From Tribonema minus (taxonomy: Eukaryota; Sar; Xanthophyceae; Tribonematales; Tribonemataceae), in assembly GCA_017506865.1 (NCBI GenBank), contig JAFCMP010000045.1:1-64000 (forward strand): 64,000 bases of DNA, given 5' to 3'. The notes beneath the pieces are model-generated. The model did not search any database, was not told the DNA's origin, and saw only the letters and a program-made list of their open reading frames with translations. A program made the translations under genes and the position numbers. Positions 1 to 64,000 of the stretch are shown here, one piece after another; the first letter of the stretch is position 1; each line of letters opens with the position of its first letter.

Positions 1-1269
1 AGCTCGAGCCAGCAGTAGGTAGTGCATCCTGCACCCACCCTCTCCCTAGGACTGAACGTGAATGCGGCACAATAAGCTTAATCACAAAGTACAAATTGGT
101 GGCCTCAGGGATGCGCCTGTTGGCGGCTCCAGGGATCCGCCTGCTTATCCTCTATAGCAGAAGATGACATTGTCAATCTTGTGACTGTGACAACGACTAC
201 TTGAAGGGCCACCATGCGAGATGATTGCTCTTGCATTTGCATGGTATGATTGCCGAGATGTAGTGAGGCATTGCACGCATACATCAATTTATGACTTGCA
301 AGACGTTGCCTGCAATGGTGGCTTGCTGACAACAGCAGTGCAAGTGTCTTTTGGGCAGTGCAACTTGAAGTGCACTGCATATATGTGTACTCAGTGTTCA
401 GCACATCTACAAGTTACTGCTGTGTACTGGCGAACGGCCCGTGATGATGGCATTTGTGCATGCACAGCTTCTTCCACTAGCAGCAGACTGGGCTGATGTG
501 CAGAAACTTGAAGCGACAGGGACCAAGCCCCCACATCTGGTAGGTCCATGCGGAAACGCATTTGGAGGCAACGTATGCCAGAAAATGTTTGTTTCTTGTG
601 AATATTCACAAAACTAGTCAAAAGCAATTTCACTTATGAGAAACATGTTGCATACGTCTACATGCTTGCAAGTGGCAAAAAGCCTGAGGTTTGAAAAATA
701 CGTGCCGAAACACGTCACTTCTGGGCCATGGCAGCATAACTGCACACACACCACCACATCCATGCAAGCTAAATATTCCTAAGCCACAGGCGAAAAGGCC
801 AGCAAAAGCAGGGCAATATCTGGTGGAAGTTCAAGCTGCGTGACGTAATTTGTGTTCAGAACAGCAACCATGCAGGCTGAGGGCACGAGGAGGGCAACAA
901 CAGTCGGGCATAAAGTACTTGAACCACTGCGTTCGCTCAGCACGTTCTGGCTTCCTTTCACCCACTGGCATTTTTCATGATCACATGCAGCATTTACAAA
1001 GGCGCTACAGAGGGTCATCAGGCCATACTACGGCGTATCTAAGCACCACACAATGGCTGCATATGTATTTTTGAGCATCACATTAAAAATAATCATCAAT
1101 TGGGCGGTGTGCCAAAGGCCGGAAACCGGAAGTGGCGCAAACATCATGCACTCTCTACAGCAACCTTCAAGTTGACGCGGTCCATGTAGGAAGTCTATAG
1201 TATACATAATAAAGTATTTACGGGCGATGACACATGTCGTCCGCAAGCCGGGACGCAGCATCACATCTA
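1..1269. other. No supported gene
   Basis: Only short open frames on both strands, none with a recognisable domain or splice-consistent continuation. The right part is probably the 3' untranslated and downstream region of the minus-strand gene that ends at 1270. Confidence 0.4.
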
Positions 1270-2818
1270 CTACTTGGGGACCCCGCAGAGCGCGCCCGTC
1301 CACCCTCTGCGGCAACGACAGTAGTGCACCGTGCCGTCCTCGGCGCTGAAGCCAAGGGGCTGCGTGCAGCACGTGCCGCCATTCTTGCAGGGGTTCGGCT
1401 TGCACTTTGTCGGGTGGTTCTTGTAGAAGCACGCTGTGTAGGTGATGAACGCGTCTGCCAACTCCGATGATCCCTGCGCAGGCACGGCGGCAACGCGCAA
1501 GTCACGTGGGATGGGGGCCATGACATTGATGTCGACATGATGCGTAGCCGCGCTCGCATTGCGTCCGACTGAGTCAGCGGGCGCCGACATGAGCCTGCAG
1601 GGGCGCGGCGCTCATCGCACTCGCCGTAGGCATCGAACGCGATTGATCGCGGCAAGCGCGGTCAAGTCCATTGCATGCTCCAGATCAATCACGAAGCGGT
1701 GTGCATCAATGCTGAGCTCACCTGCAGGTACTCTTGACTGCGCAAACAGCACTTCTCGTTGATGTTGAGCGTTTCTGTCGGAGTGACGGAGCTCGAGTAG
1801 CCGCCGCGCAAGCCCGGCTCCCTGCTGGCGGCGCACTCGAATGCCGCAGCGCTTGCCGGCGTAGTTGCCGACCTCGCTGCAGTAACACCGCGCAGCTGCC
1901 GTTGACCACCTCGTCGGCGACGCCTCAGCGCGCATCGTGTTTGCACGGCTGTTGGCGACAGTGCGGAAGGACTTTGTGTGCGAGCGGCGCAACGGTGGGC
2001 ATCGGCAATGCGGTGTTTCAGAGCGGCAGCGGACCCACTGGCACTTCACTCCACTCGACTTGTTGCAAGGATCCTGAGTTGGAGAAAGTGGTAGGATGCA
2101 GGGCGCTCCGGTGTAGTCTGCCGTTGCACATGATGCGTTGGCGTCATCTCCCCCGTACGATAGGTTAAGCTTCTCGACCAGGGCGCTGGCATCCGAAGTG
2201 CTGGTGTCCCGCGAGTAGCTGGAAAGAGACAGAGGGGCCGCGGCGGGAAAAAGGGGCACGACCGTGAGACGCGCCCGTAAGACGCCTCGCGGCGCGCATC
2301 GTCTTCATCCACTGCGAGAGCGGCACCCGCGTGTTGGCCCCCGAGTTCAAGTTGCGCGGCCGCCAATTTTTCTCGAATGTTCGCATCGCGTCACACTCAC
2401 CCCGGGGGACAGCAGACGGCGACTGGCGGACAGCCGCCGCGCAGGCCCTGGAGCTGGACACTCACTTTCATGCCCTTCCCGCACCCGGGCTTCGCCGCCG
2501 CGACTGCACATTTCCGGATTAGCGCGGGCAGGTGACCCGCAGGGATCGGTACGCGCGATCGGTACGCGGCCCCATCATCACAAGCGAACGTCCGCCGCGA
2601 AGTTCAACACCTGGCAGTAGTATTTTACCTGCGTCTTCTTCGGCAGATGCCGCGGTAGTGACCGACCACGCCAGCAGCAGGGCGCCGAATTGCGGATGAT
2701 GCGCTGCGACGGAGGCTCGGCGAGCGACACAAATCGTGCGAGCCGGCGGGAAGTACGGTAGTAGAACGTCATTCAAGTTGCAAAAACTGAAGGATTCTCG
2801 TGAGACAGAGCAAGCCAC
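1270..2818 (-). CDS. Secreted cysteine-rich protein with C-terminal EGF-like domain (multi-exon)
   Basis: Unrecognised family; the C-terminus is an EGF-like domain. The last exon (about 1608-1270) encodes a CKPNPCKNGGTCC start, then YCRCRRGWTGALCG and a stop two codons later, the usual six-cysteine EGF spacing. The first exon (to about 2629) contains the hydrophobic stretch FGALLLAWSVTTAASA followed by acidic residues, a likely signal peptide with cleavage after ASA. Phase-compatible splices follow: donor at 2628, acceptor before about 2508, donor at about 2401 (GTGAGTG), acceptor TTTCCAG near 2224. The middle exons encode cysteine-rich sequence with NxS sites (NLSYGGDDANASC) and CxC pairs (CYCSEVGNYAGKRC). 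The frame between about 1900 and 1720 is ambiguous, so an intron there may be missed. A duplicated 0.7-kb cassette lies about 100 bp upstream. Extracellular or cell-wall role is inference; start codon 2818 is the first Met and uncertain. Confidence 0.5.
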
Positions 2819-2920
2819 TTACCATCTGCCAGAGTCAAGACCTGATGGCATCGTGACTCACAACTTCATTCTGGGAGAGACAACTTCTTAAAGTTGCACT
2901 TGCAAGAGTCTCGACGCTGC

Positions 2921-3675
2921 CTTGATTACGTAGCGGCCGAGGAGGTTGACGCGAAGCGTATGCGAGCATACGTATTTGAGCTGCAGCCTGCCGCCTCACC
3001 TCACCTCATTACATTCTTTTTTCTACAACTGCAGCACACTTCAAACATGAAGTTCACGCTTTTAACAACGCTTAAAAAAACAAAAGGCTTTGTTTTTTCC
3101 GCCTCAGGCAGTACATTCGGCACACCTCAGACGCGGCAGTACATAGTCGCAGCTGCTCGTTTCCTACCTCCACAGCGCCCAGCCTCCGGCCCTTGGGTTT
3201 CAAATCGGGTGATGTGGAAGTTGCACTTGAAGTCAACTCAAAGGCAGCTTCAAATGCACTGGCAAGTGCAACAGCATCAGCAGCAGCGCCCTTACGTACC
3301 AGCCGCAGTACTCCTTACCTCACCCGTCTATCAAAAGCCACGAGCGTGCCACCTGGCATATTCTTCGCACCTGGCATATCTTGAAGTGAGGTTTTCTTCA
3401 TTACAAGTCGCCGCGCGCATAGAGGTGAGATGGTGGTCTTGCACTTCTGGTAGTGAAGAGGGGGTGCTGTAAAACGCACGTTTGGCGCCGCTGATGCTGC
3501 GAGTGAAGTCTACAAGGCACTCGCCCAACGCAAAGCACTGTCTGGCCGTCCCGCCCGCGCATCCTTAACTGCTGCACGCCGCCTGTGGTAGCACCCCGTC
3601 CGGCACTGTAAGGGCAGCACACTGTGGCACCCATTCAGCAACCATGTTTTCAAGCAGCACACGCTCCAATCCACA
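2921..3675 (-). repeat. Upstream cassette, copy A
   Basis: About 755 bp that matches 8611-9308 in the same orientation, with small indels and roughly 85-90 percent identity by eye. It starts at CTTGATTACGTAGCGGCCGA and ends near CCAATCCACA. Both copies lie directly 5' of a minus-strand gene (EGF-like gene here, PPR-SMR gene for copy B). No terminal inverted repeats or target-site duplication were found. It may be a duplicated promoter/5' exon or a short mobile element. Confidence 0.7.
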
Positions 3676-4740
3676 AAATTTTGAGCTCAATTCTGGGCGC
3701 TGCCGCCAGTAGCCCAGGCCTGCACGAAACTGTTCATCGTTAGGACCATTCTGGCAGAGACACGGGAGGCCTCAAAGTGGGTCTGGTCGTGTAGAGGCAG
3801 TAGCTTAGGCACTTTGGTGCAGCATGATACTGGGGACCAATCAGGGTTTCAGTGGGGTTTGGTGGGGTTGCGTTGGACTCTTCGTAGCAACAGCATTGAT
3901 ATTCTTAGCACCAGTGCCTGGTGCCCAGTGATCACTTTGCCTAGAGGCGTGATTCAGACGTACGTACGTGTCAGCATGGTCCTCAGTTCTGGGCGCTGTC
4001 AAAGGGCGACCCAGGCCTGCATAGATCTATTCTAAGATGGGACAAGTGCCTCACGGCTGGGCAACCCTAAGTAGGGTTTGGTTGTGGGGTGTTACTAGTA
4101 GTGTGAAAAGGGGGAAGCCTGTTTGCATTCGAGTCTCTCTTCGGAGAAGGAATGTTGCATTGAGTGCACATCCAAAGAGATGGCATTTCGCACCCCTAGC
4201 GAAGCGAATAAAAGTACATGTCTGTGGGGCGTGCTGTTTGCATTTGAGTCGCTATGCCAAGAAGGAGTGCTGCTGCAGCAAGTGCATTCCGAGATGAGGG
4301 GCTCTTTGCGCCCCATTGGCACGCGAAATTAAAAATAGCACACAATGGCGTATCTGCAATGCACCCCAGGCTTTCATCTGCAAAGGCTAAAATAGCCTGA
4401 TGTACTGGAAGTTTTTGTCTGGTGCGCTTCATGACAGGCAATTGCAAACATCAGCGACGGTTCAAGATGCGCATGCTACGCTGGTCTCTTGCAATTGGTG
4501 CGATAGGACTGGTGTCGTCAATTAAATGGACAGGTGCTCATCCTTGAGGGCAATACGCAGTGTGATGGGCCTGATGAGTCAAATGCAACGCAACATTGAA
4601 ATGTCTATCGCAGACAAATTTCAAGCACCTGTTTGTGAAGCCATCATAGAGGTGCAGGCACGCACGCACTGCATGATTGCCATTTGGAGCCTGAAACTTC
4701 AGGAGTAACTGATGTGGATGGTGCACATGCACAGCTGATG
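3676..4740. other. Intergenic region without supported gene
   Basis: Separates the cassette from the 3' end of the PPR-SMR gene. Apart from the diverged tandem dimer at 4117-4335 nothing is recognised; open frames are short and lack domain signals. Confidence 0.4.
4117..4335. repeat. Diverged tandem dimer, unit ~113 bp
   Basis: Two related halves: the first begins GCCTGTTTGCATTCGAGTC at 4117, the second GTGCTGTTTGCATTTGAGTC at 4231. Both run through a similar GAAGGA...TGCA...GCGAA order and end in an A/T-rich GCGAATAAAAG or GCGAAATTAAAA tail. TTCGAGTC resembles a tRNA B box, so a dimeric SINE is possible but unproven. Confidence 0.45.
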
Positions 4741-7700
4741 TCATTGAGCTGAATCAGATGGCGACGGGCTGCTCGCACTCAGTTTTACCGGCGGCACATA
4801 GAGTACGCCATGATCACCATTGGGATGCAAGCGAGGTATGCCCTGAGACCTAAGGGTGTCACATACTGCCCCGAGTAGCTGGCCATCACCTTGCCCTGTG
4901 ATGATGTACAGCGGAGCTTGGCGCCTGGTGGCACAGTCTTGTCGCAGCCGTACTTCATGCCGTATTGCAGCTTGACCTGTGGCTGGATTCAGCCCGTGCA
5001 GATCCACCTAACAACACAGATCAGACAGTGACCCTTTGAGCAACACTCCTTAATTGAGTACAATAATTGGATTTTGAAGGCAAGAAATGAAAGCTGCTTC
5101 TTGCACGAGCGTGAGCATGCAGCCGAATCAAGGCCTCACAAAAATATGGAAGCGCCAAGGCAACTAATAGTATTCAAAGACGGCCCTTGAACTAGAAGGT
5201 GCTATGCACCTGCAAAGCAACAAGTGACGCCAGGCTTTGTGCTTGGTCGAATAGAGACAGGAATGCCAAATGGTGCAAATTAGGTGCTCAACTTGTGATA
5301 TCATGCCACTCAGTGAATGCTCATATGAGCGCAAGACAAGCAAGCTGGCACTCAGTCTGGCGTTTTCCAGAAAGAAAGAAAGCTATAAGTCATGCAGAGC
5401 GACTTTAATGTGAGTAGCTAGCGAAGAGAGATTCAGCAGCATAAGCCCTTTATAATAAATTACGACAATGGAAGAAGTTGAAGTAATGATTGCAGAAAAT
5501 ACTACATGTTGCAGTACCTCTGTTGCATCCAAATATCTGATTTCATGCATGGCATTCATCACGAGTGAAAGCATTGGCCATGTGCAGTTGTCACAGTGGT
5601 CATCACGAAAAGTGTGCGATTCAATCATTGACGCTCATGATCGTACTTGCAACGCCCTGCCATTGACGCTCATAATCGTACTTTGGAACGCCCTACGTTT
5701 CCATTGCCTTTGACAGAACAGATGGCAAGAGCACCTTTGCTTTACTGCAGTTCCAGCGCAAGTCAACATGCACTTCAGGAAGGGTTGCGGCATGGGCAGT
5801 TGAGCACTGACAGTGCACAAATGTGGATTCGACTCTGTGGGTACTTACTATGATTCCCTTCGTTGGCACCTTGCCAGATGCAAGCATGATGACGGTTTTT
5901 CGCCACGGCTTGTACGGATTGATTGTCCCCGATGACAGAGCATCAGCGTAGAGCTCATCTGCTTTCTTGACATCACCAAGTGCATCTGCGGCATGAATGA
6001 TGCCTTTCCATGTGTCCATCATTGGTTGTACCCCATCAGCATTCATCCTGTCAATGATGAGCGCTGCCTCATCCAGGCGCCCCACAGCAACGTATGCCTT
6101 CATGACACTGATCGGGCAAGAGAAGCACCGGCATGGCAGAAGATTGGCTGTCAAATACTGTGTAATCATACTTGCTGCTGCACACAGCCTCATACTGTGA
6201 GTGCGCCAAACTTCACTGCAGCATTTGGTGGAGTCTCAGAGCAGTGATGCAGCTCATAAAAGGAATATTTGGACGCAAAGGGAATACATCTAATGTTGCA
6301 GAAAGGCTTCAGTGGCTGTGAGTGCACATGCCATAAGGGCGTCGAGTTTGTCGAATGATTTTAAACCTGGTTGTCGGAATCTACAGACTCCGAGATACAT
6401 ACATCAATGCAATGTACTGAAGGCGAGGCAGCTGCTATGTGCACAGCAATGAAGTTGTTTTGGAGTGAGCGGACCAGACGGCAGGAAAGAGAAAGGCCCT
6501 CAACTTCCATCAAAAGCACGGTCCAGTCTGAGCCTCTCTCAAGTGTTACCCCTTGTGACGTGCACACACGCAGTGTGAGAGGTGAGCGCAAACACTATGA
6601 ACAGTGTAGACCGAAGCTGGGTTGTGTCACACACCTGTAGAAATTGTCGTAAACTGGAACAACAATCAGCATGCATGTCGCACATCATCAATTGTTAACA
6701 AATAAAATGAGATCGTTGCTCTTGCACTGCTATTGGGCCATAGGCTGTAAGGTGTACTGCCATGCACAATTTTACACACCTGTTGAAGCTGATGGCATCC
6801 GGCTTGACGGCAGCAGACTGGACCATCTCCGCAAGCACTCCCTCTGCCTTGTCCGGCTGCCTCGCTGTTGCATAGCAGTTGATCAGTGCATTGTAGGTCC
6901 TGTTGTTGGGGGCCAGCTGGCGATCGCGCGTCTCACTCCAGATGCCCTCAGCAATGCGTACCTCCCCCGCTTTCCCAGCATTATCCAGCAGAGTGGTCAT
7001 GATGACAAGATCGGGCAGTACTCCGCCAATTGCGAGCATTTCCCCATACCATGCCATCATTTCGGCTACCTGACCCGCTTTACCGATGGCATCCAAGAGC
7101 GCGCCCCAGCTCCGTATATTCGGTTGCATACCCTGCAGCAAGAAGTGCGCACCGATCTTAGCACACAAGGCTCATTGAAGCTACGCATGTCGTTGAATGC
7201 TGGGTGTACAACACAGCATGGCCACTTGACATATTGTTTCATAAGTAGCAAAAATCTACATCGGCTGTAAAGGCCAAGTGTGTACCTAAGGCCCGCACTA
7301 AGTGCAACACAGGATTTTTTACAACACATACAAAGCGCGCTCAACATCCCTGCACATAAGTCACTGGACAACAAGACGATTGCATGCGACAGTCTTTGTG
7401 CCGCCACAATATGCGTCAACATGAAAAGTTCTTCAACACATCCCGTCCACAGTAATGTCGCAGACATGCGAGAAAAAGCCCCTTAAGCCTGGAATGCGGT
7501 GAACGATACGCTAACTCTAACCCCTAACCTACCAAAAACCTCAAGAAATCTATAGCTACATGTTATCCATCACATTCTGCAGCCTGGCTCAACGACATGT
7601 TGAATACCTGAACAAGCTCTGTATTACTGCAAACCATGCGATTATGGCAGCAAGATGACAGTAGAAATGACGCACAGGGTTAATTCAAGGCCTTGAGCAA

Positions 7701-8649
7701 TGCTGCTACCTACACAAACATCTGATTCCATCACCATTACCTGATCCCGCGCACTCTGAAACATGCTGATGGCCTTGGCCGAGTCTCCCTTCGTCACGCA
7801 AACCTTCATTGCAGCATTGTAATGCCGAATGTCAGGCACAGGACCCTTGTCTTGCATACGCTGCAGGAACTCCAAGGCTTGCTCGCTGCCGCCCCTGTCG
7901 CCAGCACGCATCCCACTCTTGCCGCGGGCACATGCCACTATCAGAACAAGATAGTCTAAATCAGTGGGGCTGAAGTTGCGCTGTTCCATCTCGTCAATCA
8001 GGTGCAGTGCGGCATTGAGCCGCCCGTCTTTGCCGAGTGCTTGCAGCACAGTGCCGCGTGCACGGAGAGTCCAGCCAAACCCCTCCCGCTCCATCTTGTG
8101 CAGCAGCTCCAAAGCTACAAGGGGTAGCTCTTTTGCGTGCGCATGTATGGCGAGCTCGTAGTCATGGAAGGTTACGGCTCCTGAACCCTGCAACTGTCTC
8201 AGTGCAATCATGGCGTGCTGGGGCTGATGATTGTAGGCCATGGTGCCGAGAAGCGCCCTCACTTCCAGAGCAGTGGGCTCCTCAATGCTCCTGAAGATTT
8301 GAAGAGCATCATTCCATTTCTTTCTTCTGCCTAGAGCGTGTATGCTACGGGCCGATGAGCTTGATGGAGACGTCTTGCCTCCACGTGTAATGTGCTGCTG
8401 TCGCGTTGTAGAATGGCTGGCAATGCCGTGCTCGTGCGAGGCTCGCTGCAAGACAGTCACTTGATGAGGGTGCCGGTGCAACGGCTCCCGTGCTGCAGCC
8501 CCAGGGTTACGAGCATCTCCGCTGAAGGTGTGCCTCCTCACAAAAAAAGCCCATGCTGTTCGCGTTGGAGGAGAGAGGGCAACTCGAGTTGGTGCGCCAC
8601 TGCCAGTACTCTTGACTACGTAGCGGCCGAGGAGGTTGACGCGAAGCAT
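4741..8649 (-). CDS. PPR-SMR protein, four exons, ~595 aa
   Basis: Exons 8649-7741, 7132-6780, 6107-5849 and 5007-4741 join with agreeing phases (0, 2, 0) at GT-AG sites. The protein begins with an Arg/Ser/Ala-rich segment of about 90 residues that resembles an organelle transit peptide, then carries tandem pentatricopeptide repeats (for example ALHLIDEMEQRNFSPTDLDY, TYNALINCYATARQPDKAEG, and FNSVMKAYVAVGRLDEA across the exon 2-3 junction). It ends in a Smr domain of about 85 residues with the VDLHGLN and IITGQG motifs and a final HGVLYVP. PPR-SMR proteins bind organelle RNA, and the Smr domain can act as an endonuclease; a chloroplast or mitochondrial RNA-processing role is inferred from the family. 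The only early Met lies in cassette copy B, so the first 13 codons (MLRVNLLGRYVVK) derive from repeat DNA. An upstream exon cannot be excluded. Confidence 0.88.
5628..5692. repeat. Short tandem duplication in PPR-SMR intron 3
   Basis: Two ~33-bp units, each starting CATTGACGCTCAT, continuing with ATCGTACTT and ending AACGCCCT, with a few differences. Intronic; no function suggested. Confidence 0.75.
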
Positions 8650-9308
8650 ACGAGCATACGATTTGAGCTGCAGCCTGCCACCTCACCACTCACTGACCAT
8701 TACTTTTTTCATTCAGCACACTTCAAACATGAAGTTCGCACAACCTGAAAACGGGTTTTTCTCGCCTCTGGTACATTCGGCACACCTCAGACGCGGCAGT
8801 ACATAGTCGCGGATGCTCGTTTCCTACATCTTCAGCCCCAGCCACCGGCCCTTGGGTTTCAAATCGGGTGATGTGGAAGTTGCAATTCAAGGCTAGCTAT
8901 GCAGCACTGGCTAGTGCAACAGCATCAGCAGCAGCGCCCCCACGTACCAGCCGCAGTACTCCTCACCTCGCCACTCTATCGTAAGAAGACACGAGCGTGT
9001 CACCTGGCATAGTATTTGCACCTGGCATATCTTGAATGAGGTATTCTTCACAACAAGTCGCCGCATAGAGGTGAGATGGTGGTGTGGCACTTCTGGTAGT
9101 GAAGAGGGGATGCCGTGAAACCCACGGTTGGCGCCGCTGATGCTGCCAGTAAAGTCTACAAGACATTCACTGTCTGGCCCGCATCCTTAACCGCGAACGG
9201 CGCTGCATGCCGCCTGCGGTAGCACCTCGTCCCGCACTGCAAGGGGCAGTGCACCCAACCAGCAACCATGCCAACCATGATTTAATGCAGCACACGTACC
9301 AATTCACA
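8611..9308 (-). repeat. Upstream cassette, copy B (supplies PPR-SMR start codon)
   Basis: About 698-bp counterpart of 2921-3675. Relative to copy A a small indel creates ATGCTTCGC on the minus strand at 8649. The open frame then crosses the cassette edge at 8611 straight into PPR-SMR coding sequence. Both copies have TACGTA(G/A)TCAAG at this edge, so a GT donor inside the cassette is an alternative to read-through. Confidence 0.7.
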
Positions 9309-9827
9309 TAGGCATGCCACAGTGTGGGCAAGTTTTCATGACTGAGATGGAGGTGCTGCAGTCACTGTCAGCTCCGTGCCCAGGTGAGGCCATCAACGAT
9401 CGTGAATATAGCGCACTTGCCAAGCGCCAGAGCAATTGCTGCCTGCCCGCGAAAAAATTACATAGAACGGTTCATGGCTTGATCAGACAAAAGTGCTGGG
9501 CTTGTGGCACGGCCGGCTTTAAGCTTATTCAGGCGTGTTTAACTTAAAGTACGACGCAGTCAAAAAGTCTCTGCGAACAATCTGACTGCATTTGTACTCC
9601 AACAACCCCGTTGGCTTCTCTAGGCTTTTTGCAAAGCACACTAAAGCAAACCAGAATGCAACGCATTTTGTCTTGCATCATTGATTGCACATACACATGT
9701 ATGTGCCCCTGCCCGCTGCCTTCAATTTCGCGAATGCATGCAGCACATGTGCAGTGAAGCATGCGAGGCCCACACACTGCAATTTCTTCCACCAGTGATA
9801 GCAGGCACACCACGTGCCTGACTCATT
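9309..9827. other. No confident gene
   Basis: A 77-codon plus-strand frame (9314-9547) has several cysteines but no recognisable fold, no repeat elsewhere and no clear splice context. The rest shows no coding signal. Confidence 0.35.
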
Positions 9828-12625
9828 GAGGCACTATGCAGTCCAGATATGCGACCGGAGCACACTGTTGTAAATATCTGGTAGAGATGCTGAAGGTGCC
9901 ATAGCCGATTGCCCATGCTACCCCGTACGTTGTGCAATCACTGTGGTACAGCAACAGCAGGGGTCACAACTACCGCGCTTTCACAGCGACAAATACCCAC
10001 CAATCCCTCCCTCCTGACCGACAGGCACCTGAGAACTGGTACTTCAGGAGTTTTCATGGAAGTTTCACCACAGTCACTGGTTGTGCCGATCAGCTGAATT
10101 GCTTGGGGCGTTTAATGACACTTCTGAAGTATGTAATTACACAAAGCTCTCCACATGGGCTCAACACAAACACCACATGTCCTGCAGCATAGTACAGCTG
10201 CAACGGCCCAATGCATGCGGCCTCCCATGCAACCACGTTCCATACCAAATGATGTACCACTCCGTCTGCAGCCTGGGCATGTTATGATCTGTGCCATGCC
10301 TGCGGCGGCCTCAGGCTGCGGCAGCATCCCAGTGCAATTCCACGCCTCTTGCAGCTCTTACTTGCCGCTTTCGCGCGGGACAGTCAGAGTGACTGTATGA
10401 TGCCTGCAGCATCACGTTTGTGTGGCATGAGCGTGGATGGCGCTAAAACACGCTGCTGTGGCAGTGCTCAAGTCCTTGACTCAGGGGTTCTTGGCGAAAT
10501 TGGGTGCCACCTGCACGCGCCAAAAGAAGTGGGAGAGGAGAATGGGGGTGAGGGGGGGGGGGCTGCTGAGGGCAGCGCGCTGCAGAACGATTCGCGGAGC
10601 ACTGAAGCAGACGCTGCCGTAAATGTGGACAGTTGTGCAATTGAATTAAAATAAATGGATGCAAAGCGCATATCATACTGCTCTCAACCAGCTTGCAAGG
10701 TGCCCATCGAACAGTAATGCCTGGCGACGCAGTGAAGCATCTCTGCATTCTGGGTTTGCAAGTTGCGCATGTCCACCCACATGTGCCGACGCAAGTGCAT
10801 TGCACAAGTCTTGATAGTGCCATGCCTCAACAATGACTGGGCGCACACGTGCAACAGGCTGCTGCTGCACAAACGGGTAGGCGACCAGTGCGTGATGCAT
10901 GCCTGGAGCATGAGTGTGCGGCATTGTCATGAAGCTGCTGCAGTGCTTCCCATGTTCTCTCACCATGAATGTATGGACATTAACATGAACTTGTGTGATC
11001 ACTTGGCTGCGCAGCTCTGTGCGCCTGTGGTGGACCACAAGCTCCCGTAGGGTCGTCAACAATGGTCGGGTTCAAGTTGAAGAAGCTGCTCATGACACAC
11101 AAAGATGATGGTGCGCAATATGTAGTCGGTGCCGGGCTGGCATGCACACACGAGCAGTGCTCTTACTGTACCGTGGTGCATGATGCAGCATGCACAGCGG
11201 TAGGGATGAATCATCGATCGTGTAATTTGCACGGATGCGAAACCAATTTGTACATGTACAAGAACTCACTGCTGTTGGACATTTGCAGTAGTGCGACACT
11301 CTGTCTGGTGACACTCAGTAACAGGCTGAAAGCATTGATGACTAACAACCCATCTCACAATTACTTTGTTGAGGTGCAATCAACAGCAATCCTCTTTCTG
11401 TTGGCGCGCTCCGTAACATGCTGTAGGCACAACTAACTAACAACCCATCTCACAATTACTTTGGTGAGGTGCAATTAACAGCAGTTCAGAGGATGGTGAA
11501 GACTCACAATTACATCAAGATCAAGCCAGGACCCGTCCTCTGCTTCCTCCTCCTCGTCATACTCCAGCCCGCCGCCGCACTCGTTGCCATGAGCGCCTGC
11601 AAAACACACATGCACAGGCTCTCTGTGAATTTGACCTTAAAAGGAGTCATCACACAGAAGTTCAGGACACTGCGCGTGGTGTCACTGCCACCCACTTCGG
11701 ATCTTGCAGCACCTCAATACCTGCACATTATCAAACCGCACTCAGCAAGCCATCTGCATACTCCAAATTATCAACGATGGCAGATATTATCTTTTTCGGC
11801 AGCTGCGCAGTACTCGAGCGAATGCCTACACCTCGGGCCAAACATAGCAATGCTCATGACTCATTGAGAGCTGCAACTGGAATTATCTGTGCTTGCGTTT
11901 TCTGCATCTGCCCTGTTCCCATGTGCCAGTACGCAGAAGTGCAAAGTGGTGGGTGTTACAGCAGCCCTCGACTCCCAGTGCGATCAACGGTTTCCACATG
12001 GAGCACCAGCAGCAGTGATACAGACACAGGGACCTGAACGGCCAGGTAGCATTGCTCTTCAAATGAATCATATGTGCAGATCAAACCATTCCTGACAGTG
12101 CAGCGCACAGTCCGCCGGGTGGCTGGGCAAGCGCACTGCCTCATTGCACTGATAAACCGGTGCCTGCACTGCTGTAGCGACAAGTTATTAATGATGTTCT
12201 GCCACAGGAGGCTCTATGTCGTTATGTGCAGCAACACGAGCAATGGCATTGACCACACCTCCAACTCCTGTCTCTTCAAGCTCAATTGCGACAGCTATTT
12301 AAAAGTGCACTGTTGGAGTATGGACCTCACTCATATTCTTAGTGTATGATTCGTGTCAGCACTGATTAGTTGCATGTTACGTGATGAAGTACTTGCGACT
12401 ACATGGTGAGAATGGTCGTTACATAACGGTTACATTTCTCTGGATTCTATTAGTAAATACTACTGTTCGTTGTTCTGGTCTGGCGCGGCACCTTCGCTGG
12501 CGCCTGCGGGCTGCCTGCGGCAGGTCTACGTTTGTCTCCTCTCTGCACGGTCTGTGCGTATTCCCAAGTAACACCTGAGCCAGTCGTGCTGCCGCTGACA
12601 GTGCTGCCCTCCCTGAGTTTTGGGG
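9828..12625 (-). pseudogene. Segmental duplication copy A: decayed multi-exon gene of unknown function
   Basis: Collinear with 44458-47975. Compared with that copy it lacks about 240 bp near 11100 (holding two exon candidates) and about 800 bp near 11790 (holding one). It has a frame-changing extra base in the shared exon near 11040 and an extra ~250 bp at about 12310-12565. The block 11491-11784 is much better conserved than the rest and keeps the acidic exon (11596-11508, minus: ECGGGLEYDEEEE then AEDGSWLDLDV). The left part also contains the start of the GSTVSGSTTGSG exon at its far end, directly abutting the DNA methyltransferase remnant. The loss of exons argues for a pseudogene; function unknown. 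Confidence 0.6.
11341..11485. repeat. Local tandem duplication in copy A, period ~95 bp
   Basis: ACTAACAACCCATCTCACAA occurs at 11341 and 11436, each followed by TTACTTTG and GAGGTGCAAT. Copy B at 46263 has a single unit, so the duplication arose after the two segments separated. Confidence 0.7.
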
Positions 12626-13480
12626 CTGAAGTCTCCAGCGGTGGACCCCCATGCACTGACTTCAGCATGACAGGCAAATGGTGCTCTCAGAAGGGCATAC
12701 AGTGCATCACCAGCATCTGCAGGTCTCAGCGGGGATCAGCACAGTGTGCATGGTGCTATTGGAGAACGTGGTGGGATTCCTGAGCGCAGCAGAGTTCCAG
12801 CAGACTCTAGACCTTGCTCAGGGCTTAGGGTTTGACCACAGCCACAACGTCATCAGTGGCAACGACTGCGGCCTGCCTACAAAGCGGCGCCGTGTTTTCA
12901 TCATGTTCACGCGTGGCCGCCAGGGTGACGGCAAGCTTGCGCGTGATGACAAAGCGGATTGGGGGGGGTGCACGAGCGGCTGAGAGCACTTCTTGCTGCG
13001 GAAAAAGGGGTGGAGGGATATCAGAGCGTTGCTGACGCCATCAGCGCGCATGACCGCCCATATTTTCGTTTTTGCGTGCGCAACACCAAAGCGCCAGAGA
13101 TTTTAGATACAACGCAGCCATGCCCCACGCTAAGAGGATCGGTATGGCAGCAACCGCACGCAGGGTCAGACAGCACAACCGGCTCCTTACGGCACAACCC
13201 TGCAAGCGCAACGCAGGACCCAAATGAGGTGGCGGCGGCAACGCACCTCACATGGGGGGAGTTGTTGGCGGTCAGCACGTTCTCTACGTACAACTTGTTG
13301 AACTGGCCAGAGCCACAGCGCGGCGACCGCAAAGTCAATATGCAAATGCTGGCAAATACGGTACCGCCGCGCATGGCTCACTACGTCTGGGACGCTCTGT
13401 TCAGAGCGGGCGCACTGAACCTGGTGGGTCGCTGCAGAAGCGCAGAGGCTCAACGGCATCAACCTCACACGCTGACATAG
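12595..13480 (+). other. Cytosine-5 DNA methyltransferase remnant (broken)
   Basis: Hallmarks of the C5 methyltransferase catalytic domain appear in order: SGGPPCTDFS (motif IV with the catalytic Pro-Cys) near 12635, LLENVVGF (motif VI Glu-Asn-Val) near 12760, a GNDCGLPTKRRRVF segment (motif VIII-like) near 12860, and a C-terminal MLANTVPPRMAHYVW block (motif X-like) near 13360. Motif I and the N-terminus are not seen, so the gene is partial as well as broken. It lies on the same strand as, and runs without an obvious boundary into, the Ty3/gypsy remnant. It is therefore treated here as a probable passenger or domain of that element; an independent host gene fragment is the alternative. Decayed, with a few breaks. 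Confidence 0.75.
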
Positions 13481-13931
13481 CGGCAGAGTTAGATGCGCAG
13501 AACGCGCGACTGCAGGCGGTGCAGGTGCGGCGCGTATCTGCAGCTCGCGAGTTACAGCAGTCGCCAGCGGTGGTGGAGGCGGCGGTGGATGTGAAGCTCG
13601 CATTAGCAGCCCTAGCTGAGCACTGCCCCAAGTGGGCGGTAGCTTACAGCACTTGCTGGGGCACTTTGCTCTTGACACAGCAGCAACGTTACATCGACGA
13701 GCGAGCTGCCGGCAACAACGCTGCTGCGGGCACGGTGGAGCCAGTAGCAGAATTCAGAGCGCACATTTAACAGCGCTGAGGGTTCAATGAAGTTGAAGTT
13801 CAACATGAACGGCCTGGCTGCAGATACAGCTGAATGGCTGGAGCGGTTGGCTCTGGCAGACATTGGGTGGATGTGTGCAGCTCATAAAGCGCGCGCAGCC
13901 ACAACTATTGGCGGCGAAGCAGCAGATGAGC

Positions 13932-13955
13932 TCAACTTCAACTTCAACTTCAACT
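13932..13955. repeat. (TCAACT)4 hexanucleotide repeat
   Basis: Four perfect copies of TCAACT inside the gag-like region of the gypsy remnant. Confidence 0.9.
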
Positions 13956-16439
13956 GCCTCAGGCTCTGGCAGAAAGAGCTTTGAGCGCTCAACGAGTCAG
14001 CAGCAGGGGCAACCGCAACTTCAACGGATCTACCAACAAACGGCAAGAGCAAACGCACGGAGGCGGAGGCAGAGGTTGCGCGCGCGACGCTCCGGCGGCG
14101 GCTGCGCGCCAAGCTGGCGCCAGTACTCATGCCGGCGGTGCGGCAACAGGCTTGCATCGCGATGATAGCTACCGCCGCGGCAGCCCTGGGGGTGGAGGTC
14201 ACCGGGGACGCTGCTCAGGCAGCAACGCTATTGCACTGTGGGTGGTCGTTAGGCCTGTTTGGCCAAGCGCCGGTGAGCAGGAATCCTGCGGTGCAGGAGG
14301 TCTTGGAGCATGCACGGCGGGTGCTGCTGCCACACCTGCTCAAGGTCAATGTGGAGATCGAGGGCTGGACGGCAGATCAGGTCGCCCGCCTAATCATCTC
14401 ACTGCAGCACTACGCAGCAGACTTCAGCAAGGACATTGTCAAGTGGGACCTAGGGTACTGCAAAACCCTCCCATTTCGCATAGAGCTACAAGACGGCGCT
14501 CACCCCGTAGCAGATCTGCCATACCGTTGCAGCCCACAGATGACAGCGCTCATCCGGATTGAGGTGGACAAGCTGCTCGCGGTGGGCATCATCAGACCGT
14601 CACAGTCAGAATGGAGCTCACCGGTTGTCGGGGTGATGACACCTGACGGCACGGCGCGCATAACGGTCAGCTAAAGGCGGCTCAACGCAATGATCATCAT
14701 TCTAAAAGTCCCGATCCCCATGATTGAGGACATCTTGAACGCGCTAGGCGGCGCCCAGAAATTTCTGGGCATAGACATCAGCGGAGCCTTCTTTGTGTCG
14801 GCAATTGATCAGTCAACAATTCTGCTGACCGCCATGGCAACGTCATTCGGCTTATACGAGTGGACAAGGTGCCCGCAGGGCCCAGCTGGCGCTCCTGGGC
14901 ACTTCACGCGGCCCATGGAGATAGTGTTACAGGGGCTAGACAGAGTGCAGTCGTTCATTGATGACGTCATAGTGCACTCCCCGGACATCAACACCCACAT
15001 AGCAGACCTCCAAGCGCTAATGGAGAGAATGCGCAAGCAGGGCATCAAGCTGGCTCCGGCAAAGATGCACATCGGATGCACATGCATCAAATTCTTCGGT
15101 CACAGAGTGGAGGCCAACGCCATCCGGCCTGTCAGTGACCCAGAAAAGGTTTCAGCATTGTTGGACATGCCCATACCCGATGACTTGTCGGCTCTTAAGA
15201 GCTGGCTAGGGCTGGCCAACTACTATCGGCGGTTTGTAAAGAGCATGGCGGAGGTGATAGCGCCGCTGACGGCGCTCATGTCGAAAGACGTGCCATTTGT
15301 GATGAGCGCTGCTGAGCTGGCTGCCATCGAGGAGGTCAGCATGGCACTTTCACTTCATGCACTTGTGGTCTACCCAGATCATGTGGCCGCAGCCAGTGGC
15401 GAACGTCCTTTCATCCTAGCAACAGACGCGCCCAAGCTCGGGCTTGGCGCAGTAGTGTTGCAGTCAGATGTGCAAGGGGTCGAGCATCCCATAGCATTTG
15501 CCAGCCTGGCAACGCTTAAGCATCAGAACTGGACAACCAGAAATTTAGAGGCGGGGGCGGTAGTGTTCAGGGTCAAGAAGTTCAGACACATCTTGTGGGG
15601 CACCCCCTTTGTCATCGACACAGATCACACAGCACTGTTGTGGCTGGAGAGCTGCAAGGACAAGACAGCGCGACTTGCGCGCTGGTTTGAGTTCCTGGGG
15701 GCTTTCCCACACATCATCGGTACAAAGCAGGGGAGCGCAACGGCAATGCAGATGGGTTCAGCCAGAACCCTATGCCCTCTACAGCAGCAGATGTGGCCGA
15801 TGAGGCTGCAGATGAGCTGTTGGAGGCATACACTATCAGAGTCAGCATGGACCCACAACAACACGATGCCACGTGCCGACTGGCGGCACACATGTTGAAA
15901 GATCTGCACTAAGATACACACGTGCATTGAACTTGACAGCGACGACGGTGACGGCAATGTTGGCGCGCATGGCTCAGCGGCATCCCGACTTGGGGACTGG
16001 TCGCGGTTCAGCAAGCGCGTTGGCAACGCAGAGCGCCCCGGAGTTACCCACATGCATGTGGTGATGCTGACGCGGCGCCAGCCAGCCTGGCACTAGCGCT
16101 GGGGGAAGTGGCGGGCGCGAGTGATGGCGCACTTGGTGGCAAAATGGCGAGTGCGGCAGTGGCGGCGCGGCATGAAAGTGCTGCACCCGCTGTGGCCGCC
16201 AAGCAAGCAGGCAACGCTGCCGCAGTAGCGCTCAGCGCAGCAGCTGAGCAGCAGCAGCCAAGTCAACGACTGACTCAGCGGCACGCCCTTATACTGCAGC
16301 AGCAAGCAGCACCGCTGCCGCGTGACTGAAAGGGTGAGGTGGTATGATACAGCACGGGGGGCTGAGGCTCCCGCGGCCATGACAGCTACAGCGCATTCCG
16401 CAGCGGCAGGAGGGGGACAAGCGGCGGGCATGGCTGCTG

Positions 16440-16805
16440 TAGCCAAGCTCAAGGCGGTAGGTGACACGGCGGCGCGGCGCCCCGGCGCTGCGCAAGTCAG
16501 CTGCACCCTTGGCATTTCAGCGGCGCAGCGCTCAGGCGCAGTGCTGCTTGACAGCATTCACGATGCGGCGGCGCAGCACTCCGGCGCAGCGCAGGCCAGC
16601 AACAGACCCAGCAGCAACAACGCAGCAGCGCAGCGCTCCGGCGCAGCGCAGCTTGGCGACAATGACGGCGCGGCCGCGCAGCGCCCCGGCGCAGCGCATC
16701 CCAGCAGCTTAATTGGCGGCTTGGCAGCGCAGCACTCCGGTGCAGCGCAGCTCAGCGGCACCAACGGCGCGGCGGCGCAGTGCTCCGGCGCTGCGCAAGT
16801 CGCCA
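16440..16805. repeat. GC-rich minisatellite, ~7 units of about 48-57 bp
   Basis: Each unit has the core GCAGCGCAG(C/A)(G/A)CTCCGGCGCAGCGCAG or a close variant, followed by a variable spacer, giving an (AAQRSGAAQ)-like peptide on the plus strand. It lies between the RNase H and integrase regions of the gypsy remnant. The repeat opens frames on both strands, which explains the Cys/Ala-rich minus-strand frames here. Confidence 0.85.
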
Positions 16806-18557
16806 CGGAGGCGGATGTAGGCCCGGAGGCACAGTCGCTTGGCGACATGCATGTCTACGGCGGATTGGCGGGCAGCACAAGACGCGGACGCATTTTGCGC
16901 AGCCATGATGGCGCATTTGGCGGATGCGCATGCGCTGCAGCTGTTGCCAATTGACAAAGCACTGCAGTCGCAGGTGAAACAGCACCGCGCAGCTTGCAGC
17001 ATGGAGTGGGTTGGGGGCGCAAAGTTGCCATGTCACAATGACATGAGTATGCTTGGGGGGGCTGGTTCACCCATTTTGGTGATACCAAAGGCGCTGCGGA
17101 ACCAAGTTCTGCATTGCCTACATGGTGAGGTGTGGGCGGGACACCAGGGGGTACGGCGCACAATGGAGTTAGTGCAGAGACATGGCTGGTGGCCGGGCTG
17201 GTCAGGTGATGCCACATTCTGGGCGGAGCACTGCCTGCCATGTCAAGCACGCAAGGGCGGCAAGCACAGCAGCATGTCCACCATCTACAGGGAGCTGCCG
17301 CCGCATGCCTTCCACACGGTCTCAACAGACATCTTCGGCCCATCATGATTGCCATTATCCAAGGAGGGGTACATGTACATGCACGTATTCAGCTGCCTAC
17401 TTACAGGCCATGTGTCATTGTACGCGGTCAGGGCGGGGGAAAACACGGCGGTCACGGCAGCAGAGCAACTTGTAGATGAGTTCAGCACTCTATACGGCAT
17501 GCCCCACAGTCTGCTCAGTGACTGAGGCAGCCAGTACACGGCAGACTCCGGATGTGGCGCGGGAGGTGTACCGCGCGATGGGCATCACTCTACACGACCG
17601 CGTACCACCCACAGTGTAACGGCAGGGTGGAGCGCTTTATGCGCACGCTGGCACAGATGCTGGCAATCGCGGTCAGCGAGTCACATAGTGACTGGGACAT
17701 CGTCAAGTGGCTTAAGCACTTTGCTTTTGCTCACAACTCTCATGTCAATCAGTCTACGGGATTTTCACCGTTCATGATGTTGGTGATGGGGCGGGAGCCT
17801 AAGGTGGCTCTACACACGGTTTTGGGGGCAGTGCTCAGGGGTTCAGAGCCTGCCGGTCTCAGCGCAAGGGCCATAGTACATGATATGCAAGCGTGGCAGC
17901 GAGCTGCGTTCGAGCTGGTGTCTTGACGCTCAGAGTTGAAGCGTGTCAGTGAGCGCATTGTGCGCAACAACGCCGAGCTAGCCGACACGTTCAACTTGCG
18001 CAATGAGGCAGAACAGGGGGATTTGGTGTGGGTTTACTCCCCACCATCAACGCACAAGGCGGATTCGCGGGAGCTGTTTGGCGAGGAGTGGAAAGCAGTT
18101 CTCAGCAAGAAGCTGCTGGACTTGTGGGTGGGGCCCTACAAGGTTCTAGCGGTGGGGCCTATCTGTGCGGGAAAGGAGCTGGTGCAATCTAATGTACTGC
18201 TCATTGACGGGGCGGGCGGGCCAACGCATGTGTCCACATGGCACACAAAACGGTGTCGTGATCCGGGTGGTAGCAAATGTAAGCCGCAAGGACTACCGGG
18301 TGGATATGCCCGATACCTCCTCAGTTGCAATCCACTCGCGGCACCAGCGCCGGGTTCGCTCACAGCAGATGATGTCACATGGGCATCTGATCGACACGGG
18401 GTAGAGGCGGTAGTGGGGCACAGAGTCCTACGGGATTGCAAAGGCCGGCCTGGCTCACTACAGTACCTGGTGTGGTGGGAAGGCGACCACATTGCAGATA
18501 GCTATCTGGGAGGATGCCAATATGTTAGATGCATGCGAGCATGCAACGGCTGAGTAC

Positions 18558-19517
18558 GTATGGACTTGTATTTATAAAGGCCCAAGGGAGGCCGGGTTGC
18601 CTATGCAATCGAAATGCTTGCGTCAACGCAGCAGCCTAGTCTGCGCTGTGTCCTAGGAGCTTGGATACCGGCGCTGCAACACAGCCCAGCATTCGCGCTC
18701 CACGTGTGTACGCCATGACGCGCTCCGCCAACTCCCGCGCCAGCGACATGCTCAGCTCAATGAGGATCTGACGCTTAGCTAACCCGGCCTTGCGTAACAC
18801 ATCTGCCTTCCCCCCCCCTGAGCACAGTGCTGAATGCGTTGCCAATTCCTTGATAAAAAGTCTTGTCTGCTTGCCCAGCCGTCCGTACGACTCCTGCACA
18901 AATACCAGTGGTACAAAAGCCCAAGATGACGTCAAGGTGCCGGTGTGGTGCTTGACCTTCGCGTCCTCCCCCATCCAAGCAGCATAGCCGTCCGTGTTCG
19001 AGGCATTTGTTTTGCCTGTCAGGTACAAGCTCACTGTGGGCGCGCGCACACTTGTGTCTAGCACTATTCCCTTGTTACGGTATGCACTGCTAAAGTGCAG
19101 ACAACTTGAACCTGGGTCAATGACTGTGTCCGCCCGATACTCCGGTACCTTGAAGACGCTAGCGTCCTCTGAGTCATTGCGCACAATAGAGACATGGTGC
19201 TGTCTCAAGATGCGCTGCAGGCACCGCTTTTGGGCAGTGTGTGTCGCGTTGTGCCCCCGTATGTGCTGGCTGGGGCAGCTGATCGAATGCGTGGAGGTGG
19301 GGCTCACGTCACTGCACCGCCATTGGCACACCTCGCCCTGTATGCCCCACCCGTCTAATAGTATGAAGATCGCAACCAAAATCATCGTGGCTGCTGCCAT
19401 GCTGGACATTGGTGCTGCACCCGGCGGTCATTCAATTTGGGAGTGGGCAGCACGCTCATCCACGACATGGCCCGGACGCACGCTGACTCCGCAGCTGCGC
19501 CATGACCCGCGCGCTAG
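18558..19517 (-). mobile_element. 5'-truncated LINE copy (REL-endonuclease type)
   Basis: Matches the last ~930 bp of the LINE at 33237-37237, including its 3' tail. The open frame 19409-18636 encodes the C-terminal zinc-finger and endonuclease part only (CQWRC...H...C, then GHN and the GIVLDTSV stretch). It begins abruptly at CTAGCGC (19517), typical of incomplete reverse transcription. The 3' end (minus-strand ...CAAGTCCATAC) abuts GTAC in the chromodomain region of the gypsy remnant, so this LINE inserted into or beside it. Relative to the longer copy it carries small in-frame insertions and substitutions. No clear target-site duplication was found. Confidence 0.85.
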
Positions 19518-19536
19518 TACTGAATCAGTAATGCTA

Positions 19537-19564
19537 ATGGACTTGAATTTATAAAGGGGAGGCC
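19537..19564 (-). repeat. Second LINE 3'-tail fragment
   Basis: ATGGACTTGAATTTATAAAG repeats, in the same orientation and with one mismatch, the LINE tail at 18560 (ATGGACTTGTATTTATAAAG), and a GGAGGCC follows both. It therefore looks like the very 3' end of another LINE copy placed just upstream (head-to-tail) of the truncated one. Confidence 0.6.
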
Positions 19565-20212
19565 TTAAACACTCACATCGTCACATTGAACGGTCGCCCA
19601 TGAAAATACGGACTCCCGGAGATCACAATCTTGAACTGCAAATGCAACCAGGTCAAACTTAGTGGCACGGCATACCGTCTGAATATCTGTTCATTCACTG
19701 CCAGGCAGTGCCATAGCAGCGCTCAGCCTGCCACAGCCTGTCAGTGATGATGCTGTCAACATGAGCTTAGCTAACAGTGCTACACCGTGTGGCAACAACA
19801 GGTTGCATCATGGCGGGCGGATGTTGATGATGAGATCGATAATCATCATGGTTGATGGTTACAACAGCAACACAAGTCCTGATAGCGAAAGAAACAACCT
19901 GAAGCCGCACTCAATCGCAACCGCAACACATCGATGGATTCACACCCAAGCAGTCATCAACAGCAAATTGAAGCATAATTTATGGTGCAAAACGCAACCA
20001 ACGTGCCCGGGGCCAATGCAAGATGTGCATCATAAAAGGTAATAGTACGACATCATTTATGAGTGATGCCTTTTCATTGCGTCTGCGAGAATATCTGTGC
20101 TAACAGCTGAAAAACAAGCGTTGTCAATCTCAGGCTGTCCGACCTGTTGCTGGAAATTGCAACAGCCTTGCTACTAGCCCGAAACAAAAGTGTAGATATG
20201 TGAGACAAAGCA
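19565..20212. other. Intergenic, no gene recognised
   Basis: Rich in short words such as GTCAGTGATGATG and in CAACA runs; no coding or RNA-gene signature. Part (about 19690-19830) has weak similarity to about 48400-48500, downstream of segmental duplication copy B. Confidence 0.35.
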
Positions 20213-21337
20213 TCAAATGATGATTGCTGCAAGAGAGGCCATCTCGGTCGGTTGATCGCCGAGGTTAGCAGTGCTGCCCTGCCCTAGCTGGCTGAAGAAT
20301 CCAAAGCCCCAGCATTTGACAGTTGAATCATCCAGAAGGGCACAAGTGTGTTCGGCACCTGCGGCGATGGCTTTTGCCGTCCTGTTCGACCCCAGATGGA
20401 TAGCGCTGACTGGAGGCGAGCTGAGGTGAGCAGTGCTGCCCTGCCCCAGCTGACCAAAGTCCCCCTTGCCCCAGCACTTGACCGTGGAATCATCTAGAAG
20501 GGCGCAAGTGTGATTATAACCTGTGGCGATGGCTTTTGCTGTTCTGCCCAACCCCAGGTTGATGGCGCTGACTGGGGGCGAGCTGACGTCATCAGGAGTA
20601 CTGCCTTGCCCCAGCTGACCATAGTAGCCGTAGCCCCAGCACTTGACTGTGGCATCATCTAGGATGGCGCACGTGAAAATAGTACCTGTGGCAATGGCTT
20701 TTGCCATTCTGCCCAACCCAAGGTTGATGGCTTCGTTTGCGGGAGAGGAGAGGCTATCATGGCTATGCAGCCCCAGCTGACCCGAAGCTCCGTAGCCCCA
20801 GCACTTGACAGTAGAGTGATCCAGAAGTGCACACGTGTGATAGCCACCCGTGGCGATGGCTTTTGCTGTTCTGCCCAACCCCAGGTTGATGGCGCTGCTT
20901 GGGGGCGAGCTGAGGTCAGTAGTGTTGCCCTGCCCCAGCTGACCTTCGGCGCCGCCGCCCCAGCACTTGATGGTGGCATCATCTAAAAGGGCGCATGTGT
21001 GTTCTTCCCCTGTGGCAATGGCTTTTGCCTTCCTGCCTGGCCCCAGGTTGGTGGCGCTGCTTGGGGGTGAGCTGAGGTCAGTAGTGCTGCCCTGCCCCAG
21101 CCGACCATGATCTCCTTTACCCCAGCACTTGACCGTGAAGTCAACTAGTAAAGTGCATGTGTCTTCAAGACCTATGGCAATGGCTCTCGCCGTTCTGCCC
21201 AACCCTAGGTTGACAACGCTGCGTGGTGGCGACAGGAGATCTTCAAGGCTGCCCTGCCCCAGCTGACCCCAAGCTCCATGGCCCCAGCACTTGACGGTGG
21301 AGTCATTTAGAATGGCGCACGTGTCAGTTCCGCCTGA
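20213..21337 (-). CDS. RCC1-repeat protein, large 3' exon (seven repeats)
   Basis: The exon starts after a GTTTTCAG acceptor at 21338 and encodes about 374 residues ending at a stop at 20213. Seven ~51-residue repeats follow the pattern HTCALLDDSTVKCWGxGxxGQLGQGST, each with a Cys pair (TCA and KCWG). Seven repeats match a complete seven-bladed RCC1 beta-propeller. The Cys-bearing KCWG variant is typical of extracellular RCC1-like propellers of algae and bacteria rather than nuclear RCC1; a cell-surface location is inferred. No guanine-exchange function can be claimed. Upstream candidate exons on the same strand encode a membrane segment (23463-23342) and a Pro-Thr linker (24960-24817). The repeats are also similar at DNA level (~153-bp units), so copy number may vary. 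Confidence 0.85.
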   Translation of the reverse strand, partial: SGGTDTCAILNDSTVKCWGHGAWGQLGQGSLEDLLSPPRSVVNLGLGRTARAIAIGLEDTCTLLVDFTVKCWGKGDHGRLGQGSTTDLSSPPSSATNLGPGRKAKAIATGEEHTCALLDDATIKCWGGGAEGQLGQGNTTDLSSPPSSAINLGLGRTAKAIATGGYHTCALLDHSTVKCWGYGASGQLGLHSHDSLSSPANEAINLGLGRMAKAIATGTIFTCAILDDATVKCWGYGYYGQLGQGSTPDDVSSPPVSAINLGLGRTAKAIATGYNHTCALLDDSTVKCWGKGDFGQLGQGSTAHLSSPPVSAIHLGSNRTAKAIAAGAEHTCALLDDSTVKCWGFGFFSQLGQGSTANLGDQPTEMASLAAIII

Positions 21338-22048
21338 AAACACGTTATAAGACGCATACAATCAGTCAACTTCATGCGGCAGATCATCTTGCAGCCCCAT
21401 ACAGAAACCGTGCTAGGTTGCGCACAATATCCGTTAAGCCTAGAACTGACTGTGGAAACATCTAGACGCCGTGTGTACATGCTTTAGCTACTAGTATATA
21501 CTGTATATAAAATAGTGTCTGGCCTGAGAGGAGGTTTCAGGATTAAATTCAGGTACCAAAAGAGCTGCAAAGGAACCTCTGGTCTATATCAGTCATCATG
21601 ATACGGGAACTTTGATGAACTCAGTGACTGTCATGGAAGAGACGACACTCAGGCTGCAGCAGCCTGGACCGCAGCGACAGAGCGGGGCACCCAACCAGAG
21701 CCAACTTAAGAATGTTAAACGTCGATTGTGGGCACTCAAATGCCTCCGCCCCACAAGCAGTGCGTAGTATGCAAGGCTTAAGCCAGTAACGCCGTGATGT
21801 CATGCTGCCCATTTCGTATAGTGGACCCATGCTTTTCTGGCTTCTGGACCAGTTTTTCTCAGGGACAATTACTGCCTGCCCAAAACGTTCATGTATGTAG
21901 GCATGCAGCGCGCATCAAATTGCACAGGCAGCGTTTGGGGCTTAAAGCGAATTATAGCCTCATGCTGTTCAAGGCTTGTTGTGTGCATCTGAAACACTTG
22001 TGTCGTTAGAAAGACACACCAGCTTCACACATACTGCCAGTGTAGTAG

Positions 22049-22098
22049 GATGGCGTAGATCTAGAGCTTACAACAGGCGACATAAGGGTTCAATACCT
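22049..22098 (+). repeat. tRNA-like A/B box pair (possible SINE head)
   Basis: TGGCGTAGATCTAGAGC (A-box-like) is followed about 35 bp later by GGTTCAATACC (B-box-like), the spacing of an internal RNA polymerase III promoter. The cloverleaf does not fold well (T stem only three pairs), so it is not called as a tRNA gene. A degenerate tRNA-derived SINE head is possible. Confidence 0.25.
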
Positions 22099-23341
22099 AT
22101 ATGCCTGGTTTGGTGTGAATTTGGTCTTGGTGGTCATGTTGGAGCCCGCATCAAAGCGCTAGCTGTCATAGTACTGTGACAAGCATGTGAGGCACAGTAA
22201 CTGTTGTGTTGCAATCTGTACAGTGTCACGCTGTTGTATCGCTTACATGAGTCTGCCGAACGGCTTCCAGAGTGCCGTTCACTGCTTGAGTACATGAGAA
22301 TGAATGTTTCACAGTAATTATGTGGATTGTCTAACTTATCATGATAGTACTATGAAATAGTGACAAGCGTGAGGAGACGTCCAGTCGTGATGCTGCAGCG
22401 CAAGGAGGCAACTTACGCATTGCCTTGTATTGCTCTCAAAAATGCTTTTCCTCTCACTGCCAGTCTTGCTGCACAGTGACGTCAGCAGCAGCACAACCTC
22501 AGGCTGCGCCAGTATCAGCTTGCTTCTTGGTGTCAGTTATCATCATGGATCTTTGGCACCGTGTGACAGTAGCAGTGCATTTGACAGTTCCTCAGCAGCA
22601 TCTGTCTGCCAGTGTGTATACTGTGAGCACCTGCACTACAATCACACAGAGGTGCACCTGCACACAAAGTCATGTGTAGCACTTGCTCAACGCACAAAAA
22701 ATCACTTGGCAATGCTGTGTTTGCACCAACCTCAGCTGCTCTGCCCCGCCAGCTGGCCTGGCTTCATGATACTCGTGTTTTAAACCCTTCAAAACCATAC
22801 AAAACCACTAGTAATAATACTTCAGCAGCGCTGCCAAAATGCCTTTTGACCCTTATTCTGATCGCCCCAAGTGGTTTTTTTTACATTGACTTCAAGTTGT
22901 AGATGATAATTTGGGCAGACTGACATGCGCCTTCCGCAGGGCGCTCAAGCGACGGCAGACTGGCAGGGCGCTCAAGCGACAGCAGACTGTCATATGGAAA
23001 TGTCATTAGCTATCCTAGAACCTCCCCAAACAACTTCCTATGTTCTCTAGCTATCTCAAAGAGTTGAGGATTACCTGGCCTAGTAGGTTTTTCGGCAACG
23101 ACTAGTAGTACCTTTTAACTACAAGACTTAGTCCACAGGTCACTGACGACACGTTGTTTAAAGAATCAATGTGTCCCAGAATACTTGCGGCTGGTATTGA
23201 CCTTCATCTCCTTTTTGCCAATGTTCTAATAAATCGAGATAAAACTGTCAAGTGTGGTGACCATCCATCACTCTATGTCTACGTCTGACCATAACATGCA
23301 CTACATGCAGGCAAGAGACAGCCTAGGCAACCAGACAGTAC

Positions 23342-23463
23342 CTGCTGCCAATGCCGTGGCGAACCGATGACCTGAGCAAGGCGAACGAGGGACAAGGTAA
23401 TGCACGCAAAGCATGAGATGCTGACAAGAACAACTCCAATGACCTTGTCGAACTGCACTGAAT
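23342..23463 (-). CDS. Candidate exon with transmembrane segment (5' part of RCC1 gene?)
   Basis: Bounded by acceptor CTAGCAG and donor CAG|GTACTG. It encodes VQFDKVIGVVLVSISCFACI and TLSLVRLAQVIG, a single hydrophobic span. It lies between the Pro-Thr exon and the RCC1 exon on the same strand. Whether it belongs to the same transcript is not shown by the sequence; phase continuity could not be tested because other small exons may intervene (for example a Cys-rich stretch near 23730-23860). Confidence 0.35.
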
Positions 23464-24816
23464 CTGCTAGACATAGTAAAGCGCATACAACACTATAATA
23501 GCGAGATGACACCCTCCGTATCTACTAGGGCATGAGAGAGGACAGCATCATGCGATGTGGTGGTAGCTGTCGCGGTTGCCATTGATGATATTTATATAAA
23601 AAAGGTAACTTGAAGATGCATCGACTGACATTCGGTAAAGTGCTGAGTCAGACATTCAAATTGACGGACCCAAAATCACCTTGAAGGTTAGAACATCTGG
23701 ACACAGCACAACGTGATGTGATGCAGCGGGTGACATGATTTGCAGAGAGCACAGGCAAGTTTGAAAGCTGTCAACACTGCCTGCAGGCGCACACAATTGC
23801 CTATGCAACCGAAGGAGTTCATACATTTGACACATAGTGCATCTTGAACCTGCAATTCCAGACTGAGTGTGTGTCTCAATCATCTTGATTTTACACCCTA
23901 GACTCCCACATGGCTGTTTGAATTCATAATGGCTATAGCAAACCTGCCCCAAACCGCAAACACTCAAGCGTAGGCACATAAACGACCAATATTTTAACCT
24001 AAAAGACAGGGGCACATTTGTCTTCCAACTGATCCACAATAAAGAGGTAGGCGCATCTGGTCAGACTTTCCGACCAGATAACCAGTCGGCTCACGTGCAC
24101 CCCTTCCTCGCCCAGCATGGCAGCAGCTCAGTGAAGAATCCAAACTATTTGACTGACATTTCATTGTAAAAACGGCTGGCTCATCACATTGACACAATTT
24201 AATTGTTACACCTCATCACATTATATGACAACAGCCTCGCCAGCAAAGCACTCACATTGACATGGGCCACTCTTCACATGATGGCCAATTCAGCTGTTTG
24301 TAACATGTTGGTTACTAAGAGCTCTCAATGAGACGTTGAGTTGATAACTGTGCCGTAAGCGTAACCATTGTGACAGTGAAGTGCACCGCTCTTTCCATGA
24401 TGATCTATGCCAAACTTTGAATGTGGCGAACATCACCTGGTATATCGCTATTATTCGGCCACTTGACAGGATGATAGACACATGGAATGCAATAGTAAGA
24501 TGCTGAGGGAGCTTCAAGTGCTCATTCCCACATGTTGTCTTGGCTATCCTCAGTTGTTACGGTGCTGAGTATCTCAACCAGTGGCATCGTGACGTAATAC
24601 ACGGGAATGGGCAAGTTTACTAAAGTAAATACACTTATTATAGAAGTAGTCAATTGAATGCACTCTGGCACAAGTGTTTGCTGGTGCCCTCTACAAGACA
24701 TCATGCCACTTGGTTTATGTGACGCCATCATGACACATTTGGAAGTCGCACCACATCCGGACACTTTTGCAGACACAGTCAATCTATCAACTTGAAGCGG
24801 TAGACTTGGCACTTAC

Positions 24817-24960
24817 CAGATTGGGATTGGGTTGGCTGTCTGGTCGGTTTGTATGATGGCTTTCTCGTCGGCTGTCTGGTCGGTCGCTTTGTAGTTACTG
24901 CAGTAGGCTTCTTCGTTGGTAGTCCCCCGGTTGGCTTGCTTGTCGGTTGCATTGTTGGCT
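24817..24960 (-). CDS. Candidate exon, Pro-Thr repeat linker
   Basis: Acceptor near 24961 and strong donor CTG|GTAAGTGCC at 24816. It encodes a QPTMQPTSKPTGG start followed by further xPTxxPT units and a QSQSG end. Such linkers separate extracellular modules in many algal and stramenopile surface proteins. Same strand and upstream of the RCC1 exon, so probably part of that gene; a poly-Ala frame at 25398-25204 starting with Met could be its first exon but is weaker. Confidence 0.5.
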
Positions 24961-25473
24961 GCTTGGATTACAATCCAATTTACAATCAGACGACAAGGGA
25001 GCGAAATATAATATGAGACAGGCTGTCAGTGATTTGCATGCCGACAACTCAGCGTATTACCAAGAGTAGGAGCAGAGCAGCTGCTGCAGGGATCCTCTCA
25101 CTGACAGGCCAACCACTGAGTCACTGTCACAGTTTAAAACCCAGTATCTTGCATACGTGACTGTCAAAGTGCTATAAGAAACACTGTCAGATATCTTGCA
25201 CGACTATGTGTGCGAGCATGCATGCGTATGTGTCACCACCGGTGTTAGATCTTGAAGTTGAGAGCAGCCGGAGGCAGGTGTGTGTGAGAGGTAATACGGT
25301 TGAACAATAAATGCCGCCGGTGGTGGGGCAGCTGATTTAGCCGGATTAGCAGCAGCAGCAGCAGCTGCTGCAGCAGCAGCGCCACCAGCGATCATCATGG
25401 TGAATCACCTGACCGCTACCAGCACCAGAGCGTTCTTGCCGCAGTGACAGTGACAAAGTGTGTGCCGTAGTGG

Positions 25474-27255
25474 TTGCAGCTAGCAGCCGCCTTCCCTTTT
25501 GCAAGCTCCCCGCCACCCAAGGGTCGCTCTGCTTTTGCGGATCTTAACAGCTTCAAGTTTGTGCGCTTACATGCTATCAGCAAGTACTTGTTCCGCCACG
25601 CAAAGAAGCTCGTAGGCGCAGGCTGTCCAACAGCGCCGCACCTTCGTTGTATTATCGCCACCATCTCACACATGCAGCACACACTCTGTCTCTCTCGAAC
25701 GCAACTCTCGCACCGCAACTTCACTCTGTGGGCGGCGGCAGTGGCATGGGTACGCGGCGCCGACTGGGGTGGCGAGGCCCCAGTGACGCTACCAGCACAT
25801 CAGCAGGTACGCGTGCATCTGCGGCTGGGGAGTGGTGGCTTTGGCGTGCTGGGCGCGGCGCCCCGTGCATGTGCCGCATTTGCTGCACGTTCCCTCGAGT
25901 GCATGGGGCCGGCACTGGCGGCATTTCCAGTCGCGGCACGCAGCCGCGTCCTAGAGCATGCCCGCTATGGCTTCACCTTCACCCAGATAGCTACCTGCCT
26001 GCAGCAGCTGCGCAGCGGCAGCGATGAGGCTGCAGCGGCCCTCGCACTGCTCCTGCCCACGGTCTGGTACCAGGACTGGCGCCAGGACGACGGCGCATGG
26101 CGGGCGCTGCGCGATCTGCTGCAACGGGCAGGCGGAGCTGCGGGGCCGGGCATGCGGACTCGCGCCGGCGCGCGCCGCGCTGCTGCGCCAGCGGTGGCGC
26201 GCGAGCCAGGCTCTGCCCAGGCCCCGCCGGCCGCCGTGCTGCCGCGGCGTCAAGCGGCGCTATCACGGGTGCTAGACGCAGCGCTCGCCGCCACGCAGCT
26301 GCGTCGGCTTGAAGCAGCAAATGCGTTGGAAGCAGTCGCGGCGTGGCGCAGCGGCGCCTCTAAGGGGGCCATGGGTTTCTTGGCGCAATTGCCGAGCACT
26401 GACCCAGCGGAGACCATGTCCCCGCCGGAATTCCGCGAGACGCTGCGGCGCCACCTGGGCGTGGAGCGCCCCGCCCCCGCTGCGGCGCGGTGCCCCAAGT
26501 GCCATAGACCAGTGGACTCGGGTGCCCACCTGCGCCGCTGCACACAAGGGCTTAACGTCACGCGACACAACTTGCTCGCAGACGCGCTCTTTCAGCTGCT
26601 CAAGCAGGTGGCCCACCTCCGCGGTCTCGACCGGGACACCCTTGCCCCCTTCCGCCGCTACGCGGCGCGCCACGGGTTCAACAAGTTCATGGACATCGTC
26701 TTTGGCAGCAACCAGGTCTGCCTTCCAGTCCCTAAAGTGCAGCCGAGCGCCGACGCGGTAGCAGCAGGCCGGTGCACTAAACTGCGCGGCGGCTTTGAAG
26801 TAGCTTGTTGCATAGACGTCACCATACGTGACAGCTCATGCCCCTCCCGCCTCCGTCAGGCTCAGGGGGGCGCGCGCGATGTGCAGCGCGTGCTTGAATC
26901 GGCTTCGCAGGAAAAGATAGACACATACGTAGTCTCAGGGGCCCTGGACCCCACTACACACACCCTATTTTCCGCAGCCTTTGACCACTTCGGCGCTATG
27001 TCACGCGACACCCAAGCGCTGCTACACGCACTCGCCGAGCAGAGCTCGCAGGGCAGCTACAATCTCGCGCAGCGCGTTGCCTTCTGGCGCCGCCGCACCT
27101 CCCTCGCGCTACAGCGCGCGCTCACACGTGTCGTGATCGACAACTGGAACGCAGTCATTGCCCCTGATGGCGACGTCAGCGCTTACCGCCGCATCGCACT
27201 GTTGCAAGTGCCGCGGCCCTCGCCGGCCAGCGCCGAACCGCCGGCTCCTCCGTAG
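25474..27255 (+). mobile_element. 5'-truncated LINE: C-terminal zinc-finger and REL-type endonuclease ORF
   Basis: An uninterrupted frame of 593 codons. From about residue 85 it resembles the region behind the reverse transcriptase in REL-type LINEs (VRVHLRLGSGGFGVLGAAPR; KGAMGFLAQLPSTDP). It then has a CCHC zinc finger CPKCHRPVDSGAHLRRC, the RHN motif, and a PD-(D/E)xK-like segment with CCIDVTIRDSS. The reverse transcriptase itself is absent, so the copy is truncated at the 5' end; the first ~80 residues look like unrelated flanking DNA read by chance. It is a different family from the LINE at 33237-37237 (same domain order, low sequence identity). The uninterrupted frame suggests recent insertion. 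No target-site duplication was found. Confidence 0.75.
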
Positions 27256-27428
27256 ATTTAGTTATTGCAAGCCCGATTTATCGTGCGCGCAGCCCATGCG
27301 GTCCAGGACATAATATACAACTTCACTTCAACCTGATTTTTTAGGGTGTGGCACGAGAAGATGCTACTAAAAACACGAGATAGCCTACTAGCAGGCTACT
27401 ACCTACTACCTCTATACAGTATAGTATG

Positions 27429-27541
27429 CCGTAAATTACGGCATCGGCACCGTAACTGACGGCACCGTAACTTACGGTCTTACAATATGCGTCCTGATTT
27501 ATGGCATAAATTACGGCGTAAAACGTTACGCGTAACTTTAC
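27429..27541. repeat. Cluster of CCGTAA/TTACGG palindromes
   Basis: CCGTAAATTACGG (27429), CCGTAACTGACGG (27450) and CCGTAACTTACGG (27465) follow one another at 15-21 bp spacing, then ATAAATTACGGCGTAAAACG and TTACGCGTAAC continue the theme. The first is a perfect palindrome. Confidence 0.85.
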
Positions 27542-27601
27542 GATTTAAGATTGCAACAACCCTTAGGCTAATGCCGTATAACATACCTGTTTCTGATACA
27601 G

Positions 27602-27683
27602 AGCTATAGTATACTATCTTCTACCCCGTGATTTTTTGTGATTTCAGGTACACCTGGGCCACTCTGTCTGGTATACTATAGCT
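27602..27683. repeat. 13-bp inverted repeat with 56-bp loop
   Basis: AGCTATAGTATAC at 27602-27614 is perfectly complementary to GTATACTATAGCT at 27671-27683. Could be a tiny MITE or a hairpin; no target-site duplication seen. Confidence 0.7.
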
Positions 27684-30023
27684 TCAAAGTTTGTGGTTGC
27701 CAAATTTGGGCTGCTGCAGCACCTGCAGTGCTGCCAGACTGTCAGTGAGAACTTAAAGCCGCATAGTATCACTACTTCGAAGTGTTTGCTTTACACTTTG
27801 TCGCCTTTCGTTGGCGACCTTTGAACTATTAGTAAGGCATCTCAAGGAATGCAGTTACTAGCCTAAGGTTTGAATTCCAAAAAAATGGGACCTAAATTCA
27901 AACGGGATCCACAGGGGTGAACTCTGCAAATGGACTTTTCTCCAATGTGGCTGGTGGCCTAGGGGTCCTGGGATCATTACGGTAGCACTACTACTAGTAG
28001 ATGTTTTGTACAACTTCATGTACTACACAATCATTATGTCATCCTGTCAGTGAGTCCAATGTTAATTACAACAAATGCGGTTGACGTTGAAGTTCATGCT
28101 TGCTGTGCATCCGGGCGTTTTGGCGCCTGTATACATGCACTATTTTGCAGCCTAGTAGGCTGTCACAGTGGCACATGCAATTTGCAAGGATTCACATCTG
28201 ATTCACATACTGATTCAGGTTGAAGTTGTGTTTGCGTTCGAAGCTACTTTGACTAGTAGGTATACAGTAACTGTAGTCTGGCGATTTGAACAACTTCAAG
28301 TTGAATGTCATGCTAGTGGCACAGTATCACGTGTTCTCTGAGCCTCTGAGTCAGCCTGAGGGCATGCCTGCGTCAAAGATTATCAGTGGAGTTCACATCA
28401 GGCTGAGCACGGAGCAACTTGAATGCACCTGCGATGACGGTGTGGTAGCCAGCTTCCGCCTGGGACGCATGCCACTGGCAGGCACAGCCTCAGGCTGCTC
28501 CAAGGTAGCCATACCCAGCAGTTGCTTGGGCTCCGCCGACTTGACAAATGTGGATGCACTCGCACTTTCAGACTCACTGACAGCCAACACAGCCAACTTG
28601 TGATCAGCTCCAGTCCCTTCGGCAGTGGCCCGCACCAGGCAGCACAGCAGCAGTAGCAGCAGAGGCAGCCGCAGCTGCAGCCTGCTGTTGGTGAGCGGCT
28701 GCCGTTACGGTAGCAGTGATTTGAAATAATGCATGACCACACTGGCAGCCTGAGGTCGGACCTGCGAACGCGGTAAGTTGCACGCAGAACAAACACTCAG
28801 CCTGGGACACTGGCATATGCCACTGGCATATGACAGCCATCAGTAACTTGAAGTAAACTAAATGACAGTGTCAACAAGGTGATATGTATACCTTTTAGAA
28901 ATAACGCTTTTGTCACTCTTAAAGGCTCAGTCTGGCCGTACGTGCTCGCGTTCAGGGCCGGATTTAATAATGCTACTTTAGCAAAACCAGTCTGGCAGTG
29001 CCAGTGCCAGTGGCCCCAAGTGCTCGCAATTTAGGGTGCCACTGTCACAGTGACAGTGACTCATACTAGGCTGCTAGCCTAGTAGGATCATCATGGTGGC
29101 ATGATGGATGATCACGACGCCACCGGTGACTTCCAGTGGCCGACGACGGGCCGTGCCACCCACTGGCATCGCAACGTCTCCCAATGGCATCCTGCTGGCT
29201 GCTGATACAGCTCAGTGACTCTGTCGGACATGCACCTGTCAGTGATTCAGAATCAGATGATGGCCACTGGCAGGAGAATTGAATTGCGAAAAAAAACTTG
29301 AAGCCTTAGGACTTAGATTGAGAACACAGGACCCAGCCCAAGCATCTAAATTTGAACCACTTTGGACACGTTGGCAACGGCGTTGAACTTGGCTCAACTT
29401 GAAGTTGACTTGGGATATCTCAAGATCCTGAGTGTGAAGAGGAATTATCTGTGCTACTAGACGAAGTACTACTAGTAGTACAGTAACGTGTCATGACACA
29501 CATGGCAGAATCCAGGGGGGGGGGGCACATGGAGGAGGACGTAGGGGAGGACCCCGAGATGCCATTTGGCGGCGGCGGCGTTTGAGTGGTTGTCGTTGCG
29601 ACACTTTCAGACTGTCATACGACATGTAGATTCCTTACAGCTAGATGCCAATCATCTGGGCTTTTTCGCGCCCTGAGCGAGAATTAATAAAAAGTACAGT
29701 AACTACATAGTACATTAAATTTCATTCAATGGCTGCATGGCGATCATACTCATATTCAATTCATCACTCTTGAGCAGAACTTCATGTCAAGGTTGCCTTA
29801 AAACATCCAAGAAGTTCAAGGTCCAGTGAGTCAGACTTGTTTGCAATTCAAACTTAAACTTCAAGGCTTGCATGGGGCGGGCACTCACGTGGCACTCAGT
29901 CTGTCAGACTGTCTGGCAGTTAAGACAAGGAATTTTCACTACAAGTTTACCGTCTACACCACTTGCAGGTTGATTAAAAAAAGCACAGGCAAGTTAGATT
30001 CATGGCACATATAGCTTGTTGTG

Positions 30024-30396
30024 TTTTTTGATTAAAGCATAGTACCACACGTTTCATCTGTTACTGTGAGTGATGGCATGTGCTGCTGAGTACATCGCTG
30101 ATTCTGAGTTAGAAGCACACGGTGATGGTTGCTGTGTACCGATCCTCAAGGCACTCATGTGAGCGCAGCTCGGCGACCTGCAGCTAGGTAGGTAACTGTG
30201 TATATTGTACTGTACTCTGTACAGCTTTTCGGGAAGTTTTGAATAAATAAAATGAAATGATGCAAGAGGCTGGTGCGTGCAGCGCCGGGGCTGATAGCTG
30301 TAGCTGACATAGTGCCTGATAGTGTTAGTCAAGAGCATCGCAAAGTCTATTGTGTGCGCCGCAACTGTTCACTGACGGCACAGTCAGTACATATGG
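30024..30396 (-). repeat. Direct terminal repeat, left copy (3' end of element)
   Basis: 373 bp from TTTTTTGATTAAAGC to GTCAGTACATATGG. It differs from 40058-40430 at only about five positions. It contains GAATAAATAAAATG, a possible polyadenylation region. Confidence 0.92.
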
Positions 30397-30740
30397 ACCC
30401 ATGGCAGGGTGGGCGGGGGAGGTGTGGGGGGGAACTGTCACCAGCCACCACCTGTTGCAACCACTTGACAATGTGACACATCTCGTTCATCATCACAAAG
30501 GCAACCCCGGGGCCCAAATTGAATGTTTGATGCGCACACCAGCGCGTCAATTGACCTTAGTCGTGTGACTCAGAGGCACTGCAATGACATGTGCACACTG
30601 GCAACATTTGACCAGACAAGCTTTGGCCTTTCAGAGTTACAATGTAAACAATCGATTAGACATCATCTCGTTGCGCACTGCCACGCCACCCTGCGCGGAC
30701 ACGTCTAGTGCGCTGAGGCTTCAAGCTGCCACCATTATGG

Positions 30741-31868
30741 TCAACTACCCGGCACGAGTGCGGAGGAGGCATTCTCCATCTCCGGCGAAAGCCTGATGTA
30801 GGTTCTGAACACTGCCGACTTCCACCTCCCCGCTTTCATGATTTCAGTATCAGACCTGCCTGCTATCATCATCGCGGTGGCCCCCCCCACTCGCCCTGAA
30901 TGGAGAGCATACTCTGCAGGTAGGCCTTCACCCCCCACAATTGACATTATCTGTTGCACAATGCGTGTTGCGTCTCGACGCCTGACCGCACTGGATGCTG
31001 CCCCCCGCGCGTAGGCCATCAGAGGCGCCGTGTCTGGTAAACCAGGAAAAAGGCCCAATAATTCGATCATGACCTGCGCACATGCCCCTGACCTTGCTAT
31101 ATCTGCCCCCACCCTTTTCTGATCCCCTTTGGATGCTTTGAAGTGTACCACCACCACTTCGGCTTCCCTGTACCTCTCTCGCGGCAGGGGAGCCCCCCCT
31201 TTCCTAAATGTTAAGCTACCCCTGGTCAAACCGTAATCCGGCCGCACCGCCCCTGTGACATCCTCCCCCCATATTTCAGAGGCTCGCAGCATCCACAGGT
31301 ATGAAAGCGCTAGGCCATACCATACCAACCTACCCCCCGGAGCCGTTGCCCACAACCGTGCGCACTGACTCATCTGCCTACCCTGACATATCTGGTGCCA
31401 CGTCAGGCCTCGACGGAAGGGGCGCACATTTGTGCCACTGCTACCCTGCCGTCGTGCAATGCCCTCCGACACTGCTCTCACATGAAAATGCTTCACCGGC
31501 AACTCACCCCCCCCCCACATCTTGTGGAAGTAGTTGAGTGCTGACACCTTCGACCGTATCGTGTTGGCCTGATTTTCACGCTGGTAAAACAGCTGTGCCA
31601 TGAAATCCCCTACTTGAGCGGCCTTTTCCGCGTCGCAGAGCGACACAACTATAAACTCTGGCAATCCTGCCGCCCGCCTGAACTCCAACCACTGAGTCAA
31701 GGCCGTCCTATACTGGCCCATAGATGTTGCTCCCACGCTGTCTCTGGCCAGCTCCTGGCTAAGGCAGCGGTAATAATGTGCATCTCGCGTTGGCTCAGCC
31801 CTGCCCGTCGCCAGTTTACGTCTGGAAACCGTGCCTGTAACTCCGCCTGCACGCGCACAGTATCCCAC
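30741..31868 (-). mobile_element. Tyrosine recombinase part of the DIRS-type element
   Basis: 375-codon frame. Visible tyrosine-recombinase features: an Arg in LWMLRASEIWG (first catalytic Arg box), HSGRVGGATAM (H-x-x-R box) and GRWKSAVFRTYIR with the C-terminal nucleophile Tyr. This enzyme would integrate the circular DNA intermediate by recombination rather than by DDE integration. It overlaps the RNase H frame, as neighbouring frames do in this order. Confidence 0.88.
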
Positions 31869-33218
31869 CGGGAAATACCATCAGCAGTCCCATTGAGTTT
31901 GCCTGGCACGTGGCGCGCATTCAAACTCCACCCTCCAATCAGTTCGACTGCACCCAACAAGCGCAACAACCCTCCATTCCTAGGGTCTGCGGCCCCCCCA
32001 CCTTTTTGAACCCAACCCACTGCAGAGGTGTTGTCCCCTCGCAGCAGCACCACCCCCCCTGGGACAGGGGGTGCATGGTTTTCCACCACCACCATCACCC
32101 AAGCCGTCATCACCATCCCCACCAGCTCAAGCAAGTTGATATGTATCGAACCGTCGCCCACCTTGACCTTCGTCCCCTTGTTGAGACGACTTGTCTGCTC
32201 TACCGTCAAGTCATATCGCCACCATACTCCAGTGACCTCGCAAAACCCTCCAATCGCCGTGTAGCTCGCGTCAGACCACCACTGGCGATCTGCCTTGCGT
32301 TTCACGAGGGCCGCTATGGGCATGCTCAGTGCGGCTGTCCCTACCCGGGGCCCACTGCCCACCGCCAAAACACCAAGTCCTTGAGTGCCTCTGCGCCTAT
32401 CTCTATGGCTGCACCTCCTGAGTCTTTCGTAGTGCATTGACCTCCTTTGAGGAGACCCCGCAACCGCCAAACAAAAAACTTTCTGGCCCGAACGCCGTAT
32501 GTGGCCCAGGACACCTTGCCCAACAGGCTCCACAACTCTTTCCGCCGAGCCTGCTGCCGGTGTGGCTGCCAAGATTCCAGCAGCGTCTGAAAAGCAGATC
32601 GTTTGTCTGCCAGCATTCTTATCACCATCGCTTCAGTATCAACCTCCCAACCCAGCACCGTCATCGTCGAATCCCAGTTTGTCACCTTGTTCTTTGATAT
32701 CGCAGGCGGCAACCCCTCCTGCGGCTCGCCAAGCAACCGAAAATGGGCGTGGGCCGCGCTGCGAGTCACTGCAAGCAGCGCTTCCTGGTCCCATTCTACC
32801 ATGACCATGATCAAGTCGTCCACATACATGCGTGCCCATACTGGGTCGGAAGGCCCACCTCCCTGTACGCGGCGTCGGGCTCTGTCGGCCAACGGCACCG
32901 GTACCACCTGCCGCGGGCTCACCGCTGGCACCACCGTTACGTGTGACACGAATTGAGCGGCCGCGAGTCCCGGGATTGGTCCTTCGCCCGGCGCCTCTTG
33001 TTGAACCGACCACTCTATTGCCCCGCCGGCCAGGCTCCACCACCCCGGTGAAGACCGCCAACCGAACTGCAACCGCAGGTCCACAACCACCAGATCATTG
33101 TACCTTGTAGCCGAGCAATGGGCCTCTTACGTCGAGCGCCAACTGACGAAACGCGGACTTCACGTCCATCTTCGAAATCAAAATGCGTTTGCGTGGCCAT
33201 GCCTGCCGTAACGACCAT
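31697..33218 (-). mobile_element. Reverse transcriptase (3' part) and RNase H of the DIRS-type element
   Basis: The RT part has a MDVKSAFRQLALDV-type motif A near 33170 and the YVDDLIMVMVE active-site motif near 32820. RNase H follows with DASYTAIGGF, HINLLELVG and RGDNTSAVGWV, the DIRS-type arrangement. The N-terminal RT motifs lie on the far side of the nested LINE, at the end of the gag-side frame. Confidence 0.85.
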
Positions 33219-33223
33219 ATCCT

Positions 33224-33236
33224 GTACAGCATCGCC
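33224..33236. repeat. Target-site duplication of the nested LINE, left copy
   Basis: GTACAGCATCGCC, identical to 37238-37250; both belong to the same spot of the DIRS-type reverse transcriptase (minus-strand GGCGATGCTGTAC). Confidence 0.93.
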
Positions 33237-36200
33237 AGACCAATGAGGCGGATCTACTGCTGCTGCGGTTCACCACGACTGCCAACCCCTTCCGCACTCA
33301 GCTGCAGTGCACCCAGTGGGCACGGCTAGTGGAGCACGCCACACGACTACTGGCGGACGCCACAGACAGTGCACGTGAGGCGGCACGGGTGCGCCTCCAC
33401 CATGGTGCCGGGGCGTTTGCTCATCAGGTTTCTCAGACTCTAGTGCAGCGCGGCTACAGGCTGCTGCACCTGCTAGCAGCGATGGCCTTTGGTAGGCAAC
33501 CGGAGGGAACCGGTATGCCGCCTGCGGCCCGGCTGGCAGCGTTGCTGTCTGGCGACTTCGCGGAGCTACTGAGAAAGACGCTGTCAGCAGCAGCGGCGCT
33601 GCGGGCCCCCAAACCAAACAACGCAGCTATGGCGTCGGCACAAACGAACTTCGATGCCGACTGGACGGAGGCTGACTCCAGGCAGCAAACAGCATGCGCT
33701 GCCCTCTCAGGCAAGCGACGGGGGGTAGGCTTGGCTGCCGCACGACTAGAGGCGCGTGAAGCATGCGCCCCAGCAGACGAGGTCACGGCACAGGTGCTGG
33801 CAGCAAAGCACCCTGAAACTGGCACCCGGCCGGGGGTAGTCGATACGCCAATGGAGCAAGTGCGCGGCCTGGTACGCGACGCCCGGCGGCACTGCTTACA
33901 CAGCGCAGGGGTGGCAACGACCACCGGGCCAGCTGGCAGCGGCAGTCCTGTCTTCGAATCGGGTCAGGCACATGATCACAGCGATAGGCCTGAGGATGCT
34001 GCCAGCGCAGCCGGACGGCGCCTCGAGGTGGAGGCGGCAGACATACTGTCGACCTTGTCCGCAGCAGGGGCGGGGAAGGCAGGAGGGCTGGACGGCCTAC
34101 GCTATGAACACCTCTTGATGGCCGCTGGGCCTGGTGCACCAGTGAAAGCAGCCACCCGCCCCGTGAGCAGTGCCTCGCCAGGACTAGCTGGTGATTCAGA
34201 ATCAGATGTGATGGAACCGGCATTCGCTCATCACCTGGCCAAGGTGTTCACGACGCTGCTTGTTGAGCCCGAACTGCTGCCGGAGCAATCGCAACGGCTT
34301 CTCCGCGCCGCGGCCCTCTCAGGCATAGGACAGAAGCGGCGTCCGATCGCCTGCTCCAGTGTCTGGCGCAGACTCCTCGGGTCCACAGCGGCACGGAGTG
34401 TCAAGGGCAAGATATCGGGGCTGCTGGCCTCCATGTCGCAGTTTGGCGTAGGATACCGGTCTGGCGTCGAGCATGTGGCAGCGCGCGCGCGCGTGTGGCA
34501 CGAGCTGTATGGCACCACTATCCAACTGGACTGTGAGAACGCATTTAACAGTGTGGATCGCGCCGCCATTGTGCGGGGGCTTATGCTCTTCTGTCCGGAG
34601 CTGCTCCCGCACTTTGAGTCCGTATACTGTGGTGACACTGCCCCAGAGATGCGGGTGGAGGTGAACGGTGAAGCTCGCATTATCTGCTCCCACCTAGGGT
34701 GCCAGCAAGGGGACCCTCTAGGGCCGCTGTACTTTGCAGTGGCAGCGGCCTTCCTACTCTTCTACCCTGATGGAGTGAATGCGACGCCCGGCAGTATGCC
34801 GGCCTACGGCCACAGCACAGCGGAACCGCCAGCCCCGCACTGCGCTTTCCTGGATGACCTCAACGTGCTGCAAGCTGCCTACTTCGACGATGCAGCGGCC
34901 GCTGGGGTGGCAGAGGTGATCCGCCGGCTGGCGGCAGGGGGCCTACGCGTTCGACCAGACAAGTCGCTGGCCATCGCCATGCGCGGCACAGTGTTTGATG
35001 AAGCGGCCAGAGCACGCCTGCGCGCCCTTGACATACCGTTTGTGGACACCACCATGCCAGAATCCAGTCAGGGCTTTACATCGGTCGGGGTACCGGTAGG
35101 GCACCCAGCCTATGTGCACGCTGCCATGAGCAAGCATCTTGTCGACGCAGGGACATGGCGATTGTCGTGGCAGCTAGCTGGAATGGCGCGGCATCACCTA
35201 CAGGCAGCACAGTTCATTCTACGCAGGTCACTGACGAAGCGCATGGGCTTCTTAGCTCGGGTCGTTGACACGGCTTTGAGTGAGACATGGTTGCACGCGT
35301 TTGACGGGTTCTGTGCATGGACGCTCGAACGCATGCTGCATCTGCACGGCTGCTCTACCGCGGCAGCCATGAAGTCACACCTGCTGGCCGCCTGCACTGC
35401 TGGTGACAATGAGGAAGCCAGCAGTGGCAGCGTGCTGGTATTGCCGCGCTTGGGCCCGCCAGAACTCACGGACATCGCAGTGCCACTGCGGGCGTCACGG
35501 TTGCCGGAGCGACGAGGCGGTCTGGGCATGCCGCTTTTGGGGCTACTGGCACCAGCCGCATACACGGCCCAGGCATGCACAACACTGAGGCCGGCAATAA
35601 TTCATGCCACTGTGGCAGCAGGGGCCCTGAGGCTCGGCACTGACGAACACGGCGCAGTCACCTGGTTCGCGCAGCACTCATGCGCAATACGCGAGGACCA
35701 GGGACTGCCGCCAATCATCGAGGCCGTGCGACGCTCTACGCGAGCGCTGACAGCTGATGGCGGCGAAAAATCACGCACAGCTGTGGCCGAGCAGCTCCCA
35801 GCATCGTTGCTACGGTGGGCAGCAGATACGACGGCCGCAGCGTCGACGCTCCCCACTGCGGTGCAAGCGATCTACGCCGCAACTGCCGTCACGGAGACAG
35901 TGACCACTGAGCCAGCCCCACACACCCACGGCATTGTGCCTGGCGCCGAGGCGGCCGCTGCGGCGGCGACCGTACCTGGCCCTCAAGCCGCTGCCGCGGC
36001 TGCCCCTTCCACGCCCGCTAAAACACAAACTAGCGCGGAAGAAAGCAGCTGCAGCGGCGGGCAGGAGGACGACGACGACGACTGGGAGGCCTATGCTGAT
36101 GAGATCTGCAGGAAGGTAGTGCCCCGCCGCCGGCGCGGTCACTTCACGCACGGACTACAAGCCGGCCTTTCAAATGTTCTTCGACGTCAATACGAGGATT

Positions 36201-37237
36201 GCCTGGTGGAGGACCTAGAGGCTGCCTCGGCTGGTGCCGTGGGCAAGCCGACGCAGGCTGCACCTATTGGTGACTCGCGCGACACCAGCCGCCGCCGCCA
36301 ACAGGCTAGCGCACGGGTCCTGGCGCAGCTGCGCAGCCAGCGTGCGTCCGGGGCAATGGCGTGGATGAGCGTGCCACCCACTGCCAATGACCGCCCGGGT
36401 GCGGCGCCCATGTCCAGTATGGCAGCAGCCACGATGATTTTGATTGCGATCTTCATAGACGGGTGGGGCATACAGGGCGAGGTGTGCCCATGGCGGTGCA
36501 GTGATGTGAGCCCCACCTCCACGCATGCGATCAGCTGCCCCAGCCAGCACATACGGGGGCACAACGCGACACACACTGCCCAAAAGCGGTGCCTGCAGCG
36601 CATCTTGAGACAGCACCATGTCTCTATTGTCCGCAATGAGGACGCTAGCGTCTTCAAGGTACCGGGGTATCGGGCGGACACAGTCATTGACCCAGGGTGT
36701 CTGCACTTTAGCAGTGCATACCGTAACAAGGGAATAGTGCTAGACACAAGTGTGCGCGCGCCCACAGCGAGCTCGAACCTGACAGGCAGAACAAATGCCT
36801 CGAACACGGACGGCTATGCTGCTGGGGTGGGGGAGGACGCGAAGGTCAAGCACCACACCGGCACCTTGACGTCATCTTGGGCTTTTGTGCCATTCGTGCA
36901 GGAGTCGTACGGACGGCTGGGCAAGCAGACAAGCCTTTTTGTTAAGGAGTTGGCAATGCACTCAGCACTGTGCTCAGGGGGGGGGAAGGCAGATGTGTTA
37001 CGCAAGGCCGGGTTAGCTAAGCGTCAGATCCTCATTGAGCTGAGCATATCGCTGGCGCGGGAGTTGGCGGAGCGCGTTATGGCGTACACACGTGGAGCGC
37101 GAATGCTGGGCTGTGTTGCGGCGCCGGTATCCAAGCTCCTAGGGCACAGCGCAGACTAGGCTGCTGCGTTGACGCAAGCTTTTCGATTGCATAGGCAACC
37201 CGGCCTCCCTTGGGCCTTTATAAATACAAGTCCATAC
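33237..37237 (+). mobile_element. LINE with reverse transcriptase and REL endonuclease, inserted in the DIRS-type element
   Basis: 4001 bp between perfect 13-bp target-site duplications. The open frame enters from the 5' junction (33242) without a start codon, so the copy is 5'-truncated; it runs 1300-odd codons to 37159. The 78-bp 3' tail ends CTTTATAAATACAAGTCCATAC with no poly-A. Insertion is opposite in orientation to the host element. The intact frame and clean duplication show it is younger than the DIRS-type element it sits in. A 960-bp relative is at 18558-19517. Confidence 0.93.
33242..37159 (+). CDS. LINE ORF: RT, CCHC zinc finger, REL-type endonuclease (5'-truncated)
   Basis: The reverse transcriptase core spans about 34000-35000: QLDCENAFNSVDRAAI (motif A with Asp), GCQQGDPLGPLYFA (motif B) and CAFLDDLNVL (motif C, LDD). 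A thumb-like region with RRGGLGMPLLGLLAPAAY follows, then an Ala-rich and acidic linker (QEDDDDDWEAYADE). The C-terminal domain has a CPWRC...H...C zinc finger, GHN (RHN-like) and a PD-(D/E)xK-like GIVLDTSV stretch with a downstream Lys (DAKVKHH). This layout matches R2/CRE-type LINEs whose endonuclease lies behind the RT and which often choose specific targets. No apurinic-type endonuclease is seen, and any N-terminal domain is missing because of truncation. No natural start codon is present; the first codons read from the junction. Confidence 0.88.
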   Translation, partial: NEADLLLLRFTTTANPFRTQLQCTQWARLVEHATRLLADATDSAREAARVRLHHGAGAFAHQVSQTLVQRGYRLLHLLAAMAFGRQPEGTGMPPAARLAALLSGDFAELLRKTLSAAAALRAPKPNNAAMASAQTNFDADWTEADSRQQTACAALSGKRRGVGLAAARLEAREACAPADEVTAQVLAAKHPETGTRPGVVDTPMEQVRGLVRDARRHCLHSAGVATTTGPAGSGSPVFESGQAHDHSDRPEDAASAAGRRLEVEAADILSTLSAAGAGKAGGLDGLRYEHLLMAAGPGAPVKAATRPVSSASPGLAGDSESDVMEPAFAHHLAKVFTTLLVEPELLPEQSQRLLRAAALSGIGQKRRPIACSSVWRRLLGSTAARSVKGKISGLLASMSQFGVGYRSGVEHVAARARVWHELYGTTIQLDCENAFNSVDRAAIVRGLMLFCPELLPHFESVYCGDTAPEMRVEVNGEARIICSHLGCQQGDPLGPLYFAVAAAFLLFYPDGVNATPGSMPAYGHSTAEPPAPHCAFLDDLNVLQAAYFDDAAAAGVAEVIRRLAAGGLRVRPDKSLAIAMRGTVFDEAARARLRALDIPFVDTTMPESSQGFTSVGVPVGHPAYVHAAMSKHLVDAGTWRLSWQLAGMARHHLQAAQFILRRSLTKRMGFLARVVDTALSETWLHAFDGFCAWTLERMLHLHGCSTAAAMKSHLLAACTAGDNEEASSGSVLVLPRLGPPELTDIAVPLRASRLPERRGGLGMPLLGLLAPAAYTAQACTTLRPAIIHATVAAGALRLGTDEHGAVTWFAQHSCAIREDQGLPPIIEAVRRSTRALTADGGEKSRTAVAEQLPASLLRWAADTTAAASTLPTAVQAIYAATAVTETVTTEPAPHTHGIVPGAEAAAAAATVPGPQAAAAAAPSTPAKTQTSAEESSCSGGQEDDDDDWEAYADEICRKVVPRRRRGHFTHGLQAGLSNVLRRQYEDCLVEDLEAASAGAVGKPTQAAPIGDSRDTSRRRQQASARVLAQLRSQRASGAMAWMSVPPTANDRPGAAPMSSMAAATMILIAIFIDGWGIQGEVCPWRCSDVSPTSTHAISCPSQHIRGHNATHTAQKRCLQRILRQHHVSIVRNEDASVFKVPGYRADTVIDPGCLHFSSAYRNKGIVLDTSVRAPTASSNLTGRTNASNTDGYAAGVGEDAKVKHHTGTLTSSWAFVPFVQESYGRLGKQTSLFVKELAMHSALCSGGGKADVLRKAGLAKRQILIELSISLARELAERVMAYTRGARMLGCVAAPVSKLLGHSAD

Positions 37238-37250
37238 GTACAGCATCGCC
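37238..37250. repeat. Target-site duplication of the nested LINE, right copy
   Basis: GTACAGCATCGCC, identical to 33224-33236. Confidence 0.93.
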
Positions 37251-39904
37251 TCAAATATATGCCCACACTCCACGACAGGAGCCTCCTCAAACACCGTGGT
37301 ATTGTTGACACTCTCGCCATGTAGCAAAGCAGACAAGTCATGCACCACGCGAAGCTTTGCAGCACCCTCGTCGACCACAAATACGGGGTTGATGTGCAAC
37401 CGTGTGCTGAAGTACATGCGGGCAATGGCAGCATGCATGACAACGCACCGACCCAGAGCAATGTCTTCCAAGACTTTGCAATCAAACACCGGCACATGCC
37501 GTGGCTCAAGGGGGTAATTTCCACGTGTCCATTCTGCCTCAAAATCTGCCTGCCGTTTGACAGACACCGGCACACCGTGCGCCACCACATCTAGCAGCTC
37601 CTGCAACCGCCTATAACCCTCCCCGCGCCCAAAGAAAGACGCTATAAACGCAAGCACCATGTGATCATTGCCTACCCCCAATGACTCCACCACCTTCACC
37701 ATGTTGCCATCATGCGCAGCAATCAGCCCGCTGACTTCGTCTGCCAGAGACGACAGCGGCAGCAGTGACTTTCCGGCCATGGCCTGGTAGCAGCGCCACC
37801 GGGCGCGCATCTCAGCCGTAAGGCCTGGACCCCTATGCACAGTAGAAGAAGCAGAGCATTCACTTGCATGAGGCGGTGCATTCGACATCTGATTCGCATC
37901 AACACGACAGTTAGACTGCGCGCGCACACTCAGCTGCGCGCAACTCAAACCACCATCACATTGTTCACTCCCACCGGCGTCCTCACCACCCCGACCAGCT
38001 GCATCGCGCGCGAGAGGGGCCTGTGTCACTGCGTATGAGGCACCATCATCACCATCACCAACGTCAGACGCGCCAACTTGCGCGTTGCAACTGAGGTCCA
38101 TCGGCGTGGCCTCTGAACCACTCGCATGTGACCTTTGTACCTCGGCATGCACCAATGCTATGCCACTTTCATCACCATAAGCAGCGCACCGCACTGCGTA
38201 TACCACCTCTGAATCATCACCACCCTTATCATCACCACAGTTGCGCACCGCGCATCCTGCACTTGTGATACCAGCCCCATGCGAGGCATCGTCGCGCACC
38301 GCGTCACCCCTCACCAAACCACCATCAGTACCATCAACACAGCCATGACTGCGTGGAACACGCCCGCCACACAGCGTACCACCAACATGAAGCTGAGCTT
38401 GATGCCACACATCATCACCACGGTGACCCTCGTCATCACTAGTAGTACCGCCTGCATCCGCGCCTGAGTCAGAGACACCAGGATCTGACCTGGCTGCAGC
38501 GCCGCTTAATGCATTGAGTGTTACAGTACCCCTCGCAACCGCACCACCTGATGGCTCACCTGCAATGGACACTGCCGCCAATGCGACAGCCCCGTGCGGC
38601 TGGCCCGTCTCCTCCGGCTGCCCGCAGCGCCCAGCGCTCCCTCTATCCGGCTGCACCCGCACGCCTCGCAGCTCCTGAGGCCTCCTCCGCGTAAGGCCCC
38701 ACACCTCCGCTGCCTCCCTCGTCACCGCTGCCGCCATCGGCCCCCGCTCCCGCAGGCTCAGGGGCCCGCCCCCCTTGGTGTCGGAGTGGCGGTACTTGCA
38801 GGGCCCTGGGACGACGTTGCACGGGGCTGGGTTCTGCTCCTTCACGTGCCTCCACCACACCCAGCAAACACCATAAGGGCAGTTCGCCGGCGCTCCCCGC
38901 GGCTGTGAGCGCGTGCCTCCTGCTCCCGCCGCTGCGCCAGCGCCCCCACCTGCACCCGCGCCGCCGCCCCCCGAGCCGACGGGTCTGCCGCCGCCCCGGA
39001 ACGCGCCGTCGTACTTGCGCTTGCGCGCCGCCGCCACCGCTCGCGCCGCTATGTCCCCGTTGACCTCCAGCGCGCGAGCTGCGTTGGTCCACGCCACCGT
39101 CGGGATGTCCGGCACGTCCAGTGCCTCGCCGCTCCCAAAGGGGGGGGCCAACCGGTGGTGCTGGAGCAGACTCGTCGACATCGCGTCGAGGTTGCTGGTC
39201 CACTCGTCCAAGTCCGACTGGATGGCCCCCTGGATGGCCGCCAGATCTGCGTCCGAGATCGTGACCCCTTCCTGGTGTACCACCAGCATCTCAAACTTTG
39301 CGAGCATGACCTCGCAGACCGCCATTTCCGACACGAAGGTCCGCGAGCCCTGCGGAAGCTCCGTGAGCCCGAGCCCGATCAGCTCCGCCAGGGCTGCCCG
39401 CATCAGCTTAAAACCCGTATACAGGGCCTGATACGACCTCGCAGTCGCCTTGCCGCTGCGAGTGGCCGGATCGCGGAATGAAAAGGCGATCGGCTGCAGG
39501 TTGGAGACGTCCCACAGCATGTTCGCCACTTTCTGGTCCACGTACACCGCTGTACGAGCCAGGACGTCGTGCAGCTTGCTGACCCGTTGTCCGCCGGTCA
39601 GCTTGATAGGCAGAGTGGTTAGTACGCCGCACCGCAGCAGGAGGTGGCGACGGTAGGCCTCGTTCTCCATTAGCGACTTGCGCTCTCGAGTGTCCTCACT
39701 AGACGTGGATCGCGAAGATTCCTCGACCTGGAGCTGCACCTCCTGCGCCACTACGTCTTGCATGGAGCCCGCCATGGCTCCAATCTTGTCCTCCAGAGCG
39801 CCCAGCCTCTGCTCCACCGAGTTGATGAAGCGCTCGAGCCTATCGGATATATCTACGGGGTTTTCCGTTGCCTGCTCTGCGGATTCCCCACTCTCACCCG
39901 ACAT
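37251..39904 (-). mobile_element. Gag-like frame and start of reverse transcriptase of the DIRS-type element
   Basis: Starts with a heptad-like, coiled-coil-prone N-terminus (ERFINSVEQRLGALEDKIG), followed by an alpha-helical capsid-like region. A Gly/Ala-rich linker leads into a Cys/His cluster (CPYGVC, PCNVVPGPCKYRH), a long acidic Ser/Gly-rich spacer, and an RT N-terminal motif (AKLRVVHDLSALLHG) near 37330. The frame stays open into the LINE 3' tail by chance, to 37139. Confidence 0.8.
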
Positions 39905-40057
39905 GGCTCAAAAACTACTCCCCCGGTTCGCTGCTGCCGTCCGCTCTGTGTTGCGCCAGCCGTAGGTGCCGCGCCTCACAAGATGTGGCCAGCCGCAGCC
40001 TCTCCGTGTCTCTCCCGTTCATCTGCGCGCAAAAAATCGCTTTTGTCCAAACCCTCT

Positions 40058-40430
40058 TTTTTTGATTAAAGCATAGTACCACACGTTTCATCTGTTACAG
40101 TGAGTGATGGCATGTGCTGCTGAGTACATCGCTGATTCTGAGTTAGAAGCACACGGTGATGGTTGCTGTGTACCGATCCTCAAGGCACTCATGTGAGCGC
40201 AGCTCGGCGACCTGCAGCTAGGTAGGTAACTGTCTATATTGTACTGTACTCTGTACAGCTTTTCGGGAAGTTTTGAATAAATAAAATGAAATGATGCAAG
40301 AGGCTGGTGCGTGCAGCGCCGGGGCTGATAGCTGTAGCTGACATAGTGCCTGATAGTGTTAGTCAAGCGCGTCGCAAAGTCTATTGTGTGCGCCGCAATT
40401 GTTCACTGACGGCACAGTCAGTACATATGG
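40058..40430 (-). repeat. Direct terminal repeat, right copy (5' end of element)
   Basis: 373-bp partner of 30024-30396 in the same orientation, offset 10034 bp, about five differences. Confidence 0.92.
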
Positions 40431-40802
40431 GACTTACGAGTTTGCGTTGGTGTTGCGTTATGCTGGCGCCTGTCACAGCAGAAGCGCTCCGCCGGCACGT
40501 CGTGGACCAGCAGCAATCCGAGTCGATGCAAGCCGTCGTCGGCTTGCGTGTGTGTGTGTGTTTGCTCTCCAGCGCTGAAGCCGGCGAGGTCCCTGTCCTC
40601 TCGGCTCAATTCGGAGCTTGCTTTCATGCGCATGACCCCAAAACAATTGGTCACCTCAGTGCTCTGGATGTGGTCACTCATCGCCTGCATGACGGAATAC
40701 TCATGCTTCGAGGTATTAATTTCACTCAGCAACTTCCAACTGAACTTCAAAATGTGCCTACATTACCAGTGTTAAAGTTATAAGGTTAGGTAACGTAAAC
40801 CT
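40431..40802. other. Flanking DNA right of the DIRS-type element; no gene
   Basis: A short GTGTGTGTGTGTG run near 40550; frames on both strands are short and unsupported. Confidence 0.35.
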
Positions 40803-40810
40803 ACTTTAAC

Positions 40811-41036
40811 TAGGGTTGCAAAAAAGCGTACTTTTGAAGTTGATTTTGGAGTTCAAGTGCCCCTTTTGTGGCAGACTGTATGCTTGGAATTGAGCAGACT
40901 CACCGCATGCCCCACAAATACGCCCTTCACGCAGCATACTATAATGTTTAAGTTTGCTCACCAGGTATTCCTGGTTGCCAAATACGCCCCAACTACGCCG
41001 TATTTGTGTGGCCAAATACGTTTTTTTGCAACCCTA
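40811..41036. mobile_element. hAT-type MITE, 226 bp, with 8-bp target-site duplication
   Basis: Left end TAGGGTTGCAAAAAAGCGTA (40811-40830) is the reverse complement, with one mismatch or gap, of the right end (41017-41036, TACG...TTGCAACCCTA). ACTTTAAC flanks both sides (40803-40810 and 41037-41044), a perfect 8-bp duplication as made by hAT transposases, and TAGGG starts are common in that superfamily. Inside are several AAATACGCC/GGCGTATTT words in both orientations, like subterminal transposase-binding repeats. No coding capacity. Confidence 0.88.
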
Positions 41037-41044
41037 ACTTTAAC

Positions 41045-42121
41045 CCTAAACCCAAACCCCGCGCCCGATCAATCGCTGCGCAAAATTTGAAAGTCACATA
41101 CGGGTTTGCCACTTCACTCAATATAGAATCCAAAAAACAAGCTTGCTAAGCTCTCTTGAGGCTGCGGTGCCTGCAACTTTGAAAGGCTTAGCGTTTTGTG
41201 TGTGTGCACAGTTTGAGGTTCCTAGGGACGAAGTCACTAGGTCTCCGTTTGCACATCGTGCAAAACACCCAAAATCGCAATAACTTCTGAACTAGAAGCC
41301 TGTTTCTCATCCTGTTTGGTGCATGGTACAGACAATTACTGTTAGGTATAATGATGATGCAACAGATCTGCAGCAGACCATTTGTGTGATGCTGTGGGTA
41401 ATTACAAAGCCTCAAAGTAAGGTTTATTCGGATTACTTTTAAAAAAGAGTTTTTTTGTCTGTGTGTGTGTCCACCGAAAACCCGATAATTGTCGCCGGTA
41501 TTAATGACACCCGAATCAGCCATCACCACGGCGAGGAGCAAGCAGAGACTGTGCAGTGGAGGAGGATGGTCTTCAAGCAAGTGATGAGGCTAGCTCAAAG
41601 AGTATGTAGGCGCGCGCAGCAGGAAGAAGCAGCAGCCCGGTGCGGTACAGCTCGCTGAGGACTGTCTGTGGAGCTGCCTGAGCGAGGCACGGCGACCTAA
41701 CGCAGCACGCGAGAGCAGGTGCCGAGTGAGGTGCAGCAACAGCCCTTGCTTCATGGTGAGCAGTGCTGAGCCACGTGTGGCAGCAAGTGGTGCTGGTGAA
41801 AGCAATCTGACCCATGCATGGGGGGAGAAGCAGCAACTGAGCACCGGTGTAGCTTGTGAATGTCCAATCAAGACCTGCTGAGCATGACTAGGCTCAGCTA
41901 CCACACATGTCTGCAGCATACGCCCCAATGCAGCTGTGGAACAAGCTGTATCCATCGAGCGGGAGTGTGTCTTATGCAACTGTATCTCGGGCACCAGGTT
42001 CGGATTTCAGTGTCTGTTGCGACGATGGGCTGCTGCAGGCAATAACAAGGGAAAGCTACTCGACAAGCAGGAGGAGCACAATAATGCTGGTTCCGGTGAC
42101 TTGCAGATATGCAGTAAATAG
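41045..42121. other. No supported gene
   Basis: Begins with a degenerate AACCCTAAACCCAAACCCC stretch beside the MITE. Frames around 41.5-42.1 kb exist on both strands, none with a domain or clear splice context. Confidence 0.35.
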
Positions 42122-42735
42122 TGATTGACTTGGCAGCCCATCAGCGATGAACCTCCATAGCTGGTGCTTGCCAACTGTTCGCAACGGCAACTGGCCTGGC
42201 CGGCGGAAACTGAAGCCATGATTCAACAAACGAGTTCTGAGGCTTGCAGATCTGTATGCTGTCAAGGCGAGCAGTGAGCACGCAGCAGACTGCGATCATT
42301 GACTTGGCATTCCATCAGCCATGAATTTCCATTGCTCAGCCTGGTACTTGCCAACTGACAGTGTTTGCAGCGGCGACTGGCTTGGGCTGGCTGAAGCTGA
42401 AGAAATGTGCAACATGCGAGGCGTGCAGAGCTGCCAGTGCATGCTGTCACACTGGGCCGTGTATGCAGTGAGCACGCATCAGGTTGCGGTCGGTTGAATT
42501 GGCGACTCATGAGCATTGAACTGCCGTGGCCGGTCCTTGCCACCTTTTTCGATGGTGACTGCCTTGGGCTGACTGCAGCTGAAGACATATGCAACATGCG
42601 AGGCTTGCGGAGCTGCCTGTGCATGCTGTCACACTGGGCCATGCATGCAGTGAGCACGCAGCAAGTTGTGCTCGGTTGACTGAGCGCGTCGTGAGCATTG
42701 GACTGCCATCTGGCAGCAGGTGCCATGGCAACGAA
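42122..42735. repeat. Diverged tandem array, unit ~182-194 bp, about 3.3 copies
   Basis: Recurring landmarks are GCAGTGAGCACGCA (42271, 42465, 42647), the GA(C/A)TTGGC start of each unit, and GCTGAAG followed by CATGCGAGGC-type segments in later units. Copies differ by many substitutions and small indels, so the array is old. No coding signal repeats in phase. Confidence 0.8.
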
Positions 42736-44457
42736 CTCTTCAAGAGGCCAGGTGCTTCCAACAACGCACTGGTGTCAATAGCATCATGTGGTAGGAGAGC
42801 AGCTGAGGCGCAGACCAAGCTGGCACAGCAGGACGTGATAGCACACTTCTGATATCGCCATAAAACCTGCATGGAGTAAGTGCATTCCTCTGGACAGTGT
42901 ATGCGTTTGAAGCTACATGATGTGGTATCAACAACCATGACATACAATGTTACATTGTGTGCTGAACTCCTGCTTTGCCCTGCTTGCCAACATACACATC
43001 TGCAGTGTGCAATGACGCAGGGTCGGGTGTGGTTTTGCCTTTGATAACCCCAGGCGGTGGAGACAGAACTCACAGTGGAGTCATGCAGCCCTCCAAACGC
43101 ACGAAATGGCTGCTTACCTGCAGCTCAGCGTGGCTGAAATTTGCACTTCAAGTCTCTCAAGTTTAGGGGGAAGTTATACTCCCGTGTTGTTTTGCAACCA
43201 CTGACAGCTTCAAAGTTTTGGGCATTTGTAAGATATTACTTCTTTCATTGCACACGTTGTCACATGTGCCGCCTCCTGTGCCCCTGCTTCCTCTGCTGCT
43301 GTTCACTGACAACGGTGTGCATGGCCAGCTTTCCAACATGTTTGCAATGCAACAACCCTGCCAACAAATTCCCACAGCTTGTGACAAACACAATGCTCTT
43401 GTTGCTTTTTGTAGCACCATGGTGCGCTCTATCTGCACGCGTCCCTAGGACTCTCCCCCAGCCCGCAGGGCTATTATTTTGCTACTCGTGTGAGTTTCAC
43501 TTCATCCATGACTTTCGGAGATATACTCTAGAGCAGCACATCCAGGGTCGACCACGTCGCACTGGCAGCTGCAACAATTGTTGATGATCACATGCCCGCG
43601 CGCTGTGTGCGAGCTCTTGCACATATGTATTTCAACAGCCTGAGCTACTACTAGTAACGGCAGGTCATTGCCGTTGGATGTGGCAAACGTTCAGACTTCG
43701 CTTTAATGTCAGATGCAGTGCTCAAGTTCAAAGATTTTAAGCTCAAGCTGAAGCACTTCAAAGTGTATGTTTCCGTACATGTATTGTGGCTGCTGGATGG
43801 GGCTGTTGCCGCCTGTAGTCTCCATCCTTACACCACTTGCCAAGGACGCTGCAGGCTGTCGCCAACTGTTGGGTGCATGTTTTAGAGCCAAGTAGCTGTG
43901 ATGACTGTTTGTGCATTGCCAATGCGTTTCTTGCTGACAGGGTACCTGCCGCACACGCACTCGACAAGTGACCGACAGCACACACCAGATAGGCAACTTC
44001 AACGTTGAAGCAGCATGAGCCAGCCGGGTCTGGGGCACAACGCGTGCGCACAATGGGAGTTGGGGGATGGAGCGGGACACGGTTTCCTGTACTGGTGGAG
44101 CTGTCACGGTGACGCGCATGGAGGCAATTGCATTGCGCATGCGCATGTTCCTAGGGGACCGCAATGTATCATTTGGTCTGATGTGAGTACATGACATGTC
44201 AGTTGTACCTGGTGGGTGGGGAAGGGCGGAGGGGGACGCTGCAGATAGTACTTGAACAAGTACTTCGAACTTCTTGAAGTATCTGTTACATGTTGATGTG
44301 CACACTGTAAATGCTATGTCACATTCGATATGCAGATGCACGACGTGTATACATGTGCAACTATCGCACGATCGCACGTCACGGTGCAGCACAATAGAGC
44401 AGCGCGCTGACATCACAATACACTAATATACTTTTGGGCAACTTTGTGTTATATTTA
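42736..44457. other. Weakly supported region; one long minus frame
   Basis: A 235-codon minus frame (44416-43709) lacks a recognisable domain. Its middle, NMRMRNAIASMRVTVTAPPV, could be a real exon of the neighbouring minus-strand gene, but splice support is missing. Otherwise nothing recognised. Confidence 0.25.
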
Positions 44458-47400
44458 GAGGCACTACGCAACAAGAACTCCTTGAAGCCCACACGATGTG
44501 CAGTCCAGCTATGCCACCGGAACACACTGCTGGCAACATGCTACAGGAAAACACTGTTGGCAACATCTGTTGGAGCTAGATGCTGAAGGTGCCTAGTAGC
44601 TAATCAATTGCCCCATCGTGCCCCGTATGATGTTCTGCAACCAGTGTGGTACATACTGCAGGGGTCACGATTACCGCGCTTTCACACGGTCAGCGATAAG
44701 TGCCCAGCACTCCCTCGGAGTCCCTCCTGATAGACAGGCACCTGCAAACCGGTACCGAAGGAGTTTTCCATGGAAGTTTTACCACAGTTGGTGCTGATCA
44801 GCTTAATTGCTTGGGGCGTTTAATGAGATGCAATTACACAACGCTCTCCGCATGGGCTCAACACAAATACCACAGGTCCTGCAGCATTATGATAGTGCAG
44901 CTGCAACGGTGCAATGCATGCGGCCTTCCATGCAACTACGATCCATACCAAATGATGTACCGCTCCCGTCTGCAGAGCCACATGCGGCCTGGGCACATTT
45001 TGATCTGTGCGATGCCCGCTGCCAGTGCCTGCCACAGCATCCACGTGCAATTTCACATCTCCTGCAGCTCTGCTTTGACGCGGGACTGCCAGAGTTGACT
45101 GCACAGTGCCTGCAGCATCATGTCTGGGTGGCACAAGCGTGGACGACGGCAACGCTGCTGTGGCAGTGCTCAAGTCCTTGGGTACTCAGGGGTTCTTGAC
45201 AAAATTGGGTGCCACCTGCACGCGTCGAAAGAAGTGGGAGAGGAAGGTGGAGGGGAGGGCGGGGTGCATTGTTGAGAGCAGTGCGCTGCAGGGCGATTCG
45301 CTGAGGATTGGAGCAGACGCTGCCGCACATGTGAACACAAGGCATTCCATGGATGCAAAGCGCACGTCATACTGCTCTCATTCAGCTTGCAAGGTACCCA
45401 TTGAGCAGTATTGCCTGGCGACGCAGTGAAGCATTTCTGCATTCTGTGTGTGCAAGTTGCGTGCGCGTGCATCCACATGTGTATGTGTCCACACAAGTGC
45501 ATTGCACAAGTCTCGGTAGTGCGGTGCGTCAACAACGCCTGGGCGCACATGTGCAACAGCTTGCACGCATGGGTAGGCGACCAGTGCGTGATGTACGCAT
45601 GGAGCATGAGCGTGCCGTTGTCAGGAAGCTGCTGCAGTTCTTCCCATGTTCTCTCACCATGAATGTATGGACATTTGTGAACTTGTGTGACACTTGGCTG
45701 CGCAACTCTGCGCGCCTGTGGTGCACCACAAGCTCCCGCAGGTCGTCCACAATGGTTGGGTTCAAGTTGAAGAAGCTGTGCCTTATGTCATGGACGTTGT
45801 TCTCCAGCCACGTCGTGTCCTGTGCACAGACGTCGCAAGCCAGCCTCTTGTGTGAGGTCAATTTATCTCATAGAAATGATGCTGGCGGCTTCAGGCAAGC
45901 TGAGATGTCACAAAAGGCTGAAAAGTGGCATCTGGCAACTCGTTGAAAAACATGCCATTTCCAGCATTATAGAAGTATGGACTGACACGCTTGAAAATGC
46001 CTGTGAAGCTCACGACACAAAGAGGTGATGTGCAAAATATGCGCGGTGCCGGGCTGGCATGCACACAGGAAGGGAGCTGGCACATTCTGCAGTGGTGGGT
46101 GCATGATGCAGCATGCGTTGTGGTAGGGGTGATTCATTGTGTACTTTTGCACGGATGCAAAACTGATTGTGTACCAGAATTTGCTGCTGTTGGCCCGGGC
46201 ACTTGCAGCCATGCGACACTCTGTCTGGTGACACTCCGTAACATGCTGTAAGCATTGCTCACGACCCATCTCACAAAAACTTTGTTGAGGTGAAACCAAC
46301 AGCAGTCCAGAAGATGGTGAAGACTCACAATTACATCAAGATCAAGCCAGGACCCGTCCTCTTCTTCCTCCTCCTCGTCGTACTCCAGCCCGCCGCCACA
46401 CTCGTTGCCATGAGCGCCTGCAAAACACACATGCACAGGCTCTCTGTGAATTTGACCTTAAAAGGAGTATTCACACAGAAGTTCAGGACACTGCGCGTGG
46501 TGTCACTGCCACCCACTTCGGATCTCGCAGCACCTCAATACCTGCACATTATCGAACCGCACTCAGCAAGCCATCTGCATACTCCAAATCATGAATGATG
46601 GCAGCAACTATTTGATGACGCCTCAGCGAGCCCCACAACAACCTGCGAACCAGAGCAGATATTGTTGATCTGCATGATTGACAACGACTGGTGTGGTGAC
46701 GAAAGTGACGGGGAAACCTTTATGGATCAGGCCCTACCGCAGATGACAGCGCCCGCCAATTTGGCCAATGGTAAGTTGAGGCACCTCATCATTTGTACCA
46801 CATTCAAGTCCAGGCACCTGTGGTGTCAGCTGTGTCCGCGTTTGGCGCAGAGTACAACCTTGCTGATTCCGCAAGTAAACAGAGACACAAAAGAATCGCC
46901 ATTGCAATGCAGCGTAGAGCTTTAGTGACGCTGCCGAGCACCAAAGAGCACGATGCTGTGGACATGAGCACGCTGTTGAAGACAGCACTCCAACAAACTC
47001 CTTGCAGCACTCAACATGCTGCCCTTGCCTAAACCTATTCCCAACCCAAACCCTCACCCCCCCCACCGTAACCCTTATCCTTGTTGCAAACCTGACCCTC
47101 ACCTTGAGAGCTGCACACGGTACTGTACCATTTTGTAAACAGTGTGCAGCTGGCACAGCAGAGCTGCCCGCCCCGTTTGCGCTACAGTTCATCAACGTCG
47201 CCTCGCCGCCATGCGACTGAGCACTGTCGTATCCTATGTCCGTCATCTCATCTCGAGGCACCTGTGATGGAAGTGACATAGCCACCATCAGGCTCGAGGA
47301 CGTCCATCTCGCCCGTGCCCTTCTTAGCGATCAAGTCCACACGTGACGTGGAGCGAAGCCCGCCCATTGCGGCCCTTGCCATTAGAGCCACGTTGACGTG

Positions 47401-48110
47401 CCGCAGCTGCGCAGTGCTCGAGCGGACGCCTGCAGCTCGGGCCAAGGGCAGCAAAGTTCATGACTCGTTGAGAGCTCCAACTTGCATTATGCTTGCGATT
47501 TCTGCATCTGCCCTGTTCCCATGCGCCAAAGCACAGAAGTGCGAAGTGGTAGGCGCTACAGTAGCCCTCGATTTCCAGTGCAATTAACAGTTTCAGGTTA
47601 TTCGGCACCACATGGTGCACAAGCAGCAGTGATACAGATACAGAAACCTGAGCTGCCAAGTAGCATCGCAGAGGGAGTGAATATCATGTGCAGGTCTAAC
47701 CATTCCTGACAGTGCAGTGTGCAGCCAACGATTGGCTGGGCGAAGCGCACTGCCTCATCGCATCGATGCGCTGGCCTGCCTTGCTCAACACTTCAAAGTA
47801 GGTCAAAACTGACAGGCTGCCATGTGAGTGTCTGAGTCATTGTGTGCAGCAACAGGAGCATCGACTGCACAAACAACTCGTGTCTTTCAGAGCTCAACTG
47901 CGACAGCTGTTTAGTAATGTTAGTACCTGAGCCAGTCGTGCTGCCGCTGACGGTGCTGCCGCCCTGGGGCGCCCTCTGCTGAATCGAAGTTGGCACAACC
48001 GACGCGCCCAGCTTGCCAGCCTCCAGCCTCGACACCTGTGCAGTCACCAAGCGAGATGGCCAGGCACGATGCTCTGAAACGTAGCATTCAGACCTGACTG
48101 GTGTTTTCAA
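44458..48110 (-). CDS. Multi-exon gene of unknown function (better copy of the segmental duplication)
   Basis: Not recognised as a known family. Minus-strand exon candidates, 5' to 3': 48110-47930 (SRLEAGKLGASVV...GSTVSGSTTGSG); 47429-47262 (QLRHVNVALMARAAMGG, VDLIAKKGTGEMDVLEPDGG; phase 1 in and out, canonical sites); 46417-46329 (GAHGNECGGGLEYDEEEEEE, DGSWLDLDV; acceptor TTTTGCAG); about 45999-45890 (GIFKRVSPYFYNAGNGMFFN; acceptor CTTCACAG); 45828-45658 (RLACDVCAQDTTWLENNVHD, NLNPTIVDDLRELVVHHRR; donor ATG|GTGAGAG). In the acidic exon two of three differences from copy A are synonymous on the minus strand while all would change the plus-strand peptide, which supports minus coding. The segment 46605-47395 is missing from copy A. 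The 3' end and full exon set are uncertain, and a plus-strand exon-like frame ending at GTAAGTTGAGG (46770) is a competing signal. Confidence 0.4.
46312..46604. repeat. Highly conserved block shared with 11491-11784
   Basis: About 96 percent identical by eye to copy A, whereas neighbouring parts of the duplication are clearly more diverged. It includes the acidic exon and its upstream intron, so exon constraint alone does not explain it; recent gene conversion is a possible cause. Confidence 0.7.
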
Positions 48111-49699
48111 ACCAAAAGGGGGTGGTGGTGTGAGTCATATCACTGACACTAGCAGTAGCGCCGTCCGCAGACGACTGCTGGTGTGATGGCAGTTGCTGTC
48201 AGACCGACAGATCTGGGGATGGTGAATTTGGCTGCAGGCCTTGCACATCCACTATTTTTTCTCCAAATACCAGCATGCGTGCTATATATGCAGAATTCAC
48301 ACCGCAGTCGTTGGCAGACTTGCACACGAACAGCGCTGCCCGGGAAATCGCGCAGGCTACAAGCTTGAGTTGCAAACAGGCCAAAAGCACAGCACACTGC
48401 CTGATATATTGCCAGGCAGTGGCAGCGCTGCCAGCGTGATGACGCTGTCAGCATCAGCTTAGCGCGTAGCAGACACGTTGCATCAAGGCAGTCTGCTGTT
48501 CATTGGTAGGATGAACGGTAATGCATGATGGCATACTTGCAATAGGTGTGTGCAGCGCCTCTCACACCCTGAAAGCAACTACACTATCTGTTGCTCAGCT
48601 CATGCATGCTCGCACGCATTCATCGCCTGACACATACAAGCACCAGTCAAACGCAATGCGGTGCTGGCGCCACAACTAGTTTTGATGCAACTGAGACTTT
48701 CATCCGTGCCGCCACTGCACTTACTGCATCGCCATCAGGGTCTGTGTCGCTGGGATTTGCCTCAGCTTCCCATGTGTCATTGTCTTGCAGGAGGCTTTCT
48801 GGTGGCGCTGCTGGCTCTGTCTTCAGGTCTGGGCGCTTCAAACCCTATCAAGGGCACGACAAACAACGCAGCAACACCATTGAACCAGCAGCAGGTGCAC
48901 CAGCAGAAACAATTCGGCAGGCTGCGCACGGACTTGGACAGGCAATTCCGTCACAAGAAATTGCAGTGAGAGTAAGCCATTTCAAAATCCAGTAAGCGAA
49001 GCACTGCCAGCATACAAAGCAACAGCGCATCAGTGCCGTAAGTGGGCACAGTGCAATTATGCTATTTCGTCTGGCTTGTTTCAGTTTGCCAGCGCAGTCG
49101 TCCCAATTTCGAGAATTGCGATTGAACCCGATGGCCACCGGTGCTGACATTGACAAGTCACCGGTTTGAGGTGGTAGGTAGTGAAGAGGGGCTAAGAGGC
49201 TCATTATGCTGGTCGACGTCTCCATCAGCAACGACTAGCCTCATGCACACAGTCCAGGAACTGAGGTAAGGGCTCGCCAAAATCAACGTGCGTGAAGTCC
49301 GCAACAGGTGAGCCCATAGCAGTCCTGGCAAAGGGCTGCCATGAACACACTATGGTGCATGTATGTTGCTAGTTACAGGAAGGCTACGATGAACAGGCAT
49401 TTGCGTTGAGACCAGCAGCGCAGCATGATAACGGGCCAAAGGGCCCAACATCTGTGCCATGTACTCTTCCAACAATGCCCTGCAGCTCATGAACCAAGCA
49501 GAACAGCCATGTATTACCAAGCTGACCAAGCATGCAAAGCAGCGGCCATCAGGGCTTACTGCTGCCGTGCTGCAGTGGATACGATTTGCAAGCACATGGC
49601 TTCAGGCAATATGGTCAAACAAACGTAGCCATAATGCACCTGTCGTGCCTATGGTTTACTGCGGCAAGGATAAACTGTGGCACAGTCCAGAAAGAGGTG
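48111..49699. other. Mostly unassigned; one minus-strand exon candidate
   Basis: The minus-strand stretch about 48840-48650 encodes SLLQDNDTWEAEANPSDTDP followed by DGDAVSAVAARMKVSVASK, protein-like and acidic, but its splice sites are unclear. A second one near 49290-49230 (HVDFGEPLPQFLDCVHEASRC then stop) might be the last exon of the DUF900 gene. Nothing else recognised. Confidence 0.25.
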
Positions 49700-49714
49700 A
49701 TGCACTTGGAGGTC

Positions 49715-52700
49715 AATCAGTCAGGGGCTTCCAGCCATCATTGCCACCATCGGTGTCTTCCATTCTGCATGCGCGGTGATACAATCGCACCAATTGCAGG
49801 CCATTGCCGATGTGCACACTGGCAGCTCGCAATCATGGATGCAGTTTAACACTCACGTGGATAGCACGGCCCAGAGATGCACTCCAATTCATGAGAGAGC
49901 CAGCCAGCAGTGCACCATCATGTGCGTCAGCGTACACGGTGATGACCTTCGCGAGTGCGCACAAATGGAAGACAGTGCATGACAGGTGAGCACGAGCATA
50001 TATAGCTGCAGCTTTACATAAACTCAGACAAGAGAATCGTTATGCTAGTGAAAGGTGTAATGACAGCACCAGTCTCTGCACTACTGATGTACAGCCAGGT
50101 GATGGCACATGCAGTGGCATCTCTGCAAGGACTGCAGCATGATGACAGAAGCCCAGGAACATCGGAACAGGCCACTGGCAGGCAAATTGAGCTGTGCTTG
50201 GTAGTACATGCCTTCAATTCACCTTCATTCTTTTTGAATGCAAGGAATGCTGCCGGTCAGATCATCACCACAGCGTTCTGCTGCACCAAGCATGTAGAAG
50301 TACAATCACACCACAGTTTTAGTAGATCCGTGCATGTACGTGCACAGTTTTAGACGATCAGCGGCACTGTAGATGCATGGCCGCATAACAGCACCCACAA
50401 GACACAGAAGTGGTGTTGCAAGCGTTCGCTTGCGACTGCTGCAAACGCTTGCAACAGCTGTTCAGATATGCATGTAGAAGTAGGTAGCAACTGTGGCAGC
50501 ATGTGGATGGAGTCAACGGTGGCTGAAGTTGTGGTGTATAATCTGTGATGATTATGCACATGGCATGAGAACCCACACACGAACGCTCATGAACCCTCAA
50601 AATGAAAAATGGTTTGAAGTCAAGGGTACATGTAGAAACTGAGCATCTGCATTGCCACATAACCATTCCACTTATTCAATCATCGCCGGTGTCCACAGCG
50701 TCATGCAGTGCTCAGCTCCACGACCAGTACGCACGTATGACCACAGCAGGAAACACTACATGCATGTGCTACGTCTGCAGTACCTTGCAGTATCGCCGCA
50801 GGATGTCATACGTGCCCCCTGGCCGCGTGAACTTGACCTCCTCAAAGTCCGGGTTCAGCATCGTGACCGTCCGCAACTGCAGGGTGGGCTGAAGAGCAGA
50901 GCACGCGCAAAAGACAACGTTTTGATGACAAATTTAGTGATGATTACCAATCGAAGTTCAGGATGTCATTGTTGCGATCATCCGCATTGATCAGGTGATC
51001 AGCCATTCATAGTGACGCGCACTGAGCACGCCGCTCTGTCATGTGAGTGCGCGCTTGCCCCTTCAACTCTTTTCCGAACGCTAGCCTTGACACTAAGAGT
51101 GCTGGTGACAAACTACGACTCAGGGGATGGCAGGACGCGATTATGCACTATGTGTTTAGATGTACTGCTGAGGATGTGACCTGCGCACGCTGCAGCCTGT
51201 GTGGCACTCGCACGTAAGTTGCCTTGGTGACTGTGTCACCCCGCCAGCAGCGGCTGGCCAATTTTCTTAAATATATTCGAGCCTAGATTAAGGTCAAATC
51301 TATTGTCTAGATTTTGCTTAACATTATGCACTTAATGTAGAGCAGATGTTGCCTTGCTGCAACGTCAGAACGTAAACGTCAAGGTTCTTCAGCATGTAAG
51401 ATGCTGAATTGTCAACACTGCCATATCCTGACCCCCTTGGCTATAGCGGTGCTGCACTGCGTGCGCCATGGGCTTTGCAACAGTAGTTTGCGGCACTCCT
51501 GTAGCCTTGTGCAGCAGTGCGTCAACTAGCTGCTGCTCGCTACATAGCTGGCAAAACTTACTTAAAACACACAAAAATTGCCATGTGCGCTTTTTCAGCA
51601 AAATCTACGGCATGCAGGGCCCTCACATCCTCTCGTGGCTGCGGCGCCGCTGGTCCCACACCCCACTCACATACCCGACAGCCACGGTGCTCCTGCTACG
51701 GCGCACCAAGACGCAGTACTCTCGCATACAGCACCCATCTCACACCCCCTAGATTTTCACGCCTACACAGAGCGCAAAAACGACAAATTACGTCTCTCAC
51801 CCTCCTCACACTCATATGACTTTCACACATGAACAGCGCGCAAGAACCATTCATTACAACTCTCACCCTCTCCGCCGCGGCGCCGGTGCGCGGAGCGCCG
51901 CCCATGTACTCAATGGTCGCGTCGCTGTCGCGTGGCGACCCCGCTGCCTCTTGTGGCGTCTCGTCCTCCAGGCGACGCACGGTGCCCTCAAAGAGGCCGC
52001 ACGCAGCGCACAGCACGCGCACGCCCATGGAGTGCGTGATGATGCTCACCTGGGGTGAGTCGCGCGCGAATCAGTCAACTACAACTAACTCCGCGCAAGG
52101 ACTCGTATGCTGGTGTCTGTGTGTGTATGTGTGAGGGGCGCAGCGCGGGCGGGTCGCGCACGAATCGGTCAACTACAACTGCGTGCAAGGAATTATGCTA
52201 CGAAGCACGGATATGTACAGGCATGGCCGGAAGTAATGAGTACGCTACACTGTTCTATGCCTCGCTTGAGACGACTTCAGGCCTGGAAGGTTCACGAAAC
52301 GAGCAACAATTCACGGTGTAGCGATTCGACTTTCCCACTTGCGTATCCTGGTGTGTCTAAATGTGTGAGACCGCAGAGCTATTGGACCGCTGGAGCTGCA
52401 ACAATCAAGTGCTAGCGGGTTGCAGTCCTGTCGTGAATCAGCGAACCAGCAGGGTACCAAGAGCTTGTGACAAATGCATGTGAGTCTCCCAGGGTCTTCC
52501 GCAACATGAAGTGACGTCGGCCTTACGCTTTCAGTTGGGGTATATAGAGATGAATGATGGATTCAGGCCTCTGCATGAATGGAAGAATGGGTCAGCTAAT
52601 GCAAGCCCTTGGGCGCGCAGTGGCGCCGCAAACTGACCCTCTGGCAACTGCATGCGCGCCCGCTTCAAGCATGCGCGAGCACTATTGACTTTGGCAAGCG

Positions 52701-55700
52701 CAGCACAGGGCACTGCGTTCAATGGCGCATCATGGCACACGTGTGTGTGGTCAGCATGATCGCTGTCCTTCAAACTGCTGTGAGCGCATCAGGACGCACA
52801 GGGAGTGCATGGATGGGCTGGCCTGCACCTAACAAAGCAAGGCCACAAGGTGCGCGGAGACGGTAGTCATCGTTTGCGTACTTCGTAAATGGAGAAATAT
52901 GAAGCAATGCTACAGTAGAAGTGAGTAGTAATGATATCGGATGGCATGCCACAAATTTCGAAGCGTAGAGTCTGGTTTCGAGTTGGTGCGTACGGTGTTT
53001 GAAAGCATCAGGGGCTTTGCACTTCTATCTGACCATGAGACACACATGCCGCCGCATGCCAGTGAAGTGTCCCTCGTGCCTACCTTTTCGATGCCTGCGT
53101 CGCTGATGTCCTTGATCAGACGTGCAAAGTCCTGCTGCGTCCTCTCCGACTGAGCAATATCGCGCGCTGCTGTGTACGTCACGATCTGCGGGCACAGGGC
53201 AAATACGCACGTGCTGTCCAGAGTGAAGTACAGCACATGTGCAATGAACATTTACCGCCGAGCGCAGTGGGTGCTATCTCATATTTGACACTGGGTTTGA
53301 ATTCGCAGTGGATGCAAAGGAGGGCGTGTGTATGACCCTCAGGCGCTCACAACGAAGCCAACGCAGCTGGTCCCTCAAAGCGCTGCTGCGTACAAACCCA
53401 AGGTGCACAAATGCAATGGCACCGTGATTTCAATTTTTGCCATGCAAGTTGTGCACACAAAACATGCAACACCTGTGTGATCACAAAACTGCTGCTCGTG
53501 CAGCCAACACAGCGGAAATTGCCACCACAATGCCCGGTGCCCCTCGCGGCCGCATAGTGCGCCCTTTATATGCCACCGAGCAACAGTTTTGCAATGAAAT
53601 ATACTACTTGGAGCGCGTTGAAGCAGTACATGTGTCAAGCGACACACTCAAGCGTGGAAGATACAACACGCAAGTGGCCATACCCCATACTCATGTGTGC
53701 GTCTGAGGCAAAGACAAGAGTACAATTGCATCAGCCACCGGCAGCTGCCGTAGTCCCGACGATGCGCCCTGCACACGACACATCCACAGCGCTCGCATGT
53801 TTGTCAATCTAAGCCCGCAGCAGACTGGACAAGCGGCATGAAACTGCAACGCAGCGCCCGCAAATGAAATGGCGTGTGCAGTGTAAGTGATGCTTGGCGC
53901 ATACTTTAAAATACTCAAGACTTTCGGCAGCGCGTGTGATACTAGTAGTACACCTCAAAAACTATTAGACGTTTGGCAGAAGTACCTGACCGCCAGGCCA
54001 GCTGAACACGAAGGGGAGGAGATGTGGCGGAAAGTCGCCTAGCGTCAGCAGCTGTGGCAGCAAGCAAAATTGCAGGCGGAAGACAAACGTCATTAGGTGG
54101 TCATGCAGAGCTGATCGAGGCAGAAGGCTGGTCACCATGACAATAAAAATTCCTTCAACTCATATATTGCAGTCAGCAATGTAAGCAGGCTGTCCAAGAA
54201 GGAGATACGCCTCCACATCACGGCAAGCCTCAGGCGTCTCAGAGCTGGGATTAAGTGGCCAGGGTGCCCAGCACTGATGACAGGTTCAATTGCTTTCCTG
54301 CAGTAAAGTCGACCAATTCTGCAGTTATGTGGCGGGTTCAGTTGTGGCCTACATGTTCACCATGAAGCAGGAAAAGCAACTCCCCTATTTGGTTAAGCAC
54401 GACACCAGCGATCTAAGGTGCCCATGGGCCATGACCATCAAACGCCAAGGTTGCGGCACTATTCGCATTGACAACCAGCATATTTCAATTCACGCCCACC
54501 GCCTTAACCATAAGCAACTCTACAGGCATCGCTAGCAAAATGACAGCACCGCAATCCCTTTGCCACTCCCAGTCGCGTACCTGTGCAAAAGCCTTTGTCC
54601 CCAGCGCTGTCGATGTGCTGAAGCCGTGCACAAAGATCAGGGCTTCAGCTTGCACAGGCATGATGTGCGCTATGCGGATCCGGCTCAGCTGCAGAGCGCG
54701 CAGTGCACAGGACATTTGGTGAGGCAGTATCGTTGACTTGAGCTGTAGTGTTGATGTCTTGCCAGACCAAGACTGCATACCGGTGATTCTCATCCTCACC
54801 AGTGGCGCTGAGAGCGTGTAACGGGGCGTTGAGAGCATGCAATGTGCACGGTACACCAGCGCAAGTTGCTGAAATGGACATATGTTTGACAAGCGTTTTG
54901 ACGTAAACCAGCCACCGTTCACGGCGTAAACTCCAGCAGGCAGTTGGATGTAAGCCAGCAAGCACTCACGACATCAATACCTGTGCAATGAGCTGCACAG
55001 CCTTGTCCTGAAACGCCATCTGAATGTGTGCGCAAGAGGAGACCAAAAGCTCAGCGACTGGTCCTGACCTGCGCAGCGCGTATGTTGGCCACGTTGATCT
55101 CGGTGATCTCCCGCAGCCCGGCGTGCAGCGCCGCATCAGTGCCATAAAGCCCTGCACTGCCCCCAAACATGCCTCTGCCGCCATTGCTTCCATCGTCAGC
55201 TCCTCCGCCATTGCCGTCATCGCCTGTGCGGGGGCCAATGTCTTCCCTAAGCCCCTTATTGACAGCATCGCCGCTGTCGCCGTTAATTTTGTCATTACCA
55301 TTGCTGTTGGGCGCGTCATCACCTCTGCTGGCTTCCTTGCTGTTGATTTGCGCCGCACCGGGGTCACGCGCTGCGCGCGCCGGGCCTGCACGAGTTGCAG
55401 GCAAAGGGAGTGAGTGTGATTGGCGGGCGGATTTTTTTTTTGCATTTTTCCGAAACAGCTTTACATTACATACATGTACGCGTTTCATGTGCCCAGAGGT
55501 GCAACCCTGGCCACTTGCGCAGTGACATGCAGAGATTTGCATCCTTTTGATCGTTCCGAGGCATGGTGTGAACAGGTAATCATGCTCGGCCCCTTGACGT
55601 GCACTCCTCGTATTTTTCAGCTCAAGCTACGATAAACACCTCCTACGGAGCATCAATGACTCGGCAAACACAGCACCACAACCTGGTCTAATCATTACCC

Positions 55701-58700
55701 CTTCTTGTGTGGTACTTTGAAAGGGCTTCAGCAGTAGCGCGTTGACGTTGACAAGCAGAAATGCCTTTTGATATGAACAGAAAGTACCATACAAGCGGCC
55801 AATATCACGCGCTATGGTGCCCTTTCACCAACAGCGGACATAGGCATGACCGCGTTTCATTTCATGCGCTACCTACCTACGCTGATGCCCCCTGTAATTC
55901 CAGTGGATGACAGCATGTCCTTGCCTGCGTCCTCAGCACAAAATGCGATGCCGCCAAGTGGGTAGTGCTGCGGCAATGTGTGAGCAAGTTCGGGGGGGGG
56001 AGGGGGGGTGGTGTTATCGTAGCCTCTAAACTGGTACAACGTCCCCAAGACAAGCTGGTGATTTATCGCATTTTTGAGATACATGCAAATAAAATGCACG
56101 TTGGGTCATGCACTGTACCGGGTCTCAGCAGACTGTAACCTACCCGCACTACTCAAAATATAAGCCTGCCAGAAATAAGGCTGCCCTTGCTTCCCACGCG
56201 TGTTCAGTAACGTGTGTTGGAAATGAATTGCTTGTCAACTGTCCCAGCCATCCCCAGTGCCACCCTGCACGCACTCTTGAAGTACTGGTTCGGAGAGTCA
56301 AATATCAATGTCACCTGCTGCTTGCACACACGAACGAGAGGCAATGCACCTTGTTGTGTTCGATTTTGAACTGCCCCTGCTGGTGGCCACCAGGTTTTCG
56401 AACGCGAGTGCAATGGTTGCAGTGCACTGGGTGCTTGGGGCAAACGTAGCGAGCTGCAGTGAACGCTGCAGGGGCCACTAGCAGGCCTCACCTTCCTCCT
56501 CACGATGGCATCAATGGGACTGGTCAGAGTCCAGACACACCACAACGCGCCATTGACTTTGACGCCCCGCGGCGGGTACACGACGGCGTTGATCATGGGC
56601 AGGTGCCTGGCAGGACAAAACGAATGGTTTCCGCTCAATCAATCCATGATGGTGGTTGACGTATATGACACTGAAAGCGTCATGTAAGCGATAATATTCC
56701 TTGCCTCGCGTAGCCAATGGTACTCAGATCCACCATAGTGGCGGCCGCAATTGGGCGCACGCTCAACAGCGTTGCTGACGCTAGCGCTGCAGACATGACG
56801 CAGCTGTGACGCCCTTCTAGGCGCTACGACAAACAATTTACAGCATTCCTCGCTGGAGCTTAAAGAAAATGTGGTGTCCTCATTGACAGTGGGAGTTTAC
56901 TCTGCTCGAACGTTGCGCATGGGGGTGAAATAACTGGATCAGAGTGCAGTAAGCCGTGAAGTTAACACAACATAATTCGAATCATTCGCCAGAATGTGGG
57001 AGGTAGCAGGCATCTAAAAAGCATAAGCTAAAAATCCAGGATGAACTCCTACAACGAAATCTAGTGAGCGACGGAAGCACAGGGTTGGGGCATGCCCGGC
57101 TCACATTACACTGTGAAGCAACCGCCATAAAAGGCCAAGTGAAGCGTAGCAGCCAGCAGCAGGGATTCAAGCACACAGACATGCAGCAGTGAGGAGTCAA
57201 AATCCACTGCAAACGCATCAGGAATGACGACATGGTGGCACCAGTAGCGCCTGCTGAGGCGCATCAGTGCGGTCTGGGAGTTCATGAATCTACCGTGCAC
57301 CGTACAGTCATGCGGCGCCGCTGACGCACAGGTGTGATGGCCGTTCATCGCACCTGAAGAACATGCCGCTGACGGAACACTCCACGGAGAACATGGTGTA
57401 GGCGATGCCCTCCGAGCGATGCTTGGGCCAGAAGGCCATGCCGTCAAAGCCCTCAGCCTGGTGGGTTTTGGTGACAAGAGCCGCAAAGCAACAAAGACAA
57501 CAAGTACGTGCGTTTTATGCTGGCAAGATGTGAGGGGCAGCTGATGAGCTTCACTGCATGGCGGTAGCAGAGTATTGAACATGCAGCAATGCCCGCTTGC
57601 AACTAATGGCCATGCGCAGCCCCACCCCCATCTTGCCTCAGGGGCGCGTCATAGCAGGATTGGACCACCGGTGCTGGGCTCCTAAGCTTCATTATCACCA
57701 AATTCTCATGCACACAATGTCTTACATATTGTGGTGCTCTCAAGCTGCGAGTTGTAGGGTGCACATGACATGGTGGCCGCGCAGCTGCCTGTGGCTCTTG
57801 CGCTCTGAAAAAAGAGGACGTGGCGTACAGCCTGTGATAGCATTACCTCATCAGCACCAGCTGTGTGCACCATGACGCAAACCCAAATCACATGCTCCTG
57901 CGCAGATCCATTTCATCAGAGTCATTCTGATTATCTTTGCACAGTCGCCTCCTGGCGATTCAAAGCGACGGCGATGCGCATGGCGTGAAACGCGTGGGCA
58001 TATGGCTATCTCAGCTGGCAATGGGTCCAATGGGTCGTCATAGTTCGCCTGTTGCACACCTTAAGGGTCAGCTGTGTCCCGCAATACAACCCCCGCGCTT
58101 CCCCGCGCAGCCGTCCTCTGCAACCCCCCCCCCTCCACTCACCTCCTGGCGATTCGACGCCACCGCGATGCGCATGGCGTGAAACGCGTAGCCCGTGTGA
58201 CTCTCCAGCGACCGGAACGGCGCCGTAGGCCGGCCGTGGTGCCACCATCCCTCCAGATTCTCCCCGTAGCTGCCGGCTTCGGACCACTGCCCTGCGCCGT
58301 GGGGGCGGCCTTCGGGGTCCAGCCCCCCCACGTAGGCGACGCGCCGCCACAGCCCACTTTCTGCACAGACAAGCAGACAGCGTGAGTTTGCAGTGATCTG
58401 TAGCACATGGAGCCTTGGTGGTGGTGCCATTGCATAGTATACTAGTAGCGGGGTGGGAGCGTGCGGCAGTGCGCTTGAAGTTTGCAGCGCTGCCGCGCCC
58501 CGCCTTGTGTTGCTCGTCATCCCAGCAGCAAACTCCTTAAAGTGAGTCACTCACCCCGCATTTTGAGCAGCCGCAGGACGTGCATGGGGATGAGCCTCAG
58601 CAGGCGGCGCGGTCTGCTCAGGTACGCAATCTCGTTCTGCCCGCCGTCTGTGGTAGCGCGCAGCCCAAACCAGCTCGCGCCCAGCTTGTGATCACGTACT

Positions 58701-61700
58701 GCCCTGGGGTACCCTGGGGCCGTAGAGTAGAGGTGGCGATCAGGTCAGCATTATCATGTGACTGGCAGCACCAATTGCCTCAGGACGTTGCATGCACCGC
58801 AAATGTGGAGCCAGCCGATTGGCGTGCCGGGCACTGCCAACGGCGGATGTGAACGACGCAGGTGCACTTGCAAGGTGCTGCGCATTGACAGCTATGCGGC
58901 GTCTAGCTGAAGCAGGGTCAACGGCGAAACACTCGTCGGCCCCAACTAGTAGGCACATCATGACTACCTGCCTGCCTCAGAGGATTGTTGCTTTTAGTGC
59001 AACTTCAGTATACATTGCTCCCTCACAACTCTACAATAACAGTTGTCACGTTCTTGTGTACGAATTCTCTGTTGCTTATGACAAATGATGACTATTGCCT
59101 TGGATCCTGCAGCGGAGCCCTTTGCGCATACCTCGAAGCCTCCACCTATGATGAAACGCATACTGTGACGCAAATAAGTGCTTAAGCCACAACTACAGTA
59201 CTGCGCAGGTCTGCGATCAACACGCGGTTGTGCTCAAGGAGAAGGTGCCTTGCTCCCATGAGCACTGGGACAGTCAACCCACACACAGGTCAGCTACCGT
59301 ATTATCTATAATTAAGCCCATGGGGCGAGTTGTTTATGAGTTTCCGAGTCCTCATAAAATGACGCCCCACCCTTAATTTTCGCTCATATAAATGTGCCCC
59401 CCCCCCCCCTTTATTCTTACATGCATACGCAGCATGTGCCCTCTGCGTACGTGTACTATGCACACTCAGTGACTCATCCTACAACACCACATTGTGTGTA
59501 TGCATGCATGCGCTGTCAGCAACGTGCAGAGCTGACAGAAAGACACCTAACAATGTAGCCAGACCCACAAAAAGGCTCCGGGAGGCAGCAGCTGGCTTTC
59601 TGAACGTTGAACTGGTGTCAGGAGCGGCGTACAAGCATGCTGGCACCTCATGATAGTGTTGAATGAGCTAAAATGGCTCGAACATAAATGCACCCCACCC
59701 TTTTTTCCCCCAAATATTAATGGCGCCCCACCCCCCTTTTTTCGCTCTCATAAAAAACTCGCCCCATGGGCTTAATTATAGATAATACGGTACACGTTTA
59801 CATTCACCAATGCCCGGGAGCATTATTGACACAAGATGAGCCCTTTCGAATCGAATGATTCTGGTGGCAGATCTTCACTTCTGTAGGGCTTAGCTCACAT
59901 GAGTGCCGGAACACGTGGCCGACCACCGTGGCGATGCTCAGCGCGGTGGCCGTGTACAGCACAATCTTGCGCGCCTGCTGCTGCCGCTGCGTGAGCTCGT
60001 CATTGCTCAAAAACATGCCGAAGAAATCGCCGCTATCGATGAACATGACCATCCACGCCAGGTAGAACCTGCAGCGTCCGCAGAATGCGAGCCGCACACG
60101 ATGCGCCGCGTCAGCGCAAAAGGTCATCAGCAGGCGGAAATGGTGCAGGCGAGAAATGTAAATGCCGCTGACAGGGGCAGCGCTCAAGTAGCAGCCGACC
60201 AACAGTGATTGTCCTACACGGTGACCATCAAAGGCACTCAGTCAGCAGCCATCGCAGTGCTGGTGGCAGTTAGTGAAGCCCCTTTGACACCAGCCTCAGC
60301 CTCACGCTCAGATTCAGGCTCACACCACCGGTGGTGCGATCGGGCCTGTCCGGTCGTATGATTATTGGTTCCCAGAGTCAGACTTGTAAACTCACCAGAT
60401 CATGATGAGCGTGATGGTGTTGATGAGCCACCGCACGACCACCACTGCGACGATGCCGAGAAGGACTGCTGCCACTTGACCGGCGTCTGAGTTCTCGATC
60501 TGCAGGGTACAGGCATGCGGGGTGTTTGTGCATGTTGAGCTTGTTGTCAGATGATTGGCACGAGGATAGAACTCTTAAGCGCTGGTCCTCTGGATGAAAC
60601 ATGCTGCACACCATTCTTCACGGTTGTGAATGGGTGACTTCGGATGGAATGACAAGGGGGGGGCGGGGTGTCAAGATTGTCGTTTGCTGCGTCTTGCTAG
60701 TACACTTCATGGACCCCATCACTACAGCCATGCCGTGCTTCATCGATTGGCACCATCTGTGAACACAAGCCATCCACCTGTACAATAAGTACTTGATGTA
60801 CGGTGTTTTTGCAGAGACGTGGCCGAGGCAACGGCAGGCAGCCCAGTTGCAGCCTGATGGAAGCATTGTGGTTGATCACCTATACTTTCAAGTAGCAAGA
60901 GCACATAACGAAGCACATGTAAATGTCTGCATAAGCATGACCTGCCACCCTGCCACAGGTGCGGTCGTAGACAAACACTCCACCTAGCAGAGGATCAGCA
61001 CAGAACAAGCTGCAGCCATGTTGCTGCATTGTCAATACATGAAGATCATTGCTGCATTTTGAGTAGAGTTGCGCAACTATTGCAACAGTTAGTTGTTCGT
61101 TATGCCTGCTGGACCATTCGTTAGTTATTCGTTAATTATTCGTTATTTTACATGTATTCGTTATTTTATCATTATTGAATGATATCGATGGTTTCATTCA
61201 CAAATTCCACTCACCGCCACCCTAAAAATGGGTCAAGTGTGATAGAGCTTCTGCTTTCTGTCGGACTTCCATGTATTGTGGCTGCACTTATCTTGTCTTC
61301 AGCAGTTATATAGCCTGTAAAATCATATCATGGCGTTTCTCACAGCACCAGTGTGCATATTGAGGTCACCTTTTAATCTTTCACCCTACTTGAGGTTCCA
61401 CACAACTGTTGAAGTTCTCATTTGGAGTGCTGAAAGCGGCTACAAACGGTGGTCGGAAGTCTAAGATCAATGCCATCAAGGCTTGGACGTGTGTGGCTTC
61501 CAACCAGCATGAAGCAAGCACTCGGCAAGTGCCTTCGTGCGCGGCTATCTGCAGTGCGTGCTTTTTGGCGAGGCTGGCAAACACAATCCCGATTTGGTGA
61601 TGGAGATGTGCTGCTGTGCTGGTGCTGCTCTTGCTGGCACATCAGCGCAACATCATTCGTGCAGGCTTCGTTGTTTACACCGCGTAACAAGCTCGACAAC

Positions 61701-61984
61701 GAGCTGCAGGGGGGCATTTCTCAAACAATGCGAAAACAACGAATCGCCTTCAGAGGCGTCGTTAGTTATTCGTTGTATAACGAATACCGAATACCTAACG
61801 AAGCAACGTGTTGTTTTTGGTTCGTTATGTAACACTAATTTTGAGTACATAGAAAAATTGCCTGTGCAACAGCTCCAACGGTTGTCAGCGCCACAAGGAC
61901 GTAAATAGTGCGCCGCGCCACCTTCTTCCAGAACTCATCCTTGCGGTAGGTCCCCTTAAGACGGCGCTGTAAGCGCCGATGCAC
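49715..61984 (-). CDS. Membrane protein with MORN-like motif and DUF900-type alpha/beta hydrolase domain (many exons)
   Basis: Minus-strand exons found by eye: 61984-61862 (basic stretch plus TM, TIYVLVALTTVGAVAQ; GC donor), 60499-60396 (TM VAAVLLGIVAVVVVRWLI), about 60206-59900 (two hydrophobic spans), 58686-58554, 58362-58143 (YVGGLDPEGRPHGAGQW and EGWWHHG, MORN-like), 57457-57358, 56608-56491, about 55390-55075, 54694-54581, 54047-53985, 53187-53086, 52049-51868, 50889-50785 and about 49965-49857. The last hydrolase exons all join in phase 0. They give EALIFVHGFSTS (oxyanion/His-Gly region), LPFVFSWPGGQ, IITHSMGVRVL (nucleophile Ser in the HSMG elbow), MLNPDFEEVKF (candidate Asp) and KVITVYADAHDGALLAG, the order of DUF900 (PF05990) hydrolases. 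The catalytic His and the stop codon are not located. Substrate unknown; a membrane-anchored esterase is inference. Some exon phases in the N-terminal part do not agree, so exons there are incomplete. Confidence 0.7.
57950..58003 (-). repeat. Partial duplication of the MORN exon end
   Basis: About 50 bp matching 58142-58192 (minus-strand HAFHAMRIAVALNRQEA versus YAFHAMRIAVASNRQE). It lies in the next intron, 140 bp downstream. Confidence 0.75.
59295..59792. mobile_element. Non-autonomous TIR transposon (MITE), ~0.5 kb
   Basis: Perfect 37-bp inverted termini: 59295-59331 starts TACCGTATTATCTATAATTA and continues AGCCCATGGGGCGAGTT; 59756-59792 is its exact complement. The outermost TA at each end may be a TA target duplication as in Tc1/mariner-like elements. 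Internal to the TIRs, both ends carry related CGCCCCACCC(T)n and CATAAATG words and a C run at 59398-59411. No coding capacity. It sits in an intron of the DUF900 gene, so it is absent from the spliced product. Confidence 0.85.
61064..61837. mobile_element. hAT superfamily element remnant, 774 bp
   Basis: Flanked by the perfect 8-bp duplication ATTTTGAG (61056-61063 and 61838-61845). Termini TAGAGTTGCGCAACTA and, on the other strand, TAGTGTTACATAACGA match at 11 of 16 positions. Both subterminal regions hold many TTCGTTA words in both orientations (five at 61095-61165), as hAT transposase-binding repeats do. A minus-strand stretch near 61580-61480 (VFASLAKKHALQIAAHEGTC, then ALMALILDF) resembles a shortened hAT C-terminal dimerisation region, so this is probably an internally deleted copy. 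It lies in a DUF900-gene intron only ~17-24 bp past an exon end. Confidence 0.85.
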
Positions 61985-63580
61985 CTGAGGATGCAGTCGC
62001 AGCACAAAGGAGTGATAGATGTGCATGCATTAGTGAAGTGATCCGGCTGCAAGCATGGCACTCTCACTCAGCGCGACAACAGATTACCGTATGTATTGAA
62101 CCGCCAGTGTCCTGCGATGGTGAGCTTGAGGTTTGCAAGCCGCCGGCCGCATTGACTCGTGTACAGCGTACAAGCTCTGTGCGCACATCCTATCCGAACG
62201 AAAAGGCTACTGATCACGGGACTGAAGTCAGCTCCGCATTGTACGCGGTTTCATGCCCGGCGGAGGCACCAAATTCTCTGGTAAATATTAGGCACCCCGT
62301 CTTCGTTGATCATCTCTGCATGACCAATTCGGTCAAACCAACCAGTTGACCGATCTGGACAAACTTTAAGCGCCAGTTTTGAATCAATACTTTGTCGCGG
62401 CCCTGCCATCGTTGTACAAATGCTTCCAAATGATGTTGGCACCACCACAGTGCCTGAGAATGTGCTCAATGAAATCTACAACAAGTCTACGACATACAGG
62501 CCTGATGCTCTACAGGCCTGATGCTGTGTATACCCTTATCCTGGTTCGATATGGTGAAGTGATTGAACGGGCTGGGGCACCACTGAAACCGACTGATGAG
62601 TGTCGGTTGGGAAGCTTTGTGTACACACTTCTGATGGCCACACCTTGCGCGTGCTTTTACTTTTCAAAAACTACGTCGGGTCGAAATACCTCTCGCGCAC
62701 TGCACATACTGCTGCAGTCTGATGTTGCAGAAGCGCACTTCTTGCAGCCATGCCTAGTCAAGTGGCACTGCTTGCAATCTGCCATATTCAAGTTGAGCTG
62801 CAGCCGGCGATACTCACACCCAAAGTTCAAGAACTTGTTCCTTAAACTGAACACTCAGTGCCCATGGTTTTGCTGATCAGAAAGTGCCGCAATGCTTCAA
62901 GCAAATTGCATGGAAAGTGCCGCTGAGCACCTAATACTGGCAACACACCAACCATCAGCAGGCCTGCTTGGTGTTTGCCATCTCTAACTGCGACTGTTCT
63001 CCATTAGTTTTGTGGGTGTAGTAGCAGGTGAGCGCAAGCGCCAACTGTGCATCTCAGCGTCAGAGAAACGATTTACCAACAATTATGGCGTGTAAGAGAA
63101 ATACACAGCACCTCTGCCGTACAGTCACATCACATCAATCTCACCATGACATTGAACGTCACATCAGGATTCCAGCTCACGCCCTGTATCCGTCCTGGAG
63201 TTTCCTCTGTCACCGCCGGCATTTGAAGAAACCGCTTGCTGCTTTTGATCCTCTACGACGCTAGAGACACACGGTGTCGGCTATCAAAAACAGGAAACAG
63301 GAATCGCGGTGCAACTTCGCGCGCTGCTCTGGAACTCACGGTGTTTATTCCAGCACCTTCAACGCTACTCTGCTACAATAGCACATTTGTGCCACGCAGT
63401 ACTTTTTGGTCCTGGGAAAAGCCGCGTGGTGCGTGCTCGGTGCAGCCCCAACGTCAAGTGTTGCACCTTTTTGGAGAGGGAAGTTAGAGTGGAAGAAGTA
63501 GTTGAAGTACGAGGTTTGTGGCCTGTGTTGGAGAACTCAGGCACCTGAGGCGATTACGCACATTGCTGGCCTCTTAGATT
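61985..63580. other. Unassigned; minus-strand exon candidate near 62380-62262
   Basis: The minus strand about 62390-62262 encodes DRSTGWFDRIGHAEMINEDG followed by VPNIYQRIWCLRRA and a stop, protein-like but unrecognised. A Cys-rich frame (62786-62660, CKQC, HGCKKC, CSSMC) lies further upstream. They could be remnants of a transposase or of an unknown host gene. Confidence 0.25.
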
Positions 63581-63800
63581 GATCGCGCGCCCATCATGAT
63601 GGACCAGGGACGGCGCCACCGGAGAGCGAGTTAGGTGGCTGCCAGTGGTGCTGCTGTGAGAGTTCTTCCTGGTTGATGCGAGGTTGGTGCTCCCATTTGA
63701 CGAGGAACAGGCATGCTGGCTGGTGGGGGAGCCGCAGGAGAGGGCTTGTCTTTGTGGCGTGAGTCGATAGCTCGAATACAAAGCGCACAGAGAGAGCCAT
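63581..63800 (-). CDS. Candidate Ser/Thr-rich exon (possible 5' exon of the DUF900 gene)
   Basis: The frame encodes SYRLTPQRQALSCGSPTSQ followed by Ser/Asn/Thr-rich residues and SPVAPSLVHHDGRAINLRG, with acceptor-like GTATTCGAG upstream. It has the composition of a cytosolic disordered tail that would precede the membrane segments. Connection to the downstream exons is not shown. Confidence 0.3.
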
Positions 63801-64000
63801 TAGTCATGCCAGGCCAGCAAGCACATTAGTGGCATGTAGGCTGAATATTTTGTATGGACAGTCTGTGCTGCTACATGGCGTACATGGCAGTCTTTACTTG
63901 GCGTCCTGGTTCTCGTTGGTCTGTTGAAGGTGCAAGCTCGAAGTTCGTCTTCGTGCACTAGGCCAGGGGGTGTGTCATGGCGGCAGCCACCATCTACTCT

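Follow-up and report, generated by a model that had tools for sequence, protein, structure and literature searches.

Capture of a cytosine-5 DNA methyltransferase (DNMT) by a Gypsy retrotransposon is already known from Klebsormidium nitens, where KnitGypsy-Dnmt3 carries an enzyme of the DNMT3 class (de Mendoza et al. 2018, PMC5890265). Methylation-writing retrotransposons have so far come from dinoflagellates and one charophyte and are mainly of the DNMT3 type. SymbioDIRS-Dnmt3 and SymbioLINE-Dnmt of Symbiodinium resemble the case described below in that hundreds of retrotransposon DNMTs occur in one algal genome, but these elements are DIRS and LINE, not LTR/Gypsy, and their enzymes belong to DNMT3 or to an orphan class (PMC5890265). 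DIRS elements with a Dam-like enzyme also hold a methyltransferase inside the retrotransposon polyprotein; they are tyrosine-recombinase elements (PMC5890265, PMC6338049), and the enzyme is an adenine methylase structurally unrelated to C5-DNMTs (PMC5890265). Among stramenopiles, Ectocarpus has Gypsy elements that bear a chromatin reader (chromodomain or Tudor) at the C-terminus, and a Tudor Gypsy homologue is reported in Tribonema minus (PMC12477816). The Ectocarpus chromodomain lineages are stated to be unrelated to chromoviruses; the description covers readers and a NADAR domain and reports no C5-DNMT in Gypsy Pol, and the DNA methyltransferase it mentions is of the N4-cytosine/N6-adenine type, carried by a Sola1 DNA transposon (PMC12477816).

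The window analysed here (64,000 nucleotides of T. minus contig JAFCMP010000045.1) contains at 12620-18557 one truncated member of a Ty3/gypsy LTR retrotransposon family, designated family A. As in KnitGypsy-Dnmt3, a Gypsy-type Pol is combined with an intronless C5-DNMT inside the polyprotein, multiple copies and purifying selection on the DNMT (PMC5890265). The first-pass annotation, made from the letters of the window, had placed the feature at 12595-18557; its 3' end stands, and the start is moved to 12620 on the basis of shared piece starts. Among the matches listed, at least eight aligned family pieces begin exactly at 12620, at least nine stop exactly at 18557, and the long pieces are 87-92% identical to the window copy. 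The following features are recognised.

12620..18557, forward strand: truncated family A copy, its 5' end within the DNMT and its 3' end just past the chromodomain, both LTRs gone
12620..13440, forward strand: frameshifted cytosine-5 DNA methyltransferase, spanning motifs IV to X-like (PF00145 and motif placement)
13441..14476, forward strand: linker between DNMT and reverse transcriptase (RT), without a recognised gag domain
14477..15109, forward strand: RT (RVT_1 at 14720-15109, E 2.8e-18; FIDD box at 14954-14968)
15401..15706, forward strand: RNase H of Ty3/gypsy type (PF17917, RT_RNaseH, E 2.1e-27; same place in a second search)
16463..16797, forward strand: tandem repeat within pol, units of about 99-105 bp
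17082..17255, forward strand: integrase zinc-binding domain (PF17921, Integrase_H2C2, E 7.6e-17)
17256..17926, forward strand: integrase core, split among frames, limits approximate (rve_3, E 0.015, below cut-off)
18398..18557, forward strand: chromodomain with a frameshift inside (E 0.068, 13.5 bits in the window; cut-off 25.1)
18554..19517, no strand assigned: unrelated dispersed repeat adjoining the 3' end of the element (second copy inverted at 36306-37241, 92.7%)

The N-terminal part of RT (from 14477) was placed by eye from its likeness to relatives, and rve exceeds the cut-off in relatives L043, L042 and L040 (Pfam scan). The RT, RNase H and integrase named on one strand in the first-pass annotation are thus found by profile search. 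Its gag-like part is not confirmed: frames 13228-13770 and 13985-14674 match no Pfam family, the corresponding stretch of the C75 relative is a low-complexity linker, and Pfam recognises no gag domain in the elements. In the scans of the window and the family frames taken together, PF00078, PF17917, PF17921 and PF00665 follow one another in that order. The family A order is protease-like motif, DNMT, RT, RNase H, integrase, chromodomain. The putative protease is assigned by eye in family A and C340 (motifs DSGCGAS and DTGAS), Pfam matches, below cut-off, occurring in the C89 family only. Units similar to the tandem repeat also lie upstream of the DNMT in copy C550. The first 147 bp of the dispersed repeat have 97-99% matches at no fewer than five other places among the matches listed.

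The chromodomain of the window is below cut-off, as given above, but scores 30-33 bits, over 25.1, in all four family frames of one scan; the C396 (L043) frame, which ends inside the domain, gives no match. The suggestion that one element carried both a methylation writer and a chromatin reader therefore holds for family A, in which both are predicted. Family A differs here from KnitGypsy-Dnmt3, in the account of which (PMC5890265) the word "chromodomain" is absent from the main text.

The window copy taken alone has no boundary features, its LTRs being missing, and could be read as an old host DNMT gene fragment lying by chance beside an unrelated Gypsy remnant. The relatives leave this reading practically no probability. 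Six direct LTR pairs, 87-99.5% identical, were found in family copies, and in five of the six LTR-bounded relatives a single pair of LTRs, about 366 bp each, encloses both DNMT and pol; the sixth, C531, is rearranged. Target duplications of 4 bp, read from the element ends with the edge shifted by 1-2 bases in three copies, are present in five of the six. Outside the window, at least 14 contigs match the element body at 80% or more (among the matches listed). Nine of the 14 listed contigs have DNMT and pol in line, four are fragments of the pol side that lack the DNMT core (C531 retains only about the last 80 bp), and one is a DNMT fragment; DNMT and pol also share one open frame at 32 places. 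With these LTR-bounded copies, chance neighbourhood is refuted.

The LTR itself was recognised independently, through a search with the sequence flanking one family copy on its 3' side. A search inside the loci examined first found none, since LTR-bounded copies are mostly 10-15 kb long. The first-pass annotation had allowed that a terminal repeat between 13.4 and 14.3 kb might separate methyltransferase from pol, or that other members might lack the methyltransferase; no such repeat was found, the LTR-bearing piece of C550 giving no match to the window at E 1e-8, and the DNMT is kept across the family as counted above. The link it claimed is real. Its description of the copy as broken also agrees with the frameshifts in DNMT and chromodomain and the missing LTRs; "old" does not extend to the family, which has young members, because the LTRs of C550 are 99.5% identical, and C540 (87%) is an old copy. 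In family A the LTRs form plain direct repeats, whereas the repeats of KnitGypsy-Dnmt3 are arranged as in DIRS (PMC5890265). Where a primer-binding site would be expected, TGGAGGAGTC stands within 2-3 nt downstream of the 5' LTR. A 19-base tRNA-like stretch beside it, at no more than one mismatch, occurs next to four LTRs only and at no tRNA gene; the search for the primer tRNA matched the elements themselves only. Taken together, the window almost certainly holds a dead Ty3/gypsy fragment whose Pol carried a DNMT between the protease-like motif and RT and a chromodomain after the integrase.

The methyltransferase motifs seen at first pass (PPC, ENV, X-like) are supported by a PF00145 match in the window's own frame 12660-12983 (E 4.5e-7, 30.1 bits, Pfam cut-off 22) and placed at 12640-12654 (GGPPC), 12759-12779 (LENVVGF), 12882-12899 (KRRRVF) and 13349-13369 (LANTVPP, motif X-like). 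The window copy has lost motifs I-III together with all sequence 5' of them; C550 keeps the entire domain in a single open frame. In the alignment of open copies, L007, L012, L018, L019, L029 and L071 retain motif I, the motif-IV cysteine, ENV and RxR, the last three being kept in the aligned open copies of both type I and type II. Motif IV reads PPC (APC in L029, SSC in L071), and motif X is kept only loosely in these aligned open copies. The pair C89 and C13 gives dN/dS 0.14 at dS 0.14; two other close pairs give 0.53 and 0.61, little different from relaxed decay.

One subfamily departs from this pattern. Members of the C292 subfamily have lost the motif-IV loop: each of the 27 places that cover this site, near-identical at 98-100%, shows precisely the shortened length. 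Their frames reach 3455 codons, and the rest of the DNMT domain is kept. The loss looks derived, since the metagenomic relative P0012 retains the loop with its cysteine pair. Catalysis is therefore not needed everywhere, this subfamily being both high-copy and near-identical. Retention of the DNMT for a non-catalytic task, such as DNA or RNA binding, a Pol scaffold or a decoy for host methylation, with catalysis dispensable, would account for these long frames; it is nevertheless improbable for the elements at large, given the motif-IV cysteine (PPC, APC or SSC), ENV and RxR of the open type I/II copies and the pair at dN/dS 0.14.

Profile searches with both DNMT types find DNMT2 first, then DNMT1 (type I) and bacterial enzymes (type I and II). 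No DNMT3 or DRM chain appears at E <= 10 with the profile of either type, and a DNMT3A query does find DNMT3 and DRM. The class is perhaps different from the DNMT3 of known retrotransposons, KnitGypsy-Dnmt3 included (PMC5890265), with the reservation that AU tests do not reject joining with DNMT3A (p 0.22, 0.27). The tree, built with three named references and seven bacterial-looking domains and with DNMT3A and DNMT1 on long branches, contains two DNMT clades (support 99/99 and 96/93). A single ancient capture into Gypsy Pol, later moved within Pol, is conceivable in place of two or more captures, and a single clade uniting every retro-DNMT is not rejected by the AU test (p 0.35); the two well-supported clades and two domain orders make it somewhat less than probable.

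These orders, PR-DNMT-RT and DNMT-PR-RT (protease mostly by eye), are at least two in number, and their coexistence in one genome is a further difference from KnitGypsy-Dnmt3 (PMC5890265). A DNMT or DNMT-like domain precedes RNase H on its own strand, no more than 6 kb away, at 236 of the 300 RNase H places entered (not a random sample), against 3 and 4 in the controls. Four tables went into this count, and three more contributed 81 entries out of 142 matches, 83 out of 126 and 22 out of 120; from these, additional pieces of a single place and places present in another table were left out or merged. In the first count from the DNMT side, which took in 89 of the 90 rows of one table, 60 of 186 places have RNase H within 6 kb downstream, compared with 2 that have it upstream and 1 that has it on the opposite strand; the 32 shared frames mentioned above belong to these 60, both domains lying in an open frame of equal length. 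All such genome-wide counts are lower bounds, with only the best candidates scored (for example, the best 123 of 378 and the best 150 of 432). Some of the 64 RNase H places without an upstream DNMT belong to short frames or sit close to the end of a contig; in C224, C401 and C334 (frames over 2000 codons, no DNMT match) the domain may be truly absent or too divergent to score. The C345 group, with no match in the first counts, was considered as a DNMT-less Gypsy contrast and discarded, its sequence having a DNMT with PPC and ENV. No viral relatives were found in viral_contigs with the C550 frame and P0002 as queries. The DNMT is thus an integral part of the element, several Ty3/gypsy lineages of T. 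minus have one, and the genome holds hundreds of DNMT-bearing Gypsy places, some of the elements being young.

Transitions at CpG reach 3.9%, compared with 1.1-1.5% in other contexts (raised about threefold), transversions at CpG being 1.2% against 0.9-1.3%. The raised rate is a sign of host CG methylation. It is shared by two unrelated repeats of the window and therefore speaks for general host methylation of repeats, not for self-methylation. CpG observed/expected is 0.69-0.96 in the elements and 0.77 in the window, so that no strong depletion is seen. The host is reported to have DNMT5, HELLS and CDCA7 (PMC10538959). As to activity, SymbioDIRS-Dnmt3 methylates CpG de novo in yeast; KnitGypsy-Dnmt3 showed no activity there, a result called inconclusive by its authors (PMC5890265).

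The DNMT could be freed from the polyprotein or stay beside RT in the particle, and could methylate CpGs either in the element's double-stranded cDNA or in the copy just inserted. Host DNMT5, HELLS and CDCA7 would then maintain the mark, and new copies would enter the genome already resembling quiet, methylated repeats, the integrase chromodomain possibly steering integration toward such chromatin. As a whole, the reading in which the DNMT is integral to the Gypsy element and serves self-methylation is given a probability of about 0.6. In its favour are the LTR pairs, the 236 of 300 places, the conserved motifs, dN/dS 0.14, the chromodomain, the CpG transitions, the host maintenance proteins and the SymbioDIRS-Dnmt3 precedent; against it are the inactivity of KnitGypsy-Dnmt3 in yeast, the CpG rise in unrelated repeats, the C292 loss, dN/dS 0.53 and 0.61, and the 64 places without a DNMT. 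The self-methylation step itself falls just short of even odds, and a single loop pairing DNMT writer with chromodomain reader is rather doubtful. The mark could instead shield the cDNA from host nucleases, deaminases or competing viruses, with no bearing on silencing of the insertion. Protection of cDNA (de Mendoza 2018, PMC5890265) and an antiviral use (Morozov 2019, PMC6338049) have each been put forward in print as speculation, and such a shield is distinctly unlikely here.

Beyond the self-methylation reading, a broader and rather unlikely picture can be drawn: DNMT would be standard in Tribonema Ty3/gypsy Pol, in several lineages and at two or more positions, joined in family A by a chromatin-reading integrase; retrotransposons, and not host genes alone, would write part of the CG methylation and thereby settle in quietly, and the DNMT of one subfamily would now be a dead enzyme with another role. 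The stramenopile host, the hundreds of DNMT-bearing Gypsy places, the perhaps different DNMT class, the chromodomain in the same Pol, the two or more domain orders and the apparently derived dead version together make the question of why transposons would methylate DNA testable by comparison within one genome. Host DNMT counts in the Tribonema lineage could be inflated by transposons, because pieces of family A sit among the T. minus gene models; two such models, named hypothetical proteins, were found.

The assembly of T. minus, a xanthophyte, i.e., a stramenopile alga, comprises 158.2 Mb in 554 contigs. In the window, C5-DNMT (cytosine-5 DNA methyltransferase), RT, RNase H and integrase zinc-binding domains are recognized by Pfam on the plus strand in this order, which bears out the same-strand succession of the first-pass annotation. 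A genome search with positions 12400-18700 of the window as a query retrieves family A, Ty3/gypsy LTR retrotransposons with DNMT in Pol, in long pieces 87–92% identical. Eight of the matching pieces begin exactly at 12620 and nine stop exactly at 18557, and these shared ends therefore set the limits of the window fragment, with DNMT cut upstream of motif IV; of the extent annotated earlier (12595..18557) the end is kept and the start is corrected.

12620-18557, plus strand: truncated family-A fragment

The chromodomain annotated in the window scores below the Pfam cut-off there, and a frameshift passes through it. In the family it is above the cut-off in all four further family-A frames scanned; Pfam finds none in a fifth frame (L043), which ends inside this domain. 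No gag was recognized by Pfam between DNMT and RT of the window, and the gag-like part proposed there is not confirmed; this segment resembles a linker. Searching proteins with the family-A DNMT yielded two from T. minus, one 98% identical over 40% of the query region, the other 87% over 32%.

Beyond the chromodomain, the flanks of family-A copies are alignable over ~1160 bp and then diverge. With this stretch as a query, the 3' LTR was identified in six copies, together with the matching 5' LTR:

C550 115160-130283, minus strand: LTRs 99.5% identical
C52 203704-219126, plus strand: LTRs 97.5% identical
C515 731667-743665, minus strand: LTRs 95.9% identical
C517 544996-574916, minus strand: with an insert, LTRs 98.1% identical
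C540 24760-34974, minus strand: LTRs 87.2% identical
C531 351359-356618, minus strand: rearranged, LTRs 94.1% identical

Duplications of 4 bases, read from the element ends, occur at five of the six copies (CCAG, TGCT, TTAC, CTAC and GCAA, the edge being moved by 1-2 bases in C515, C517 and C540); inspection of the ends of C531 gave no clear one. In the same five copies DNMT and pol matches lie between the LTRs, DNMT being upstream of RT, and C550 has a protease-like DSGCGAS motif ahead of DNMT in one shared open frame. The pol-side fragment of C531 keeps just the last ~80 bp of DNMT. Among the matches listed, 14 other contigs align to the element body at ≥80%, with DNMT and pol in line in nine, pol-side fragments in four and a DNMT fragment in one. 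DNMT and pol, whose linkage had been proposed from the window, are parts of one element, and family A is a genuine group of LTR elements that includes young copies.

DNMT-bearing loci were sorted into four types; the labels are our own and derive from selected loci, and protease (PR) and zinc-finger-like words were mostly judged by eye.

Type I: PR-DNMT-RT-RNase H-integrase; seen in family A and, in similar form, in L018 (C212) and C340
Type II: N-terminus bearing a zinc-finger-like word, followed by DNMT-PR-RT-RNase H, with integrase in C89; C89, C4, C23, C345 and metagenomic proteins P0001-P0003, covering the architecture to differing extents
Type III: PR-DNMT-like-RT; C292, with its metagenomic relative P0012
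Type IV: DNMT frames L014, L016 and L017 (C212, C312) of 553, 721 and 1204 codons

C75, placed with type I, displays the DNMT-RT-RNase H portion. No pol domain was seen in the stretches examined around the type IV frames, which could represent a further mobile-element kind or a host gene family. At G000:C509:277630-278637 (minus strand) RNase H lies upstream of DNMT, both in one open frame (1015 codons), which may represent a third domain order. RNase H at G000:C311:7477-7869 (plus strand) lies within an open frame of 6208 codons, roughly double the length seen in its relatives.

The C292 domain aligns with DNMTs (top DNMT-domain match 3e-17) and has words resembling motifs I and VIII, with only 16 bits for the DNMT family PF00145. 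Compared with P0012 (61% identical over 802 residues), which retains ENV and the loop, a cysteine pair included, it is missing 25 residues around motif IV and has ENA in place of ENV. Across the motif IV site 27 places match C292 at 98–100%, their span being too short for the loop; ~34 more rows, 62–69% identical, are mostly matched in two blocks with room for the loop, judged by span only. The C292 subfamily is thus predicted to carry a dead DNMT version.

A type I profile built from four rows, two of them very similar, and a type II profile built from three were compared with PDB sequences. DNMT2 is the first match of both (1.2e-12 and 1.3e-11, respectively), followed by DNMT1 and bacterial enzymes for type I and by bacterial enzymes and, weakly, DNMT5 for type II. 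Neither profile matched DNMT3 or DRM at E ≤ 10, both of which are retrieved by the comparison query DNMT3A. In a maximum-likelihood tree of 28 rows type I forms one clade (99/99), types II, III and IV another (96/93), and the host DNMT2-like exon L004 clusters with human DNMT2. AU tests reject neither a single clade of all retro-DNMTs (p 0.35) nor DNMT3A joined to either clade (p 0.22, 0.27); therefore two clades are supported, and they may go back to one capture or to several. Three short DNMT frames of 367-390 codons (L001-L003; C223, C181) may be a separate bacterial or viral acquisition; L001, the sole one compared, has M.HhaI as its nearest PDB sequence (65 bits).

Genome-wide counts are lower bounds, the best 123 places of the PF00145 search being scored. 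In the first tables, 62 of 186 merged DNMT places fall in frames of ≥2000 codons, and 60 are followed on the same strand by RNase H at a distance of up to 6 kb (controls: upstream 2, other strand 1), mostly 1.9-2.6 kb; in 32 of the 60 both lie in a frame of equal length. All tables hold at least 362 places with DNMT or a DNMT-like domain, among them host genes (L004, for instance), and at least 300 RNase H places. RNase H is downstream of 235/362 DNMT places. DNMT is upstream of 236/300 RNase H places (controls: downstream 3, other strand 4), which is not a fair sample of the genome's Gypsy, since half of the RNase H places come from a search whose query itself belonged to a DNMT-bearing family.

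DNMT-domain dN/dS is 0.14 (C89-C13), 0.25 (C312-C212, type IV), 0.53 and 0.61 in close pairs; three distant pairs, in which dS is saturated, give 0.17-0.27, and it was not computable for one further pair. Transitions in family A reach 3.9% at CpG vs 1.1, 1.5 and 1.3% at CpA, CpC and CpT, and transversions 1.2% vs 0.9-1.3% in other contexts (36 pairwise, not mutually independent comparisons of nine copies). CpG transitions are also raised in one type II pair, one type IV pair and two unrelated window repeats (3.5% vs 1.4-1.9%; 13.7% of 51 sites vs 1.4-2.7%). T. minus is reported to possess DNMT5, HELLS and CDCA7 (PMC10538959). The raised CpG transitions are in keeping with the host methylating repeats at CG and do not single out self-methylation.

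To our knowledge, T. minus represents a third host lineage for retrotransposon C5-DNMTs, and the writer-plus-reader architecture and the presumably dead DNMT subfamily are the most unusual points. Gypsy, DIRS and LINE elements bearing DNMTs are described by de Mendoza 2018 (PMC5890265), where DIRS enzymes are reported to methylate CpG in yeast, the test of Gypsy and LINE enzymes being inconclusive. Streptophyte and dinoflagellate Copia and DIRS elements with DNMT3s are mentioned in PMC12344493; methylase-encoding retrotransposons, adenine and cytosine pooled, are noted in general terms for stramenopiles among others (PMC6338049), and stramenopile Gypsy with chromatin readers in an Ectocarpus TE paper (PMC12477816). 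In literature outside subscription journals and Repbase, no description of a Tribonema or stramenopile Gypsy with C5-DNMT was found.

The truncated family-A element is adjoined by a dispersed repeat of ~960 bp, present in the window in two inverted copies 92.7% identical; a 43-bp end of it also occurs in the 3' region of the C550 element and a 147-bp end within the C41 family-A copy. Other features of the window are as follows:

18554-19517 and 36306-37241, inverted orientation: dispersed repeat
20213-21361, minus strand: RCC1-repeat protein of tandem 162-bp units
33212-37156, plus strand: open frame of 1315 codons

The last frame, which adjoins a 922-codon frame on the opposite strand, could be another retroelement of unclear kind, judging by a weak RT match (3.4e-7). 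CpG observed/expected in the RCC1-repeat stretch is 0.50 vs 0.77 in the whole window.
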